Shown: piece after piece, positions 1 through 64,000 of the stretch | How positions within the stretch are numbered: the first letter of the stretch is position 1 | How the letters are laid out: every line of letters starts with the position of its first letter | DNA from: Olegusella massiliensis | GTDB taxonomy: Bacteria; Actinomycetota; Coriobacteriia; Coriobacteriales; Atopobiaceae | DNA: 64,000 nt | Assembly: GCF_900078545.1 (NCBI RefSeq) | Contig: NZ_FLLS01000002.1 | Coordinates: forward strand, 930,001 to 994,000 | Direction: 5' to 3' | Position numbers and translations under genes: made by a program | The notes under the pieces: generated by a model | Seen by the model: the letters and a program-made list of their open reading frames with translations, nothing else | Database searches by the model: none | What the model was told of the DNA's origin: nothing

Positions 1-729
1 GCAACGCTTATATTCTTGTCGGGATTTATACTGATAAAACACCGTATAGCACGCCTTTTCATTCCTGCAAGTATCGTCTGTGTGAGTGGGATACTGCTGA
101 TAGCGCAGCAAAGCATTTGGAATATATGCCCCTATATCATTTTTACTTGGTGTCCCATGGTGGTTGCGGCCGTATTCGTGCACTATCCGTGGCTGTCCTC
201 CATTCTAGAAGAGCTATCTCCAGCAAATGGACTATCGTCTGCGCTGCATATCGCATCGGTCTGCCTTGTTTGTTTTGGTGTTGGAGCAGTTTTTGGCTCA
301 ATTGCAGTTGATAAGTATGCAACCTTATTGATAGCAAATTCATACTACTTTGAGTGGCTGGGTGGCCCCACCATCCTAAAGCAGATTTTTTTGTTTTGCT
401 CGGGCATGGGATCGGTGCTGGCGTGCGCCGCAGCCATCTTCTGCTACGTACAGATATCTGGCAGGATTTCGAGCTATGAGCTGAGCGATAAGCTGCCTCA
501 GTCGCTGGACGAGCGGATCCTTTATCTTTTTGCATCTCGAGGACTCAGTGAAATTCAAGCCCAGTCACTACTTGGCGTAATTCGTGGACGCACGACAAGA
601 GAAATTGCCTCTCATCTGGGATATTCCTCTTCTAGTATTAGCGCGGCGCGTTCAAGTGGCTACAAAATTCTTGGTATCTCAAGTAGAGATAAGCTTGTTG
701 ACTTTGTTTCACATGGTTTAGGCATGTAA
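1..729 (+). CDS. Membrane-embedded LuxR-type transcriptional regulator (5' truncated by window)
   Basis: Reading frame 1 is open from the first base, so the gene begins upstream; a TTG at 16 is only an internal codon. The visible 242 residues hold several hydrophobic segments (roughly residues 15-125), then a soluble C-terminal region with a LuxR/GerE-type helix-turn-helix. That region carries the typical 'LSEIQAQSLLGVIRGRTTREIA' style layout of acidic, hydrophobic and HTH positions, ending in 'GYKILGISSRDKLVDFV'. A membrane domain fused to a LuxR HTH is a very common architecture in Coriobacteriia. It probably senses an extracellular or membrane signal and controls the secreted-protein/ABC locus that follows; this is inferred from adjacency. 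A relic of a paralogous gene lies at 1549-1609. Confidence 0.8.
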   Translation, partial: ATLIFLSGFILIKHRIARLFIPASIVCVSGILLIAQQSIWNICPYIIFTWCPMVVAAVFVHYPWLSSILEELSPANGLSSALHIASVCLVCFGVGAVFGSIAVDKYATLLIANSYYFEWLGGPTILKQIFLFCSGMGSVLACAAAIFCYVQISGRISSYELSDKLPQSLDERILYLFASRGLSEIQAQSLLGVIRGRTTREIASHLGYSSSSISAARSSGYKILGISSRDKLVDFVSHGLGM

Positions 730-730
730 A

Positions 731-825
731 CAGCCCATTCTTCCAACTCTGGTACCCCTGTTGACTAGCGCTACACGTGCTATCGCACAACAATCTGCTT
801 AGTACAGGCACCCGGAGACTTTGAA
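731..825 (+). repeat. 95-bp direct repeat, copy A
   Basis: This segment, just after the LuxR stop codon and ahead of the first anchored-protein gene, is repeated almost exactly at 1610-1705. I see one A/G substitution and a one-base T insertion between the copies. Both copies precede a gene start (849 and 1720), so they probably carry the same promoter or regulator site. The shared core includes TTGACT and a CACGTG palindrome. Confidence 0.95.
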
Positions 826-848
826 GAGTTGTTTGAGGGAGAGTCATT

Positions 849-1541
849 GTGGCAAGGATAGCTCAAATCACAAAAAGTGAGAAACGTGCCTTAAAGTTGC
901 TTGTAGCGTTTACCATAGGATCCGTGTTGATATATGGAGCTTGGCTTACCTATCAGTATGCACTTTTAAGACAAGATCACCAAGAGGCCAAGGAATTTGA
1001 ACAGAGTGAAAATAAACGTATGCATGGAGCGATGCATACAACAATTACCCTTGACTCCAAAAAAGATCGAAAAGAGACATCATCAGGTTATTCATATGGG
1101 GTGTGGTATTCATGGTCTGGAACGATGCAAGTTACGGTTGATAAGTATGAATTGTTTGATTCTCCAAAAGATGCAGGTCTTGCCGCTGGAGAGTACGATG
1201 AAATATCGCCTGAGGACAAAACATATGGATTTGCACTTATTACCTTTAGAGTAAAAAATATCGATGCGAAGCCTTTGTATAGCGACGATGGTACATTTCA
1301 TATCAGTACCTTTAATTACAATTTGGGATCGGAAGTAGCCTACTTTAATAACTCAGCTTATACACTTGAACAGCCAGAATACCTTCACTTTAGATTAGAT
1401 CCAGGTGAAGAAAAGACAATGGTTTTAGGGTTTTATCTGGACACCGATCCTTCAGATCAGGCAGCTGAACTTTCCATCGGCTCTGGCGGATCAGATATGT
1501 ACCACCACATCTCCCTGAGCACAGAGAAAGATGACAAGTAA
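849..1541 (+). CDS. Membrane-anchored extracytoplasmic protein, paralog 1
   Basis: The 230-residue protein has a basic N-terminus (MARIAQITKSEKRALK), one hydrophobic segment at about residues 18-38, and a large beta-rich exterior domain of the DUF4352/DUF5027-like kind (family guess from pattern only). Start is GTG with an upstream GAGGGAGAG. It is closely similar over its full length to the protein at 2310-3005, sharing blocks such as DKYE-FDSPKDAGL, GEYDEI and LDPGEEKT. There is no lipobox, so it should be held by its N-terminal helix. It stands in a locus with a secreted small protein and an ABC-2 transporter. A role in binding a ligand, in immunity or as a transporter partner is possible, but nothing in the sequence proves one. 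Confidence 0.8.
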   Translation: MARIAQITKSEKRALKLLVAFTIGSVLIYGAWLTYQYALLRQDHQEAKEFEQSENKRMHGAMHTTITLDSKKDRKETSSGYSYGVWYSWSGTMQVTVDKYELFDSPKDAGLAAGEYDEISPEDKTYGFALITFRVKNIDAKPLYSDDGTFHISTFNYNLGSEVAYFNNSAYTLEQPEYLHFRLDPGEEKTMVLGFYLDTDPSDQAAELSIGSGGSDMYHHISLSTEKDDK

Positions 1542-1548
1542 TGATTTG

Positions 1549-1609
1549 GAGTGGCTGGGTGGTCCCTCCATCTTAAGACACGCTATTTTACGTGGTTGAG
1601 GTTTGTAGT
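1549..1609 (+). pseudogene. Relic of a second LuxR-type regulator gene
   Basis: Bases 1549-1590 match the LuxR gene at about 352-390. Translated in frame from 1550 they read EWLGGPSILRHAI, against EWLGGPTILKQIF in the intact gene, then run into stop codons. The intact gene and this fragment are both followed by the same 95-bp repeat (731 and 1610). This indicates an ancestral tandem duplication of a unit (luxR, spacer, downstream gene) after which most of the second regulator was deleted. No functional product is expected. Confidence 0.7.
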
Positions 1610-1705
1610 CAGCCCGTTCTTCCAACTCTGGTACCCCTGTTGACTAGCGCTACACGTGCTATCGCACAACAATCTGCTTTAGTACAGGCACCCGGAGACT
1701 TTGAA
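1610..1705 (+). repeat. 95-bp direct repeat, copy B
   Basis: Second copy of the repeat at 731-825, placed directly upstream of the small secreted-protein gene. It ends about 15 bases before that gene's start codon, so the gene-specific ribosome binding site (GAGAGGAAG) lies just outside it. Near-identity of the two copies implies a recent duplication or conservation of a regulatory site. Confidence 0.95.
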
Positions 1706-1719
1706 AGAGAGGAAGAAGC

Positions 1720-2241
1720 ATGCAACAAGGTAGAAAGCGCTGTTGTCTGAAATGGGCTGTGGCAGTAGCGGTATTACTCATGTGCGTTCCAGTTAGTCCC
1801 GCGTTCGCACATCCAATCAATGAAGCAACAAGTGATTCTCTTATAGCTCCTTCTGGTTCGAAGAGTCCAATGAGGGCTAACACGAATGATACGAAATATA
1901 ATTTCGTATTTACCCTGTGGGATAAAACTGAGGGAACTCCTGGTCGTCGTAAAGAGGATACCACCCCAACATACGTAAATATAGCAACATTAAATATTGG
2001 TAATGGCAAGGCAAATATGTATGTAGATGGTGGCAAAAGCCAAACGGGATCATGGAAAAACATGACCGTTGGTGGCTATGCACCAGTCCAGGGTACGGGT
2101 AAGTGGTGCATTCACAACAATGTGAAAGAAAAAGGATATAGCTTTGCCAGATTGACCTCTTGGCTCAAGGAAGGCACGGGAGGACGCATATCAGGGTGGT
2201 GGAGTCCCGATAGTATGTACTCATATCCTTCTATGAATTAA
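1720..2241 (+). CDS. Small secreted protein, possible bacteriocin-like or signalling product
   Basis: The 173-residue product has a clear Sec signal peptide: basic residues 4-11, hydrophobic core 12-26 and a likely cleavage after AFA at residue 30. The mature part is about 143 residues, with motifs YNFVFTLWDK, a central GGY..V.GTGKW and a C-terminal ISGWWSPDS. This order of motifs recalls small secreted proteins of the DUF2712 type found beside ABC-2 transporters in Bacillus; that resemblance is from memory and unverified. It has a single mature cysteine (in GKWCIH), so no internal disulfide. It sits between two paralogous anchored proteins and upstream of an ABC transporter, an arrangement common for exported peptides with immunity pumps. 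Start ATG has GAGAGGAAG upstream. Confidence 0.75.
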   Translation: MQQGRKRCCLKWAVAVAVLLMCVPVSPAFAHPINEATSDSLIAPSGSKSPMRANTNDTKYNFVFTLWDKTEGTPGRRKEDTTPTYVNIATLNIGNGKANMYVDGGKSQTGSWKNMTVGGYAPVQGTGKWCIHNNVKEKGYSFARLTSWLKEGTGGRISGWWSPDSMYSYPSMN

Positions 2242-2309
2242 CTAGTAATTCAGCAATAAGGGCATGAATTAAGTTTCCGGGTGTATTTATTTGCTTTAGG
2301 AGAGTTGTA

Positions 2310-3005
2310 ATGGCAAGGGTTGCTCAGATTACAAAAGGTGAGAAGCGTGCCTTAAAGTTACTTGTACTGCTTGCTATAGGATCTGTTTTGGTATACGGAG
2401 CATGGCTTACCTACCAATATGTGCTTGCGATGCAGTCTCAACAAGTGATTAAAGAGTTCAAGCAGAAAAATGAAAAGCATATGCACGGAGCGATGCATAC
2501 AGCATTGATGTTAGATTCCACAAAGCACTCAATTGTCACTCCAGACGGTTTGTCTTTTGGTGTGGATTACGACTGGTCGGGCGTCATGCAGATAACAGTT
2601 GATAAGTACGAAGTGTTTGATTCTCCAAAAGATGCAGGTCTTACAGTTGGAGAGTACGATGAAATTCCGAGCAAGTTTAAGACATACGGATTTGCACTTA
2701 TCACCTTTAGGCTAAAAAATATCGATGCGAAGTCTCTTGAGGGTAGTAATGACGGCACATTTAATATAGACACATTTCACTACAATTTGTCATCTGGCGC
2801 CTCTTATTTTAATAGTTCTGCTTATCCGCAAAGCAATCAATACTATTACCGCTACAAGTTAGATCCAGGTGAAGAAAAGACAGTAGTCCTAGGGTTTTAT
2901 CTGGACTCCGATCCTTCGGACCAGTCTCCCGAGCTCTCTATTGGTAATGGGTCGCATATGCACTACCACATTCCTCTAAGCACAGAAAAGGATGACAAGC
3001 AATGA
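2310..3005 (+). CDS. Membrane-anchored extracytoplasmic protein, paralog 2
   Basis: The 231-residue protein is the duplicate of that at 849-1541: same basic N-terminus (MARVAQITKGEKRALK), one membrane segment at about 18-38, and the same exterior domain with DSPKDAGL, GEYDEI and LDPGEEKT blocks. It starts with ATG after TTTAGGAGAG, whereas its twin uses GTG. Its stop overlaps the next gene's start by four bases (ATGA at 3002-3005), so it is translationally coupled to the ABC permease. That coupling suggests this copy works with the transporter, for example as an exterior substrate-sensing or immunity subunit. Function unknown. Confidence 0.8.
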   Translation: MARVAQITKGEKRALKLLVLLAIGSVLVYGAWLTYQYVLAMQSQQVIKEFKQKNEKHMHGAMHTALMLDSTKHSIVTPDGLSFGVDYDWSGVMQITVDKYEVFDSPKDAGLTVGEYDEIPSKFKTYGFALITFRLKNIDAKSLEGSNDGTFNIDTFHYNLSSGASYFNSSAYPQSNQYYYRYKLDPGEEKTVVLGFYLDSDPSDQSPELSIGNGSHMHYHIPLSTEKDDKQ

Positions 3006-3859
3006 TTCGCTTGCTAAAAATGGAGTTATCACGCGCTTTTCGCAATAGACTATACTATGCCGTTCTTGCGGTAGGCATTGTCTTGGCTCTGTTAAGTGCG
3101 GCTTATGGTATTCAAACGCATTTTGAGATGCTCCCAAAAGAGCTCTCTCCAACTAGTTGGGGACCAACGGGCTGGGATAGCTGCTATGTCTTTTGGATGT
3201 CAGTACATGATGTAGTTCCATTTGAAGGTTTGTTTTATCAGTTGGTGCTCCTGCTGGCAGCAATTCCTTATGCCTGCTCAATGCGTCAAGAACTTGAATT
3301 TGGGTACGCAAACCAAGTATTCTCGCGCGTATGTCGCGGAAAATATTTTGTTGCAAAGTATATTGCTACCTTTATTTCGGGCGGTCTTGTTGCCCTCATT
3401 CCGTCTACGGTTAATCTGGTGACACTTGCTTGCTTTGTGCCAGCATATCTTCCCTCAATTGAAAATGTTCTCAATATTGGTGTATATACCTCAGCTCTTT
3501 GGTCAGAGGTTTTCTATACGAATCCGCTGCTTTATTGTGTACTTTATTCGGCCCTTGCATTTTTTGTGTGTGGCTTGTGGGCTGTTTCAGTGCTCGGCTT
3601 GTCTCTTCTTATTCGCAATCGTGTCGCGCTCATTTCAGGCACATATCTCGCAGCCATTCTTTCCGATTTTATTTCCGATCGCTTTCATCTTATAGTTGGT
3701 GACGTACTTTATCCCGAGTTTGGATTGCCGCAACTTATTCGGGCAATGGAAGAAACAATAGGTACGCATAGCCTTATTGTAATTGGTATTTGGATGCTGG
3801 TCCTACTCGTTTTATCGATTATTCCGCCCATGGCGAGACTGGGGGGAGACGTATTATGA
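3002..3859 (+). CDS. ABC-2 type transporter permease subunit 1
   Basis: The 285-residue protein is almost wholly membrane-embedded, with about six hydrophobic helices (around 17-35, 78-95, 120-145, 178-200, 205-230 and 255-275) and a short cytoplasmic N-terminus MIRLLKMELSRAF typical of ABC-2 permeases of peptide or bacteriocin-resistance exporters. It overlaps the preceding anchored protein and the following permease by four bases each (ATGA), so the three are translationally coupled. With the second permease and the ATPase at 4703 it should form a complete heteromeric exporter. Substrate unknown; the neighbouring secreted protein is the natural candidate. Confidence 0.85.
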   Translation: MIRLLKMELSRAFRNRLYYAVLAVGIVLALLSAAYGIQTHFEMLPKELSPTSWGPTGWDSCYVFWMSVHDVVPFEGLFYQLVLLLAAIPYACSMRQELEFGYANQVFSRVCRGKYFVAKYIATFISGGLVALIPSTVNLVTLACFVPAYLPSIENVLNIGVYTSALWSEVFYTNPLLYCVLYSALAFFVCGLWAVSVLGLSLLIRNRVALISGTYLAAILSDFISDRFHLIVGDVLYPEFGLPQLIRAMEETIGTHSLIVIGIWMLVLLVLSIIPPMARLGGDVL

Positions 3860-4701
3860 GCAGGTTTTTTAAATTCTTTATGCTAGATATTAGGGAGGGT
3901 TGGCGCCGCTCGTTTGCATGGTGGTTAGTTGCAGCAGGGGTTTTTCTTATTCTTCCGGTTGCATTTTATTTAAGCACACTAAATCTACGAGCAGAAGGCA
4001 TAGCAGCTCAATTTACCTTAGGAGATTACTATTTTAATCTTACTGCGGGTGGGCTTGCCTACGATCCGACAAGCTCAACACCATTTACGCTGCCTATCAG
4101 CTGGTTTGCCCCCATTCTCTTATTAGCATACATCACCTTGTGGTATCCCTATCATGATTTGATGGGTTCAGGTAAAACAATGATGATTGCAAGTGGTTCG
4201 CGTTGGTCGTGGTGGCTTGCAAAGTGTGCGTGGATAATCGTATACGTTTGCATTTATTGTCTCATCGGATTCATATTGACAACAGGTTTCGCACTTATTG
4301 TTGGCTGCAATCATTCTTTTATTGCGACAGATACATCAGCTTTATTACTTAGATTTGTGAGCGTAATCAATTTCGATGTTACCAGCTACCATATTTTATC
4401 TTTTTTACGAATTGTACCTTTAGTGCTCTGTGCACTCTGCATGCTGCAACTTGCCATCTCGCTGCTTTTCCGTCCGCTGTGGGGCTATGTAGTAACGATT
4501 AGCATTCTTTTTGTGTCAGCCTTTTCGGGAAATCATTTTTTGCTGGGCAATTCTTTGATGGCAATTCGGAGCACTGTATATGTTGCAGATGGCGTATCAC
4601 CCCTATGGAGCACCTGCCTTGGATTGATAGTGATAGTGGCCTCTGTGGTTATAGGGGGCCATTTCCTTACAAAGACAGACATCCTCGAGAAAGAAGCTTG
4701 A
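3856..4701 (+). CDS. ABC-2 type transporter permease subunit 2
   Basis: Start ATG at 3856 overlaps the previous stop (ATGA); an in-frame ATG further upstream at 3790 lies inside the previous gene and is not preferred. The 281-residue product begins MSRFFKFFMLDIREGWRRSF and carries about six hydrophobic segments. It is not obviously a copy of the first permease. It should pair with it and with the ATPase encoded one base after its stop codon. It probably exports, or removes from the membrane, a peptide-like substrate. Confidence 0.85.
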   Translation: MSRFFKFFMLDIREGWRRSFAWWLVAAGVFLILPVAFYLSTLNLRAEGIAAQFTLGDYYFNLTAGGLAYDPTSSTPFTLPISWFAPILLLAYITLWYPYHDLMGSGKTMMIASGSRWSWWLAKCAWIIVYVCIYCLIGFILTTGFALIVGCNHSFIATDTSALLLRFVSVINFDVTSYHILSFLRIVPLVLCALCMLQLAISLLFRPLWGYVVTISILFVSAFSGNHFLLGNSLMAIRSTVYVADGVSPLWSTCLGLIVIVASVVIGGHFLTKTDILEKEA

Positions 4702-4702
4702 T

Positions 4703-5383
4703 ATGTCAGTAGAAATTAAAGAATTGAATAAATCAATTCGTGGTATAGACATCCTTAAAGACATTACTATGAGCTTTCCTTCTGGATATGTAACAGGACT
4801 TTCTGGAGTCAATGGCTCAGGCAAAACCATGCTTATGCGAGCAGTGGCAGGACTTATACGCCCCAACTCAGGAACGATAGATATTGATGGAAAACGCCTC
4901 TGGCGTGATATATCCTTTCCTCCAAGCGTGGGTGTACTTATTGAAAACCCAGCATTTCTCAATGACCGCACAGGTCTAGAAAACCTACGTATCCTCGCCT
5001 CTATTAAGGACTTGCTACAAGAAGACGATCTGCGATGCGTTATTAAAGAGGTGGGTCTTGACCCAGATGATAAGCGTAAGTTTCGCAAATACTCCTTGGG
5101 TATGAAACAGCGCCTAGGTATTGCTGCCGCAATAATGGAGCGCCCAGATCTCCTCTTGTTAGATGAGCCTACCAATGCGCTAGATTCTGATGGTGTGGCT
5201 ATGTTCAAACGCATAGTCGCCCGTGAACGTGAGCGTGGTGCAAGCTGTGTCATCTCTTGTCACGATGCATCAATACTGCGTGAGCTCTCCGATCAAATCT
5301 ACTACCTTGCAGAAGGCCATATTGATGGCTATGAAAAGCTTGAGTCTGCATCTGATTTAGAGAAAGATGCCCACCATGCATAA
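4703..5383 (+). CDS. ABC transporter ATP-binding protein (BcrA-like)
   Basis: The 226-residue ATPase has Walker A GVNGSGKT (residues 35-42), a signature-like YSLGMKQRLG, and Walker B LLLLDEPTNALD, all intact. The signature is SLGMKQ rather than LSGGQ, which is usual for BcrA/lantibiotic-immunity type ATPases paired with ABC-2 permeases. It starts immediately after the second permease. Its C-terminus overlaps the next gene by 17 bases. It energises the transporter encoded by 3002-4701. Confidence 0.93.
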   Translation: MSVEIKELNKSIRGIDILKDITMSFPSGYVTGLSGVNGSGKTMLMRAVAGLIRPNSGTIDIDGKRLWRDISFPPSVGVLIENPAFLNDRTGLENLRILASIKDLLQEDDLRCVIKEVGLDPDDKRKFRKYSLGMKQRLGIAAAIMERPDLLLLDEPTNALDSDGVAMFKRIVARERERGASCVISCHDASILRELSDQIYYLAEGHIDGYEKLESASDLEKDAHHA

Positions 5384-6020
5384 GAAAAAACACTATCTCA
5401 TCGTTGCTGTAACACTTATAGCCTGCGCTTTGATAGGCATACGTATCTGGTGGGTTAATGCCACACGTATTGAGACTCCAGAGCAAACGTTTTCGATGAA
5501 TGAAGAAGTAAAACTAAACGGAGCCTTTATTGATGATATTAGTGAGGATACGAAAGACTATTCTCTCACCGTAAAAAGTGCTCAAATAATGTCAGCAAAT
5601 GAATATCTCAAACGCTACGCACGCGATGGCGTGACAAGTGTTGAAGGTGGAGACGTACCCAATACAAGAGTTGTACTTGAGGTGGAGTTTAAAAATTCTG
5701 GGAAAAAAGATGGTGGTGGCTTTAATTGTGTTTCTGCATGGGTAATAGGGAAACCTAATAAAAATACCTTTTATCGTACTGATTCTGAGCTTTGGGAGCA
5801 CAGAGAAACTAAACTGGCGGGTACCATGTATGTGGGAGTTGGCATAAAAGGTGGCACTACATATACAACGTATTTACCTTTTTATATTCTTGATGATTCA
5901 CCAGAGTTTTTTAAGCCGAATCCAGCAACAGGCTCAGAGTATGCAGTAATTAAAGAAAAGGAATTTTACTATCTTTTGGCAACAAAACCCCAGCGCATGG
6001 TTGTTGATATACATGTCTAG
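5367..6020 (+). CDS. Membrane-anchored extracytoplasmic protein, third type
   Basis: The 217-residue protein has a short basic N-terminus, one hydrophobic helix at about residues 9-27 and a beta-rich exterior domain containing VVLEVEFKNSG and LPFYILDDSP. ATG at 5367 or 5376 could be the start. It overlaps the ATPase gene, so it belongs to the same transcript. Overall plan (single anchor plus an Ig-like domain with an 'LITF-VKN' type strand) matches the two paralogs at 849 and 2310, but similarity is weak. It may be a distant third member of the family. Function unknown; partner or immunity role is inferred from position. Confidence 0.75.
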   Translation: MPTMHKKKHYLIVAVTLIACALIGIRIWWVNATRIETPEQTFSMNEEVKLNGAFIDDISEDTKDYSLTVKSAQIMSANEYLKRYARDGVTSVEGGDVPNTRVVLEVEFKNSGKKDGGGFNCVSAWVIGKPNKNTFYRTDSELWEHRETKLAGTMYVGVGIKGGTTYTTYLPFYILDDSPEFFKPNPATGSEYAVIKEKEFYYLLATKPQRMVVDIHV

Positions 6021-6115
6021 GTAAATATTAAGAAGCGCTATATCACCCTTTTTCTGTATCTAAAAGGAGACGGCATAAACTTAGTAAATCGCTTGTCGTG
6101 TCACTTTATATGCTC

Positions 6116-6149
6116 AAAGCCAATCCACCTTGGAGTGAATTGGCTTTTT
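6116..6149 (+). terminator. Rho-independent terminator of the secreted-protein/ABC locus
   Basis: AAAGCCAAT pairs with ATTGGCTTT around a short loop and is followed by a T-run. It lies between the convergent anchored-protein and thioredoxin genes and could serve both. Confidence 0.8.
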
Positions 6150-6192
6150 GTTTGTACTGCCTAATGACTGAATTGGATATCTGCACGAACCC

Positions 6193-6510
6193 TTAGAGGC
6201 TGGCCTCAATTTGGCTGATAAGGGAAGACTTTGGCATGGAACCAACAAACTGCTGGACCACCTCGCCACCCTTAAAGAGAATTAGTGTGGGGATAGAGAC
6301 AATGCCGAACTGCTGAGCAAGCGCAGGCTCTTCGTCAACGTTGCACTTATACACATTGAGTTTATCGGCCATCTCGTCGGAAACCTGCTCGACAACAGGA
6401 CCCATTGCGCGGCAGGGGCCACACCAAGATGCCCAAAAGTCTACAAGGACGGGTTTGTCGCTGGACTTAATATCGTTAAAGTTGCTAGTAGTGAGCTGCT
6501 TGCTTGCCAT
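6193..6510 (-). CDS. trxA: Thioredoxin
   Basis: The 105-residue protein is a normal-length thioredoxin with active site WCGPC at residues 29-33 and the cis-proline motif SIPT near residue 75. It reduces disulfides of cytoplasmic proteins using electrons from thioredoxin reductase. The start was placed at the ATG at 6510 because GAGGAAC precedes it by six bases; a 20-residue upstream extension in frame has no family support. It is transcribed alone, converging on the ABC locus. Confidence 0.97.
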   Translation of the reverse strand: MASKQLTTSNFNDIKSSDKPVLVDFWASWCGPCRAMGPVVEQVSDEMADKLNVYKCNVDEEPALAQQFGIVSIPTLILFKGGEVVQQFVGSMPKSSLISQIEASL

Positions 6511-6666
6511 GATTAGTTCCTCTCGTGAAAGCGCCGCATACCATACGGGATGCGCCAGTTTTAAGCGCACTTATTTCCTTGCTTTGACGTATACCCAATT
6601 TCTTACGTTGCTATCGCTCATGTAGAATTGTCTGTGAAGAATACGGAGGAAAGGCGGCGGACGTTC

Positions 6667-7221
6667 GTGGTTGTCAGTCAATCGAACCGACGTAAGGCAT
6701 ATCTTGCCAAGACGCAAGCGGAACTTGCATCGCTTGCAGAGCGTGGCGTGGTGATGAGCGGCAATGCTTTTTCATCGTTATTGCTGGTGAAAGGTGACCT
6801 ATCACCTGAGGAACGTGCGGGTGGCGATCTGCTAGCGGGCGCCGATGGCAGGGCGTTGCGACAGGCGTTTGCGGCGCTGGGTTATGCGCCCGAAAATTGG
6901 ACTGCGCTATCTGTGCTGCGCGCAGATGGCAGTGTTATGCAGCTAGAGCTTTTTTGTGAGGCAGTGGCGGCGCTGGGGCCTACAACGCTGGTCGTGCTTG
7001 ATGAAGTTGCAGCAGATGTTGTGCGTTCTGCTTATGTGAATCAGCTGGTAGAAGTTGAAGAGTTGGACGCGGCGCTGCTCAAGGCTGGCCTTGTTGTGCG
7101 CGTGTTGGGCATGCGGGTGTTAAACCTAGGCGATTTTGCGAAGTCGCTGGAAGATCCACAACGCAAACAGTGGGCGTGGGCCTGCCTTAAGCGCATTCCG
7201 CCATTGGGCGAACCATATTAG
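6667..7221 (+). CDS. Conserved hypothetical protein
   Basis: I do not recognise the family with certainty. The frame is open from a TTG at 6628, but GTG at 6667 follows a GGAGGAAAGG and gives a 184-residue product starting VVSQSNRRKAYL. It is rich in Ala and Leu, with blocks GDLSPEERAGGDLLAG, ALRQAFAALGY and TTLVVLDEVAADVV. The pattern of a short 'ADG.ALR.A...LGY' segment followed by a strand ending in D-E suggests an alpha/beta fold, loosely like uracil-DNA-glycosylase-fold proteins; this is speculative. It is divergent from trxA and precedes pgi. GC content is higher than in the left-edge locus. Confidence 0.6.
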   Translation: MVVSQSNRRKAYLAKTQAELASLAERGVVMSGNAFSSLLLVKGDLSPEERAGGDLLAGADGRALRQAFAALGYAPENWTALSVLRADGSVMQLELFCEAVAALGPTTLVVLDEVAADVVRSAYVNQLVEVEELDAALLKAGLVVRVLGMRVLNLGDFAKSLEDPQRKQWAWACLKRIPPLGEPY

Positions 7222-7517
7222 GCATGGCGTCATGTGGCATAACGCTGCTGGCCGTAACACCACTGGGCATAGCGTCACGCGGCACAACGCCACGCGGGCG
7301 TGAATGCGACTTTTCTAAGCTAGTTCATTGGGGTAGCCCCGACTCAACCGAATTGCTTCAGTGTTTGAATCTTAAACTCTGTTGCATAATTCTGTTTGCA
7401 TAAGATTCTCCGACAACTGGGATGCTCAGGTCACAAATTGGCTAATACGGTGGTAGGCTATGCATAGGTAGCACTGTATACCGTAGGCAGATCCTGCGGC
7501 AGGAAAAAGGAGTAGCT
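7221..7517. other. Spacer with a degenerate 45-bp-period repeat ahead of pgi
   Basis: This 297-base gap has no gene. Its first 80 bases contain two imperfect copies of a GC-rich unit, starting GGCATGGCGTCA at 7221 and GGCATAGCGTCA at 7266, alike over about 30 bases. The rest is AT-richer and must contain the pgi promoter, though I cannot assign -35/-10 boxes confidently. A strong AAAAAGGAG ribosome binding site lies at about 7505-7513. Confidence 0.5.
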
Positions 7518-9212
7518 ATGGCAGCAATTTCCGCACCTATCGATGCGACCCAAACTCCCGCATGGCAAGCACTTCAGAAACATTACGACAAGATGGTTGC
7601 TGATGGTTTTAACCTAAAGCGAGCTTTTTCCGAGGACCCTGATCGCGTTCAAAAACTCTCCTTTGATACTTCGGATTTGCATTTTGATCTGTCAAAAAAC
7701 CTCATCGACGATACAACGGTATCGCTGTTAGCTGATCTTGGTCGTGCGGTGGATTTGGAAGCCCGTCGCGATGCCATGTATGCTGGCGAAAAAATTAATA
7801 CTACCGAGAATCGTGCAGTGCTCCATACGGCCTTGAGGCGTCCCGCCGCCGATAAAGGCAAGGTGATGGTGGACGGACAAGACTGCGTTGCTGACGTGCA
7901 TGAGGTGCTGGACCGCATGTATGCCTTTGCTGATCGGGTACGTTCGGGTGAGTGGCGCGGTGTGAGTGGTAAAACCATCAAGCATGTACTCTCGATTGGC
8001 ATCGGCGGCTCTGATTTGGGCCCCGTCATGGTGTATGAAGCCTTGAAGCCTTATGTGACCGCAGGTATTGATTGCCGCTATGTCTCAAATATCGATCCCA
8101 ACGATATTGCAGAAAAGACTCGCGGTCTTGATCCTGAAACAACGCTGGTCATCATTGTATCCAAGACTTTTACTACGCTGGAGACGCTGACTAATGCGCG
8201 TGAAGCAAAAACCTGGCTGCTCAAGACCTTGCAGGAGGCGGGCGCTATTGATGGATCAGATGAGCAAGCGGCTGATGCAATTCGGAAGCATTTTGTTGCG
8301 GTGTCGACCAATCTTGAGCTAGTTGAAAACTTTGGCATTGATCCTGAGAATGCCTTTGGTTTTTGGAGTTGGGTCGGCGGTCGTTATTCGGTTGGTTCTG
8401 CAGTGGGCCTGTCGCTGATTGTTGCTTTGGGACCCGATATCTGGCGTCAGTTCCTTGAAGGTTTTAACGAACTGGATGTCTATTTCCAGGAGACGCCGCT
8501 TGAGAACAATGTTGTGGCACTGATGGGTTTGCTGAATGTTTGGTATAACAATTTCTGGGGAACTACCAGCCATGCCGTGTTGCCATATTGCCAGTATTTA
8601 CATCGTTTCCCTGCGTATCTGCAGCAGCTTACGATGGAGTCCAATGGTAAGGCAACACGCTGGGACGGCACACCGGTGACGTGTGCAACAGGCGAGATTT
8701 TTTGGGGTGAGCCTGGCACCAATGGCCAGCACGCCTTCTACCAGCTGATACACCAAGGAACTCGCAAGATTCCTGCGGACTTTATTGCTTTTGCCAATAC
8801 GGCCCATCCTGTTGTTGACGGCGACCAAGATGTACACGAGCTTTTCTTGGGCAATTTCCTTGCGCAGACAAAGGCGTTAGCCTTTGGCAAGACTGCAGAT
8901 GAGGTGCGTGCTGAGGGAACGGCCGAATGGATGGTGCCTGCGCGTGTATTTGAGGGTAATCGCCCGACAACCTCTATTTTTGGTGAGGCGTTGACTCCAC
9001 ATGCTCTTGGTGAGTTGATTGCGCTTTATGAGCATATTACCTTTGTTGAGGGTACGGTATGGGGTCTTGACTCCTATGACCAGTGGGGCGTTGAGCTGGG
9101 CAAGCAGCTTGCAAAGCAGATTACCCCCGCTTTCCAGGACGATGAGGCGTTAGCGACTCAGGATGCAAGCACACAAAGTTTGATTGCTTATTATCGCGCC
9201 CATAGAAAGTAA
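7518..9212 (+). CDS. pgi: Glucose-6-phosphate isomerase
   Basis: The 564-residue protein interconverts glucose-6-phosphate and fructose-6-phosphate in glycolysis. Both family signatures are visible: [13 protein letters not shown] near residue 290 and [12 protein letters not shown] near residue 535, along with the sugar-phosphate loop GIGGSDLGP near residue 160. Length fits the long (about 550-residue) PGI group. The start ATG has AAAAAGGAG upstream. It is monocistronic, with its own terminator. It links to the glycogen operon of this window through glucose-6-phosphate. Confidence 0.97.
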
Positions 9213-9235
9213 GCGCTTTATTAACCTGCCGTGAA

Positions 9236-9266
9236 ATAGCCCCAGCTTGAGCTGGGGCTATTTTTT
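9236..9266 (+). terminator. Rho-independent terminator after pgi
   Basis: Perfect 11-bp stem ATAGCCCCAGC / GCTGGGGCTAT with a TTGA tetraloop and a following T-run. Confidence 0.93.
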
Positions 9267-9303
9267 ATCCTAGGGCCTCTATGTAGGGCGGCGTCTGCTT
9301 GGT

Positions 9304-10536
9304 TTAAAAGGCCGCGTGTCTAGAACCTACTAGGCTCAAACGTTCGAGTAGTTTCGTGCGCACCTCACGCAACTCACGAGTATCAGCGGTCTTGAAGAGC
9401 TTGGCGGTGTTGTTCGTAAATTTTTGTGCTTGACGTTCGAGTGCCCACACTACTTGGTCCATACGTTGTGCGCTGAGGAAATCGTTACTCAAGACGGGGA
9501 TGACTTTGATGCCCAGCGCTTGTATATCTCGTGAGCGTCTGCGATCTGCTGCTTGATGACTGATTTCTCTTTTGCGCCAGCGATCAATTTGATCGGTGGC
9601 TATGCCAGCCTGCAGCGGGTCGAAGTGAAATCCACTACTTTCATATTCCAAGTCACAGAGCCATTGTGGATAGTACAGATCGGGGTGAAAATTATTTCGA
9701 CCTACATAGAGGCGCGCATCATCGGGGATTGAAATTTTTGGATTAAGGACGGGCCGCGGGAGGCCGTATCCGCCAAGCTCTTCAGGAAGTGTCAGTGTGA
9801 GGGTAAGCGCGGTTTCCATTGGTGAGGCGGAATTATCCGTACAGTAGGTAAGGGCAGCCTCGAGTTTGTGGCGGTATCTGCGCATATTTGTCGCTTTGAT
9901 AAAAGCCGCTATGCGTGCACACGTTGTAGCAGGATAGTCACAAGTAACAAAACTTTGCTCTGCGCGGAGAGAGCCATCGCGTTCTGGATGCAGAGAATAA
10001 CGCCCGCACAATTCCATTATTACAAGTGCAAGCTCAACAATATCTAGCTGAGAGGTCAACTGCATAATGCTTAGCTCGGGACTCGAAATCGCGAGACTTG
10101 GATCAATGGGAAATATTGCTTGCGTAGGTAGCCTGCGCGACAGTGTAATCGTTCGAGACTTTGTACGCTGATAGCGTTGATTTTGGTTGAAGACTCCCAG
10201 CTCCAAAGGATGTTCCGCATCGATAGCACATCTATCAATAAATCGGCTGAGATCCGTCTTTGCAAGAGGACTGACAGTCTCAAAGTCAAAGCCACTATCT
10301 TCAAGAGTAGACCCAGACAGGGTGGCTAACTCAGAATTTGAGCTTAGTTGTTCGACGCAGAGCGTTGAATGAAATGTAGCTAAAGACTTTGTGCTGAGAA
10401 CGTCTGCGCCCGCAGGAAATGAAAGCTGTATCTGTGGCAGGTCAACGAGTGGCTCTTTGATAGCATTCCCCCGATTTGAGTGGCTGCGGATAACCCGAGT
10501 GAGGAGTAACGCCGATTGGCCAACGACAATTTCCAA
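9304..10536 (-). CDS. Orphan protein with a C-terminal nuclease-like (DUF559/Vsr-type) region
   Basis: The 410-residue protein starts at TTG (10536) with AGGGG five bases upstream. Residues 1-270 resemble nothing I can name. The region at about 300-355 reads DLEYESSGFHFD, then DRWRKREISHQAADRRRSRDIQALGIKVIPV. An acidic strand, then a conserved basic helix, then a 'lGi.ViPV' strand is the arrangement seen in DUF559/Vsr-like members of the restriction-endonuclease fold. Orphan proteins of this build (AbiEi-like or transcriptional-regulator-like N-terminus plus DUF559-like nuclease) are common in Actinobacteria. It has no partner methylase or toxin gene nearby. An unusual inverted repeat lies just upstream of its start. 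Nuclease activity is inference. Confidence 0.65.
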   Translation of the reverse strand: MEIVVGQSALLLTRVIRSHSNRGNAIKEPLVDLPQIQLSFPAGADVLSTKSLATFHSTLCVEQLSSNSELATLSGSTLEDSGFDFETVSPLAKTDLSRFIDRCAIDAEHPLELGVFNQNQRYQRTKSRTITLSRRLPTQAIFPIDPSLAISSPELSIMQLTSQLDIVELALVIMELCGRYSLHPERDGSLRAEQSFVTCDYPATTCARIAAFIKATNMRRYRHKLEAALTYCTDNSASPMETALTLTLTLPEELGGYGLPRPVLNPKISIPDDARLYVGRNNFHPDLYYPQWLCDLEYESSGFHFDPLQAGIATDQIDRWRKREISHQAADRRRSRDIQALGIKVIPVLSNDFLSAQRMDQVVWALERQAQKFTNNTAKLFKTADTRELREVRTKLLERLSLVGSRHAAF

Positions 10537-10553
10537 TTTTGTCCCCTAAGTCA

Positions 10554-10647
10554 AAAAAACATCCACACTATTCAGCATGTAATTAAAAAATATATCCGAT
10601 AACCTGCGGTTTCTAGATATATATCTATAATAGTGTGGATGTTTTTT
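10554..10647. repeat. 94-bp element bounded by perfect 19-bp inverted repeats
   Basis: AAAAAACATCCACACTATT at 10554-10572 is the exact reverse complement of 10629-10647. The 56-base interior is AT-rich and contains the palindrome AGATATATATCT. The outer ends are A-run and T-run, so a transcript from either strand would give a long hairpin with a U tail. This could be a MITE-like remnant or a bidirectional terminator-like structure. Confidence 0.85.
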
Positions 10648-11008
10648 GTTGTCATTTTAGAAAATTGAAAATATTGTTACCTGTAAACCCCCACATAGAA
10701 TGGGGCGAATTGTTGGCTCATTACTCCACCGAAGGAAAATCTGCCTCGCAAAAATGCAGGTAAAGATAGGTGTTTTTGAGCAAAATTTCACACCCCCTAT
10801 GTATGAGCCAGAATTGCTGACGAGCGTCATTTCCATACCGAGGTCATATTACCTATGCGTATGGTTTGAGGTGCCTTAAAAGAGCTTAGAATCGTTCATA
10901 AATAATTTAAATTAGTTACCAAATTAAATTGAAAGTATCAAAAACTATCTTTGGGTGAAATACTGTCGCGCAAGAAGGGAATGTTTACTTAGACAAACTA
11001 ATTTCAAT

Positions 11009-11044
11009 AACTAAATGGATGACAGAACTATCATCCATTTAGTT
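11009..11044 (+). promoter_or_regulatory. Perfect 14-bp hairpin in the leader of the ABC exporter operon
   Basis: AACTAAATGGATGA and TCATCCATTTAGTT pair perfectly around an 8-base loop, 40 bases upstream of the start at 11084. There is no T-run after it, so it looks more like an operator or mRNA-stability element than a terminator. Confidence 0.6.
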
Positions 11045-11083
11045 GCAGGTAATTTGAATCGCTATTGCATGTGAAGGGGCGGC

Positions 11084-12832
11084 ATGCTGTTATTAGATAA
11101 AACACTTTTAAGACTGTCTAAAGGACTCTGGGGTTGGATAGTCGCCATTGTTGTAGTTCGTTTTGCACAACTTATCGGCGTTACTCTGTTTGCGGAGGTT
11201 ATCGGTGCTTTTCTAGGCAATTTGGCAAGCCCTCAGCCTGATACTACCAGGCTTGCAGCCGCGGCGGCCGCCGCGGCTGCTGCTTCGTTACTCACCTTAG
11301 TTGCACGTCTTGCACAGGGGGAGCTGCAGTATCGCACCACCGCCTTTGCCCGCGTTCATCTGCGTGAAGTCATTTTTGACAAGGTTCTTGCTCTGGATGT
11401 AGGCGGTATCGAAAAAATTGGTCCGGTATCAGCCATCACCTCATCGGTGGATGCTGTTGAGCAGATGCAAACCTATTATTCACTCTATCTGCCTTCGCTG
11501 ATTTTTTCGGGGATTGCTCCTATCTATTTATTTTTCCATTTAGCGCCCCTGTCGTTGTCTATAGCGGTATTGCTGTTAGTAGTATCTGTAGTGCTCTTGC
11601 CGCTCAACAACTTGTTCCGCCATCAAATAGAAGCTCTGCGCCGTCGCTATTGGATTTCGGTTGAAGATATGACAGCGTACTTTCTTGATTCGTTGCGGGG
11701 ACTGACGAGTATCAAGCTTTTTGGTCGTGACGCAGATCGCAGCCAGACTCTACAATCCAAGGCAAGTCGCTTGAGCACGGATATCAATGAATTCATGCGT
11801 ATCAACTTTAGCTCACACTTTGTCAATGAAGCGCTTATATATTTGGCTATAACCATTGCACTTGTTATCGTATGTTTCGACTTGGCAGCAGCTAGGATGA
11901 CTGTGGGTGCTGGCCTCACCATTCTTTTGCTGGCTTATGGTTATTTTGCATCAATACGTCAGCTCATGGATGCAACCCACGACGCACTCACCGCAGTATC
12001 GGCTGCTACAAAGGTCGAAGATATCTTTGCGGTTGATACTTCCCGAGCTTACAATCCTCATGCGCCTACCGATCCCGAGACATATGACGGTATCCGCTTG
12101 GAGAATGTGAGTTTCAGCTATCCCGACTCTAAGAATCGCATGGCTCTACATAATGTTTCGCTTCGAGTGCCTCGCGGCAAGACAATTGCGCTGGTAGGCC
12201 TTTCAGGCTGTGGTAAATCAACGGTCGCAGCACTTCTTGCGCGCTTTATAGATCCCACAGTTGGCGCTCTTTATATCGAGGGGCAAAACTATCTTAGCCT
12301 TACCCCCGAGGAGTTGCGTTATCGCGTAGCAATGGTTCCTCAGACCGTCAGTCTCTTTACGGGCACCATCCGTGAAAATCTTCAGATTGCCGCTCCGCAT
12401 GCAAACGATGAAAAGCTTTATGAGGCGTTGAACGAAGCTGCTTTGGGCGATTGGGTGCGTAGTCTGCCCGACGGATTAGATACCGAAGTAGGTGATGCGG
12501 GATCGCGCCTTTCGGGTGGTCAACGTCAAAAAATGGGCATCGCCCGCGTGCTTTTGTCGCAGGCAAAATATCTCATCTTTGATGAGTCAACCTCCTCGGT
12601 TGACGAAGAGAGTGAGCGGGAGATTTGGCACTGCATCCATCAGTTGTCACGTAACCGTACCTTGGTGATTATCTCTCATCGTCTTTCAACCATTCGTTGG
12701 GCAGATTGTATTTATGTTCTTGAACAAGGCTGCATTACAGCACAGGGTACACATGACGAGCTGATGCAGCATAAGGGTCTTTACCAGCAACTTGTCGCTG
12801 AGCAAGCAAAACTTGAAGGAGCTGCAGCATGA
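11084..12832 (+). CDS. ABC exporter half-transporter, CydD-like
   Basis: The 582-residue protein fuses an N-terminal six-helix type IV exporter domain (about residues 1-310) to a C-terminal ATPase with Walker A GLSGCGKST, signature LSGGQRQ, Walker B YLIFDES and H-loop SHR. It overlaps the next half-transporter by four bases (ATGA), so they should form a heterodimer. General plan and partner resemble CydDC, the exporter of cysteine/glutathione or heme-related thiol compounds needed for cytochrome bd assembly, but no cydAB genes lie nearby. A peptide or drug exporter is an alternative. Confidence 0.85.
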   Translation: MLLLDKTLLRLSKGLWGWIVAIVVVRFAQLIGVTLFAEVIGAFLGNLASPQPDTTRLAAAAAAAAAASLLTLVARLAQGELQYRTTAFARVHLREVIFDKVLALDVGGIEKIGPVSAITSSVDAVEQMQTYYSLYLPSLIFSGIAPIYLFFHLAPLSLSIAVLLLVVSVVLLPLNNLFRHQIEALRRRYWISVEDMTAYFLDSLRGLTSIKLFGRDADRSQTLQSKASRLSTDINEFMRINFSSHFVNEALIYLAITIALVIVCFDLAAARMTVGAGLTILLLAYGYFASIRQLMDATHDALTAVSAATKVEDIFAVDTSRAYNPHAPTDPETYDGIRLENVSFSYPDSKNRMALHNVSLRVPRGKTIALVGLSGCGKSTVAALLARFIDPTVGALYIEGQNYLSLTPEELRYRVAMVPQTVSLFTGTIRENLQIAAPHANDEKLYEALNEAALGDWVRSLPDGLDTEVGDAGSRLSGGQRQKMGIARVLLSQAKYLIFDESTSSVDEESEREIWHCIHQLSRNRTLVIISHRLSTIRWADCIYVLEQGCITAQGTHDELMQHKGLYQQLVAEQAKLEGAAA

Positions 12833-14550
12833 GTAAAAAGAAAAGCTACAGCTATGCATATCCACTTCCTGTACTCGTAATTCGCCTGTTGCGTATAGGC
12901 AAGCCAATCGCTTTCTATCTTGTGGTGTCGGCGTTTGCGTCACTTGTGGGCAATCTGGCGCGCCTGGGTGTTATGGGCTTTGGTGTTGCTGCAATTTTGA
13001 ATGTAAGCCAGATGTTGGCTGGTGATTGGCGCGTTTATCTTGCGGGGGTAATTTTTAGCGGCAGTCTTATTGCGCTTTGTCGCTACCTTGAGGGGTGTTA
13101 TTCGCATGTAGGCGCTTATAACTTGTTGGCACAGCTGCGTGTCCATCTATTTGAAGAAATTGACCGCCTGGCACCTACCATTTTGATTGAACGCAGCCAA
13201 GGCGAGTTGCTGTCTATTGCAGTAACTGATGTTGAAACTCTCGAGTTCTTTTTTGCGCATACGATAGGTCCACTGTTTACGGTGGTGCTTGTGCCTCTCG
13301 CCGCACTTTTGGTGGCGGCGCGCGTACATCTTTTGTATGTTGCGGTACTCCTGCCGATTTTTGTGTTGACGAGTGTTTTGATTCCGTTGCTAGCCTTACG
13401 TGTGGGCAGAGGCATTGGTCTGCGCTATCGTGCTGCTCTCGCCCAACTCAAATCATTGGTACTTGAAAGCGTGTATGGCATACAAGACATTCAAATATTT
13501 AGTGCGGGGCAGCAGCGCAAACGTCAGGTTCTAGCGGCAAATGAGCAGGTTAATAGTTCTGCGCATGGGTTGGCTCTTCATCAGCAGGCAGTATCCGCAC
13601 TTCCTGACTTCTTTGTTTACCTCGCGCGTATTTTGGTAGTTGCTGTAGCAGCACGTCTTGCAGCGGCAGGTGTGGGAAGTCCCGCCGGAGCGATTATTGT
13701 CTCTTTCGTTGCAACAGCATCGTTTTCGTCGACGTTCTCCTTGACTTTTGTGGTGACGCACCTGCTTGAAGCATTTGCTGCGGCAGATCGGATTTTTCGC
13801 ATTGAAGATTGCGCTGCAGCAATTGCAGATACGGGACGCAGGGATTGCGGATCAATCCAGTCTATCGAGTTTGAGAATGTGAGTTTTAGCTATCCTGGCG
13901 CGCATGCCTCCGTACTGGATGGCGCCAATCTGCATATCAATGCGGGAGAACGTATTGGTATTGCGGGACCAAGTGGCGCAGGTAAATCAACAAGTTTTCG
14001 CCTGTTGCTGCGTTTTTATGACCCCAATCGGGGACACATTCGGATTAATGGCGTTGATGCACGAGAGATTTCTCTAAACGTTTTGCGCCAACGTATAGCC
14101 TTGCTCGAACAGGATACGTACCTTTTTGATTGTTCCGTCGCAGATAATATTGCATTTGCGCAGCCAACAGCAACATTTGAGGAGGTGAGGCGTGCTGCAA
14201 AACGAGCAGGCATTGCCGATCTTATCGAGAGTCTGCCTGAAGCTTATGACACGCAAATGGGTCAGATGGGAGCGCGTCTTTCGGGTGGAGAGCGCCAGCG
14301 TATAGGTATTGCGCGTGTGCTGCTAGCTGACCCTGATGTCATTGTTATGGATGAGCCAACAAGTGCGCTTGATGTGTTGCATGAGCGCGAGCTCCTGCAT
14401 ACGTTGCAAACGGTGTATGCCGACAAGACCATCATTATGGTTTCTCATAGGCCTTCGACATTATCATCATGCGACCGCGTTTATCAGCTTGAAGATCGCA
14501 AATTCATCAAGCAGGTATCTGATGAGACGGCCGCTCCAAGAGCGCTCTAA
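12829..14550 (+). CDS. ABC exporter half-transporter, CydC-like
   Basis: The 573-residue partner has a six-helix membrane domain followed by an ATPase with Walker A GPSGAGKST, signature LSGGERQR, and Walker B VIVMDEPTSALD. The segment LLAQLRVHLFEEIDRLAP, followed by ERSQGELLSIAVTDVETLEFFFAHTIGP, is characteristic of CydC-type subunits. It is translationally coupled to the upstream half-transporter and its stop overlaps the convergent HAD phosphatase by four bases. Both ATP sites look complete. Substrate remains unassigned. Confidence 0.85.
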   Translation: MSKKKSYSYAYPLPVLVIRLLRIGKPIAFYLVVSAFASLVGNLARLGVMGFGVAAILNVSQMLAGDWRVYLAGVIFSGSLIALCRYLEGCYSHVGAYNLLAQLRVHLFEEIDRLAPTILIERSQGELLSIAVTDVETLEFFFAHTIGPLFTVVLVPLAALLVAARVHLLYVAVLLPIFVLTSVLIPLLALRVGRGIGLRYRAALAQLKSLVLESVYGIQDIQIFSAGQQRKRQVLAANEQVNSSAHGLALHQQAVSALPDFFVYLARILVVAVAARLAAAGVGSPAGAIIVSFVATASFSSTFSLTFVVTHLLEAFAAADRIFRIEDCAAAIADTGRRDCGSIQSIEFENVSFSYPGAHASVLDGANLHINAGERIGIAGPSGAGKSTSFRLLLRFYDPNRGHIRINGVDAREISLNVLRQRIALLEQDTYLFDCSVADNIAFAQPTATFEEVRRAAKRAGIADLIESLPEAYDTQMGQMGARLSGGERQRIGIARVLLADPDVIVMDEPTSALDVLHERELLHTLQTVYADKTIIMVSHRPSTLSSCDRVYQLEDRKFIKQVSDETAAPRAL

Positions 14551-15422
14551 GCTTGATACTGTTCCAGCCAGACAGCTACACCCTGTTCGTCAAAAGAAGG
14601 ACAAATCTCATCAGCATCCTTGAGAATTTTGGGTGTGGAGTTAGCCATTGCGACAAAGGTACCGACACGACCAATCATTGAGTAATCGTTGCCGCTATCA
14701 CCAAATGCGACAGAACGCGAAATGTCGAGTTTCAGCTCCTGACACAGTTGCTCAAGTGCGCTTCCCTTGTTGACACCAGCGCGGGTAAGCTCATATTCAA
14801 TAGGACCCATCCGTGCGATGTCGAGCTGGCCAAGCGCGTGTAAGCGCTGGCCAGCCTCTTCAGCCAGTGCGGTGGTCTCAAAGCTGCATTCCATCTTAAA
14901 GACCGCGTCGGGATGCTTCGCCATGGCTTCATGAATGGAGTCCACAGGTTTCATACCTGTCATCGTATTTATGATGTCTTCTTCGCTAGTGGCATCGCCT
15001 AGGCCATCCGATCCTTTACGCGCCATATAAGTAATTGCACGGAGCTCGCGGTAAGTCTCGCTCTCATAAAAGATAAACCACGCAGGATTAAGGTCATCAA
15101 GGGTAGAAAAAACATCATTTACCAGCTCACGAGGCATTTCATTTTTAAAAAGAATGCTCTGGTCGCTCTGGCGGCGCACAACAGACCCATTAAGTGTTAC
15201 CAGCCAATCGACCCAATCCCATACCAGCAAGTCGTGGAGCATATGCAGGGGACGACCGCTCACCACACAGACCTGAGCTCCATGGTCATGGGCGTATTTA
15301 AGTGCTGCTTGAACACGTGGATGCATTTTGCCCGAAATCGTATCAATGGTGGTGCCATCAAGGTCAAAGGCAACAAGTGAGAAGGGATAATTTTGCATGT
15401 GTGTCTGTTGCAGCACAGGCAT
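14547..15422 (-). CDS. Cof-type HAD-family phosphatase
   Basis: The 291-residue protein has HAD motif I FDLDGT (about residues 19-24), a CVVSGRP motif II region and the late motif FGDSGNDYSMI, with a cap of the C2/Cof type between. Such enzymes dephosphorylate sugar phosphates, flavins or similar small substrates. Start ATG at 15422 has AAAGGA upstream; an internal ATG at 15398 is the alternative. It is followed on the same strand, upstream, by adenine deaminase, with 26 bases between, so the two may be co-transcribed. Confidence 0.9.
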   Translation of the reverse strand: MPVLQQTHMQNYPFSLVAFDLDGTTIDTISGKMHPRVQAALKYAHDHGAQVCVVSGRPLHMLHDLLVWDWVDWLVTLNGSVVRRQSDQSILFKNEMPRELVNDVFSTLDDLNPAWFIFYESETYRELRAITYMARKGSDGLGDATSEEDIINTMTGMKPVDSIHEAMAKHPDAVFKMECSFETTALAEEAGQRLHALGQLDIARMGPIEYELTRAGVNKGSALEQLCQELKLDISRSVAFGDSGNDYSMIGRVGTFVAMANSTPKILKDADEICPSFDEQGVAVWLEQYQA

Positions 15423-15448
15423 TCCTTTCGATGGAAATTGACAGTAAT

Positions 15449-17257
15449 TTACTCAGCTTCGAGTGGCTGGAACTGATAGCTTACGCAGTTAACATAACCT
15501 CTGTTGGTGATGCGCAGCACGGGCACACACGCCAGCGACATAATGCCCATAGTCATAAAGGGCGAAGGCATGGTGCATCCCATTGCGCGCCATGCCTCTT
15601 CCACCTGAGCAACTTTCTCAGCGATAAGCTCGATGCGCTGGTCGGAAAGCAGACCAAAGACAGGCAGTTCAACTAACGCGAGTATCTTGCCATCCTGAAC
15701 GGCGACTTCGCCACCGCCGCACTCGATGAGAGTGCGTGCAGCCAGGGCCATATCAGCGTCGTTATCACCAGCAACCAGCAGGTTATGAGCATCATGCGCG
15801 ACGGTCTGTGCGAGGGCGCCATGAATACCAAAACCATGCAAGAAGCCCGCTGCATGTGAGCCAGTGGCGTGATGGCGCTCAAAGACACAGACCTTAATCA
15901 AATCGTTTGCGGGGTCGCTGAGCAGTTCGCCGTCCTTGGCGAGGACTTCCATAACCAGATTATCTGTGACTGTAGAGCCAGGAGTAGAGCCAATGACATG
16001 CACCTTGACGGGACCATCGGCCTTATCAGTGGGAATACGGAAACTTTCCGAAGTGATTTCCATACCGAGATTCATGGTATGCGTATACTCCCGCGGCCAG
16101 TCGTAGGGCTCAAAGTCAAAGAGGGGCTTACCATCCTCAGCAACTAACTCACCATCAATAAAGACCTGATGGACGTTGAATTCATCAAGGCTATCGCACA
16201 GTACAATATCGGCGCATTTCCCGGGGATGATCGCCCCTAAATCATGGTCAAGATGAAAGCATGTTGCCGTGTTAATGGTTGCCATCTGTATAGCCTCGAT
16301 AGGATTGATGCCGCAATTTACGGCAAGGCGCAGCAAGCGATCTACGTGCCCATCCTCAACAATGGTGCGTGGTTGATTGTCATCGGAGCACAGCGTACAG
16401 AATCTACTATCAATCTGATGATGTGTCAGCGCGGGAGCTAGACGTTTCATGTTTTGCCAAGCAGAACCCTGGCGCAATTGCACATACATGCCCAAGCGCA
16501 GCTTTGCGACTACATCTTCGGGACGATAGGACTCATGATCCGCCGTGATACCGGCGGCGATGTAGGCGTTGAGATCACGGTCATGCTCGGGCACCGTGTA
16601 ATGGCCCGTAACGGTGCGCCCTGCTTTGAGCGTTTCGGCAACCTCGTCAAGAGCGTTGTCTTGGCAGGAAAGAATACCAGGATAGTTCATCATCTCGCCA
16701 AGAGCTACGGTGTCATCGCGTTGCATTTCTTGGGCGATATCAATGGCGCCAACCTTAGCTCCTGTATCTTCAAAACCCGGCACTGCTGGTACGCAACTTG
16801 GTGTGGTAACCATCGCTTTAAGCGGTGTGCGTTTAGCATCGGCTTCAGCAGCATGTACTGCTGCAAGACCCGCGACGTTGGCGATTTCGTGCGGATCCCA
16901 CATGATGGCTGTGGTGCCATGGGGAACAACCGCACGTGCATACTCGGAAGGCGAGCACATGGAGGATTCAATGTGGATGTGTGAGTCGATAAGGCCGGGC
17001 AAAGCATAGTAGCCCGTAGCATCTACAACTTTGGTATGAGGTCCAATACAATGCTCGGCGGTCTTTCCCTCCAAACCCAGATAAGCCACACGGCCAGCGA
17101 CAACGGCAATGTCTGCATCTTTTAGCAGTTCGCGGGTGGTAGTAGAAACTAAAGTTGCATGACGGATGACCAAATCCGCGGCTTGCTCACCGCGTGCAAC
17201 GCGGATGAGGTCACGCTGACACTCCCATTGGGACTTTTTGCAATACGCATTGAACAT
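15449..17257 (-). CDS. ade: Adenine deaminase
   Basis: The 602-residue enzyme converts adenine to hypoxanthine in purine salvage. It has the amidohydrolase metal motif DSHIHIESS (about residues 91-99), WDPHEIANVAG, and the C-terminal domain typical of the Ade family (GGGEVAVQDGKIL, LPVFGLLSD). Length matches the family (about 580-600). It heads a likely two-gene transcript with the HAD phosphatase. It could recycle adenine released from nucleoside-cleavage reactions elsewhere in the cell. Confidence 0.96.
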   Translation of the reverse strand: MFNAYCKKSQWECQRDLIRVARGEQAADLVIRHATLVSTTTRELLKDADIAVVAGRVAYLGLEGKTAEHCIGPHTKVVDATGYYALPGLIDSHIHIESSMCSPSEYARAVVPHGTTAIMWDPHEIANVAGLAAVHAAEADAKRTPLKAMVTTPSCVPAVPGFEDTGAKVGAIDIAQEMQRDDTVALGEMMNYPGILSCQDNALDEVAETLKAGRTVTGHYTVPEHDRDLNAYIAAGITADHESYRPEDVVAKLRLGMYVQLRQGSAWQNMKRLAPALTHHQIDSRFCTLCSDDNQPRTIVEDGHVDRLLRLAVNCGINPIEAIQMATINTATCFHLDHDLGAIIPGKCADIVLCDSLDEFNVHQVFIDGELVAEDGKPLFDFEPYDWPREYTHTMNLGMEITSESFRIPTDKADGPVKVHVIGSTPGSTVTDNLVMEVLAKDGELLSDPANDLIKVCVFERHHATGSHAAGFLHGFGIHGALAQTVAHDAHNLLVAGDNDADMALAARTLIECGGGEVAVQDGKILALVELPVFGLLSDQRIELIAEKVAQVEEAWRAMGCTMPSPFMTMGIMSLACVPVLRITNRGYVNCVSYQFQPLEAE

Positions 17258-17382
17258 GGCGACTCCAATCCATGGGTTTTGCTTTTAACATAATACCCCG
17301 CAGTCAGACAAAACAATTCCCACTGGTGGGATAATGAGAAATGACGGACAAATGTCAAAGTAAGCTGAGGGAGGTTGCAGCT

Positions 17383-18441
17383 ATGGGACGTGAGTTAAGA
17401 ATCGCGACTATCGGTACCAGTGCGATTTGTGAGAGGTTTCTTGATGCGGTAGCAAAAACTGAAGGTGTTTGCCTGGCAGGATGCTATTCGCGCACGCTTG
17501 ACCGAGCAAAAGATTTTTCACAAAAGCATGGCGCGGAGTTAGCGTTTGACGATCTTGCTGAATTGGCTAGTTCACCTGATGTGGATGCAGTGTATATCGC
17601 AAGCCCCAATGCGCTACATGGACCTCAGGCAAAACAACTCATTGCAGGTGGCAAGCATGTGCTGGTAGAGAAGGCTTTTGCATCGAATGCTGCTGAAGCG
17701 GTGGAGGTGTTTGCTGCTGCAAAAGCCGCAGGGCTTATTGCGATGGAAGCAATGCGCAATCTTTATGACCCGGGTTTTGCCAAGATTGAACAGAATTTAG
17801 ACCGCTTGGGAACTATTCGCCAAGCAACCTTCCGCTTTTCCAAAATTACTTCTCGCATGGCGCGCTTGCTTGCTGGTGAGCGTGTCAGTCAGTTTGATCC
17901 CTTACTTTCCGAGGGTGCCCTGATGGATATTGGCATCTATACCATGGAGCCCGCGATAGCGATTTTTGGCCAACCCAAGCGTGTGCTGGCTGCCGGAATT
18001 TGTATGTCAGTTCCTGGAGAGCCTCTTGATAGTGCTTATGGAAAGATTGATCTAGCAGGAGAGGTGCTGCTTGACTACGGAGACAAGGTAGTGAATCTTT
18101 CTTATGGAAAGGTGACGGACGATCTTATCCCGTCTCAAATTCAAGGGGAAACAGCCACTTTGACCATAGGAGCGCTGCCCAACTGCTCACAGCTAAAGCT
18201 CGTGACGCATGTAGATGCAGGTATGGCATATGGCACGGTAGGCGGTGCGGAAGAAGAGCTCCCCGTTGTGATACCCGAAAACGATATGGTGTATGAGCTG
18301 TCCTTCTTCCGTGATGCGGTGGCAGGGAAGGCTGAAGCACTTAAACGTGTTCATCAATTCCAGCAGGTGACCTGTGATGCGCTCACCACGATGGACGAAG
18401 CACGCAGACAGCTTGGCGTGCGTTTTCCTGCAGACAAATAG
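17383..18441 (+). CDS. Gfo/Idh/MocA-family NAD(P)-dependent oxidoreductase
   Basis: The 352-residue protein starts with a Rossmann strand (LRIATIGTSAICERFLDA), continues with the family motif YIASPNALHGPQA and the catalytic-region EKAFASNAAEA, and keeps the C-terminal alpha/beta domain. The ATG at 17383 was chosen because GGGAGG precedes it by eight bases; the in-frame ATG at 17341 has no such site. Members oxidise or reduce sugars and related polyols. The substrate cannot be read from the sequence. It is divergent from ade. Confidence 0.92.
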   Translation: MGRELRIATIGTSAICERFLDAVAKTEGVCLAGCYSRTLDRAKDFSQKHGAELAFDDLAELASSPDVDAVYIASPNALHGPQAKQLIAGGKHVLVEKAFASNAAEAVEVFAAAKAAGLIAMEAMRNLYDPGFAKIEQNLDRLGTIRQATFRFSKITSRMARLLAGERVSQFDPLLSEGALMDIGIYTMEPAIAIFGQPKRVLAAGICMSVPGEPLDSAYGKIDLAGEVLLDYGDKVVNLSYGKVTDDLIPSQIQGETATLTIGALPNCSQLKLVTHVDAGMAYGTVGGAEEELPVVIPENDMVYELSFFRDAVAGKAEALKRVHQFQQVTCDALTTMDEARRQLGVRFPADK

Positions 18442-18525
18442 ATAGAGAGTGCCCCTGTATATGCTTGTGGCTTTCGTCAGTACGTCTCTCAGTAAGTCAC
18501 AAGCTTTATGAGTATTTGTGGCAGT

Positions 18526-18562
18526 GCGGTAGCCGAGCTAGGCAACAAAGCTTGGCTACCGC
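18526..18562 (+). terminator. 14-bp stem-loop between the oxidoreductase and the SRP RNA
   Basis: GCGGTAGCCGAGCT pairs with AGCTTGGCTACCGC (one G-T pair) around a 9-base loop. It is followed by TATACTTT rather than a strong T-run. It may end the upstream transcript, with TATACT at 18563-18568 acting as -10 box for the SRP RNA. Confidence 0.5.
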
Positions 18563-18575
18563 TATACTTTGGCCT

Positions 18576-18688
<113 letters not shown>

Positions 18689-18750
18689 AGTCGCCCCGAG
18701 ACTTTCTGAAAGCCCCGGGGTGTCATCATAAATAACGACGTTAGGAACAC

Positions 18751-19389
18751 ATGGGTATTGTCAACTTTTTTGTCGACCTTCTCCGCGACCCCCGCAGTGC
18801 CATCGCAAGCTGGATTGCGATGGGGCCTGTTGCCGCATATGGCTTTATCTTCTTGATCATTTTCGTTGAAACAGGGGTTGTGTTCTTTCCTTTTCTGCCG
18901 GGTGATTCTCTCCTTTTTGCATCAGGCTTTTTTGCAGCAACAGGCGACTTTAATATCTATCTGTTGCTGGGGATTGCGTGGTGCGCTGCAATTTTGGGCG
19001 ATCAATGCAACTTTTTGATTGGCCACTTCCTTGGCAGGCGCATTATTGATTCGGGCAAAGTAAAGGCTATGACGCCTGAGCGCATAGAGAAGTCCGAGGC
19101 GTTTCTGGATAAGTGGGGTCGTCTTGCCATTTTTCTCGGGCGTTTCTTTCCCTTTATTCGTACGTTTGTGCCCTTCCTTGCTGGCGTGGGTGGCATGAAG
19201 TGGCATCACTTTGTGCTCTTTAATATCCTTGGTGGAATTACGTGGTCAACGCTTTTCCTACTTCTAGGCTATTTCTTTGGTGGTATCCCTGCCGTGCAAG
19301 CGCACTTTGAGCTGGTGGTTGTTGGCATTGTCTTAGTCTCAGTTATTCCAACAGTCGTTGGTCTGATTCGTAGCCGTCTCAATAGATAA
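18751..19389 (+). CDS. DedA/SNARE-associated family membrane protein
   Basis: The 212-residue integral membrane protein has the DedA hallmarks FVETGVVFFPFLPGDSLLF (residues 35-53), then GDQCNFLIGHFLGRR and FLGRFFPFIRTFVPFLAGVGGM. DedA proteins are flippase-like proteins linked to undecaprenyl-phosphate or phospholipid recycling and proton homeostasis. Length and order of motifs match. It stands alone, downstream of the SRP RNA. Confidence 0.94.
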   Translation: MGIVNFFVDLLRDPRSAIASWIAMGPVAAYGFIFLIIFVETGVVFFPFLPGDSLLFASGFFAATGDFNIYLLLGIAWCAAILGDQCNFLIGHFLGRRIIDSGKVKAMTPERIEKSEAFLDKWGRLAIFLGRFFPFIRTFVPFLAGVGGMKWHHFVLFNILGGITWSTLFLLLGYFFGGIPAVQAHFELVVVGIVLVSVIPTVVGLIRSRLNR

Positions 19390-19447
19390 GCCAAAGAATG
19401 ACAGATGAAGAGATGCTTTTTCGCAGACGGCAATTGGGATACAAACC

Positions 19448-19590
19448 ACAGATGGTTCGAGTTTCGAGGTAGGCAATCGTAAGACCGCAGGTTAAATTTT
19501 CCTCTAGTTCGAGAAACGAACCATCTTTTGAAATGAGTCATCTTTCGACAAACAAAGCATTTATCGAGAAGCGAACCTTTTTTTGAAATG
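19448..19590. repeat. Short direct and inverted repeats between convergent genes
   Basis: The 25-base segment GAGAAACGAACCATCTTTTG... at 19511-19535 recurs at 19566-19590 with about five changes, 55 bases apart. The outer part (AGATGGTTCG at 19450) is also the inverse of CGAACCATCT at 19517-19526. The gap lies between dedA and the ABC ATPase gene, both of which end here, so the hairpin may be a termination region. It is not a typical G+C stem with a T-run. Confidence 0.5.
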
Positions 19591-19606
19591 TTTGCGGTGC
19601 GAGACT

Positions 19607-20401
19607 CTACGACAAAAGCATGCGGTCGTTTGCGAGCTCGCCTCCTGAGACTTCTTCAAATTTTTGAAGCAGATCTTGTACATGTAACTGCTGTTTTTCT
19701 TCGTCTCGGACGTCGAAAATGACATGACCCTCATGCATCATAATAAGACGGTTGCCCAAGCGAATGGCATCGTTCATATTGTGCGTAACCATGAGCGTAG
19801 TCAGTTTGTACTCTCCTACGAGTTTCTTAGTTAAATCCAATACTTTTGAAGCAGTCTTAGGGTCAAGAGCAGCGGTGTGCTCGTCTAAAAGTAACAGCTT
19901 TGGCTTTTTGAGTACTGCCATCAACAGGGTAAGCGCTTGACGTTGTCCACCAGAGAGTAGTCCCACCTTGGAGGTCATGCGCCCTTCAAGACCAAGGTCT
20001 AGCTGGGCCAGACGCTCATGGTAAAGAGCGTGTTCTTTTTTGCTGATACCCCATCTGAGCCCACGGCTTGCTCCACGTCGTGCCGCAAGAGAAAGATTCT
20101 CAATGATTTGCATGTCAGCGGCAGTGCCTCGCATAGGATCTTGAAAAACGCGGCCGAGATTGACCGCGCGTTTGTGTTCGCGTAGTCGACTGATATCCTG
20201 TCCGTCCAAGATGACCTGGCCGCCATCGAGGGGAAAGACGCCTGCAATACTATTGAGTAGGGTGGACTTGCCAGCTCCGTTGCCGCCTATGACTGTGACA
20301 AAGTCGCCAGGATTGAGGTGGAGATTTACATTAATGAGTGCTGGCTTCTCGTTAACGGTACCTTTGTTGAAGGTCTTACTGACGTTTTTAAGTACGAGCA
20401 T
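19607..20401 (-). CDS. ABC transporter ATP-binding protein, TrpZ-type
   Basis: The 264-residue ATPase has Walker A GGNGAGKST, signature LSGGQRQA, and Walker B LLLLDEHTAALDPKT. The DEHTAALDP variant is typical of ATPases paired with PF04392-type binding proteins. The ATG at 20401 is chosen: AGGAGG lies seven bases upstream, and the start overlaps the permease stop as TAATG. It drives import of the ligand bound by the protein at 21429-22412. Confidence 0.93.
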   Translation of the reverse strand: MLVLKNVSKTFNKGTVNEKPALINVNLHLNPGDFVTVIGGNGAGKSTLLNSIAGVFPLDGGQVILDGQDISRLREHKRAVNLGRVFQDPMRGTAADMQIIENLSLAARRGASRGLRWGISKKEHALYHERLAQLDLGLEGRMTSKVGLLSGGQRQALTLLMAVLKKPKLLLLDEHTAALDPKTASKVLDLTKKLVGEYKLTTLMVTHNMNDAIRLGNRLIMMHEGHVIFDVRDEEKQQLHVQDLLQKFEEVSGGELANDRMLLS

Positions 20402-21318
20402 TAGCACTCACCTCCTTTGGCATAAATGCGGTGCTGTTGATTGCGCTCCAAGACCACGGGTACGACTAGCGCAAGTGCAACAATAGCTGCAGATAGCAGT
20501 TTCATATCATTGGCGTCCATGCCCATCTGCAACACAATTGCACGAATGAGGAAATACACGACAGAACCTATAACGGCTGACGTGAGACGGCTGCCAAAGG
20601 CCTGTAATTTATTGGGGATGAGACGCCCAAGCACTTCGCCAATGACAATAGCGGCAAGACCAATAACGATGGCGCCTGTTCCCATGCCAATGTCAGCATA
20701 CTTTTGGCTTTGACAAATGAGTGCGCCCGACAGACCCACAAAACCGTTGGAAAGCATAAGGGCAAAAAGCTTAGTGATACGTACATCTATGCCCAATGCG
20801 CGGCACATATCTTCGTTTTGGCCAGTAGCACGCATCGCCGAACCAATTTCAGTACCAAAAAACCAGTAGAGAAATACGATTGATAAAACAGCAACAACAA
20901 TTCCCACAACAAGCGTTGCATTATCGCGCGAAATATGCAAAAGGGATGCGGTACGAGTAAAAACAGTGTCGACGTTTAAGAGTGGCGTGTTTGATTTGCC
21001 CATGACACGTAAATTGACAGACCAAAGCGCAATCTGAGTCAGAATTCCCGCCAAAATCGCTGGAATATCAAAGAGGGTGTGGAGCAGTCCGGTAACTGCT
21101 CCTGCGGCAACGCCTGCGAGCATACCCAGTAGTACTGCGACAAGCGGGTCGAGGCCCATCCCAACTGAACAAACTGCTGCAACACAGCCTCCCAATGCAA
21201 AGCTGCCGTCAACGGTGAGGTCTGCGATATCGAGCATTTTGTAAGTGATGAAGACTCCGAGTACCATCACACCCCAGAGGATACTCTGAGATATTGCTCC
21301 CGAAAGCGCTAATAGCAT
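20401..21318 (-). CDS. ABC transporter permease, TrpY-type (branched-chain amino acid permease family)
   Basis: The 305-residue membrane protein has about eight to nine helices and the family motif DIADLTVDGSFALGG near residue 35, plus a GLAAIVIGEVLGR loop near residue 220. It forms a complete importer with the adjacent ATPase and binding protein. Genes of this set are often annotated as tryptophan or aromatic/branched-chain amino acid uptake (TrpXYZ). The true ligand is not evident here. Confidence 0.92.
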   Translation of the reverse strand: MLLALSGAISQSILWGVMVLGVFITYKMLDIADLTVDGSFALGGCVAAVCSVGMGLDPLVAVLLGMLAGVAAGAVTGLLHTLFDIPAILAGILTQIALWSVNLRVMGKSNTPLLNVDTVFTRTASLLHISRDNATLVVGIVVAVLSIVFLYWFFGTEIGSAMRATGQNEDMCRALGIDVRITKLFALMLSNGFVGLSGALICQSQKYADIGMGTGAIVIGLAAIVIGEVLGRLIPNKLQAFGSRLTSAVIGSVVYFLIRAIVLQMGMDANDMKLLSAAIVALALVVPVVLERNQQHRIYAKGGEC

Positions 21319-21428
21319 GTACTTCTCCCCAACATAGTCTTTTGCCGCCAGCTCAAAGCCCGCGCCGCGTTTGTTGACAATCGTGAGTGGGCAATCTTAA
21401 GAGTATCCATTATAAGAAAAGTGTGGTC

Positions 21429-22412
21429 CTAGGCATCCAATTTTGAGAGATCAATGCCGAGAGCTTCAGCAATCTCTTTGTTAGTTGTCAAGGTGCACTC
21501 GGAAACATCGAGATGTTCGATAGGCATCTCGGCGGGGCTTGCTTCTCCGTTGAGAATTTTGACAGCCATCTCGCCGGCTTTGTAACCCAATTTCTCGTAA
21601 TCAATGCCGTAGGTGGCCAGGCCGCCGTTTTCCACCATCCCGCTTGCACCACAAATAATGGGGAGTTTGTGCTCGGTTGCAACCATAGAAACGGTTTGCA
21701 TGCCTGATGCGATGGTGTTATCTGTGGGCGCGTAGATAACGTCTACCACACCAATCATTGATTCAACAACCTGTTGAATCTCATTAGAGCTTGAGACTGT
21801 GTAGTCTTCGGCATCTAAATTGCGTGTGCGAGCAGCATCGTGAGCCATTTTGGCTTGTACGCTCGAGTTGGACTCTGCAGTGCAGTAAAGAATTCCTACC
21901 TTCTTGGCATCGGGCAGGAGTTTTTGCAGCAGATCAAATTGTTTATCAACGGGTGTGAGATCAGAGGTGCCTGTGACATTTCCTCCCGGAGCATCATTGT
22001 CAGCCACGAGCCCCGAGGCAGCGTAGTCGGTAATGGCAGTGCCGACGATGGGAATATCTGTTGTGGCACCTGCTGCAGCCTGGCAAGCAGGCGTTGCTAT
22101 GGCAAGAATGAGATCGTTGCCTTCGTTGACTAACTTTGAGGCGATAGTTTGGCAGGCAGATTGGTCATTTTGAGCATTTTGCTGGTCAATGGTGTAGTTG
22201 ATACCCGAATCATCGAGCGCTTTGACAAAGCCCTTGTTTGCAGCGTCAAGTGCCGCATGCTCAGTTAGTTGTAATACGCCAATCTTGAATTTTCCATCGC
22301 CAGAGGAAGAACCGCCCGAGCTAGTCTTAGAACAAGCAGAAAGTCCAAAGGCAGCTAATCCCATGCCCCCCAATATGCTCAATGCACGACGACGTGTGAT
22401 AGTATTTGACAT
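21429..22412 (-). CDS. ABC substrate-binding lipoprotein, TrpX-type (PF04392 family)
   Basis: The 327-residue lipoprotein starts at ATG 22412, preceded by AGGAGGAGCGCC; the frame extends further upstream without a ribosome binding site. The signal has twin arginines (TRRRALSILGG) and a lipobox LSAC near residue 25, so export may be Tat-dependent with a lipid anchor. The body has the two-lobed PF04392 pattern (VGILYCTAESNSSVQ, VDVIYAPTDNTIASGM, ATYGIDYEKLGYKAGEMA). It delivers ligand to the permease pair. No T-box or trp leader was recognised upstream. Confidence 0.92.
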   Translation of the reverse strand: MSNTITRRRALSILGGMGLAAFGLSACSKTSSGGSSSGDGKFKIGVLQLTEHAALDAANKGFVKALDDSGINYTIDQQNAQNDQSACQTIASKLVNEGNDLILAIATPACQAAAGATTDIPIVGTAITDYAASGLVADNDAPGGNVTGTSDLTPVDKQFDLLQKLLPDAKKVGILYCTAESNSSVQAKMAHDAARTRNLDAEDYTVSSSNEIQQVVESMIGVVDVIYAPTDNTIASGMQTVSMVATEHKLPIICGASGMVENGGLATYGIDYEKLGYKAGEMAVKILNGEASPAEMPIEHLDVSECTLTTNKEIAEALGIDLSKLDA

Positions 22413-22576
22413 GGCGCTCCTCCTCATAAGCTCCGCCACACAGTGTCGTATAGCGGTAATTTGTTTTTGTGTCACTTCTTGGGACAAGGGTACTAATACT
22501 ATCATCGCTGTATGTATCCTGTTGGGTGTCTTGCAACAACAATTGATTACAGAGTCGTAACCGGTAGGATAAAGAA

Positions 22577-23041
22577 ATGAATAAAATCCTTTTCATCTGC
22601 CATGGCAATATTTGTAGGTCAACAATGGCAGAGAGCGTAATGAAAGATTTAGTGTGTAAGGCAGGGCGACAACATGAGTTTGTCATTGACTCTGCCGCGA
22701 CCAGTCGTGACGAAATTGGCAACCCCGTGCATCACGGTACCGTGCGCAAGTTGCATAAAGAAGGAGTGCCTGTCTGCGAGCATTATGCACGGCAGTTCCA
22801 CGCCTCCGAGTATGGTAACTGGGATTTGATTGTTTACATGGATGATGAGAATCTTGGTGGCTTGCAGCGTATTTGCAGGGAAGACCCTGAGGGCAAGTTT
22901 GTCAAATTACTTTCCTTTGTGGACGGAAATCCGGGACAAAATGCCGCTAACATTGCAGATCCCTGGTATACCGGAGATTTTGATGCCACTTGGCGCGATG
23001 TGCTTTCTGGCTGCAAAGCATTGCTCGCGTATTTAGGATAG
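22577..23041 (+). CDS. Low-molecular-weight protein-tyrosine phosphatase
   Basis: The 154-residue protein has the catalytic P-loop CHGNICRS (Cys8 nucleophile, Arg14) and the general-acid loop DPWYTGDF near residue 129, so it looks fully active. Members dephosphorylate phosphotyrosine proteins, often partnered with bacterial tyrosine kinases in polysaccharide regulation, but no kinase is near. It is divergent from the TrpX gene and converges on the Mbeg1-like gene with a six-base gap. Confidence 0.94.
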   Translation: MNKILFICHGNICRSTMAESVMKDLVCKAGRQHEFVIDSAATSRDEIGNPVHHGTVRKLHKEGVPVCEHYARQFHASEYGNWDLIVYMDDENLGGLQRICREDPEGKFVKLLSFVDGNPGQNAANIADPWYTGDFDATWRDVLSGCKALLAYLG

Positions 23042-23047
23042 GCAAAG

Positions 23048-24328
23048 CTAGTCAGTTTTTTCGTCAGTTTTGTTAAGCGGACTTGGTAAAGACTTATCTT
23101 GTAGTGCGCCTGTTTGCAAGTCTTCAATACGTGCTTCGGTCTGTGCTTTCCATTCCGCGAGAGTTTCTTTGGTTTTTTTACCAGCTTCGGTGAGTGCATC
23201 GTTGACCGCTTTGGCAACAGGTGCCAAGACCTTGGCGGTCTGCTCGGCTGATTCCTCCGCCGCACCGCGCACGGCGCCTCCCATGGAATCCCACAAGAAA
23301 CTGTTAATGATATTTTTACTATTTTCATCGAGCGACTTAAGCGAATCGGTGATTGCTCGGATTGCCGCAGGACTTTGCTCCACGATATCTGTGAGGTCAT
23401 GAATATCATGGGAGATAAATGCCTGATAGAGCTCGTCAGTGAGATTCTTGCGTTCCTGCAAATCAAGGCTGGCGAGCAGTTCATTGAAGGCTCGTCCTAT
23501 ATGAGCGCTGGCATGGTGTTCTGCGTCTCCTCGTACCAATTTATCGCGCATAACCTGCCAGTTAATCGCGCTGTGCTCCATAACGCCTTGCGCGCTTGAT
23601 TTGACGAGAACAGGCTCTACTGGATGTGATAAAAGCCCTGCTACGAGGCTGTATTCGGGCGTAAAGAGATGTGTGCGCTCGCGCAGGCGCTCAAAGGTTG
23701 AGAGTGGAAGTATAGCGTCGTCAAACCCTGGGGAGTCGTTGCACCAAAGTTCAATAATACGTTCATCGAGCTCTGGCGCCATAGCAACTGCATAGGCAGC
23801 CAGATTGCCGCCCTTTGAGTGCCCTCCAACTCGTAAGGGGCCATCTGTCAGGCTTGCGATGCGGCGGAGATAGGCGAGTGCATCTTTTTGTGCAGGGACG
23901 ATGCTGTAGCTGATATCACAGTCCTCGATCCATCCCACCAAGCTGTCATCGGTGCCGCGAAACGAGACGTAGCTGCTGCCATCGGATAGACAAAGCGTCA
24001 ACGCAGCAAATTGCTCACGCGCCTCTTCGTCAAAGTGTGTCTCGTAGCAACCAAGCTTTGCCTTGGCAAAGCGCCGGCCCGACTTGACCATGTATCCCAA
24101 TAATTCATTCGTGCGGCTCGAAATAAGTGGTCCGTTGCTGGGCAATTCCTTTTGCGTAGAAAACCTATGCCACACCTCAGAGGTATCAAAGAACTCACCA
24201 GCAGGAAGTATGTTATCGAGCTTTAGATAAGACAGATGGGCGAGTATGATATTGTCCACTTCATTGAAAGGAACGTGGTCAAAATCGAAGTTACCAAACC
24301 AATCTAAGTAGTCAAACATATCTGCCAT
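23048..24328 (-). CDS. Mbeg1-like (DUF2974) alpha/beta hydrolase
   Basis: The 426-residue protein carries a lipase-type core: strand plus oxyanion region SSYVSFRGTDDS, nucleophile elbow GGHSKGG near residue 170, and the acid region CNDSPGFDD. The C-terminal 150 residues are hydrophilic, Ala/Lys/Glu-rich helices (AEESAEQTAKVLAPVAKAV). The ATG at 24328 was preferred because GGAGAGG lies about eight bases upstream; a GTG two codons earlier would be too close. The family is unassigned beyond predicted ester or lipid hydrolysis. The MATE pump gene is divergent, with an 85-base shared promoter region. Confidence 0.9.
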   Translation of the reverse strand: MADMFDYLDWFGNFDFDHVPFNEVDNIILAHLSYLKLDNILPAGEFFDTSEVWHRFSTQKELPSNGPLISSRTNELLGYMVKSGRRFAKAKLGCYETHFDEEAREQFAALTLCLSDGSSYVSFRGTDDSLVGWIEDCDISYSIVPAQKDALAYLRRIASLTDGPLRVGGHSKGGNLAAYAVAMAPELDERIIELWCNDSPGFDDAILPLSTFERLRERTHLFTPEYSLVAGLLSHPVEPVLVKSSAQGVMEHSAINWQVMRDKLVRGDAEHHASAHIGRAFNELLASLDLQERKNLTDELYQAFISHDIHDLTDIVEQSPAAIRAITDSLKSLDENSKNIINSFLWDSMGGAVRGAAEESAEQTAKVLAPVAKAVNDALTEAGKKTKETLAEWKAQTEARIEDLQTGALQDKSLPSPLNKTDEKTD

Positions 24329-24413
24329 GAGCACCTCTCCTTTATTGGTATTTTTTATAGTACCAAAGAGGAGTTCACGGCTAGACTACTCTTACAAAGA
24401 GATTGTTATATAC

Positions 24414-25793
24414 ATGCATGGTGACGATAATTTGGACCCTATGAATAACGAAAAACTTTTTACTCAAACAAGCCCGACTCGTTTGTTTTTTATGGCGGCA
24501 CTTCCTGGTGCTGTAAGCATGGCAGCCTCTTCGCTCTATAACGTGAGCGAAGGTCTTTTTGTCGGGCGCTTTCTTGGTAGCACGGCGTTTGCAGCGGTCA
24601 ATCTTGCACTACCGCTTGTCATTATCAATTATGCAATTGCAGATTTGCTGGGTGTGGGCTCATCGGTGCCCATCTCAATTGCGCTGGGTCGTGGTGATGA
24701 GGATGAGGCTAACAATATTTTTTCAAGCACCATAGTGTTAATCCTTGCAGCAGGTTTGTTGACCGGATCTCTGCTTTTCTTGGGGGCGCCGTCTCTTTTT
24801 AGGGCAATGGGAGCTGAGGGGGAGCTACTTGATAATGCAGTAAAGTTCTTGCGAGTTAGTGCGATGTGGTCGCCCATCACAACCATTGCGTATGCGGTAG
24901 ACAACTATTTGCGCATCTGTGGGCGCATCCGTCGCTCAACGAGTGCCAATATTTTGATGAGCAGTTTAGGTATTGCTCTGATGATTTTGTTTTTAGGTGT
25001 TTGGCATCTGGATGTAGCAGCTGCTGCACATGCGTTTTGCTTAGCTACTTTTATAGCCGTATGCGTGGCATTTTGGCCATTTTTTAAGGGTGAGTTGCAA
25101 CTGCATTTTGTGCAACCTCAGTTTAGTTGGACCCTCATTCGCCGGGTGGTGGGCGATGGAACGCCAACGTTTCTTAGTAATATTGCGGGCCAAACAACTG
25201 CGCTGATACTGAATTTTTTCCTTCTTAAATTGGGAGGTCCTACTGCGGTTACTATCTACGGCATGGTGATGTATTTTGATGGCATGGTGTTTCCTCTCGT
25301 TTATGGCATGCTCGATTCCTTGCAGCCAGCAGTTGGTTTTAATTGGGGCCGCCATGATGTACATCGTGTCAAGCAGATTGAGCTGCGCTGTTTTGCGGCG
25401 GCGGCAGTGGTGTGCATTGTCGCACTTGTCTTGCTTTGGATTTATCCTGACGAAATTGTTCATATCTTTATAACGACTGCTCGTGGTGACAATCTGGCAG
25501 AGGCTATTCGGGCACTGCGACTATTCTCACTGGGCTATCTTGTGCGTTGGCTGGTGATGGGTACCTATAGCATGTTGGTGGCGCTTAGCCAGCCGCGTTT
25601 GGCTTCGATTTTGTCGTTATGCAACGCCTTCATTTTCCCCGTTACGCTGGTCTTTTTGTTGTATCCCTTGGGACTTTTGGGTATGTGGCTCAACTATGTT
25701 TGTGCTGAGTGGCTCGGTGCGATTTTGTCGCTTGCAGCGCTGTATTACTTTCGTCGAGAGTTGCGTGGCGGCAAAATTGAGATAGGTAGATAA
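24414..25793 (+). CDS. MATE-family multidrug efflux transporter
   Basis: The protein of about 460 residues has roughly twelve hydrophobic helices and MATE motifs such as PGAVSMAASSLYNVSEGLFVG and the second-half repeat DGTPTFLSNIAGQTTALILN. MATE proteins extrude cationic compounds with a Na+ or H+ gradient. Start could be ATG 24414 or 24441; neither has a strong ribosome binding site. It is followed after 30 bases by an S-adenosylhomocysteine-hydrolase-like gene and may be co-transcribed with it. Confidence 0.92.
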   Translation: MHGDDNLDPMNNEKLFTQTSPTRLFFMAALPGAVSMAASSLYNVSEGLFVGRFLGSTAFAAVNLALPLVIINYAIADLLGVGSSVPISIALGRGDEDEANNIFSSTIVLILAAGLLTGSLLFLGAPSLFRAMGAEGELLDNAVKFLRVSAMWSPITTIAYAVDNYLRICGRIRRSTSANILMSSLGIALMILFLGVWHLDVAAAAHAFCLATFIAVCVAFWPFFKGELQLHFVQPQFSWTLIRRVVGDGTPTFLSNIAGQTTALILNFFLLKLGGPTAVTIYGMVMYFDGMVFPLVYGMLDSLQPAVGFNWGRHDVHRVKQIELRCFAAAAVVCIVALVLLWIYPDEIVHIFITTARGDNLAEAIRALRLFSLGYLVRWLVMGTYSMLVALSQPRLASILSLCNAFIFPVTLVFLLYPLGLLGMWLNYVCAEWLGAILSLAALYYFRRELRGGKIEIGR

Positions 25794-25823
25794 GCAAAGC
25801 AGAGCGGAAGTTTGGTAGCTGAT

Positions 25824-27245
25824 ATGGAATTTGCACAATGGGTTGCGGAGTTGTCCGTGCGGACAAATAGGTCACTTGCAGGCTCACGCGTTTTTGTGAC
25901 TGGGGACGCTCTGACAGATGATCTGCGCGCAGCGTTTCAGAGTTGGGGATTGTTGCCAATTTTTCAACGTGAGCAAGCTGATTTTATCTGGAATGAGTTG
26001 CCCCAAAAGAAAGAGCTTACTGGTGCCGAAGCCATGGCACGCGCTGCAAAATACATGCCTGTTACCCGTGCGCTTATAGATCGTCTTGTGGCCAAGCAAA
26101 GCTTAGAGGGGCTGCGTATTGCAGTTTGTCTGGTACTCGAGCCCAAGACAAGTGTGCTGTTGCAAGAGCTTAAGCGTGCGGGCGCTGAGGTAGGGGTGTG
26201 TGCGCCTGCCGCAGAAGTTGACCAACGCGTGGCTGATGAGCTCGCCAGACGTGATGTGATAGTTGAGGCATGTGCTACCTGGACGCCCGAGCAAGATCAC
26301 GCAGCTGCGCTGCGTTTGCTTGATCGTCTGCGACCTAATTTGATTGTGGATGATGGGGGTAGTTTTGCGCGGCTATGCAAGCTAGAGCGTCCAGCGTTAT
26401 CTAGGCAGCTCATAGGTGTGGCAGAGGAGACAACCTCGGGCGTTCGTGCATTTGCAGCCATGGAAGCAGCGCGGGAGCTGTCCTGGCCTGTGGTTGCGGT
26501 TAACGACTCGCGCCTTAAGACCTGCTTTGATAATCGGCATGGTACAGGTGAAACCTGTGTGACAAGCATGCAGGCTCTGCTTGGATGGAACTGTTTTTCC
26601 AGGGCCGAGGTAGTGGTTATTGGCTATGGCCCTGTGGGGGAAGGGTTTGCACGGCGTATTTGTACGCTGGGGGCGGACGTCTGCATCGTGGATGGTGATC
26701 CCGCAGCTGCTTTGCGGGCACGTTTTGATGGCTTTAATGTTGCCGATATTGCAGAAGCATTTGCAGGTGCTGATATGGTTGTGTCTGCAACGGGTGTTCG
26801 CCATACCGTATCGATGGAGGAGATGAAGCTGCTACGAGATAAAACGATCCTCGCAGTGATAGGCGGCATTGCTCATGAGCTTGCCCTAGACGATCTGCCC
26901 GCCGATGCACTAGGCGATGCAGACACAAATGCCATTTGTGAGCTGCAAGTTCCCGATGGCCCAACACTCCGCCTGCTTGCCCATGGTGATGGGGTAAATT
27001 ACACCGCCGGTGGAGGCAATCCGATTGAGGTGATGGACCTGAGTTTGGCTGTGCAAGTGGCAGCGATAGCATATCTCGCAAAACATAAGGGAGAGCTTCC
27101 TGCCAAGCTGTTACGTCTTGGCAAGGATGATGAGAACCTTATAGCTCAGCTTGCGCTTGCTGTCCGAGGGGCTTCTGCACGACAAGTGGGGCAAAAGAGT
27201 GATACCGTGCCTGATTGGAAACTTACACGCTTTTCGGATGCCTAG
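25824..27245 (+). CDS. Divergent S-adenosylhomocysteine hydrolase paralog
   Basis: The 473-residue protein has the SAHH fold from end to end. The expected catalytic block is present: DDGGS (about 175), EETTSG (about 199), and NDSRLKTCFDN with the Lys, Asp and Asn. The NAD loop is GYGPVGEG near residue 267. Three substrate-pocket motifs differ from the normal family: the N-terminal HLEAKTA-type motif reads VLEPKTS, the GHFDVE block reads GGIAHELALDD, and GHPAE reads GNPIE near residue 399. The second SAHH here (28737-29999) keeps all of these. It is therefore probably active on a related thioether nucleoside. ATG 25824 is taken as start; TTG 25812 is less likely. Confidence 0.8.
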   Translation: MEFAQWVAELSVRTNRSLAGSRVFVTGDALTDDLRAAFQSWGLLPIFQREQADFIWNELPQKKELTGAEAMARAAKYMPVTRALIDRLVAKQSLEGLRIAVCLVLEPKTSVLLQELKRAGAEVGVCAPAAEVDQRVADELARRDVIVEACATWTPEQDHAAALRLLDRLRPNLIVDDGGSFARLCKLERPALSRQLIGVAEETTSGVRAFAAMEAARELSWPVVAVNDSRLKTCFDNRHGTGETCVTSMQALLGWNCFSRAEVVVIGYGPVGEGFARRICTLGADVCIVDGDPAAALRARFDGFNVADIAEAFAGADMVVSATGVRHTVSMEEMKLLRDKTILAVIGGIAHELALDDLPADALGDADTNAICELQVPDGPTLRLLAHGDGVNYTAGGGNPIEVMDLSLAVQVAAIAYLAKHKGELPAKLLRLGKDDENLIAQLALAVRGASARQVGQKSDTVPDWKLTRFSDA

Positions 27246-27312
27246 CCTAAATGTCTGAAGCGCTATTGTGTAAGCAAATTGTGTGACCAAATTTGCCGCC
27301 AAGGAGGCAAGC

Positions 27313-28656
27313 ATGCAGAGCCAACAAGTTATTGTGTATTCAGCTCCCCTGGTTGTACCTATATCGATGCCGGTTATCGTCGATGGTGCTGTAGCGGTAC
27401 GTGGGGAGCGAGTTTTGCATGTGGGCACACGCTCTTGGGTGCTTGAGGTGCTGCACGAAGAACTGGATGCACAGGCTCAGCAAGGGATGCTTGAGCGGCA
27501 TTTTGATGGCATGTTATTGCCTGGTCTTGTAAATGCTCATACGCATTTGCAGTACACGGGTATGTCTTCGGTGGGGCAAAAGATTTATGACAGTTTTCGC
27601 GCATGGGAGCTGGCTTTTGATGAGGTTTACGATGCGCCCGAAGAGAAGCCTTGGAAACATTGGGCATACGATGGTGCGCGTCAGCTCCTCGAATCGGGTG
27701 CAACGTCGGCAGCCGATGTGGTGTCTGATATCCAAGCAGTTGGTGCGCTTGGTAGTCACGGCATGCACGGTATTGCGTATTGGGAAGTTATGGATTGGGA
27801 AAATGAGGCTTGGTCGCGCGAGGGTGCACGCACGCTCATTAGTCAACTGGCAGAAGCTGGACGTAACCGAGATATTCGTTTGGGCATCAGCCCTCATGCA
27901 CCCTATTCCTTAGGTTCAGGACCCCTGCTTGACTTGCCTGATATCGCACGTGGCCTTGGCATGCGCTTACATATTCATTTGGGAGAAACTCCTGTTGAGG
28001 GTGGAGCTTTTCCCTCAAGGCTCTCAAATCTTACCTCGCATGCATGGAGTGATAAAAACTGGGACGGTTACCTCGCGCTCCATGCGGCTGGGTTTGAGGC
28101 AAGTGCAATCCAGTTTGTTGATCAGCTGGGGGTGCTAGGACCAGATGTGCATATTGCGCATGGGGTATATGCATCGCGTGAGGATAGACGTATTTTGCGG
28201 CAACGTGGTGTCAGTGTTGCTTTGTGTCCACGCTCTAATCGTGTGACCTGCACCATGCGTGATGCGCCTGTTGCTCGCTATCTTGAAGAAGGCAATCCTA
28301 TTGCAATTGGCACTGACTCCTTGTCGAGCTGTCCTTCCTTAGATGTTATGGATGATGCAGCTGAGGTCTATAGGCTTGCAGTTGAGCAGGGCTACGATCG
28401 CGATGATTTGTCACACCGCATTATTCGTGCGCTGACCTTGGGAGGGGCCGAGTCGATGGGGCTTAATTGTGGTCCCGATCGTGTTGGTCAGATTAATCCT
28501 GGCGCCCTTGCCGACCTCGCGTTCTTTGATATACCCATTGATGTCAGCACGCCTATGGGCGTTGAAGAAACGCTTGATTATTTTGTCCTCAAAGGTGCGG
28601 GTAGCTGTCGTGCAACGCTATTGTCTGGCAAGCTTGTCCACAATCGCGTCTGGTAG
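27313..28656 (+). CDS. Amidohydrolase of the nucleoside deaminase type (SAH/MTA/aminofutalosine-like)
   Basis: The 447-residue protein has the metal motif NAHTHL (His76, His78), HIHLGE, an IAHGVY strand, and the final metal ligand in IGTDSLSS. This is the layout of the AtzA/TrzN/SAH-deaminase branch of amidohydrolases, which remove the 6-amino group from adenine nucleosides such as S-adenosylhomocysteine, methylthioadenosine or aminofutalosine. ATG 27313 follows AAGGAGG by six bases. It lies 67 bases after the divergent SAHH paralog, as a cassette. The likely reaction is deamination of the thioether nucleoside before or after hydrolysis; the substrate is inferred. Confidence 0.82.
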   Translation: MQSQQVIVYSAPLVVPISMPVIVDGAVAVRGERVLHVGTRSWVLEVLHEELDAQAQQGMLERHFDGMLLPGLVNAHTHLQYTGMSSVGQKIYDSFRAWELAFDEVYDAPEEKPWKHWAYDGARQLLESGATSAADVVSDIQAVGALGSHGMHGIAYWEVMDWENEAWSREGARTLISQLAEAGRNRDIRLGISPHAPYSLGSGPLLDLPDIARGLGMRLHIHLGETPVEGGAFPSRLSNLTSHAWSDKNWDGYLALHAAGFEASAIQFVDQLGVLGPDVHIAHGVYASREDRRILRQRGVSVALCPRSNRVTCTMRDAPVARYLEEGNPIAIGTDSLSSCPSLDVMDDAAEVYRLAVEQGYDRDDLSHRIIRALTLGGAESMGLNCGPDRVGQINPGALADLAFFDIPIDVSTPMGVEETLDYFVLKGAGSCRATLLSGKLVHNRVW

Positions 28657-28681
28657 TAGGAAGCATTGCTTTTTGTAAAAG

Positions 28682-28715
28682 AAAAGCAGGTAAGCCTAAG
28701 GGCTTACCTGCTTTT
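28682..28715. terminator. Perfect bidirectional terminator between the two SAH-type cassettes
   Basis: AAAAGCAGGTAAGCC and GGCTTACCTGCTTTT form a 15-bp perfect stem with a four-base loop. A-runs on the left and T-runs on the right serve both the rightward amidohydrolase gene and the leftward SAHH gene. Confidence 0.95.
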
Positions 28716-28736
28716 GTATGGCTTATCCTCAAGCTT

Positions 28737-29999
28737 TTACACGTCGGAATCGTTGAGGTAGTGTTCTTGCTCGGGTGTAAGCACATCGATGTTCTTACCC
28801 ATAAAGGAGAGTTTTTTACGAGCAGTCTCCAAGTCAACGTCTGTGGGAACATCCATGAGCAGCTCATCAAACTCACCTTGATGTTCAACCAGATATTTTG
28901 CAGAAAGCGCTTGAATGGCAAAGGACATATCCATAATTTCTGCGGGGTGTCCATCACCGCAAGCAAGATTGACCAAGCGACCCTCACCAAGAACATAAAT
29001 CCAGACACCATTAGGCAGTTTGTAACCCATGATGTTTTCACGCATACGCTTGGATTCTACGGCAAGCTTGTGCAGGCCCTCCATGTCAACCTCGACATCA
29101 AAGTGCCCAGCATTGCACAGGATGGCACCCTCATGCATCAGAAGGAAATCTTCTTCGTCGATGACCTTGTTGCAGCCGGTAACCGTGATAAAGAAGTCAC
29201 CTAAAGGTGCGGCCTCTGCCATAGGCATCACATCAAAACCGTCCATCACCGCTTCAATTGCCTTGACAGGATCGATTTCGGTAACGATGACACGAGCTCC
29301 TAGACCTTTGGCGCGCATGGCAACACCCTTGCCACACCAGCCATAGCCTGCAACAACAGCGGTTTTGCCAGCAACAACAAGATTGGTAGTGCGGTCAATG
29401 CCATCCCACACCGACTGGCCTGTGCCATAGCGATTGTCAAAGAAGTGCTTCATCATGGCATTATTAACGCGCACCATAGGGAAGCGTAGCTTGCCCTCGC
29501 GATTCATAGCTTCTAGGCGGATGATTCCCGTTGTCGTTTCCTCGCAGCCACCAATGACATGAGGAATAAGTTTTTGCAGCTCTGGATCGGTATGCATGAG
29601 ATAAACCAAATCGCCACCATCATCGATGATGAGATCGGGACCAGCGGCGAGTACGGCGTGAGTACCAGTAGTATATTCTTCGGATGTTGCGCCATGGATG
29701 GCATGAACCTCAAGACCCTCATGTACTAATGCGGCAGCGACATCATCTTGGGTAGAGAGTGGATTGGAGCCCGTAACATACATTTCTGCTCCGCCAGCCG
29801 CGAGTACAAGGCAGAGATAGGCTGTCTTTGCTTCAAGATGAATGGACAGGGCAATTTTTTTGCCTGCAAATGGCTTGGTCTGCTCGAATTCTTCTTTCAG
29901 CATGGTAAGCAGAGGGCAATTGCGTCTTACCCAATCAATCTTGAGCAATCCAGAATCAGCAAGCTTAATGTCCCTGATAACACTTTTGTTGGCTGGCAT
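28737..29999 (-). CDS. ahcY: Adenosylhomocysteinase, archaeal/thermophile-type
   Basis: The 420-residue enzyme splits S-adenosylhomocysteine (or, in some relatives, S-inosylhomocysteine) to homocysteine plus nucleoside. All expected elements are visible: HLEAKTAYL near residue 56, DDGGD, EETTTG, the Lys-Asp-Asn catalytic helix (NAMMKHFFDN), NAD loop GYGWCGKG, GHFDVEVDM and GHPAEIMD. The GYGWCGKG loop and shorter length (no roughly 40-residue insertion) mark it as the archaeal/Thermotoga type. Start ATG has GGAGGATAGGT upstream. A deaminase gene is encoded upstream on the same strand (30057-31340). Confidence 0.94.
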   Translation of the reverse strand: MPANKSVIRDIKLADSGLLKIDWVRRNCPLLTMLKEEFEQTKPFAGKKIALSIHLEAKTAYLCLVLAAGGAEMYVTGSNPLSTQDDVAAALVHEGLEVHAIHGATSEEYTTGTHAVLAAGPDLIIDDGGDLVYLMHTDPELQKLIPHVIGGCEETTTGIIRLEAMNREGKLRFPMVRVNNAMMKHFFDNRYGTGQSVWDGIDRTTNLVVAGKTAVVAGYGWCGKGVAMRAKGLGARVIVTEIDPVKAIEAVMDGFDVMPMAEAAPLGDFFITVTGCNKVIDEEDFLLMHEGAILCNAGHFDVEVDMEGLHKLAVESKRMRENIMGYKLPNGVWIYVLGEGRLVNLACGDGHPAEIMDMSFAIQALSAKYLVEHQGEFDELLMDVPTDVDLETARKKLSFMGKNIDVLTPEQEHYLNDSDV

Positions 30000-30056
30000 A
30001 CCTATCCTCCGTTACATAGTGCGCTGCTTTTGCACATTCTTACAAAATTGATCTAT

Positions 30057-31340
30057 CTAGAGGTTGAGACGATGACAAATACGCGTGATTTCTGCACGCA
30101 CTCGCTCTTCGTCAATAGTAAGTAATTCTCCGTGATCCATGACAAATTTACCATCAATCATGACGCTTTCTACCTCAGAACCGTTTGCCGAATAGGCGAG
30201 TGCAGCAGGAAGGTTAGTGGCAGGAATCATAGAGGGCAGATCGAGCCGCAACAATGCCAGGTCTGCTTTACGGCCGACAGTGATTTCGCCGCAGTTCAGC
30301 CTGAGTGCGCGGGCGCCATTGCTCGTTGCTGCGCGCAAGGTATCTGCTGCGGTGACGCAGGTGGAACTGTTATGGGTTCCCTTGTGTATCAAAGCAAATA
30401 GCCCCATTTCACGAAACATATTCTGTGCATTGTTGGAAGCAGGACCATCGGTGCCCAGGCATACATTTACCCCTGCTGCCATGAGTTCGGGCACTGGTGC
30501 AAAGCCATTGCCAAGTTTCATATTTGAAGCGGGATTGCTGACAACACTGACGTGCTTTTTTGCAAGAAGTCTGCGGTCGGAGGGGCTGACACGAATGCAG
30601 TGTGCCGCGATGCAGGGTACATCAAAAATGCCCGTGCCATCGACATATTCAACAGGCGAACAGCCATATTTTTCTTGGATGTTTTCAGTCTCAGTTTGGG
30701 ATTCGGCAACGTGGATATGGATACCCATTTGAGATTTTTGGGCCACCTCGGCAAGCATACGCAGGTAATCAGGACCACAAGAATAAGGAGCGTGGGGCCC
30801 CAACAAAAAGGAAAGTCTGTCGCAATCACGCCAATCCTTGCGTTCGCGGAGGGCTTCTGCCAAGCGACTATCATCAAGATTGTATTCGTTGCCTACAAGA
30901 CCTCGGCAGATGACGGCGCGCATACCAGTTTCGCTAACAGCGCGCGCAGTCTGATTAATATGCATCTGCATGTCATTAAAGCAGGTAGTGCCCGTACGAA
31001 TCATTTCTGCTTGACTTAAAAGCGATGCCCAGTAGGCATCGTTGGGTTCCATACGGTCTTCGATGGGCTGCACACCACCAAAGAGCCAATCGAAAAAAGG
31101 TAGGTCATCAGCTACGTTGCGCATCGGCGACATGTAGCTATGTGTATGCGCATTGATGAGACCGGGGATTATGAGACGATCGTGCGCGTCGATGGTAGTC
31201 TCTGCTATAAATCCAGCGGGCGCCTCATCGATGCCTACGATTAGCCCATCGTTGATATAAAGCGATTTTTGCTCCACGCAAAAGCCAGATTCTTTGCCCT
31301 TGTCAAGCAAAACTAGGCCATTTTGAATTTCAAATCCCAC
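30057..31340 (-). CDS. 5-methylthioadenosine/S-adenosylhomocysteine deaminase-type amidohydrolase
   Basis: The 427-residue protein starts at GTG 31340, after AAAGGATTGCTT; the frame runs 86 codons further upstream but that part has no homology or ribosome binding site. Metal motif NAHTHS (His65, His67), HIHVAES, IAAHCIR and CLGTDGPASNN all match the MTA/SAH deaminase group. It deaminates SAH or methylthioadenosine to the inosine derivative. Its gene lies 57 bases from ahcY, so SAH would be deaminated and then hydrolysed as S-inosylhomocysteine, as described for Methanocaldococcus jannaschii. Substrate preference is inferred from family. Confidence 0.9.
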   Translation of the reverse strand: MGFEIQNGLVLLDKGKESGFCVEQKSLYINDGLIVGIDEAPAGFIAETTIDAHDRLIIPGLINAHTHSYMSPMRNVADDLPFFDWLFGGVQPIEDRMEPNDAYWASLLSQAEMIRTGTTCFNDMQMHINQTARAVSETGMRAVICRGLVGNEYNLDDSRLAEALRERKDWRDCDRLSFLLGPHAPYSCGPDYLRMLAEVAQKSQMGIHIHVAESQTETENIQEKYGCSPVEYVDGTGIFDVPCIAAHCIRVSPSDRRLLAKKHVSVVSNPASNMKLGNGFAPVPELMAAGVNVCLGTDGPASNNAQNMFREMGLFALIHKGTHNSSTCVTAADTLRAATSNGARALRLNCGEITVGRKADLALLRLDLPSMIPATNLPAALAYSANGSEVESVMIDGKFVMDHGELLTIDEERVRAEITRICHRLNL

Positions 31341-31639
31341 AAGCAATCCTTTCGCAATTGAGCTGTTTTTAGTATAGCGAGGTGCTGAATGGGTGGTGGT
31401 GTTGCTTGGCTGGAGTGGACAGGTAGTGATGGGGAAGCTTTGGTGCTGCTTGGCAGGCATGACCTCATTACAGTGACAGAAAGGAATGTTACGTTTTTTG
31501 CCACTCATTTCTTGACTTAGCTCGCATACCAAGCGACAGATTGCTAGGATATTAGTGCTAGAGCTTTCGTAGGATGGCAGCTTTTGCTGCCATAACATAC
31601 TCGTAGTTGTTGCGAGCGCGTTGAGGAGGGACTACGCAA
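31341..31639. other. 299-bp divergent intergenic region
   Basis: Contains the promoters for the SAH-type deaminase (minus) and the amino acid importer (plus). I see no stable hairpin with a T-run and cannot assign boxes confidently. TTGAGGAGGGAC at about 31621-31632 is the ribosome binding site of the binding-protein gene. Confidence 0.5.
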
Positions 31640-32611
31640 ATGGCGAATCTTGATAGGCGTAACTTTTTGAAGGCATCAGTTATTACTGCTGGTGCAGGAA
31701 GCGCTATGGTTTTGGCCGCATGCTCAAATAAGACACCTCAGAATAGTGGCAGCGCTGCGGGTAGTGCTGCGGGTTCGGCGAGCAATGATGCTGCAAAGGC
31801 GGAGAAGGCTGCTGCTTTTAAGGCTTCTTATCCTGTTGCTACCACTACCGATGAGGCAAAGGCACTTGCCACTCACGAGGCGGGTAAGCTGACTATTGCC
31901 ACGGGTGAGCCTGCTTGGCCTCCCTATGTCATGGATGATGCCCCCGAGACGGGCGAGGGTTTTGAGGCTGCTGTTGCCTATGCCGTTGCAGCTCAGCTTG
32001 GCTTTGCTTATGACGATGTCGTTTGGGTGCGCACGAGCTTTGATAATGCAATTACTCCTGGCGATAAAGACTGGGATGTCAACATCCAGCAATTTGGCAT
32101 TACTGAAGAGCGTAAGGCTGCCGTAGACTTCTCTAGCCCTTATTTCACCCCGACCCAATCGGTGGTTGTGGATGCTGCTAAGGATCACGACAAATTTGCA
32201 AAAGCAACTTCGTTGTCTGAGCTTAAGGATGCTTCCATTGGTATGGATGCTTCTTCTACAGCTCTAGCTTGGACACAGGAGAAGATTGGTAATAATGTCC
32301 AACCTTTGGGCGATACTGTCGACTCTGCTTCTCAGCTCAACTTACACCAGATTGACGGCGTTGTGACGGATACCCCCACAGCTGTTTACATGGCAAATCC
32401 TGATAACGGCGAGCTTGATAATGCCAAGCTTATTGGTCAGATTCCTGGTTCGAAAGCAGAGCCTCTTGCCTTTATTCTGCCCAAGGGTTCCAAGCTTACC
32501 GCTCCTGTTACGGCCGCTGTTGATGCCCTGACCAAAGACGGCAAGATTGAAGAACTTACCAAGCAGTGGATGGCAGAGTACACCACTGAGATCCCTACGC
32601 TTTCTGAGTAA
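31640..32611 (+). CDS. Polar amino acid ABC transporter, substrate-binding lipoprotein
   Basis: The 323-residue protein has a Tat-like signal (LDRRNFLKASVITAG) with a lipobox LAAC near residue 28 and a serine/alanine-rich linker (about 36-60). The remainder is a family-3 periplasmic binding fold with the FEAAVAYAVA strand and NIQQFGITEERKAAVDFSSPYF, typical of polar amino acid binding. It feeds the permease and ATPase downstream. It is separated from them by a stable hairpin, which often raises binding-protein mRNA above that of the membrane parts. Confidence 0.93.
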   Translation: MANLDRRNFLKASVITAGAGSAMVLAACSNKTPQNSGSAAGSAAGSASNDAAKAEKAAAFKASYPVATTTDEAKALATHEAGKLTIATGEPAWPPYVMDDAPETGEGFEAAVAYAVAAQLGFAYDDVVWVRTSFDNAITPGDKDWDVNIQQFGITEERKAAVDFSSPYFTPTQSVVVDAAKDHDKFAKATSLSELKDASIGMDASSTALAWTQEKIGNNVQPLGDTVDSASQLNLHQIDGVVTDTPTAVYMANPDNGELDNAKLIGQIPGSKAEPLAFILPKGSKLTAPVTAAVDALTKDGKIEELTKQWMAEYTTEIPTLSE

Positions 32612-32624
32612 TACTCATATTTCG

Positions 32625-32656
32625 ACGGCAGGCGGACTATTCTTCCGTCCTGCCGT
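32625..32656 (+). promoter_or_regulatory. Intercistronic hairpin in the amino acid importer operon
   Basis: ACGGCAGGCGGA and TCCGTCCTGCCGT pair across an 8-base loop, followed by TGTTATT. It lies between the binding-protein and permease genes, and can act as a partial terminator or 3' stabiliser giving more binding protein than permease. Confidence 0.7.
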
Positions 32657-32756
32657 TGTTATTACGGCTCATTAACCCAGCCGCTCATTCTTTGCACAGG
32701 ACAAGAAAACCACCCGCTCTTGTGGGGGATTGTGATTTATGGAAAAGGTGGACAGG

Positions 32757-33620
32757 ATGTCAGACGACAAACCACTCGATACTGAAGTAAGCAGCATCGA
32801 GCAGGAGCGTGAGGCGTTCCGACGTCACCAGAGTATGCGTTCTGTAGTGGTGAGTTTGCTGAGCACAGTTGCTTTTGTTGTGGCTGTGGGTATGATTCTC
32901 AACGCATCTCCCGGTTGGCCGCGTGTGCGCGAGATGTTTTTCTCACCCGAATATTTTGCCGATTCGTTCCCCAAGGTGCTTGATGGCTTGTGGCTCAATA
33001 TGCGTGTGCTGGTTTATGCTCTTGCCGGCACAGCAGTGCTTGGTACCTTGTTGGCGGTTGTGCGCATTTCCAAATCGCCTGTTCTGTTCCCTTTGCGCGT
33101 GCTTGTGCGTGCCTATACAACGATTATGCGTGGCATTCCTATGCTGGTGGTGCTGTATCTAATCGGTTTTGGTATTCCTGGCCTCGGACTTTTTGGGCGC
33201 ATGCACTCAGCGATACTGGGTACTGTTGCAGTTATTTTGAGTTACTCCGCCTATATCGCCGAGGTATTACGCGCAGGCTTTGAAGATGTACACCCATCAC
33301 AGCGTGCCTCTGCTCGCTCATTGGGGTTGACTTCGGGTCAAACGGTACGTCTTGTTATCATCCCGCAAGCATTACGCAAGATTGCGCCCGCCCTGATGAA
33401 TGACTTTATCTCTATGCAAAAAGATGTGGGCTTGATTTCGACCTTGGGTGCGGTTGATGCAGTTCGTGCAGCACAGATTGCGGTATCACGTTCGTTTAAC
33501 TACACGCCTTATGTGGTTGCAAGCTTGCTTTTTATCCTCATGAGCATACCGTTCATTATTCTTAACGACTGGTACACCGCCCGCCTGCGCAAGCGTGAGC
33601 AGACGTCTGGCATGGTATAG
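32757..33620 (+). CDS. Polar amino acid ABC transporter, permease
   Basis: The 287-residue protein has about five membrane helices and the EAA-loop region SQRASARSLGLTSGQTVRLVIIPQALR typical of polar amino acid permeases. A hydrophilic N-terminus of about 30 residues precedes helix one. ATG 32757 follows AAAAGGTGGACAGG; ATG 32739 is the alternative and would add six residues. Cognate binding protein and ATPase flank it. Confidence 0.92.
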   Translation: MSDDKPLDTEVSSIEQEREAFRRHQSMRSVVVSLLSTVAFVVAVGMILNASPGWPRVREMFFSPEYFADSFPKVLDGLWLNMRVLVYALAGTAVLGTLLAVVRISKSPVLFPLRVLVRAYTTIMRGIPMLVVLYLIGFGIPGLGLFGRMHSAILGTVAVILSYSAYIAEVLRAGFEDVHPSQRASARSLGLTSGQTVRLVIIPQALRKIAPALMNDFISMQKDVGLISTLGAVDAVRAAQIAVSRSFNYTPYVVASLLFILMSIPFIILNDWYTARLRKREQTSGMV

Positions 33621-33630
33621 GGGAGCTTTC

Positions 33631-34425
33631 GTGGCAGATTTGATTGCTAGTGAAGACTATAGCAGGCAGGAACAGCGCGTAGTTGGTGAGCCAGTCCTGC
33701 GCATTGACGGTGTGGTCAAACGCTTTGGTGACAATGTTGTGCTCAACCATATTTCTTTTGATGTACGCAAACACGAGACAGTGGCAGTGTTAGGGCCTTC
33801 GGGCTCAGGCAAGTCAACCTTGATGAAGTGTGTCAACCTTCTCGAGCAGGTCAATGATGGGCAAATTTGGCTGGGAGATACCGACATTACCAATCCGCGC
33901 ATAGATCAAGATAAGACCCGCGCACGCATAGGTGTGGTCTTCCAGCAATTCAATCTCTTCCCACACATGCGCGTTATTGACAATGTCACTCTGGCTGCCC
34001 GTAAAGTGTTTGGTTGGAATCGTGCACGTGCCGAGGACCGCGCGATGGAACTGCTCAAGCGCATTGGCATGGATGTCAAGTCTCGCGAATTTCCTGATCG
34101 TCTTTCTGGTGGTCAACAACAGCGTGTAGCCATTGCACGTGCGCTCATGATGGAGCCTGAACTACTGCTACTAGACGAGATCACCTCTGCTCTTGACCCG
34201 TTGCTCGTCGGCGAAGTGCTCGAAATGGTCGAGGAGCTCAAAAATCAAGGTGCTACGATTTTGATGGCAACACATGAGATGGGCTTTGCTCATCGCGCGG
34301 CTGATCGTATCGTGTTGCTTCGCCGTGGCAAGGTGGCCGAAAACGGTACACCTCACGACGTTATGGATAATCCAAGCGACCCTGAAACCCGTGCATTTTT
34401 CCATTCGTATCGTGATTGGAATTAA
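33631..34425 (+). CDS. Polar amino acid ABC transporter, ATP-binding protein
   Basis: The 264-residue ATPase has Walker A GPSGSGKST, signature LSGGQQQR, and Walker B LLLLDEITSALDP, all intact. GTG 33631 is the start: GGGGAG precedes it by five bases and an in-frame ATG upstream overlaps the permease gene. It completes the binding-protein/permease/ATPase importer of 31640-34425. Confidence 0.94.
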   Translation: MADLIASEDYSRQEQRVVGEPVLRIDGVVKRFGDNVVLNHISFDVRKHETVAVLGPSGSGKSTLMKCVNLLEQVNDGQIWLGDTDITNPRIDQDKTRARIGVVFQQFNLFPHMRVIDNVTLAARKVFGWNRARAEDRAMELLKRIGMDVKSREFPDRLSGGQQQRVAIARALMMEPELLLLDEITSALDPLLVGEVLEMVEELKNQGATILMATHEMGFAHRAADRIVLLRRGKVAENGTPHDVMDNPSDPETRAFFHSYRDWN

Positions 34426-34547
34426 ACGGTTGTGACCGCTCTAGGCACTAAGATATTCTGCTTATAAATTTTTCGTTTGGCTCTGGCTACTCTGTAGTCT
34501 AGGTCGGTGGGTATACTTAGTATTCACCCAACCTGTACGGAGGAAGC

Positions 34548-36680
34548 ATGGAGTCGCTCTATCGCAAATATCGTCCCCAGACATTTGAAGATGTTGTTGG
34601 ACAACAGCATGTGGTTGCTACGTTAGAACATGCAATTGTTGAAGGCCGTGCCAGCCATGCTTATTTGTTTTGTGGGCCGCGTGGCACAGGCAAGACGACC
34701 ATGGCACGCTTGCTGGCAAAAGCTTTGTTGTGTGAGCGTGGGGCGGGTCAGTTGCCTGATGGTACTTGTGAGCAATGCCAGCTTATTGCAGCGGGAGAGC
34801 ATCCTGATGTCTATGAGCTTGATGCGGCTTCACGCACAGGCGTTGATAATGTGCGCGAAGAGATTATCAACAACGTCAGCTTTGCTCCTGTGGGTGGGCG
34901 TCACAAGGTTTATATCATCGACGAGGTTCATATGCTGACGACAGCAGCCTTCAATGCGCTGCTCAAGACTCTTGAAGAACCTCCAGCACATGTGACTTTT
35001 GTGCTCTGTACTACCGATCCGCAAAAGGTGCCCGCAACGATTTTATCGCGTGTGCAACGCTTCGATTTTCGTTCGATAAGCAATGCGGAGCTGCAGCAGC
35101 GGCTTGCGTATGTTTGTGAGCAGGAGAGTTTTAGCTACGAGCCCGCTGCACTGGAATTGGTTGCCCGTCATGCGCGCGGTGGCATGCGTGATGCGCTCTC
35201 CTCGCTGGAACAGCTATCGGTTTTTGGTGCGGGTTCAGTGACTGTTGAGCTGGCATCGGGTTTGTTGGGTGAAGTTAGTTCCGCAACACTTGCGGGCATA
35301 ACAAAGGCACTTGCGGCACGTGATGTTGTTCAACTTTTTTCTGAAGTTGCCACTTTGGTTGATGAAGGCCAAGATTTGCTTCAGTTTACCCGTGAGTGGG
35401 CTGCGCACTTACGTGATGTGTATGTGATTGCAGCTGTTGGTCCCCGAGCAGAGATTGTGTATTCCAGCCAAGAAGAACTTGGAGAGCTGAGTGAAGAGGC
35501 AGCCGCTTTTGGGTCTGCAGATCGCATCTCTCGAATTTTGGGAATTTTGAGTGAAACGATGGGGGAGATGCGTACCGCACGCAACCCGCGCTTGACGCTT
35601 GAATTGGCTTTTACGCGTTGTGCCCGTCCCGGAAGTGATTTGACGCTTGAGTCTTTGGCAGAGCGCATTGCTGTGCTTGAGGCGCGAGCGTGCGATGGGG
35701 CTGCCTTGCCTGTAGCAAAGCCCGCAGCGGAAGCTAGGCCCAAGTCGCGCCCTGTTGCCGTGCCGAAGCCTAATCCGCGCCCTGTTGCTGCACCCAAGCC
35801 TACGCCTACGCCGCATCCTGTTGCTGCACCCAAGCCAGAACCAGCATCTGCAGCTGTTTCACACCCTACTGCGCCTGCACTACATCCTCTTACGCCGCAG
35901 ACAGCACCAGTTCAGTCGCAGCAGTCCGCATCCTCCGCTTACACGGCTCATACGGCGGCATCAGCTGCTGCCATGACAAGCAGCGGAGACTGGAATCAAG
36001 TCATTGCTCAGCTTCAACAGGCAGCGCCTTCAAGCGCTGCTTTGCTTCGCAACTCTAGTGTTAAGTCTGATGATGGCAGTACGTTGGTTGTTGCTTTGCA
36101 TGATGCTTCGTCTTTTGCAGCTAAGATGCTCTCTCGACCTGAAGTTGCTAAAACGGTGAACGACGCTGTGGCTGTGCAGTTTGGTCGCAGACAGGTAGTG
36201 TACGAAACTGCTGCCAGTGTTAGCTCTGCCACATCGGCTGTTTCCGCAATGGATGCGCCAGCGTCTCGCCCCGTATCTTCTCCCTCTGCTCCTCAGCCTC
36301 AATCACAGGCCGCTCCTATGCCCACGCCCGCCGCAGTAGTTTCGCCCTTGCCGCAGTCAGCCCCGGCACAGCCTGCGGCCGCTACAGCGCAAGTAGAGCC
36401 TGTGCAAGCCGAGGTACCCGTATCGCAAAAGGTGCCCGCGCAAGCTGAGGCGCCCGCACCGGCATCAACCATCGCTTCGCCTCCTACCCCGAACCCAACG
36501 CCAACATCAGCTGCTGTGCCTGTGACACATCCTGCCTCGACAGTTGCGCCACAGCCATCCCCTGCGAAGCCTTTGGATACCTCACAGCCTGACTTTGACC
36601 CCTCTGATGCAGCAAGTGTCATGAACATGCTGGTTGGTATCTTTGGTGATGGAGTCAAAGATCGCAGCGATCAAAATTAG
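34548..36680 (+). CDS. dnaX: DNA polymerase III subunits gamma/tau
   Basis: The 710-residue clamp-loader ATPase has Walker A GPRGTGKTT at residues 43-51, a zinc-binding cluster (C..GAGQLPDGTCEQC), DEVHML, and the SRVQRFDFR sensor region. Residues up to about 370 are the conserved clamp loader. The C-terminal 330 residues are rich in Pro, Ala and Gln with a small folded island around 485-560 (WNQVIAQLQQAAPS to FGRRQVVYE), probably the tau interaction region. No A-AAA-AAG slippery site was seen, so gamma would need another origin. A ribosome binding site (ACGGAGGAAGC) precedes ATG 34548. Confidence 0.96.
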   Translation: MESLYRKYRPQTFEDVVGQQHVVATLEHAIVEGRASHAYLFCGPRGTGKTTMARLLAKALLCERGAGQLPDGTCEQCQLIAAGEHPDVYELDAASRTGVDNVREEIINNVSFAPVGGRHKVYIIDEVHMLTTAAFNALLKTLEEPPAHVTFVLCTTDPQKVPATILSRVQRFDFRSISNAELQQRLAYVCEQESFSYEPAALELVARHARGGMRDALSSLEQLSVFGAGSVTVELASGLLGEVSSATLAGITKALAARDVVQLFSEVATLVDEGQDLLQFTREWAAHLRDVYVIAAVGPRAEIVYSSQEELGELSEEAAAFGSADRISRILGILSETMGEMRTARNPRLTLELAFTRCARPGSDLTLESLAERIAVLEARACDGAALPVAKPAAEARPKSRPVAVPKPNPRPVAAPKPTPTPHPVAAPKPEPASAAVSHPTAPALHPLTPQTAPVQSQQSASSAYTAHTAASAAAMTSSGDWNQVIAQLQQAAPSSAALLRNSSVKSDDGSTLVVALHDASSFAAKMLSRPEVAKTVNDAVAVQFGRRQVVYETAASVSSATSAVSAMDAPASRPVSSPSAPQPQSQAAPMPTPAAVVSPLPQSAPAQPAAATAQVEPVQAEVPVSQKVPAQAEAPAPASTIASPPTPNPTPTSAAVPVTHPASTVAPQPSPAKPLDTSQPDFDPSDAASVMNMLVGIFGDGVKDRSDQN

Positions 36681-36785
36681 CTCAATGTGTCCAAGATCTG
36701 CTTGACGTTTATTTGACAGTTTGCTCGATTGAGAAAGCAGAAGCTTATGCGGAGGCAGAGGTTTATGTGACTGTGCGGAAATGGC

Positions 36786-37625
36786 TTACGACAGCTCTAC
36801 TTTTGTGGTTGTCCCATCCTTAGCAGAGACGGTTAGCGTAGAGTCATTTAGCTCAGCAGATACCAGTGAGCCCTTGCCGCCGACTGGCTTTTTATCTGCA
36901 GTAACAGGCACAGGTTCTGTATTGACACCACGCATGTATGCAAGGACATCCCAGCCAGCTTTGGTATTCTCAGGAATGATTAACGAACCATCAAAGAAAT
37001 AAAGACCTATTGGTTGACCACTCAGCGTACACAGGGTTTGTTCTGCATCCGCGCCTTTTGCAAGATACGTTAAGGCATAGCTGCCATCAGTCTGCTCGCG
37101 CAGAGCATATGCAGCACCGTCATGCTTGAGGGTCTCACCAACAGCTGCCTGCGTCTGCTGGACGTTCTTCTTTGCGGCAGGGTTTGGTGCAAAAGCAGCA
37201 CGCAGCAAGACGACAGCTAACAAAATTACGATTGCCGCTAGGACTCCTAGCAGGATATAGAGTTTGTGATCGCCATGAGTTTTGGTCTGATGAGACTTTA
37301 CCTTGGGACGAGCAGAACGTGATAAGCGACGCTTGCTTGAAAGAGATGCTTGCGTCTGTGCTTGACGAGCCAACTCAGCATTGTCGCGATTGGTAATGCG
37401 CGCCCCTTGCCCTTTTTCCAAAAGTGAAAATGAACCAGTCTGAGCGGGGTCTACGCCGATGGGACGCGGAGAGTCATCATCAAGCGGTGAGGGAATCCGC
37501 GTGTTGGCGGGTTTTGTGCTGGGCGCAACGCCAGTCATGTGGCGGCGTAATCCTCTACGAGAAGAGTTTGCGGCCGCTCCAGAGCGCTGAGCGTTATTCC
37601 CGTGCTGTGCATGGTTTGCTGCCAT
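36786..37625 (-). CDS. Single-pass membrane protein of unknown function
   Basis: The 279-residue protein starts at ATG 37625 with GAGAGGAC upstream. The first 120 residues are a disordered, Arg/Ala/Ser-rich cytoplasmic part, followed by a single membrane helix at about 122-142 (LYILLGVLAAIVILLAVVLL). The exterior domain of about 135 residues has blocks YALREQTDGSYALTYL and DVLAYMRGVNTEPVPV. No enzyme motif is recognised. It shares its build with the protein at 61960-63369 but not sequence. It lies between dnaX and recR and has no clear role there. Confidence 0.75.
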   Translation of the reverse strand: MAANHAQHGNNAQRSGAAANSSRRGLRRHMTGVAPSTKPANTRIPSPLDDDSPRPIGVDPAQTGSFSLLEKGQGARITNRDNAELARQAQTQASLSSKRRLSRSARPKVKSHQTKTHGDHKLYILLGVLAAIVILLAVVLLRAAFAPNPAAKKNVQQTQAAVGETLKHDGAAYALREQTDGSYALTYLAKGADAEQTLCTLSGQPIGLYFFDGSLIIPENTKAGWDVLAYMRGVNTEPVPVTADKKPVGGKGSLVSAELNDSTLTVSAKDGTTTKVELS

Positions 37626-37691
37626 CGTCTGTCCTCTCAGCCACATCTACAGACTGTTCTGTGATTTTACCGCTCATTTCATGTAATGAAC

Positions 37692-38297
37692 CTAAAGAAT
37701 ACGGCGCGCCTCAATGGCTCGGCCAAGCGTCACCTCATCGGCGTATTCTAGATCGCCGCCAACAGGCAATCCGCTCGCAAGGCGCGAAGTTGTGATGCCC
37801 AGTTGGGAAATGATACGAGCAAGGTAAGTAGCGGTGGTCTCGCCTTCAACATTGGGATTGGTAGCAAGGATAACCTCGGTCACGGTACCGTCAGCAAGAC
37901 GCGCGAGCAACTCGCGTACATGAAGTTGGTCCGGACCAATTTTATCCATCGGTGAAATAACGCCGCCGAGCACATGATATAGACCGTGATAGGCCCCCGT
38001 TCGTTCGATAGCGCTAATATCGCGCGGCTCGGATACAACGCAAATTGCCGAGCAATCGCGACTGGTGTCCGCACAAATTTCACAACGATCTTCAGTGGCA
38101 TAGTTGAAGCAAATCGGACAAAAATGCACTTGGCGCTTAAGATCCAAAATTGCACGAGCCAAGCGGGATGCTTCCTCAGTATCCGCCTCAAGCAAATAGT
38201 ATGCAATTCGTTGTGCCGACTTTGGCCCAATGCCCGGCAGACGCCCCAGCTCGTCAAGGAGGCGCTGCAGAGTATGTCTGTTGCTGGTATTTTCCAA
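37692..38297 (-). CDS. recR: Recombination protein RecR
   Basis: The 201-residue protein has the HhH region [19 protein letters not shown], the four-cysteine zinc finger ([16 protein letters not shown]) and the Toprim domain with [16 protein letters not shown]. It assists RecF/RecO in loading RecA on gapped DNA. It follows ybaB after three bases on the same strand, the widely conserved ybaB-recR (dnaX-linked) arrangement. Confidence 0.97.
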
Positions 38298-38300
38298 GGT

Positions 38301-38618
38301 CTACATCAGCCCTGGAATATTGAATCCACCAGTAGCAGCGGAGACTTGCTGGCTCGCCGCTGCCTGAGCAGATTCAATCACATCGTTAACTGCGGTGAGA
38401 ATCATGTCCTGCAGTAGATCAACATCTTCGGGATCGAGTGCCTGTGGCTCGATAGTGACTGAAGTAACCTTCATATCAGCAGTGGCAGTCATTTTGACCA
38501 TACCGCCACCTGTTGAAGAAGAGACTTCGATGTCGCCGAGCTTTGCCTGAGCTGCTTCGAGCTGCTCCTGCATCTTGCGGGCCTGCTTCATCATCTGCTG
38601 CATATTCATCTGGGGCAT
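38301..38618 (-). CDS. ybaB: YbaB/EbfC family nucleoid-associated protein
   Basis: The 105-residue protein has the coiled N-terminal helix MMKQARKMQEQLEAAQ and the GGGMVKMTATADMKV sheet that mark EbfC/YbaB DNA-binding proteins. The ATG at 38618 was chosen for its GAGAGGA site; a longer frame to 38672 has none. Co-transcribed with recR. Confidence 0.95.
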   Translation of the reverse strand: MPQMNMQQMMKQARKMQEQLEAAQAKLGDIEVSSSTGGGMVKMTATADMKVTSVTIEPQALDPEDVDLLQDMILTAVNDVIESAQAAASQQVSAATGGFNIPGLM

Positions 38619-38731
38619 GAAAAAATCCTCTCGTTTAGTCACCAAATTTGCACAAGTACCATCAAAATGCACGCTTAGAGTACTACTGTAACCACAAATA
38701 AGTCCCTAGATACAAATTTTTAAAAAAACGC

Positions 38732-38761
38732 TAGACAAATGCCATTGCTTCTGTGTACAAT
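38732..38761 (+). promoter_or_regulatory. Promoter of tRNA-Asp
   Basis: TAGACA at 38732-38737 and TACAAT at 38756-38761 are spaced by 18 bases and place the transcription start at about 38768, just ahead of the tRNA. Confidence 0.65.
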
Positions 38762-38780
38762 GCTTCCGCACGTGATTCCT

Positions 38781-38857
<77 letters not shown>

Positions 38858-38867
38858 GGAAATTTCC

Positions 38868-38896
38868 AGACCCTACTTTGGTGGGGTCTTTTTTTG
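38868..38896 (+). terminator. Terminator after tRNA-Asp
   Basis: AGACCCTAC pairs with GTGGGGTCT, followed by a run of seven or eight Ts. Confidence 0.92.
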
Positions 38897-39114
38897 TAGC
38901 GAGCTGATGTGCCTTGCTTTCTGGCATATACATCTAAGATGAGCCATCTCCCTATTGTGTCGTCCCCTGTCTGCCAAGCGCCACACATCATTTCAGAAAA
39001 AATATCTTTTCTTATATGCTTATAAGATAACAAAGGAGGCTTAAAGGCCAGTCTGTGCCCGATGTTCCCTAAACGCGCTAAATTCTTTAAGCCTTAAGAC
39101 AGGAGCAGATAAAA

Positions 39115-40128
39115 ATGCCCAAATCACCCACCGATGGACCTTCTTTATCTTTAAATACCTTGCAAGAAGCCTCTCATATGTGTCGCGCGTTAGATGGTGC
39201 TGATAAGTGCGGTGTACGTTGGGCTTTGGCGAGAGACGCTATCTCTCTGACAGACGTGCCACAGTTTGACGTAGCGAATCTTTCTGAATTTCGCGTAAAG
39301 GTACTCGCTAAAGGGCATGAGCTTTATCGTGACCTGCCCTGGCGGCGCACACATGACCCCTATGCAATCTGGCTCAGTGAGGTAATGCTGCAGCAGACAC
39401 AGGTAGCGCGCGTAGATGGTCGCTGGCAAAAGTGGCTTAATCGCTTTCCTAACGTAACGGCTCTTGCTGCAGCGTCCGTTGCCGACGTGCTTGAAGAATG
39501 GCAAGGGATGGGCTACAACCGTCGGGCACTTTCGTTACAAAAAGCCGCTCAGATGATTGTGCATCAAGGTGGAGAATTTCCTTGTGAACTAAAAGACCTG
39601 CTTGCCTTGCCAGGGGTGGGACCTGCCACTGCGGCAGGCATTCGAGCTTTTGCATGGGGGCTTCCTGGCATATATCTTGAAACAAACGTGCGGACAGTAT
39701 TTCTTCACGAACTCTTTCCTCATGAGCTTGATGTGCCCGACAAGAAAATCACCCCTCTTGTTGAGCAGACCTGTCCTCCTGAAAGTACTGATGAGTTTGA
39801 TAACCCTCGTAGCTGGTATTATGCCTTGCTTGATTACGGTGCATTTCTTAAAGCAAATCTTCCCAATCCTTCCCGTAGGTCACGTTCGCATGTCAAGCAA
39901 TCTCGTTTTGAAGGCTCGCATCGTCAGAAAAGAGCGACTCTCATAAGGCTACTTTTGAAGGCACGTGGCGGAAATGATGCGGATGTTACGTTACTTACAA
40001 AAGAGCTCTCGAAACTTGAGGAGAAAGCGGGTAGACTCTCTTTAGATGTGGCCGAAGTCACGAGTCTGTTGCAAGAGCTTGAAGGGGAGGGCTTTTGTTA
40101 TCTAGACGAGGGGCGCTGGCATGTCTAG
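39115..40128 (+). CDS. HhH-GPD DNA glycosylase, MutY-related, with altered active site and no iron-sulfur cluster
   Basis: The 337-residue protein has MutY/EndoIII features: PWR...DPYAIWLSEVMLQQTQV (about 77-95), the hairpin-helix-hairpin LPGVGPATAAGIRAFA, and a WYYALLDYG helix. The expected catalytic Asp of LDGNV is replaced: the motif reads YLETNVRT with Glu189. The Lys of endonuclease III is absent (GVGPATA), so it would be monofunctional. The four Cys that bind 4Fe-4S are missing, as is the C-terminal NUDIX-like 8-oxoG domain; instead residues 265-337 form a basic, winged-helix-like tail (NPSRRSRSH, QSRFEGSHRQKRATLIRLL). It belongs to the HhH-GPD group that carries an ETN motif. Its lesion is uncertain. 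Confidence 0.85.
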   Translation: MPKSPTDGPSLSLNTLQEASHMCRALDGADKCGVRWALARDAISLTDVPQFDVANLSEFRVKVLAKGHELYRDLPWRRTHDPYAIWLSEVMLQQTQVARVDGRWQKWLNRFPNVTALAAASVADVLEEWQGMGYNRRALSLQKAAQMIVHQGGEFPCELKDLLALPGVGPATAAGIRAFAWGLPGIYLETNVRTVFLHELFPHELDVPDKKITPLVEQTCPPESTDEFDNPRSWYYALLDYGAFLKANLPNPSRRSRSHVKQSRFEGSHRQKRATLIRLLLKARGGNDADVTLLTKELSKLEEKAGRLSLDVAEVTSLLQELEGEGFCYLDEGRWHV

Positions 40129-40161
40129 CAGTTGAGTTGTCTAATGAGAGGAGAGGCCCAT

Positions 40162-40707
40162 ATGGCAATCGATTTTGAGAACTCCCAGACCAAGAAGAAC
40201 CTTGAGGCTGCTTTTGCAGGTGAGTCTCAGGCACACACCAAGTATGAGTACTATGCCAGCAAGGCAAAGAAGGAAGGTTACGTTCAGATCTCCAATATCT
40301 TTGCTGAGACTTCTGGTAACGAGAAGGAGCATGCAAAGCTCTGGTTTAAGTATCTTCATGATGGTGATGTGCCTGATACTCTGACCAACCTGAATGATGC
40401 AGCTAATGGCGAGAACTATGAGTGGACCGATATGTATGTCGGTTTTGCTGCTACTGCCAAGGAAGAGGGCTTTGCTGAAATCGCAGCAAAGTTTGCTTTG
40501 GTTGGTGCGGTGGAGAAGGCTCATGAGGAGCGCTATCGCAAACTCGCCGAGCACATTGAGAAGGGTGATGTCTTCACTCGTCCTGGTGTCAAGGTTTGGA
40601 AGTGTCTCAACTGTGGCCACCTGCATGTCGGTGCTGAGGCCCCCGCGGTCTGCCCCGTCTGCAATCACCCACAGGCATACTTCGAGGAGCAGGTTGTCAA
40701 CTACTAA
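40162..40707 (+). CDS. rbr: Rubrerythrin
   Basis: The 181-residue protein has the ferritin-like diiron domain ([49 protein letters not shown], with Glu/His iron ligands) and a C-terminal rubredoxin centre ([10 protein letters not shown]...CPVCNHP). It reduces hydrogen peroxide in anaerobes. ATG 40162 follows GAGAGGAGAGG; the frame extends ten codons upstream without site. Monocistronic with a terminator. Confidence 0.97.
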
Positions 40708-40761
40708 GCAGTAGAAAGCAGTAGACTGTGCTCTGCTTGACACCATAGCACTCGAACTGAT

Positions 40762-40790
40762 AAGCCCACTTCATTTTGAAGTGGGCTTTT
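40762..40790 (+). terminator. Terminator after rubrerythrin
   Basis: AAGCCCACTTCA pairs with TGAAGTGGGCTT, followed by a T-run. Confidence 0.92.
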
Positions 40791-40886
40791 GCATGAGAAG
40801 AGCATTTATTACACGGGAATGCAATGCATTTTTGGCAAGTGACTGAGCAAGTGTTAGTGAAAGTACTTGCTAATGCCGCTCATAAA

Positions 40887-40913
40887 ATTTATAAGTATTG
40901 GGCGTTTATAAAT
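40887..40913 (+). promoter_or_regulatory. Interrupted palindrome, possible operator
   Basis: ATTTATAA and TTATAAAT are separated by 11 bases in the AT-rich leader of the protease gene. Symmetry suggests a regulator site but no regulator gene adjoins it. Confidence 0.3.
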
Positions 40914-41084
40914 AGGTCACCAAAAACATCCATAGCGATCTTAAAAATAGTTCATAACGATGAGCAGAATTTAGTATTTATACAAATAGCGATATACCAT
41001 TAGCCGACTCTGCTTACTCATTCTTAAGTTCATTTCTCATTATTAAACTCGTTTGAGTTTTAGCTATTGTCTCTAGGAGGAGAA

Positions 41085-43733
41085 ATGAATCAGAGAAGAA
41101 CGCTCGCCATTCTTGATGCACGCGCTGCACATAGCGCGTGGTCAAAGCACAAGATGCTCTTTGGCATCGTTGCAGCTCTTGTTACCGCTATGTTGGCCCA
41201 TCCTGTTGCAGCACATGCCACTGAGCTGCAGACTCTCAAGGAGCCCGAAGCCATTGTTGCTACGGTTGCCACCGACGCTCACGAGACGAGTGCCAAGGAA
41301 GCCGAACAAGCCACCGCGCTTGCGGAGACACCTGTCGTAGCCAACGATACCACTGTGGCGCCGAGCGAAGCTTCTGAGCTCCCTGCCGCAGAAGCCCCCA
41401 AAGTTGAAGAGCAGGCTAGTGAAACCGAAAAGTCACCAGAGGCTGAGGTGAGCAATGCCGCTACGGCAGATTCCAAGGTTGATGATAAAGCTGAGCAGCC
41501 CGCGACTCTTAAAAAGCAGCCCCAGGCTCCCACTGAACCCGCAAAGCCTGAATCTGTAATCGACAAGGCTTCCAAGCATGCCGCCGACAAGCTTGGTACC
41601 AAGATCATCTTTGATTTTAATGGTGATGGCAAGACGGATGCCGAAGACTGGAAAGCCTATCTCAAGTGGATGAGCGAATTCAAGCCTTTTGACTTTGACC
41701 TTAATACAGGCGATTTGGGCGATTCTCATAACGGTGGCATTCAGATTACCGGTGCTACTCAGATTATTGCAAATGGCTCCAATAAGTCTCGTACGCTGAG
41801 CTCTATCAATACCAACCTAGACGTTACCAAGATTACTCGCTACTACCTCAACAACGTTAAACAGGCTACGTCAATCAAAAATCAGAGCCCCTTTGGCACC
41901 TGCTGGTCTTTTGCCTCTATCTCGGCTCTTGAGAGTGCTATTTTGAAGGCGCAGGCAGGTGACAAGGCAACTGTAGTCAATCCCCATGACCACCTGAAGC
42001 CTATTCTTTCCAAGATTGACGACAAGGGCGTTGACTACTCCGAGCTTTACCTTGCTTGGATGGCATTTTCGCTGCAGGAGGCAGGCTCACAGAAGGGTGA
42101 GGGCGAGACCGATATCCTTCCCATTGATGAAGAGTGGGACCGCTTGCAGGCTGGTGGCTGGGCAACCATGGCCGAGACCCTCTTTACTGCTTGGCAGGCC
42201 ATTGCAACTGAAAAAGAAGTGCCCTACTGGCCTAAGGGTGTTCCTGTTACCTTTGAAAACTTCTTAAAGATTGCGCGCATGGGACCAAAGTGGAAGCCCA
42301 ACCCCAAGTCCATTAACAATACGGTTCGTGTCAAGGGCGTCTACTACTTGCCCGACCCCAACATTCTTGAGATGGACAAGAAAGACCATCTTGTTTGGAA
42401 GGGTTACAACAAGAATGCCAATAAGATTATCAAAGAAGCTCTTATTAAATATGGCGCTGTTCAGATTGGCTATGGTGCCGACACGGCACAGCCAGGTGCG
42501 CATCCCACGAGCAACTACTTCAATGCTAATACGTGGGCGCAGTATTGCGACGCAACCAACATTGAGATTACTCATGCAGTGACTATTGTTGGTTGGGATG
42601 ATGACTTTGATCCTGCTAACTTCCAGGCAGATAGCAACAACATCAAAGGTCTTAAGAAAGGCGCTTGGCTCGTAAAGAACAGTTGGGGTTCTGGAGATTG
42701 GTATACCAAGAATTTTGGACTTGATCCTAACTCCCTCTACAACAATCGCCGCGTGCGTAAGTGGGGCATTATCGATCCTGAGACCGGTCTGCACACAGGC
42801 TACTTCTGGCTTTCCTACTACGACCACTCTATCAACACGCCATCGGTTTATGAGGTTGAGCTTGCTGATAAGAATGGCAAGTTCCAGCATGACCATAACT
42901 ATCACTACGATACCGCTATCAACCAGTCGCAGGCACCTTTTGTGTTCCGCACTAAGGACTCTGGTACCTGGGTCTCCAACGTCTTTAAGGCAAAGGGCAA
43001 AGAAATCCTCAAGGCGGTTACAGTTCATACGTCGACTGCCAACTCAAAGGTCAAGATTCGTATTTACCTCGTGAATGCCAATGACCTGAAGGACAACAAC
43101 CCCACCAATGATCGCAAGCCGGTACTTGAGATGGATTACAAGGCAATTCTTGCAGGTACTCACACTGTTGAATTGAATAAGTACATTCAGCTGAAGCCTG
43201 GTCAACTTTTTGCAATTGTTGAGAATATTGTCAGCCCTGAGGACAATTCATCTTTGATTAACCTTGAGACTGGTATGGCGCCAGCGGCACAGTATCCTTA
43301 TCCTGCGGGAGCAAAAGCTACAGGTGAAGAGTCCAAGGGTCGCGCGATGGGTTACATCTGGACTCATATTGTTGCCAATCCAGGCGAGACATTCATCAAG
43401 ATGGCGACCAAACAGGGCTATCTTTGGATGACCCCTCAGGAGCTTTCTGAGTGCTACATGGGCGGCAATGTCTTTGAGTTTGGCAACGCCCTCATCAAAG
43501 CGTTGACCTCTGATGGCACGCTGCCTGTTCCTGCTCAGCCCGAAAAAGTCAAGCCGATTGTGGCTCATACGGAAGATGCCAATGGCAAGCATATTCGTCA
43601 TGCCTTAGCTTCGCGTACCTCCGCATTGCCGCAAACTGGTGATGCTGCAAATGGCGTACCTTTTGCATTGCTCGCTCTCGGTAGCGCTCTTGCTGCTGCA
43701 GGCGTTCTGGTGAAGAAGGACTCCGAAGCATAA
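41085..43733 (+). CDS. Cell-wall-anchored papain-like (C1) cysteine protease
   Basis: The 882-residue product has a signal peptide (about 1-45), then an acidic Ala/Glu-rich stalk (about 50-165). An EF-hand-like calcium loop follows: FDFNGDGKTDAEDW around 176, as in dockerin repeats. The C1 domain has catalytic Cys at residue 273 (FGTCWSFAS), His at 497 (THAVTIVGWD) and Asn at 532 (LVKNSWGSGDW). A beta-rich C-terminal region follows (residues about 620-760), then a sorting signal: LPQTG at 848, a hydrophobic helix and a basic tail. It should be covalently attached by sortase. No sortase is in this window. Similar C1 proteases occur in oral and vaginal anaerobes. Role may be peptide harvesting or host-protein cleavage. 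Confidence 0.93.
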   Translation: MNQRRTLAILDARAAHSAWSKHKMLFGIVAALVTAMLAHPVAAHATELQTLKEPEAIVATVATDAHETSAKEAEQATALAETPVVANDTTVAPSEASELPAAEAPKVEEQASETEKSPEAEVSNAATADSKVDDKAEQPATLKKQPQAPTEPAKPESVIDKASKHAADKLGTKIIFDFNGDGKTDAEDWKAYLKWMSEFKPFDFDLNTGDLGDSHNGGIQITGATQIIANGSNKSRTLSSINTNLDVTKITRYYLNNVKQATSIKNQSPFGTCWSFASISALESAILKAQAGDKATVVNPHDHLKPILSKIDDKGVDYSELYLAWMAFSLQEAGSQKGEGETDILPIDEEWDRLQAGGWATMAETLFTAWQAIATEKEVPYWPKGVPVTFENFLKIARMGPKWKPNPKSINNTVRVKGVYYLPDPNILEMDKKDHLVWKGYNKNANKIIKEALIKYGAVQIGYGADTAQPGAHPTSNYFNANTWAQYCDATNIEITHAVTIVGWDDDFDPANFQADSNNIKGLKKGAWLVKNSWGSGDWYTKNFGLDPNSLYNNRRVRKWGIIDPETGLHTGYFWLSYYDHSINTPSVYEVELADKNGKFQHDHNYHYDTAINQSQAPFVFRTKDSGTWVSNVFKAKGKEILKAVTVHTSTANSKVKIRIYLVNANDLKDNNPTNDRKPVLEMDYKAILAGTHTVELNKYIQLKPGQLFAIVENIVSPEDNSSLINLETGMAPAAQYPYPAGAKATGEESKGRAMGYIWTHIVANPGETFIKMATKQGYLWMTPQELSECYMGGNVFEFGNALIKALTSDGTLPVPAQPEKVKPIVAHTEDANGKHIRHALASRTSALPQTGDAANGVPFALLALGSALAAAGVLVKKDSEA

Positions 43734-43837
43734 AAATTAAGTAGCACTTTTTGCTGAAGCAGAGCGGCGGCGTTGAACCGTATGTAGAAGTGCGAGAAAT
43801 GCTTTTGCGCTGCTTGTAGGAGTTGAGGAGGCGTTTG

Positions 43838-43873
43838 CCACCACCTAACAGTCTTTAGGCTGTTAGGTGGTGG
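43838..43873 (+). terminator. Perfect 14-bp stem-loop after the protease gene
   Basis: CCACCACCTAACAG and CTGTTAGGTGGTGG pair without mismatch around an 8-base loop. No T-run follows on either strand, so it may act as a terminator with help or as an mRNA 3' stabiliser. Confidence 0.6.
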
Positions 43874-43940
43874 TACTGTCTTGGTATCGGGTGCAGCAGC
43901 CCGGGATGTGAGATGGTAATGGTGCAGTTTGGGTAGAGTG

Positions 43941-44621
43941 TTAGCGCCTCTTGTGTTTAAGATAGCGATCGGGCTGGCCTGCGCTGGGGCAAAGATCGGC
44001 GAGAGGACACGCATCGCAGCGCGCTCCGCGGGCACTGCAGATTTCGCGGCCTAGGCGTATCCAAGTTTCATTTACCCCATGCCAGAGGCTTTTTTGAATA
44101 AGTTCAAGTAGATCTTTCTCAGCGGCAGCAGGCGTTGGCGCCTTGGTAAAACCGAGCCTTGTTGCAATACGATATACATGCGTATCCACTGCAATGCCTT
44201 CGACAATGCCAAAAGCCTTGTTAAGCACGATATTTGCTGTCTTTCGCCCTACACCTGGTAGACGTGTGAGTTCCTCCATGCTTTTTGGAACTTCTCCACC
44301 GTATTCAGAGATGAGTACTTGTGACAATTCAATCGCATGTTGTGCCTTAGTACGATAAAAACCTAGAGAGTGGATTACATCTTCCACCTGGTAAAGCTCT
44401 GCTTGGGCAAGTTCGGCAGGTCCTGGCCAACGCGCAAAGAGCTCAGGGGTTACCTTATTGACGGCAACATCAGTGGTCTGCGCAGACAGCATGACGGCCA
44501 CCAACAGGGTAAACGGTGACGTATAGTCCAGCGCGCTTTCCATATGGCCATAGCGTTCCTCCATGCGAACGCAAGTCTCCTCAGCGCGTGCCTGCTTTGA
44601 TTGCTTTGATTCGCGTGGCAT
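43941..44621 (-). CDS. nth: Endonuclease III
   Basis: The 226-residue glycosylase/AP lyase removes oxidised pyrimidines. LPGVGRKTANIVL holds the catalytic Lys, VDTHVYRI the Asp, and four cysteines (CSARGARCDACPLADLC) the 4Fe-4S cluster. Start ATG has AAGGGGAAGAA upstream. It is canonical, in contrast to the MutY-like protein at 39115-40128. Confidence 0.97.
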   Translation of the reverse strand: MPRESKQSKQARAEETCVRMEERYGHMESALDYTSPFTLLVAVMLSAQTTDVAVNKVTPELFARWPGPAELAQAELYQVEDVIHSLGFYRTKAQHAIELSQVLISEYGGEVPKSMEELTRLPGVGRKTANIVLNKAFGIVEGIAVDTHVYRIATRLGFTKAPTPAAAEKDLLELIQKSLWHGVNETWIRLGREICSARGARCDACPLADLCPSAGQPDRYLKHKRR

Positions 44622-44811
44622 TTCTTCCCCTTGTAATACGTAGCCAAAATAACCGCTTGCCGCTTATAGATTGTATCCACCTACCGCACATCCGATAGCA
44701 TGCCCCATTTTGTTCTATCCAAGACTACTATGGAAGGGGTATGGAACCGTTCCCTCACCAGAGGGGATCAGACGCTAGCCAATGAAAAGCGGCGACTGTT
44801 GGAGGTAAGGA

Positions 44812-47085
44812 ATGGGCACCACAGACACAATATATAGACTGAGCAATGATGACATTTATCTGCTGGCCGAAGGCGCTTGGTATCGCAGTTATCAAAAGTT
44901 AGGCGCGCATCCCGCAACAGTTGATGGTGTCGCTGGGTACTTCTTTGCTGTGTGGGTGCCTGACGTGCACTCTGTGCATGTTATTGGTGAGTTTAATGGC
45001 TGGGACCCCACAGCCAATCCGCTGGAAGTTACGCCCTACGGTGGCGTTTGGGAAGCTTTTGTTCCTGGTGTGCAAGAAGGCCAACTTTATAAGTATCTCA
45101 TTGAAACTCAGTCGGGAGATCTGCTTTATAAAGCAGATCCCTATGCCTTCTCAGCTGAAATGATCCCTGGTACTGCCTCAAAGACTGCCGATATCGAGGG
45201 TTATGTCTGGGGCGACAAAAGCTGGATGGACAAACGCAAAAAGACCAATCAGATGAAGGCTCCTCTCAACATTTTTGAGGCACATCTTGGCAGTTGGAAG
45301 CGCCATGATGACGGCTTGGCTGGCAATGGTGACCCCGACTCTGATGACCATGCAGGTACCTACCTTACCTACGAAGATCTTTCGGTTGAGCTCGTTGAGT
45401 ACGTTAAAAAGATGGGGTATTCCCACATCGAAATTCTGCCCGTGATGGAGCATCCCTTTGATGGCTCTTGGGGTTATCAGATAACGGGCTACTATGCGCC
45501 AACCTCGCGCTATGGTACACCCAAGCAGTTCAAGCATTTTGTTGATAGCTGTCACAAAGCTGGCATTGGTGTCATTTTGGACTGGGTTCCCGGCGGTTTT
45601 TGCCGTGATGAACATGGTCTAGTGCACTTTAATGGTCACAAGCTTTATGAAAAAGAAGAGCATCCCAATTGGGGTACCTTTAAGTTTGATTTTGCTCGAG
45701 GTGAAGTACACTCCTTCCTTATCTCCAATCTTCTGTATTGGATTGATGAGTATCATGCCGATGGTATCCGCATGGACGGCGTTACTTCCATGCTCTACCT
45801 CAACTTTGGCATTGATGATCCGCGTCTCAAAAAGTTCAATGAGAAGGGTACCGAGGAAGACTTGGTCTCGATTGAGTTCATCAAGGGCTGCAATGCCACC
45901 ATTGGCAAATACTGTCCCGATGTGCTGATGATTGCCGAAGAGTCGACCGCATGGCCACTGGTGACCTATCCACCCGAGGATGGTGGCTTGGGCTTCCATC
46001 TTAAGTGGGATATGGGCTGGATGAACGATACGCTGCATTATATGCAGTCTGACTTCCCGTATCGCCCGTCCAATCATGGCCTTTTGACTTTCTCGATAAT
46101 GTATGCATTCAACGAGAACTTCGTGTTGCCACTGTCTCATGACGAGGTTGTACACGGTAAGTGCTCACTGATTACACGCATGCCCGGTGATTACTGGCGC
46201 CAATTTGCCGGTATGCGCTCGTTGGCTTTTTATCAGATGACGCATCCTGGTGCCAAGCTTAACTTTATGGGTAATGAGATTGCCCAGTTCATTGAGTGGC
46301 GCTACTACGAGGGTATTCAGTATTTCTTGACAGAGCAGTACGAGGCACATGCTCATCAGCAGCATTTTGTGGCCAAACTCAATGATTTTTATAATTCTTA
46401 CCCAGCGCTTTGGCAGCGTGCGTATACCCACGATGGTTTTGAGTGGATTAACCCTGATAATGCCGAGCAGTCCATCATCTCTTACATCCGTCATGGTGAT
46501 AAGCCCAAAGATGATCTCTTCATCCTCATCAATTTTGATCCCGCTACGTATGAGGAATATCGCGTGGGTCTGCCATATGCAGGCAAGTGGAAAGAAGTGT
46601 TTAACACCGATGCCGAAGAATTTGGAGGCTCTGGTGTCACTAATTCGGGTTTTGTGTATGAGACAGTTGAAAAACCCTGTGATGGCCGCGATTATTGTGT
46701 GACGTTGCGTGTTCCTCCCATTGGCGGCTTGATTCTTGCTTATGAGGGGCCTCTTCCCTCAAAGAAGACCCGCGCAAAGGCACATACGAAGAAGGCATCA
46801 AACAAGACAACTAAGAGGGCTGCGGCAAAGGCAACCACAAAACCCGCCGCAAAGTCCGCCGCAAAGTCTGCAGCCCAGCCTGCAACAAAGTCAGCAGGTA
46901 AGCCGGCCGCAAAGCCCGCTACAAAGTCCGCCGATAAAGCGATGGTGCAGCCCAAGGCTGCCACAACATCTCTGACCACGCGTCCATCAGCAGCAAAGGC
47001 GATCGCAAAAAAGACGGTGGAAAGCAAAACTTCGATAACAAAAACAACTGCCAAACGCACAACGCGTCAGAGTAAGGCAAAATAG
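44812..47085 (+). CDS. glgB: 1,4-alpha-glucan branching enzyme with Lys/Ala-rich C-terminal tail
   Basis: The GH13 enzyme makes alpha-1,6 branches in glycogen. An N-terminal CBM48 region (about 10-110) is followed by the TIM barrel with nucleophile Asp322 (GIRMDGVTSMLY), acid Glu near 376 (MIAEESTAWP) and LSHDEVVHGK. At 757 residues it is long because a tail of about 108 residues follows the catalytic domain (from about residue 648). That tail is almost entirely Lys, Ala, Thr, Pro and Ser (SKKTRAKAHTKKASNKTTKR...), like histone H1 or mycobacterial HU tails. It heads the glycogen operon. Start ATG 44812 follows TTGGAGGTAAGGA. Confidence 0.96.
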   Translation: MGTTDTIYRLSNDDIYLLAEGAWYRSYQKLGAHPATVDGVAGYFFAVWVPDVHSVHVIGEFNGWDPTANPLEVTPYGGVWEAFVPGVQEGQLYKYLIETQSGDLLYKADPYAFSAEMIPGTASKTADIEGYVWGDKSWMDKRKKTNQMKAPLNIFEAHLGSWKRHDDGLAGNGDPDSDDHAGTYLTYEDLSVELVEYVKKMGYSHIEILPVMEHPFDGSWGYQITGYYAPTSRYGTPKQFKHFVDSCHKAGIGVILDWVPGGFCRDEHGLVHFNGHKLYEKEEHPNWGTFKFDFARGEVHSFLISNLLYWIDEYHADGIRMDGVTSMLYLNFGIDDPRLKKFNEKGTEEDLVSIEFIKGCNATIGKYCPDVLMIAEESTAWPLVTYPPEDGGLGFHLKWDMGWMNDTLHYMQSDFPYRPSNHGLLTFSIMYAFNENFVLPLSHDEVVHGKCSLITRMPGDYWRQFAGMRSLAFYQMTHPGAKLNFMGNEIAQFIEWRYYEGIQYFLTEQYEAHAHQQHFVAKLNDFYNSYPALWQRAYTHDGFEWINPDNAEQSIISYIRHGDKPKDDLFILINFDPATYEEYRVGLPYAGKWKEVFNTDAEEFGGSGVTNSGFVYETVEKPCDGRDYCVTLRVPPIGGLILAYEGPLPSKKTRAKAHTKKASNKTTKRAAAKATTKPAAKSAAKSAAQPATKSAGKPAAKPATKSADKAMVQPKAATTSLTTRPSAAKAIAKKTVESKTSITKTTAKRTTRQSKAK

Positions 47086-47087
47086 AA

Positions 47088-47121
47088 TACACACTCGCAG
47101 TTTTTGGGATGCGAGTGTGTA
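47088..47121 (+). promoter_or_regulatory. 12-bp perfect stem-loop between glgB and glgP
   Basis: TACACACTCGCA pairs with TGCGAGTGTGTA around a 10-base loop. No T-run follows. It lies 2 bases after the glgB stop and could set mRNA stability or partial termination in the operon. Confidence 0.65.
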
Positions 47122-47152
47122 CCTCGTTTGGCAGTACCGTAGGAAGGCATAT

Positions 47153-49606
47153 ATGCAAATCGCAAATAAGCAGGTAGACATTGAAAACCTTAGCTTAGAG
47201 GCTTTCAATACTAAGGAGAATTTCAAGGCATACTACAAAGATTCTATCAGGAGTGCCTTTGGTCGTGAGTTTGAGGATTGTACACCGTATGAGCGTTATT
47301 ACGCCCTTGCAACCCTCGTTGCTGGTCTTGCGCGCAAGGTAGAGGTCAAAAATTATGACAAGAACAAAAAGAAGGTCTACTACTTCTCGCTAGAGTTTTT
47401 GTTGGGACCTCTGCTGGATAACTATCTGCTCAATATTGGTGCTCGTGACGTTGTCGAAGACGGCTTGGCTGATTTGGGGACTTCTCTCGATGAACTCGAA
47501 AAGCAGGAGCCTGATCCTGGTTTGGGCAATGGTGGTTTGGGCCGTCTTGCCGCTTGTTTTTTGGATTCCATGGCAACGGAAGGCATTGCCGGCTATGGCA
47601 ATGGCATGCGATATCGTTACGGTTTGTTCCGTCAGGAGATTGAGGGCGGTCGTCAGGTTGAAAAGACTGACAACTGGCTTGAAGGTGGCTATCCTTGGGA
47701 GACTCGTAAGGTTGGTAGTGCAGTAGATGTACAGTTTGGTGGCCAGGTAGTTCGCCACGAGAGCGATGGCGAGTACTGGTTTACCCAAGAAGGCGGCGAG
47801 ATTGTTCGTGCCGTACCTTATGATCTGCCCATTATTGGTTATGGTGGCAACACCGTTAACCATCTGCGCATTTGGAAGGCAGAGCCCAGCTCTGAAGACT
47901 TTGACCTTGATGCGTTTAATGCTGGTGATTATGCGCGTGCAAACAAGTTCCGTTCGGATGTCGAAGCTATTTCGATGATTTTGTATCCCAACGATGCGGG
48001 TGAGCATGGCCGCCTGTTACGCCTTAAACAGGAGTACCTCTTTGTTTGTGCTGGTCTACAGGCTATTCTTCGCACATACAAGAAGGAGCATGGTGAGGAT
48101 TGGGAGCATTTGGGTGACTACGTGAGCATCCATACTAACGATACTCACCCTGCCATGTGTGGTTCTGAGCTTATGCGTCAGCTTGTCGATATCCACCATG
48201 TAGACTTTGATTTGGCATATAAGATTTGCACTCAGACCATTAGCTATACCAATCATACGGTTATGCCTGAGGCGCTGGAGAAGTGGCCCATCAATACCTT
48301 TAGGGCTCTGCTTCCCCGCGTGTATATGTTTATCGAAGAGATTGATCGTCGTTATCGTGAGAGCTTCCCTCAAGATGCTCCTAACTGGCGTGATCAGCTC
48401 CAGGCAACAGCAATCCTGTGGGATGGTCAAGTGCGCATGGCCAATCTTTCTGTGATTTTCTCCCACTCGGTCAATGGCGTTTCAGCACTTCACACTTCTA
48501 TTTTGGAAGAGTCGGTGCTTAAGGACTTCTATGCTTTGACACCTCAGAAGTTCAACAACAAAACCAATGGAGTAAGTCCTCGTCGCTTTCTTGCAAATGC
48601 CAATCCTAGTTATGCAAAGCTGATTAGTGATGCAATTGGTACTGGCTGGCTTAAGGATGCCGACGAGCTTAAAAAGCTTGAGGCGTTTGAGAATGACTCC
48701 AACTTCCTTGAGGGCTTCCGCGCCTCCAAAAAGACCAACAAAGAGCGCTTGGCCGCTTATGTCAAAAAGACTACGGGTGTAATTCTGGATACCTCCACGA
48801 TTTTTGATGTGCAGGTTAAGCGTTTTCATGCCTACAAGCGCCAGCTGCTCAATGTCTTTAAAGTAGTTGACCTCTACAATCGCCTGCTGGCTGATCCCAG
48901 TTTTGATATCCAGCCAACTACCTTTATTTTTGCGGGTAAGGCTGCCCAGAGCTACGACTTTGCCAAGGAAGTTATTCGTCTTATCAACTCTGTTGCCGAT
49001 GTTATCAACTCTGACGAGCGTGTTAACAAAAAGATGACCGTGGCCTTTGTGCCTAATTTTGCTGTTTCCAATGCTCAGTATATTTACTCTGCAGCAGACA
49101 TCTCCGAGCAGATTTCTGTTGCGGGCGCCGAGGCTTCTGGTACTTCTAACATGAAGCTGATGATGAATGGTGCTATTACCTTGGGCACCTATGACGGTTC
49201 TAATATCGAGATTACTGAGCTTGTCGGCGAAGAAAATATCAAGATTTTTGGTCTGCGTGCACACGAGGTAGATGCTTTGCGCGCTAGTGGTAGCTACTAT
49301 GCGTGGGATATGTACAATGCCGACCGCGCTCGTTTGGGTCGCATTATTGACCAGCTGACGGATGGTACTTTCGCACGTCTTTCAGGCAACTTTGAGAGTG
49401 TTCGAGATGCCTTGATGGTCAACAACGATCAAGATCTTGTTTTGAAGGATTTCTACTCCTATGTTCAGGCATGGGAGGAGCTAACCGCGCTTTATCCCAA
49501 TCAGCAACGTTGGGATCGCATTTCGGTTCACAACACTGCTGAGTCTGGATTTTTCTCCTCTGATCGTACGATTAGAGAGTATGCGCGCGATATTTGGCAC
49601 GTCTAG
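47153..49606 (+). CDS. glgP: Glycogen/maltodextrin phosphorylase
   Basis: The 817-residue enzyme releases glucose-1-phosphate from glycogen. The C-terminal PLP-lysine motif EASGTSNMK and the following NGAITLGTYDGSNIE are intact, with AGKAAQSYDFAK before them and NGGLGRLAACFLDS near residue 125. The ATG at 47153 was chosen because AGGAAGG precedes it; an ATG at 47117 lacks one. It follows glgB and precedes glgC. Confidence 0.96.
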   Translation: MQIANKQVDIENLSLEAFNTKENFKAYYKDSIRSAFGREFEDCTPYERYYALATLVAGLARKVEVKNYDKNKKKVYYFSLEFLLGPLLDNYLLNIGARDVVEDGLADLGTSLDELEKQEPDPGLGNGGLGRLAACFLDSMATEGIAGYGNGMRYRYGLFRQEIEGGRQVEKTDNWLEGGYPWETRKVGSAVDVQFGGQVVRHESDGEYWFTQEGGEIVRAVPYDLPIIGYGGNTVNHLRIWKAEPSSEDFDLDAFNAGDYARANKFRSDVEAISMILYPNDAGEHGRLLRLKQEYLFVCAGLQAILRTYKKEHGEDWEHLGDYVSIHTNDTHPAMCGSELMRQLVDIHHVDFDLAYKICTQTISYTNHTVMPEALEKWPINTFRALLPRVYMFIEEIDRRYRESFPQDAPNWRDQLQATAILWDGQVRMANLSVIFSHSVNGVSALHTSILEESVLKDFYALTPQKFNNKTNGVSPRRFLANANPSYAKLISDAIGTGWLKDADELKKLEAFENDSNFLEGFRASKKTNKERLAAYVKKTTGVILDTSTIFDVQVKRFHAYKRQLLNVFKVVDLYNRLLADPSFDIQPTTFIFAGKAAQSYDFAKEVIRLINSVADVINSDERVNKKMTVAFVPNFAVSNAQYIYSAADISEQISVAGAEASGTSNMKLMMNGAITLGTYDGSNIEITELVGEENIKIFGLRAHEVDALRASGSYYAWDMYNADRARLGRIIDQLTDGTFARLSGNFESVRDALMVNNDQDLVLKDFYSYVQAWEELTALYPNQQRWDRISVHNTAESGFFSSDRTIREYARDIWHV

Positions 49607-49725
49607 CACGGTCGCTGGGCGGCGGTACCGTCGCCTGGCTTTGGTGGGGATTTCGCTGCCCATTGGGGGCGGCGCCAAATATGTGATGTCCCCCTGGGGG
49701 AGACGGACGAAAGGGGAAGTGAGCC
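49607..49725 (+). other. GC-rich structured spacer between glgP and glgC
   Basis: This 119-base leader is more GC-rich than its surroundings and folds into successive short stems: GGCGGCGGTACCGTCGCC and GTCCCCCTGGGGGAGAC. The latter lies about 10 bases from AAAGGGGAAG, the glgC ribosome binding site. It may regulate translation or message processing. Confidence 0.5.
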
Positions 49726-50877
49726 ATGAGCAAGACCGAATGCATCGCGATGCTGCTCGCGGGCGGACGGGGAAGCAGGTTAGGCGTGCTGACAAGCAAA
49801 ATCGCCAAACCAGCCGTCTCGTTCGGAGCGAAGTATCGCATCATCGACTTTGTACTTTCCAACTGCGCAAATTCTGGCATCAATACAGTTGGTGTTCTCA
49901 CGCAGTATCGTCCTTACCTGCTGCACTCCTATGTAGGTAACGGCAGTGCGTGGGATCTCGACACCATTGATGGCGGTGGTATTTCCATCTTGCCACCCCA
50001 CGAGACTCAGGCGGGTTCCAATTGGTATGCGGGTACTGCCGATGCCATCACGCAAAACATTGGCTTTATCGAGCAGAACGATCCTGAGTACGTGCTCATT
50101 CTCTCGGGCGACCAGCTCTATAGCATGGATTACCAAAAGATGCTCGACAATCACAAACGCCATAATGCAGATCTTACAGTGGCAGTTATGCCTGTGCCTT
50201 GGGAGGATGCGTCTCGTTTTGGCATTATGACGCAGGATGATGATGAGAGGATTCTTGAGTTCAACGAGAAGCCTGCCAATCCCACGAGCAATCTTGCCTC
50301 CATGGGCATTTATATCTTTAACGCCAAGCTCTTAGTAGATACCCTCAAAGCCGATGCTGAAAACCCTGATTCGCATCATGACTTTGGTGGAGACATCATT
50401 CCTGGTCTGCTGCACTCGGGCCATCGTCTCTATACCTATCAATACAATGGCTTCTGGCGTGATGTGGGTACTATTGCCAGCTTCCACGAGACCAGCATGG
50501 AGCTTTTGGGCAGGAATCCCGAATTTGACCTGTATGCAAAAGATACGCACGTCCTTTCGAATTCCTCCACTATGCCGCCCGCTTACATTGGGCCAGATGC
50601 CGTAGTTGATGATTGCTTGACTGCCGGTGGTGTTCGTATTCTTGGCACCGCCAAGCACTCCATTGTGTCTTTGGGCAGCACCATTGGTGATGGTGCAGTG
50701 GTTGAGGACTCCGTCCTTCTTCCGGGCGCTACCGTTAAGGCTGGCGCACATGTTGTTCGCGCAATTATGGGTGAAAACTCCACGGTCGCCGAAGGCGCAG
50801 TTCTAGGCACCGCAGATACAGCGGCCGATTACGCCGTCATCGGTGATGATGTCGTTGTCGAGAAGGAAGGGGAGTAA
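49726..50877 (+). CDS. glgC: Glucose-1-phosphate adenylyltransferase
   Basis: The 383-residue enzyme makes ADP-glucose from ATP and glucose-1-phosphate. The nucleotide loop [14 protein letters not shown] and [15 protein letters not shown] are present, along with a C-terminal left-handed beta-helix (hexapeptide-like repeats, about 290-380). It ends as TAATG with glgD. This is the flux-controlling, catalytic subunit. Confidence 0.96.
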
Positions 50878-51974
50878 TGATGCACAAGACCATCGGACTC
50901 ATTACTGCTAACTACTCCGTCAAGGATCCTGATGTCCTGATAGAGAGTCGTCCAGTAGCGTCGCTGCCTTTCTTGGGCCGCTTCCGCCTGATTGACTTTG
51001 CCCTGTCCAACATGATTAATGCCAAAATTAACTCTGTTGGCATTGTGATGCCATACAATTATCGCTCGCTGACCGACCACGTTGGCGCTGGCAAAGACTG
51101 GGGTTTGTCCCGCAAAAAGGGCGGCCTATTTGTGTTGCCTGGCTCTGCTTTTGGTAGCACCCGCCATGGCTCGCGCTTTCTTGTGCGCGATCTTATCTAC
51201 AACAAGGCATTCTTTAATCGCTCTGAAGCTGAATATGTGGTGTTAAGCAGTGCAAATTTTGTCTGCAACATCGATATTCAGGAGTTGATTGAAGCTCATA
51301 TTGAATCTGGCGCTGATATTACCGTTTTGACTCAGACTGCTCGACATAATCATTCTGACGTGATGAGTTTTATTACCGAAGATGGTCGTGTTAAAAGCAT
51401 CAAGCACGGTTGCTCTGAGGGCAATACTGCTTTCCTCGACTGCTGTGTCGTTTCTCGCGACAAGCTTTCTGAGATTATCAACTGGTACTCCTCCACTGAT
51501 TACCTCGATCTTTTTGAGGCAATTCAGGGCGAGTATGATCGCGTTGATGTGCATGTTCACGAGTTTAATGGTTACTGTGCCCCCGTCTTTACTACCGAGG
51601 CATACTTCAAGGCCAATATGGACATGCTTAAGCCCACGGTTACTGACGAGCTCTTTGATCCCAAGCGTCCCATCCGTACCAAGGCTCACGACAATGCTCC
51701 TGCCAAGTTTGAGTCAGGCTCTAAGGTTACCAACTCGCGCCTTTCGGGTAGCGACCGTATTTATGGCACAGTTGCTGACTCTATCTTGGGCCGTAGCGTT
51801 GTTGTTGAGAGTGGTGCTGTGGTGCGTCATTCGGTCATCATGCAAAACTGCATCATTAAGAGTGGCGCGGTTATCGAAAATGCTATCGTGGACCGCAACA
51901 ATATTATTCCCGCAGGTACTGAGCTGCGTGGTACCGTTGATAACCTCTTCATTATGAAGAAGGCAAACGAGTAA
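50877..51974 (+). CDS. glgD: GlgD, regulatory subunit of ADP-glucose pyrophosphorylase
   Basis: The 365-residue protein is homologous to glgC but lacks the GGRGSRL nucleotide loop (it has IGLITANYSVKDP at that place) while keeping GRFRLIDFALSN and the beta-helix. GlgD is a non-catalytic partner that raises activity of the GlgC/GlgD heterotetramer in Firmicutes and related bacteria. Its start overlaps the glgC stop by one base (TAATG), which matches equal stoichiometry. Confidence 0.94.
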   Translation: MMHKTIGLITANYSVKDPDVLIESRPVASLPFLGRFRLIDFALSNMINAKINSVGIVMPYNYRSLTDHVGAGKDWGLSRKKGGLFVLPGSAFGSTRHGSRFLVRDLIYNKAFFNRSEAEYVVLSSANFVCNIDIQELIEAHIESGADITVLTQTARHNHSDVMSFITEDGRVKSIKHGCSEGNTAFLDCCVVSRDKLSEIINWYSSTDYLDLFEAIQGEYDRVDVHVHEFNGYCAPVFTTEAYFKANMDMLKPTVTDELFDPKRPIRTKAHDNAPAKFESGSKVTNSRLSGSDRIYGTVADSILGRSVVVESGAVVRHSVIMQNCIIKSGAVIENAIVDRNNIIPAGTELRGTVDNLFIMKKANE

Positions 51975-51983
51975 GGACTGGCA

Positions 51984-53468
51984 ATGGCAAAAAGGGTAAG
52001 ACGTAAGATTAGAGTTCTTCTAGCTGCATCCGAAGCCTTGCCCTTTGCCAAGACTGGCGGCTTGGGCGACGTAGCAGGTTCATTGCCACGTGCGCTCAAG
52101 CACGCTGGTGCCAAGGTAGCTGTTATTCTTCCTAAATACGGCACTATCCCTGAGCAGTATCGCAATCAAATGCGTCACATTATTGATTTTTATGTGCCGC
52201 TTGCTTGGCGCAATGTGTATTGCGGTGTCGAGAAACTCACCTACCAAGGTATTGATTTTTACTTCATTGATAATGAGGACTACTTTAGGCGTGACGCACT
52301 TTATGGCTATTTTGATGATGGCGAGCGTTATGCGTTTTTCTCCAAGGCAATTTGTGAGGCTATAACTCAGCTCCCAGAGCTTGCTTGTGATGTTCTACAT
52401 TGCAACGATTGGCAAACTGCGCTGGTTTCCGTCTTTTTGCGTGAGTTCTATCAGGGCGTTGAGGCATGTCGCACTATCAAAACTATCTTTACGGTGCATA
52501 ACGTCATGTTTCAAGGGCAGCTTTCGGATAGATTGCTGTCAGAGGTACTGGGATTGGATAGCATTCCTGCGGCAGCGCATCAATTGCGCTCGGATGAGCG
52601 CTCCATCAATTACATGAAGGCCGCACTGCTCTACAGCGATACGATTTCTACAGTAAGTCCTACCTATGCTCGTGAGCTGCAAATGCCCTTCTATGGCTGC
52701 GGCTTGGATGGCATTTTCCGTGAGCGTAGTTGGTGTCTGCATGGCGTGCTTAATGGCATTGACATAGAGGAATGGAATCCTGCTCAAGACAAGACTATCC
52801 CTCAGGCATTCACTACAGATGACCTCTCGGGCAAGGCGGCATGTAAGACTGCCCTTCAAGAGGAGCTGGGCTTGCGTGTTGATGCTGAGCTACCACTTAT
52901 TGTGATGGTTGGTCGTCTGACCAACCAAAAAGGCTTGGGTTTGGTGCGTTATGCGATGGAACGGCTGATGAACAATGGTGTTCAGATGGCCATCCTTGGC
53001 ACAGGTGATGCAGATCAAGAAGAAGCATTCCGCTATTTTGATACAACCTACGGTGACATGCTTTGTGCGCGTATTGCCTTTGATGGTGCACTGGCTCATC
53101 GCATGTACGCTGCTGGCGATATGCTCTTGATGCCGTCTGAGTTTGAACCCTGTGGTCTTGCTCAAATGATTGCTATGCGCTATGGCACACTTCCTGTGGT
53201 GCGCAGAACTGGAGGTTTGGCAGATAGCGTTGCTTCTTATAATCCCGAAACTGGTGAAGGCACAGGCTTTAGCTTTGCCAATATGAATGCAGATGAGATG
53301 GCAGACTGTGTGTTATCTGCTTGTGAGGTCTTTAGGACCAATCAACCCGCATGGCAGTCGCTTATGGTTCAGGCAATGCAGGCAGACTTCAGCTGGAATA
53401 GAGCCGCTGAAGATTACCTGAGCATGTATTATGACCTCCATCCAGAAATTATTCGATACAATAGCTAA
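51984..53468 (+). CDS. glgA: Glycogen synthase (GT5)
   Basis: The 494-residue transferase extends alpha-1,4 chains from ADP-glucose. KTGGLGDVAGSLP holds the Lys-X-Gly-Gly substrate site, and the C-terminal half has MPSEFEPCGLAQMIAMRYG. Length is normal for bacterial GlgA. It starts 9 bases after glgD. Confidence 0.96.
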   Translation: MAKRVRRKIRVLLAASEALPFAKTGGLGDVAGSLPRALKHAGAKVAVILPKYGTIPEQYRNQMRHIIDFYVPLAWRNVYCGVEKLTYQGIDFYFIDNEDYFRRDALYGYFDDGERYAFFSKAICEAITQLPELACDVLHCNDWQTALVSVFLREFYQGVEACRTIKTIFTVHNVMFQGQLSDRLLSEVLGLDSIPAAAHQLRSDERSINYMKAALLYSDTISTVSPTYARELQMPFYGCGLDGIFRERSWCLHGVLNGIDIEEWNPAQDKTIPQAFTTDDLSGKAACKTALQEELGLRVDAELPLIVMVGRLTNQKGLGLVRYAMERLMNNGVQMAILGTGDADQEEAFRYFDTTYGDMLCARIAFDGALAHRMYAAGDMLLMPSEFEPCGLAQMIAMRYGTLPVVRRTGGLADSVASYNPETGEGTGFSFANMNADEMADCVLSACEVFRTNQPAWQSLMVQAMQADFSWNRAAEDYLSMYYDLHPEIIRYNS

Positions 53469-53624
53469 CGTCAAGGACAGGGAAGCTTGCAGTACAGCTG
53501 ATTTTGGCCGTGCCTCAAGCAAAAATATACGTGCGTCCTTTTTCGTCCTGGCATGATGCTGTGCATCTGCTAGGACGTGTTTGTTGTGTATGGATAGATG
53601 TAGAAGAACGGGGATTGGTCACTC

Positions 53625-56600
53625 GTGAGAGCTTGTCATAACACTTCGGAGCGTCATTACCGCACTCCTTTGGGTGCGCTTCCCATGGGCGACACGGCAG
53701 CACTTGCCATTGATGTTTGGGACGAACCAGAGGCAACTGCCGAATTGCGTCTATGGACCGACGATGGGGGAGAGACCATTATTGCAATGGAAGGTTCCAT
53801 CGAAGGTGACCATATTCATTTTACGGCTGAGCTCGCATCTGAGCGCCCAAGTATTGTGTGGTACTCGTTTCGTATTTATGCAGCTGACGGTAGCGTTTGG
53901 CGTTATGGCGCTGCTCCCAATCGTGCGGTAGGTGAAGGTGCGTTTGCATATGGCGAGCCCCCTTCATTTCAGCTAACGGTTTATGAACGCAGGCGACGTA
54001 TTTTGCCTGAGTGGTTCAAACAGGCAGTGGTGTACCAGATTTTTCCCGATAGCTTTGCACGTGGCAGTGATTGGAAAGAACGTAGCAAGGTTTTAGATCA
54101 GCCACGGCACGGAGCTCAGAGGCGGCTCGTTGATTGGGGGATAACCCCTCGCTATGAGCGCAATGATGATGACTCGATTGCTACCTGGGATTTTTATGGC
54201 GGCACGCTTGAGGGCATCCGAGAAAAGCTTGACTATCTAGAGGGTTTGGGAATTACCTGCATTTATCTCAACCCAATTTTTGAGGCAACATCATCTCATC
54301 GCTACGACACAGCTAACTATCTCAAGATCGATTCGGTGTTAGGTGATGAGAAATCCTTTACAAAGCTCTGTGAAGACGCGGCATCCCATGGCATTTCTAT
54401 CATCTTGGATGGTGTTTTTAACCATACGGGTGATGACTCGCTTTACTTTAATCGTTATGGCAACTACCCCGATTTAGGCGCTTGGCAGTCTGAGGATTCT
54501 CCGTATCGTGGTTGGTATAAGTTTGATGAGAATGGCGAATACAGCAGTTGGTGGGGTATTGCCAATATGCCTGATCTTGAGGAGACCAATCCTGAGTATC
54601 ATGAACTTATCTGTGGTGATGAGGGCGTAGTGCGACATTGGTTGCGTGCAGGTGCGCGTGGCTGGCGTTTGGATGTTGCCGATGAGCTGCCCGATGACTT
54701 TATTGCTGACATTAAGCGAGCAGCACTTGCTGAGCGTGACGATGCGGTTTTGATTGGCGAAGTGTGGGAGGATGCCACAACTAAGCGCGCCTATGGAGAG
54801 CTGCGTCAGTACTTCTGGGGCGACGAGCTAGATGGCACGATGAACTACCCGTGGCGTCATACGCTGTTGCATTATATATTGGGTAGGGCAAGCGCTGACG
54901 AGCTTGCTGTTGTTCTCGAAACTTTACGTGAGAATTACCCACGTGAATCCTTCTATACGGCGCTGAATATCTTGGGTAGTCACGATCGTGTGCGTCTGCT
55001 GACTATCCTAGGTGGCACTCCCAAGCCCAACGCTCTCAGTGAGGACCAAAAAGCATCTTTTTGTCTGAATAAAGATCATCGCAATCTCGCGATAAGCAGA
55101 CTTTGGGTGGCCGCCCTGATGCAAATGACCCTACCCGGTGTACCTTGTATCTATTACGGCGATGAAGCGGGTTGTGAGGGTTATGCCGATCCGTACAACC
55201 GCGCGAGTTTTCCTTGGGGCCACGAGGACCTTGATTGCCAGACGATTTATCGCAATGCTATCGCCTTGCGCAAATCTATGCCGGTAATGATCGATGGTGA
55301 TTTTGAACCTTTTGCAGAAGGTGACGACGTACTGGGTTACTGGCGTTGGGATGATAATGAAACAGTCTGCGTGCTAGTTAACCGCAGCCTTGAAAGTTCG
55401 CATAAAGTGAGCGTTGAGATGCGCGGAGAGACTGTTTCTGATGTCATTAGCGGTGATGACCCTGAGGTGTGCGATGGCAAAGTGTCTATCTCTCTCTGGC
55501 CTTTGGGTACTGCAGTACTTTATTTCCGCTCAAAGAAACGTCTGCAAAAGCCTATGCCTTTGGGGATGGGTCTCATCTCGCATATCACTTCAATTCCCAA
55601 TGATAAACATCCTGGTCAGCCTGGTACGCTTGGCGCTCCCGCAAAACATCTTGTTGACTGGATGGCGCGTACGGGACAGCGCTACTGGCAAATGTTGCCA
55701 GTCAATCCAACTGATCGCTTTGGTTCACCTTATGCGGGACTTTCAGCCTTCTCGGGTAATCCGCGTCTGCTCGAGGGTGGTGCTCGTGCTGCTGCAAAAC
55801 CCTTTAGCGATAGCGAAAGACTTGCTGAATATCACCGTTTTTGCGAGGAAAATGAAGCTTGGCTTTTGCCCGCTGCAACGTTTGCAGCCATCAAGGAGCT
55901 TGTAGGCGAAAAGGTACCTTGGCAGAAGTGGCCTAAAAAATACCACAGCTGGTCACGTGCATTGGTTAAGTGTTCTGAGCTGAAGGCAGGTATTGCTCGT
56001 GCATGTCGTCAGCAGTTTGAGTTCCAGCGCCAATGGGATGAATTGCATGAGTATGCTCGCAAACGTGGCATTTTTCTGATTGGTGATATGCCCATTTATG
56101 TGTCGGCAGATTCTGCAGATGTGTGGAGCGAGCCTGAGATCTTTGATCTTGACGCCCACGGTTATCCAGCTGTCTGCGCCGGTGCGCCGCCCGATAGCTT
56201 TTCTGAAGATGGGCAGTATTGGGGCAACCCCACCTATAACTGGGATGAGTTGCGTCGCCGTGGGTACTCGTGGTGGATGCGCCGCTTTCAAAGAATGATT
56301 TCGCTTTATGACTATGTGCGCCTCGATCATTTCCTAGGCTTCTCATCGTTTTATTGCATTCCTCGCGGAGCTTCTGCAAAGAAAGGCCAATGGCGTTTTG
56401 GTCCGGGTATTGAGCTCTTCCAATGTGCCCACCGTCATTTTGGAGACCTACCCTTTATTGCGGAAGATTTGGGAGCTGTCACCCCTGCCGTGCGTGCCCT
56501 GCTTGCCGAGTCAGGCTTTGCAGGTATGGATGTTGTGCAGTTTGTAGATGGTGATGTACGCAGTGCTTATCGTGCATGTGCAGGCAAAATTACGTATGCG

Positions 56601-56885
56601 TCTACTCACGACACTTCAACCTTGCTTGGCTGGTGCAAAGAGAGTTTTGGCAACGATGACGCAGAGGATGTAGCCAAGCAGATTACGAGCCAGCTTCTGA
56701 ACTCTGATGCTGATGTTGTTATGCTTTCTCTGCAAGACGTGATTGGTCTTGATGATAAAGCACGCATGAATAAGCCAGGCGTTGCTGAAGGTAACTGGTC
56801 TTGGCAGGCGACAGCCAAACAAATGGCTTTGGCAACTGAGTATACTCGTCAGATTGCATTGGAATCTGGCCGCTTTGCTTTTTAG
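53625..56885 (+). CDS. Bifunctional GH13 glucan hydrolase and GH77 4-alpha-glucanotransferase fusion
   Basis: The 1086-residue protein is a fusion. Residues 1-635 are a neopullulanase-like GH13 enzyme with an N-terminal beta domain (HYRTPLGALPMG), DGVFNHTG, nucleophile in GWRLDVADE, acid Glu in LIGEVWED, and LGSHDRVRLL. Residues about 645-1086 are a GH77 amylomaltase with MLPVNPTDRFGSPYAGLSAFS, IGDMPIYVSADSADVW, nucleophile VRLDHFLGF, IAEDLG and YASTHDTSTL. Both active sites look whole. Together they act on the limit dextrin left by GlgP, hydrolysing alpha-1,6 or short chains and disproportionating the rest. Start GTG 53625; 156 bases separate it from glgA. Confidence 0.93.
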   Translation: MRACHNTSERHYRTPLGALPMGDTAALAIDVWDEPEATAELRLWTDDGGETIIAMEGSIEGDHIHFTAELASERPSIVWYSFRIYAADGSVWRYGAAPNRAVGEGAFAYGEPPSFQLTVYERRRRILPEWFKQAVVYQIFPDSFARGSDWKERSKVLDQPRHGAQRRLVDWGITPRYERNDDDSIATWDFYGGTLEGIREKLDYLEGLGITCIYLNPIFEATSSHRYDTANYLKIDSVLGDEKSFTKLCEDAASHGISIILDGVFNHTGDDSLYFNRYGNYPDLGAWQSEDSPYRGWYKFDENGEYSSWWGIANMPDLEETNPEYHELICGDEGVVRHWLRAGARGWRLDVADELPDDFIADIKRAALAERDDAVLIGEVWEDATTKRAYGELRQYFWGDELDGTMNYPWRHTLLHYILGRASADELAVVLETLRENYPRESFYTALNILGSHDRVRLLTILGGTPKPNALSEDQKASFCLNKDHRNLAISRLWVAALMQMTLPGVPCIYYGDEAGCEGYADPYNRASFPWGHEDLDCQTIYRNAIALRKSMPVMIDGDFEPFAEGDDVLGYWRWDDNETVCVLVNRSLESSHKVSVEMRGETVSDVISGDDPEVCDGKVSISLWPLGTAVLYFRSKKRLQKPMPLGMGLISHITSIPNDKHPGQPGTLGAPAKHLVDWMARTGQRYWQMLPVNPTDRFGSPYAGLSAFSGNPRLLEGGARAAAKPFSDSERLAEYHRFCEENEAWLLPAATFAAIKELVGEKVPWQKWPKKYHSWSRALVKCSELKAGIARACRQQFEFQRQWDELHEYARKRGIFLIGDMPIYVSADSADVWSEPEIFDLDAHGYPAVCAGAPPDSFSEDGQYWGNPTYNWDELRRRGYSWWMRRFQRMISLYDYVRLDHFLGFSSFYCIPRGASAKKGQWRFGPGIELFQCAHRHFGDLPFIAEDLGAVTPAVRALLAESGFAGMDVVQFVDGDVRSAYRACAGKITYASTHDTSTLLGWCKESFGNDDAEDVAKQITSQLLNSDADVVMLSLQDVIGLDDKARMNKPGVAEGNWSWQATAKQMALATEYTRQIALESGRFAF

Positions 56886-56919
56886 CTCACACTGTTGACT
56901 GTTTGGTTTGTGCTTAAAA

Positions 56920-56957
56920 AATGGCTATCGGTATTTTTACGATAGCCATTCTTTCTT
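56920..56957 (+). terminator. Terminator after the glycogen operon
   Basis: AATGGCTATCG pairs with CGATAGCCATT, followed by CTTTCTT. It lies between the convergent fusion gene and xth and may serve both. Confidence 0.85.
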
Positions 56958-57049
56958 GCCAAAAGACGAGTTGTTATGATGCGTTTCTCATTTAAAAATT
57001 TATATCTAGTAAAAAGATATGATGTGGCGGGCTGCCAGCTCTTGGTGCA

Positions 57050-57832
57050 CTATAGCGTAATCGTTAGCTCGACGGGGCAATGATCACTGCCGTAGATATT
57101 ACTGAGGATGCGAGAGTCTACAATGCGGTCGGCAACACGATCACTGACAAGGAAGTAGTCAATACGCCAGCCTACGTTGCGTTCGCGCGCACGCATGCGG
57201 TAGCTCCACCAGCTGTAGGCATCCGTCTGCTCAGGATAGAGGCTGCGGAAACTGTCGGTAAAGCCAGCGTCCAGTAGCTGTCCAAAGCCCGCACGTTCCT
57301 CATCGGAAAAACCTGCGTTCATATGATTAGTATCGGGGTTTTTTAGGTCGATTTCCTCATGAGCAACATTAAAGTCACCGCAGGTTACTACAGGTTTTTC
57401 CTGAGCAAGACGAGCGAGAAATTCACGATAATCCTTGTCCCATACCATGCGTTCGTCTAAGCGAAGCAGGCCATTTTTTGAGTTGGGTGTATACACATTA
57501 ACAAACCAGTAATTCTCAAACTCAAGAGCACAAACGCGGCCCTCATTGTCGGCAAACTCACAGCCAATTTTGCGAATTACTTGCCGTGGTTCTTCTTGGC
57601 TAAAGACAGCTGTGCCAGAGTAACCCTTGCGTTCTGCATAATTCCACGTTTGATAATAGCCAGGAAAATCTATCTTGATCTGGCCTTCCTGTAACTTTGT
57701 CTCCTGCAAAGCAAAGACATCAGCAGATGCCTGTTCAAAAATTTCAGGAAAACTCGGTTCTTTTTTCATAACGGCGCGCAGGCCATTAACGTTCCAAGAT
57801 ACGAGCTTAAGCTCGCGGGGAGTATCGCTCAT
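57050..57832 (-). CDS. xth: Exodeoxyribonuclease III
   Basis: The 260-residue AP endonuclease/exonuclease has LVSWNVNGLRA, FALQETKLQ, GDFNVAHEEIDL, WRIDYFLVS and SDHCPVELTI, the full set of metal and catalytic residues. It cleaves abasic sites in base excision repair and complements nth and the HhH glycosylase in the window. Single gene. Confidence 0.96.
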   Translation of the reverse strand: MSDTPRELKLVSWNVNGLRAVMKKEPSFPEIFEQASADVFALQETKLQEGQIKIDFPGYYQTWNYAERKGYSGTAVFSQEEPRQVIRKIGCEFADNEGRVCALEFENYWFVNVYTPNSKNGLLRLDERMVWDKDYREFLARLAQEKPVVTCGDFNVAHEEIDLKNPDTNHMNAGFSDEERAGFGQLLDAGFTDSFRSLYPEQTDAYSWWSYRMRARERNVGWRIDYFLVSDRVADRIVDSRILSNIYGSDHCPVELTITL

Positions 57833-58136
57833 GTACTATCCCATCTGCAAACTAAAGGCGGACTATACAACGACTTGATTAAGTGTAGCCTACCCAAAAA
57901 TTAAGGCGATATCGTGTACATTTGATTTTATTGGTGGATACTCATCGCCTTAAGGACGAGCGATTAACTTTTGAGTACCTAGTCTTCATTGGACATGTTG
58001 GCTAACTGGTCCAAAATGCCCTCCATTCGCGAATTAGTTCGCTAGGAGATTTTAGTGAAGGTGGTAGGGGTGCTAGAGTGGATGGACAGGAGCTCTAACA
58101 AAAGCAGCGCATGAATGAAGCTGGAGTGTAGCTATC
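57833..58136. other. 304-bp intergenic region between xth and the sirtuin
   Basis: No gene. TTAAGGCGAT at 57901-57910 and ATCGCCTTAA at 57944-57953 form a 10-bp inverted repeat with a T-rich 33-base loop. A second shorter repeat (TTGGAC...GTCCAA) spans about 57990-58014. These could be regulator sites or weak terminators; the promoter of each flanking gene should lie here. Confidence 0.5.
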
Positions 58137-58874
58137 ATGGGTCAAATTATTCGCGATCCTCAAGAGGCAGCACATGAACTCAAGCACCGTATAAGCAAAG
58201 CTCGGAACGTAGTTTTCTTTGGTGGTGCGGGAGTTTCGACGGCAAGTGGTATCCCAGATTTTAGAAGTCCAAATGGGCTCTACCGCCAAAAGCTTGATTA
58301 CTCACCCGAAGAGATGCTCGAACATAGTTTCTTCATTGAGCATACGCAGGAGTTCTATGACTTTTATCGCACGCGCATGATTGCGCTTGACGCACGTCCC
58401 AATCAAGCCCATCTCAAACTTGCCGAGCTTGAGCGCGAGGGCAAGCTCGCAGCGGTGGTGACGCAAAATATTGACGGCCTGCACCAGGCGGCAGGTTCTC
58501 ATCAGGTCTATGAGCTGCACGGTTCGGTTCATCGAAATATTTGTCAGCACTGTGGCAAGACGTATTCAGCTGAATGGATAGTGGCAAGCAAAGGCGCACC
58601 TCATTGTGAATATTGTGGCGGACTCATTAAGCCTGATGTAGTGCTTTACGGTGAGCCTCTTAACCAGGAAGTGCTTTATGGGGCAGCAACGGCTATCGCT
58701 GAGGCTGACATGCTTATTGTCGGCGGCACATCCCTCGTGGTATATCCTGCCGCAGGTCTCGTACAATACTTCCAAGGAAATGATCTTGCGATAGTCAATA
58801 TGCAATCAACTCCTCAGGATGCAATGGCGGATCTAGTTTGTGTATGTGATATTGCAAAGGCTTTTGATTTTTGA
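58137..58874 (+). CDS. cobB: NAD-dependent protein deacylase (sirtuin, Sir2)
   Basis: The 245-residue protein has GAGVSTASGIPDFRS (about 30-44), TQNIDGLHQ (about 105-113), the catalytic HGS (about 124) and a four-Cys zinc site (CQHC...CEYC). It removes acyl groups from lysine with NAD. Two separate candidates for start are not evident. A folP-folK fusion follows 46 bases later. Confidence 0.96.
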   Translation: MGQIIRDPQEAAHELKHRISKARNVVFFGGAGVSTASGIPDFRSPNGLYRQKLDYSPEEMLEHSFFIEHTQEFYDFYRTRMIALDARPNQAHLKLAELEREGKLAAVVTQNIDGLHQAAGSHQVYELHGSVHRNICQHCGKTYSAEWIVASKGAPHCEYCGGLIKPDVVLYGEPLNQEVLYGAATAIAEADMLIVGGTSLVVYPAAGLVQYFQGNDLAIVNMQSTPQDAMADLVCVCDIAKAFDF

Positions 58875-58920
58875 TCGCATCAGTGAGCTGTGCCCTATAG
58901 CGGGCTTGAGTGGAGGATTT

Positions 58921-60339
58921 ATGGCTCGAGAGGACTTTGCCATTTTGCGTTGTGGACATCATGAACTCTCGCTGGCACGTCCACGTATCATGGGCATGCT
59001 TGAGGTGGGCCCTCGTGGTTTGGCGGCGGAGGAAGCAATTGCGCTTGGTAAGGCGATGCTTGATGAAGGTGCCGACCTTCTTGATGTGAGCTTTGCGCCA
59101 GCGCCAGAAGAGCTTCCTGCTACTGATTCTGCTGCAGCTCGTGCGCGTCGTGCGGCAATTGATATCGAGGGCGAGGCGGTAGTGCCCGTGGTGCGCGGAC
59201 TTGTCGACACAGGTGCAATTGTATGTATTACCACCCGTCATCCACAGGTTGCAAAAATGTGTATTCGTCTCGGTGCAGAAGTGCTCGACGATCCTGAAGG
59301 CTTTACCAACGCCGAGATGGTTGAGGTTGCAGCCGAGAGTGATTGTGCTTGTGTGGTACTTTGCGATAGTGAGTTCCGCGTGAACGCCTCTCGTCGTTCA
59401 GTCGTACTTGACCAGACTCATACACCTTTGCGTCCTGTAGCATCCAACCGTCGTTTTACTTTGCCTGAAGAAGCGCCCATTATGCGTGAAATCATGGGCT
59501 TTTTAGGTGATCAGGCGCGCACGTTGTTGCGTGCTGGCGTTTCGCGTGATCGTATTTGTTTTGATCCTGGCTTAGGACAAAACAAAACTCCTGATGAAGA
59601 TGTTGTAGTGCAGCGTAATGCAAAAAAGCTCATGTCATTGGGCTATCCATTGCTTCAGTCAGTATCTGAGGGAGATTTTTCTACTTCAGTTGCGGGATCT
59701 CAAGCAGACAAAGCGGCAGCTATGGGCTTTTGTATCTGGGGCATTCAGGCTGGAACGCGCATTTTACGCGTGCATGATGTGGCCCAGATGGCGGAGGCGG
59801 TTAATGCATATTGGGCAATGGCAAAGCCGGATGCACGTCAAGGCTTTGTCTCTTTGGGTTCAAATGTAGGTGACCGTATAGGCTATCTGTCTCAAGCGGT
59901 ACAGCTTATTGATAAAATTCCGATGACCTGTGTTGTTGCCGTGAGTTCTGCTTATGAGACTGAACCCGCATATGGCATTGCAACGCCTGTTGCAAATGCG
60001 GTGGCCGAGATTCGTACCGAGTTGCATCCCCTAGTGCTGTTGGACCATCTGACAGAGATTGAAAATAAGTTGGGACGTATTCGTGATCCTAAAACGTTGG
60101 GTCACGGTCCGCGTACGATTGATTGCGATCTTGTGTGGGTTGAAGGCGAGACACATGCAGGAGAACGCTTGACGTTGCCGCATGCACATTTGGGTGAGCG
60201 TGATTATGTATTGGTGCCTATGGAAGATTTAATGCATGATCCCGTACGTTTTTTGACACATGCAGGTGTTGAGGTAGCAGAACCCGAGCAGCGCATCGGC
60301 CGCGTCACTTCCGAGCTTGGACCCCTCGACTGGAAATAA
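58921..60339 (+). CDS. Dihydropteroate synthase-like/HPPK fusion with an eroded DHPS half
   Basis: The 472-residue protein has two parts. Residues about 305-450 are a normal HPPK (GFVSLGSNVGDR, GPRTIDCDLVW with both Asp). Residues 1-290 have the DHPS barrel frame, FDPGLGQNKT and ILRVHDV but lack other hallmarks: NVTPDSFSDGG reads EVGPRGLAA, GGESTRPG is absent, the VDT strand reads ITT, INDV reads LDDP, and SRKS reads SEGDF. So the DHPS half probably has lost or changed activity. ATG 58921 with GGAGG; the frame extends 27 codons upstream without support. HPPK makes pterin pyrophosphate for folate. Confidence 0.85.
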   Translation: MAREDFAILRCGHHELSLARPRIMGMLEVGPRGLAAEEAIALGKAMLDEGADLLDVSFAPAPEELPATDSAAARARRAAIDIEGEAVVPVVRGLVDTGAIVCITTRHPQVAKMCIRLGAEVLDDPEGFTNAEMVEVAAESDCACVVLCDSEFRVNASRRSVVLDQTHTPLRPVASNRRFTLPEEAPIMREIMGFLGDQARTLLRAGVSRDRICFDPGLGQNKTPDEDVVVQRNAKKLMSLGYPLLQSVSEGDFSTSVAGSQADKAAAMGFCIWGIQAGTRILRVHDVAQMAEAVNAYWAMAKPDARQGFVSLGSNVGDRIGYLSQAVQLIDKIPMTCVVAVSSAYETEPAYGIATPVANAVAEIRTELHPLVLLDHLTEIENKLGRIRDPKTLGHGPRTIDCDLVWVEGETHAGERLTLPHAHLGERDYVLVPMEDLMHDPVRFLTHAGVEVAEPEQRIGRVTSELGPLDWK

Positions 60340-60376
60340 GCAGCACCGCGAGCGTGCGGCGCTTTGCTTGACAAGA

Positions 60377-60411
60377 AAAGCCCAGCAGTTGAGTCATTGC
60401 TGGGCTTTATA
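60377..60411 (+). terminator. Terminator after the DHPS/HPPK fusion
   Basis: AAAGCCCAGCA pairs with TGCTGGGCTTT around a 10-base loop; convergent coaX ends nearby, so it may serve both directions. Confidence 0.88.
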
Positions 60412-60428
60412 TGATTGCGCGCAGGGTC

Positions 60429-61253
60429 TTAGATGCGATTTGCGCGTTTTTCTGCACGGTGAAGCCAAATTTGTCTAATACCACGAATAGTAATATCAGG
60501 ATCGATTACATCAAAAATATCAGTTGCTTCGGCCACAACGGAAGAAAGCCCTCCTGTACCTACGATGGTACAGCGCGGCATGGTTGCACCGTCATGTGTT
60601 TGTGACCATTCAGCGCAAAGTTCTGCTTGTATGCGCCTCACCATACCTTCCGCCTGGACTGCTGCACCAATAACAATGCCTGACTGCACAGCAGTTTCGG
60701 TGCTGTTGCCGAGGGCATGGGCAGGAGCAATAAGCGGTACATTTGACAATTTTGCTGCACGCTCAAAAAGTGCAGCTGCCGAGAGCTGCAGACCTGGCAT
60801 GATGACTCCGCCTCGGAAGCGACCATGAGCGTCAACCACATCGATATTAGTTGCGGTGCCAAAGTCAACCACAATGACGGGTGCACCATAGCGCGCCTTT
60901 GCGGCCACCGCATTTGCAATGCGATCGGCTCCGGCTTGACTAGGGTCGGGGAGGGCAACTTCAATCCCGCAATCGCGCGAAGCGTCTATCACTAGAGGAG
61001 TAGTCCCCGAAATCTCTTTTGCCAAGCGAATCCACGACTGAGTAAGCGTAGGCACGACCCCTGCGATTGCTATGTCGTTGATGTCTTGGAGCTTGTAGCC
61101 CAGCATATGAAAGTAACCATAGAGGCGAGCATGGAGGGAGTCGGCAGTATCTGTGCGCAAGGTTGCCATGCGCCACTGCCGAAGCAAGGTCTCATTGTCG
61201 GCGATTAAACCGAGGGTTGTTTGAGTATTTCCTATGTCAACTGCGAGAAACAT
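60429..61253 (-). CDS. coaX: Type III pantothenate kinase
   Basis: The 274-residue enzyme phosphorylates pantothenate at the first step of CoA synthesis. It has the ASKHA motifs [12 protein letters not shown] at the N-terminus, [15 protein letters not shown] and GGVIMPG, and GTGGLSSVV. Length is about 255-275 in the family. Start ATG 61253 with AGGAGA upstream. Confidence 0.95.
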
Positions 61254-61355
61254 GTGAGTCTCCTGGACTTTGCTTGGCGTTTTTGCTTCACACGTGTTAT
61301 TATCGCAAAGCTTGTCACAAACGGTAGGTTATGTTTAGATAAGCGCACACCACTT

Positions 61356-61374
61356 GCCTGGTCGGAAACCAGGC
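61356..61374 (+). promoter_or_regulatory. Stem-loop in the L31 leader
   Basis: GCCTGGT pairs with ACCAGGC around CGGAA, 18 bases before the start codon. The position suits autogenous control of ribosomal-protein translation, but the function is unproven. Confidence 0.4.
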
Positions 61375-61391
61375 CTACGTTAGGAGCTGTC

Positions 61392-61820
61392 ATGAAGCAA
61401 GGAATCCATCCCGAGTACGTGGAGTGCACGGTACGTTGCACCTGCGGCAATACCTGGAAGACTCGCGCTACCAAAAGCGAGATGACCGTCGACCTCTGCG
61501 ATAAATGTCACCCGTTCTACACCGGTCAGCAGAAGCTTGTTGACACCGGCGGACGCGTCCAGCGCTTCTCTGACAAGTTCGGTGGTGCTGCTGCACAGCA
61601 GCTTAAGCGTATGCAGGAAGCCAAGACTGCAAAGGCTGCACAGGCTGCCGAAGCTGCCGCTGCCGCAAAGGCTGCCAAGGAGGCAAAGGCTGCTGAGAAG
61701 GCCAAGCGTGCTGCAGAGTATGCCAAAAAAGCTGAGGCTGAGGCTGCCAAGAAGGCTGCCGCCGCTGCCAAAGAGGCAGAGTCTGCTACCGTTGCTGCTG
61801 AGGAGCCTGCAGCTAACTAA
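61392..61820 (+). CDS. rpmE: Ribosomal protein L31 with long Ala/Lys-rich tail
   Basis: The 142-residue protein starts MKQGIHPEY (ATG 61392, TAGGAG upstream). The first 70 residues are a zinc-type L31 (CTCGNTW...[11 protein letters not shown] with four Cys). The rest, about 70 residues, is a repetitive helix-forming Ala/Lys/Glu sequence ([32 protein letters not shown]). Normal L31 is 70-95 residues. The tail is similar in style to the one on GlgB. Confidence 0.95.
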
Positions 61821-61846
61821 GGACCTGCTTTACAGATGTACGAATG

Positions 61847-61885
61847 ACCCGCTAGCGCTGAGGGAACTGCGCCAGCGGGTTTTTT
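61847..61885 (+). terminator. Terminator after rpmE
   Basis: ACCCGCTAGCGC pairs with GCGCCAGCGGGT (one mismatch) and is followed by six Ts. Confidence 0.93.
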
Positions 61886-61959
61886 AAGTTGCTGAAAGCC
61901 ATCCGAGCCTTTTAGCTTTGCGGGATGCGATTTGTAGATTCGTTTGCCGCAGCAGACCT

Positions 61960-63369
61960 TTAGTCTGCACCGTCTTTGCTCAGTGAATAGCTATCGGCAA
62001 ATTCGCCTTTGACGGTGTAGGGGATGACCAAGAAGTTTTGCTCGTTTTCATAATGGGTTGCTAGTGTTGCGCTTGCTGCGTCTGGAGTTTTGCTTCCACC
62101 AAAAACCAGTGTCAGCTCGATGGTACCCTCAGCGGATTTAGGTGCTGTGTACTTTACTACCAAAGCCCCGCTTGCATTTGTTTCAAGCGTACTGGTAAAC
62201 GAAATGTTCTCAACGCGAGCATCGCCTTCGCTTGAATCTGTGTCCTTTGACACAGCCCCGTGACGGTGTACAAGTCCAGAAAATGTTCCTGTTAACTGAG
62301 TAGTGCCATCACTGTTAGTCTGCGTACTACCAATAGTGATTTTGAGCGGCGAAGAGTTTGCGCCATAGCAGCCGTGGCCGTCATTTTTCTGGGATTGATA
62401 GCTGCCTGTCCACGTACCTACAAGCGGGGCGTAGTTGGTCTTTCGTGCATCTGCATCTGGTGTGCAGGATTTGATGTCCCACTGACCTGTTTTTGATGAG
62501 AGATGAAACTTGATGGTGAGCTTGCACTTGCGTTCGGAAAAACTGTCCTTGTTGGAAAAAGCCAGCACAATTGTGGCGTTGTTAGTCTTGGGGTCGAATT
62601 CTTCTTGGAATAGCGTGCAGTCCGCATCGCGATAGAGAGAATAAAGCGAGTCTTGCTCTGTAGAAGAAGTGTTTGTCTGGTTAGATTTCTCGTTTGTTTT
62701 GGCAGCTTTACGTTCGGCAATATCTGCGCGCTGTAAAAAAACGCGTGCTTGTGTAAGTACTTTATTCGTATCGGGACCTTTGCTAGCAGACCAGCTCACC
62801 TCTTGGATGATGAGATCTCCGGTTGCAGACCACTTGCCGTGGCTGTGATGGTCGTAGAGAAGGCTAACTTTCTCGCGCGCAGCAATTCCATCGCCTGCGT
62901 AAATGACAGCACCTGTCGCATTGCAGTGATCTTCATTGCGGATGACCTCGCTATAGTCTACAGAATCGAGGGTGAGTGTCGCATCACGGCCGAAATCGCC
63001 AGGGTCATAGGCAGGCGCTTCGGACAGGTTGGCAATGTCGCTGCTCACCTGATTGAGCGATGGCTTGTCAGTCGCACGGATTGATGAAATGGTAATCATT
63101 GACAGAAGAATGACTGTAGCTATCCCCAGCACTATGAGGCCACGTAGATGAGCTTGCAGCCAAGGATGACTCTTTAGTCTCGATTTTGGTGAGGCAATTG
63201 GATCTGGCCCTGAGCTCTGTTCTGGCACCTTATTGAAAAGATCGCGATTTTGAAGGCGTGTGGCGGTAACTTCAGTCTTTTCAAGGTTATCTGATGTGGC
63301 GCTGTGCTCCTCAGTGTTTGCTGCAGAAGAAGGCAGACTTGTATCGTTATGAAGTCCGTCTTTGCTCAT
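61960..63369 (-). CDS. Single-pass membrane protein of unknown function
   Basis: The 469-residue protein has a hydrophilic cytoplasmic segment, one helix at about 77-97 (LIVLGIATVILLSMITIS) and a large exterior part rich in Ser, Thr, Asp and Lys. Beta-strand blocks such as ATLTLDSVDYSEV, GTWTGSYQSQKNDGHGCYG and TIELTLVFGG repeat in style. ATG 63369 or 63372 could be the start; AGGGA upstream fits 63369 better. No enzyme motif or repeat family is recognised. It is convergent with rpmE. Confidence 0.75.
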   Translation of the reverse strand: MSKDGLHNDTSLPSSAANTEEHSATSDNLEKTEVTATRLQNRDLFNKVPEQSSGPDPIASPKSRLKSHPWLQAHLRGLIVLGIATVILLSMITISSIRATDKPSLNQVSSDIANLSEAPAYDPGDFGRDATLTLDSVDYSEVIRNEDHCNATGAVIYAGDGIAAREKVSLLYDHHSHGKWSATGDLIIQEVSWSASKGPDTNKVLTQARVFLQRADIAERKAAKTNEKSNQTNTSSTEQDSLYSLYRDADCTLFQEEFDPKTNNATIVLAFSNKDSFSERKCKLTIKFHLSSKTGQWDIKSCTPDADARKTNYAPLVGTWTGSYQSQKNDGHGCYGANSSPLKITIGSTQTNSDGTTQLTGTFSGLVHRHGAVSKDTDSSEGDARVENISFTSTLETNASGALVVKYTAPKSAEGTIELTLVFGGSKTPDAASATLATHYENEQNFLVIPYTVKGEFADSYSLSKDGAD

Positions 63370-63638
63370 CATGTATCCCTAAAGTTGCGTTGTGCTGTTT
63401 GCCGTTGTAACCAAAGCTTTTACCCATTATGGAGCTTACTGTGCATCTGCGCTACTGAAAGTGAGTATCGAGCGGGGTGCGGGTGGTGCAAAGATGTGAA
63501 AAAAAGGTCATTTCATGGTGGATTGAATTGCAGGGCAAAAGGGTATTTCTTATCACGAAGATGCGGTACTCATCTTTTAAAGCTAAAAATTTGCTAGCGT
63601 AGTGCTGTCTCAAAACAAGCAAAACGAAGGAGTTATCC

Positions 63639-64000
63639 ATGAAGTTTCAGGATATGCCCTATGAGCGTCCCGATTTGGCAAAGATCAAAGCAGATATCAG
63701 TGCATTGACAGAACGCTTTGCCAATGCGAGTAGCTTTGAGGAAGCAGAGAAAGTCTTTCTAGAAAAAGATCAACTCGCCGGTCACATTTTGACCTTACAG
63801 ACCCTTGTTGAGATTCGCCACTCAATCAACACGCTTGACGAGTTTTACGATAAAGAGCAGCAGTTCTGGAATGATGCATCCCCTGAGATTGAGGAAGCTG
63901 ATGATGCTTGGAGTGCAGCTCTTCTTGCCTCGTCCTTCCGTCCTGAGTTTGAGGCAAAGTATGGCACGCTCATTTTTGATAAAGCTGAGCAGGATCGCCG
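63639..64000 (+). CDS. pepF: M3-family oligoendopeptidase F, N-terminal part (truncated by window)
   Basis: The first 120 residues begin MKFQDMPYERPDLAKIK and continue LEKDQLAGHILTLQTLVEIRHSIN...DEFYDKEQQFWNDASPE, the known N-terminus of M3 family oligoendopeptidases; the HEXXH zinc site lies beyond the window edge. GAAGGAG precedes ATG 63639 by about six bases. Cytoplasmic peptide degradation is the expected role. Confidence 0.9.
   Translation, partial: MKFQDMPYERPDLAKIKADISALTERFANASSFEEAEKVFLEKDQLAGHILTLQTLVEIRHSINTLDEFYDKEQQFWNDASPEIEEADDAWSAALLASSFRPEFEAKYGTLIFDKAEQDR

Follow-up and report, generated by a model that had tools for sequence, protein, structure and literature searches.

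PAR, as we call the His-less SAHH paralog encoded at 25824-27245 (+) in Olegusella massiliensis, is a widespread, uncharacterised sister of SAH hydrolase (SAHH) in an oral-type bacterium. On alignment it appears to keep base reading and 3′ redox chemistry while its 5′ acid/base chemistry is rewritten, since His55 and His301 are lost and the base and redox residues are invariant. Databases name PAR-type proteins adenosylhomocysteinase despite the missing catalytic histidines, and in Leucobacter-like genomes, where PAR is the sole SAHH-family protein found, this label would insert SAH hydrolysis into metabolic models. The substrate question is directly testable thanks to the accompanying set of deaminase, transporter and hydrolase.

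Fold of PAR and its gene neighbourhood

The sequence-only reading had called this ORF an SAHH paralog, and profiles and fold bear it out. PAR (473 aa; an alternative upstream TTG start is possible at 25812) exceeds the Pfam cut-offs for AdoHcyase (81.5 bits) and AdoHcyase_NAD (78.1 bits) and passes NCBIfam NF004009 ("adenosylhomocysteinase"; 560 bits, cut-off 485), a cut-off exceeded by the Olegusella genome alone among 396 sampled genomes of the phylum. It falls short of TIGR00936 (ahcY; 254 bits, cut-off 497.6). Among solved structures, P. furiosus SAHH 7r37 is the nearest in sequence (4e-61), and it is also the best PDB match (Z 49.3, 2.1 Å rmsd over 403 residues) to an AlphaFold2 (AF2) model built from 56 aligned relatives (mean pLDDT 94.5) that has the three-domain SAHH fold. 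Residues 1-63 (25824-26012) fall beyond the range aligned to 7r37 and form an extra, confidently modelled domain, with homologues in further Atopobiaceae and, it appears, in Leucobacter. Given the profile matches and the superposition on 7r37, PAR is a genuine SAHH-fold paralog carrying an additional N-terminal domain. Its C-terminus (VPDWKLTRFSDA; VPDWRVTRY in relatives) loosely resembles the KPxxYRY tail of mesophilic SAHHs, a type of tail missing from the neighbouring SIHH.

The following genes lie at the locus, within the window (the whole 64,000-nucleotide stretch that was analysed):

25824-27245, forward strand: PAR, the His-less SAHH paralog (profiles, alignment, AF2 model)
27313-28656, forward strand: AMD1, an amidohydrolase of cog0402 type, downstream of PAR (profiles, alignment)
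28737-29999, reverse strand: SIHH, a His-intact archaeal-type SAHH with HLEAKT (HxExK type), convergent to PAR-AMD1
30057-31598, reverse strand: AMD2, an SAH/MTA deaminase-like amidohydrolase of TM0936/DadD type (1p1m match, 4e-74)
31640-32611, forward strand: substrate-binding lipoprotein (SBP) of a polar-amino-acid-type ABC importer, keeping an Arg typical of carboxylate binding
32739-33620, forward strand: ABC permease (HEQRo type) of the same importer
33595-34425, forward strand: ABC ATPase of the same importer

AMD1 probably starts at ATG 27313, which is preceded by AAGGAGG (the ORF-list start is GTG 27283), and its nearest full-length NCBIfam model is the aminofutalosine deaminase family, with a score below the cut-off. 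AMD2, whose translation probably starts ~80 aa into the ORF, has T. maritima TM0936 as its best match. R136 and R148 of TM0936, which from the TM0936-SIH structure we take to be the SAH carboxylate-binding arginines, are both present in AMD2, and in the family alignment both equivalents are missing from AMD1. The importer spans 31640-34425, beyond AMD2. SIHH, ~1.5 kb from PAR, matches 7r3a best among PDB sequences (8e-151), a chain that bears the label S-inosyl-L-homocysteine hydrolase, and by sequence it is assigned to the S-inosylhomocysteine hydrolase type because its HLEAKT fits the HxExK motif rule (PMC10978960). Searches for known RNA switches at the locus and for promoter-like sites found neither. 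Upstream of PAR lies an unrelated second ABC importer set (ATPase, permease and lipoprotein; 19607-22505, reverse strand), and the window also holds, on the forward strand, a small SRP RNA (18586-18681), a tRNA gene (38781-38854) and an L31-Coriobacteria ribosomal leader (61355-61386).

Active-site residues of PAR and its clade

In human SAHH, whose numbering is used here for positions 55, 57, 59, 130, 131, 156, 157, 186, 190, 191, 301 and 353, HLEAKT begins with His55, GHFDVE contains His301 and GHP contains His353. The corresponding PAR residues are V104-L-E106-P-K108-T, D176/D177, E201/E202, K232 (equivalent to Lys186), D236, N237, G348 and N399, and the NAD loop is GYGPVGEG; V104 replaces His55, G348 replaces His301 and N399 replaces His353. 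The VLEPKT, GNP and GYGPVGEG motifs remarked on in the sequence-only reading are thus all present, and the Asp/Glu/Lys/Asp/Asn set is retained in the alignment as it had stated. Its change of GHFDVE to IAHELALDD holds in that the motif is altered, but the aligned segment is G-G-I-A-H-E, which puts Gly348 in place of His301, and IAHELALDD begins one residue late.

His55 is, by crystallography, the general base for water; Asp131 deals with the proton at C4′, the intermediate is stabilised by His301, which also touches the 5′-OH/water, Thr157/Lys186 hold the 3′-OH, Glu156/Asp190 hold the 2′-OH, and the His353-adenine contact is through the main chain only (PMC4647836). His55 equivalents donate a proton to the departing homocysteine, and His301-Phe302 form the gate of the Hcy channel (PMC13406329). 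Enzymes that prefer S-inosylhomocysteine are recognisable by the Glu and Lys of HxExK, which contact N1 and O6 of hypoxanthine (PMC10978960). Mapped onto these roles, the losses in PAR are predicted to be those of the 5′-side acid/base and gate histidines (His55, His301) plus a hinge residue (His353). The earlier proposal, that the adenine and ribose contacts are affected and the chemistry is spared, has to be turned around: E57/K59 and E156/T157/K186/D190 are invariant, and His55/His301 are lost. Nor need GHP to GNP alter base recognition, because His353 contacts adenine via the main chain only.

Relatives were gathered by scanning 84,980 species genomes and through targeted genome searches. 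In a midpoint-rooted tree of 104 sequences, the PAR clade (clade A; SH-aLRT 100) comprises 39 sequences from five bacterial classes and no His-intact types. His is absent at 55, 301 and 353 in 39/39 members: position 55 is V in 29, I in 6, F in 2, L in 1 and T in 1, position 301 is G in 36, M in 2 and A in 1, and position 353 is always N. Nine positions (E57, K59, D130, D131, E156, T157, K186, D190 and N191) are invariant in 39/39, PAR included, and the NAD-binding GxGxxG is likewise kept in every member, alongside the redox residues K186, D190, N191, T157 and E156 and the C4′ acid/base D131. Hence the Glu and Lys of HxExK occur in all 39 members and its His in none; all three His occur in each of the 38 SAHH/SIHH-type sequences of the alignment. 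At S83/Q85 of SAHH, 28 of the 39 members have acidic E/D, which is missing from the PAR subclade with tandem SIHH. PAR and its orthologue in Atopobium sp. oral taxon 810 differ with dS 0.35 and dN 0.061 (ratio ~0.17), which points to purifying selection. That ratio, with the nine invariant positions and the absence of three His in 39/39, argues that the clade is a conserved paralog family, and loss of three His at identical positions in every member looks far from chance.

Other branches of the tree are also altered. Clade B (L035, L045, L051, L108; Providencia, Ruegeria, Paenibacillus and others) keeps His55 and has D131N, D190E and H353N, and a Vibrio plasmid protein similar to it has D at 353. 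Neighbours of clade B genes include nucleoside symporters, BMP-type nucleoside importers, PNP, nucleoside hydrolase, adenosine deaminase and ribokinase, and clade B is likely a nucleoside-catabolic enzyme annotated adenosylhomocysteinase. Clade D, an actinobacterial group including Rubrobacter (L057, L059-L062, L064-L067, L075, L083, L107), has P/A at 55, DDR for DDG and G/A at 301, and keeps His353. Since further His-altered branches exist, the one name used in databases probably understates the functional range of the SAHH superfamily.

The PAR module and SAH recycling across genomes

Neighbourhood genes were assigned by mapping window proteins onto the clade loci. AMD1 lies ≤6.5 kb from PAR in 36/39 loci (one of the three loci lacking it sits on a 6.5-kb contig), a PAAT importer is near PAR in 29/39, and a second SAHH-family gene in 11/39; some PAR loci carry a tandem His-intact SIHH. 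Leucobacter, Canibacter, Mycetocola and Curtobacterium arrange the genes as PAR-AMD1-(cupin in some)-SBP-permease-ATPase. An Acidimicrobiales MAG carries SBP-permease-ATPase-SIHH2-PAR-AMD1 as a head-to-tail series whose gene ends overlap or abut. The cluster seen in Rhizobiales and Roseateles combines a LacI gene with SIHH2, PAR, an importer of carbohydrate type and AMD1, and a RihC-like nucleoside hydrolase is encoded close by; L019, L021 and L106 have such a hydrolase close to their tandem SIHH-PAR operon. Ten genomes have a Cupin_5/DUF985 gene after AMD1 (e.g., L098:6641-7150(-) and L010:10681-11178(+)); no cupin gene adjoins PAR in Leucobacter or in the Olegusella window. To our knowledge Cupin_5 (DUF985) has no known function; the DUF985 structure 3LZZ holds GDP. 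An MTAN-like paralog is found near AMD1 in three Atopobiaceae, and in L032 and L103 a single operon holds AMD1 together with a tandem SIHH. SBP orthologues adjoin SIHH-AMD2 in one Atopobiaceae genome (L102) and PAR-AMD1 in L097 and L098, and the three group together (99/98). Because orthologous SBPs sit beside either enzyme pair, PAR-AMD1 and SIHH-AMD2 probably serve one class of imported compound.

SAH recycling was assessed genome-wide, family by family. In Olegusella, metK is present, and family searches of the genome found no LuxS and only a sub-cut-off match for MTAN. With LuxS and a confident MTAN both wanting, SIHH (28737-29999) and AMD2 are probably its SAH route, which would make PAR an extra. 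An SIHH with a TM0936-type deaminase in an actinobacterium would place the archaeal/Thermotoga deamination route outside the groups of its original description. Elsewhere, PAR is the sole SAHH-family protein beside MTAN and LuxS in four relatives; it lacks a His-intact SAHH-family partner in four Atopobiaceae and several actinobacteria. In Leucobacter, Canibacter, Pauljensenia and one Propionibacteriaceae MAG no other SAHH-family protein was found, whereas Curtobacterium and Mycetocola have PAR together with canonical AhcY. Its backgrounds thus comprise MTAN and LuxS, SIHH and AMD2, canonical AhcY, or no other SAHH-family protein, which argues that PAR is not tied to housekeeping SAH recycling.

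Possible function and relation to known enzymes

The earlier suggestion of a substrate other than SAH probably applies to PAR: a deaminase and an importer travel with it, suggesting degradation of some other imported nucleoside, and an inosine-type base is likely because the Glu and Lys of HxExK are kept and the deaminase gene is adjacent. We tentatively read PAR as a 3′-redox/elimination enzyme cleaving a 5′-substituted inosine other than S-inosylhomocysteine (SIH), to which we give somewhat less than an even chance. The ABC importer would bring in a carboxylate-bearing 5′-substituted adenosine, and AMD1 would deaminate its base to hypoxanthine (a 6-oxopurine). The bound NAD+ of PAR would then oxidise the 3′-OH of the deaminated nucleoside, after which PAR would take the C4′ proton and expel the 5′ substituent by SAHH-like β-elimination, the leaving group being one that needs no protonation; SAH would be handled by the neighbouring His-intact SIHH-AMD2 pair. 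A sulfonium departs as a neutral thioether with no proton required. For this reason, and because removal of three His and, in 28 of 39 members, E/D for S83/Q85 would suit a cation, the favoured identity, itself rather doubtful, is the sulfonium S-inosylmethionine (deaminated S-adenosylmethionine), which PAR would cleave to methionine and inosine. The RihC-like hydrolase near SIHH-PAR operons is consistent with a ribonucleoside product. Speculatively, and with about as much doubt, a branch of the SAHH superfamily may use NAD/3′-keto chemistry lacking the acid/base His to split S-inosyl sulfonium compounds (SAM salvage) or to free didehydronucleosides, in an undescribed scavenging route. If true, the PAR family would define a pathway for salvage of imported nucleosides (importer, deaminase, His-less SAHH) and show the reach of NAD-assisted elimination chemistry. 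A literature search, with subscription journals mostly outside it, found nothing relevant on a PAR-type paralog or a SAM/SAH importer.

Several findings count against the proposed reading. No candidate water activator replacing His55/His301 was identified, E83/D85 are missing in the tandem-SIHH subclade, and the carbohydrate-type importer of the Rhizobiales/Roseateles operons gives no hint of an amino-acid nucleoside. In the operons that hold both AMD1 and a tandem SIHH, one deaminase would need to supply both hydrolases; AMD1 may act on a different base or substituent. Aminofutalosine was considered as a PAR substrate, given the resemblance of AMD1 to that deaminase family, and was dropped: futalosine has no C5′ leaving group for an SAHH-type elimination. 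The idea of an SIHH-PAR heteromer was lowered, as PAR often occurs without SIHH.

Other explanations start from the same residues. PAR could be another SIH hydrolase, with AMD1 deaminating external or internal SAH and other residues replacing His in the hydrolysis of SIH. The invariant hypoxanthine-motif E57/K59, the known pairing of a deaminase with SIHH (PMC10978960) and the status of PAR as sole SAHH-family protein found in Leucobacter, Canibacter, Pauljensenia and the Propionibacteriaceae MAG speak for this. We nonetheless consider it unlikely, given that each of the 38 SAHH/SIHH-type sequences has His55 and His301 and no clade A member has either, that Olegusella already has a full HxExK SIHH and an Arg-bearing SAH deaminase, that AMD1 is missing the two arginines used to recognise the Hcy carboxylate, and that PAR co-occurs with MTAN/LuxS. 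Loss of the water-holding His55/His301 with retention of the oxidation and C4′ residues would suit a lyase that eliminates the 5′ group and re-reduces C3′ with no water added, releasing 4′,5′-didehydro-5′-deoxyinosine for a His-intact SIHH/SAHH, or for a nucleosidase and the cupin. Such a scheme would accommodate the tandem SIHH-PAR pairs with overlapping ends, the cupin after AMD1 in ten genomes, the MTAN-like paralog near AMD1 in three Atopobiaceae and the binding of GDP, a 6-oxopurine nucleotide, by 3LZZ. It is made rather improbable by the four Atopobiaceae and several actinobacteria that have no His-intact partner and by the lack of a cupin beside PAR in Leucobacter and the Olegusella window; moreover, we know of no didehydronucleoside that occurs there as a free metabolite.

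The invariance of the redox residues (39/39), which a pseudoenzyme would not require, argues against PAR being a non-catalytic NAD/nucleoside-binding subunit or sensor, for example a partner of the tandem SIHH. It likewise favours catalysis over the redox-linked binding protein that the sequence-only reading had offered as an alternative. The loss of three active-site histidines and the overlap of SIHH and PAR genes in some operons fit that role, but PAR is frequently found without SIHH, and we regard the role as quite improbable. Least probable, with a very small chance, is an NAD-dependent nucleosidase in which 3′-oxidation is followed by loss of the base at C1′ rather than of the 5′ group. 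SAHHs do release free base as a side product (PMC10978960), PAR has lost the 5′ machinery and retained the 3′ machinery, and the related clade B is found in nucleoside-uptake operons. However, several PAR loci already have nucleoside hydrolase or MTAN-like genes, and the invariant D131 of clade A, as the acid/base for C4′, fits C4′ and not C2′ chemistry.

Among known systems, SAHH (AhcY; human, P. furiosus 7r37) shares with PAR the fold, the NAD loop and D131/E156/T157/K186/D190/N191, whereas PAR has V, G and N for His55, His301 and His353, a 63-residue N-terminal extra and a TIGR00936 score of 254 against 497.6. The SIHH enzymes (MjSIHH, MmaSAHH 7r3a; HxExK) resemble PAR in the hypoxanthine-reading Glu and Lys and in having a deaminase partner; PAR differs from them in lacking the catalytic His, in being importer-linked and in having a partner deaminase of another subtype that is without the Hcy-carboxylate arginines. 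The TM0936/DadD SAH-MTA deaminase is matched by AMD2 at 4e-74 with both arginines, while AMD1, of the same amidohydrolase superfamily, has no counterparts of R136/R148 and lies closer to enzymes of the DR0824/aminofutalosine deaminase type.
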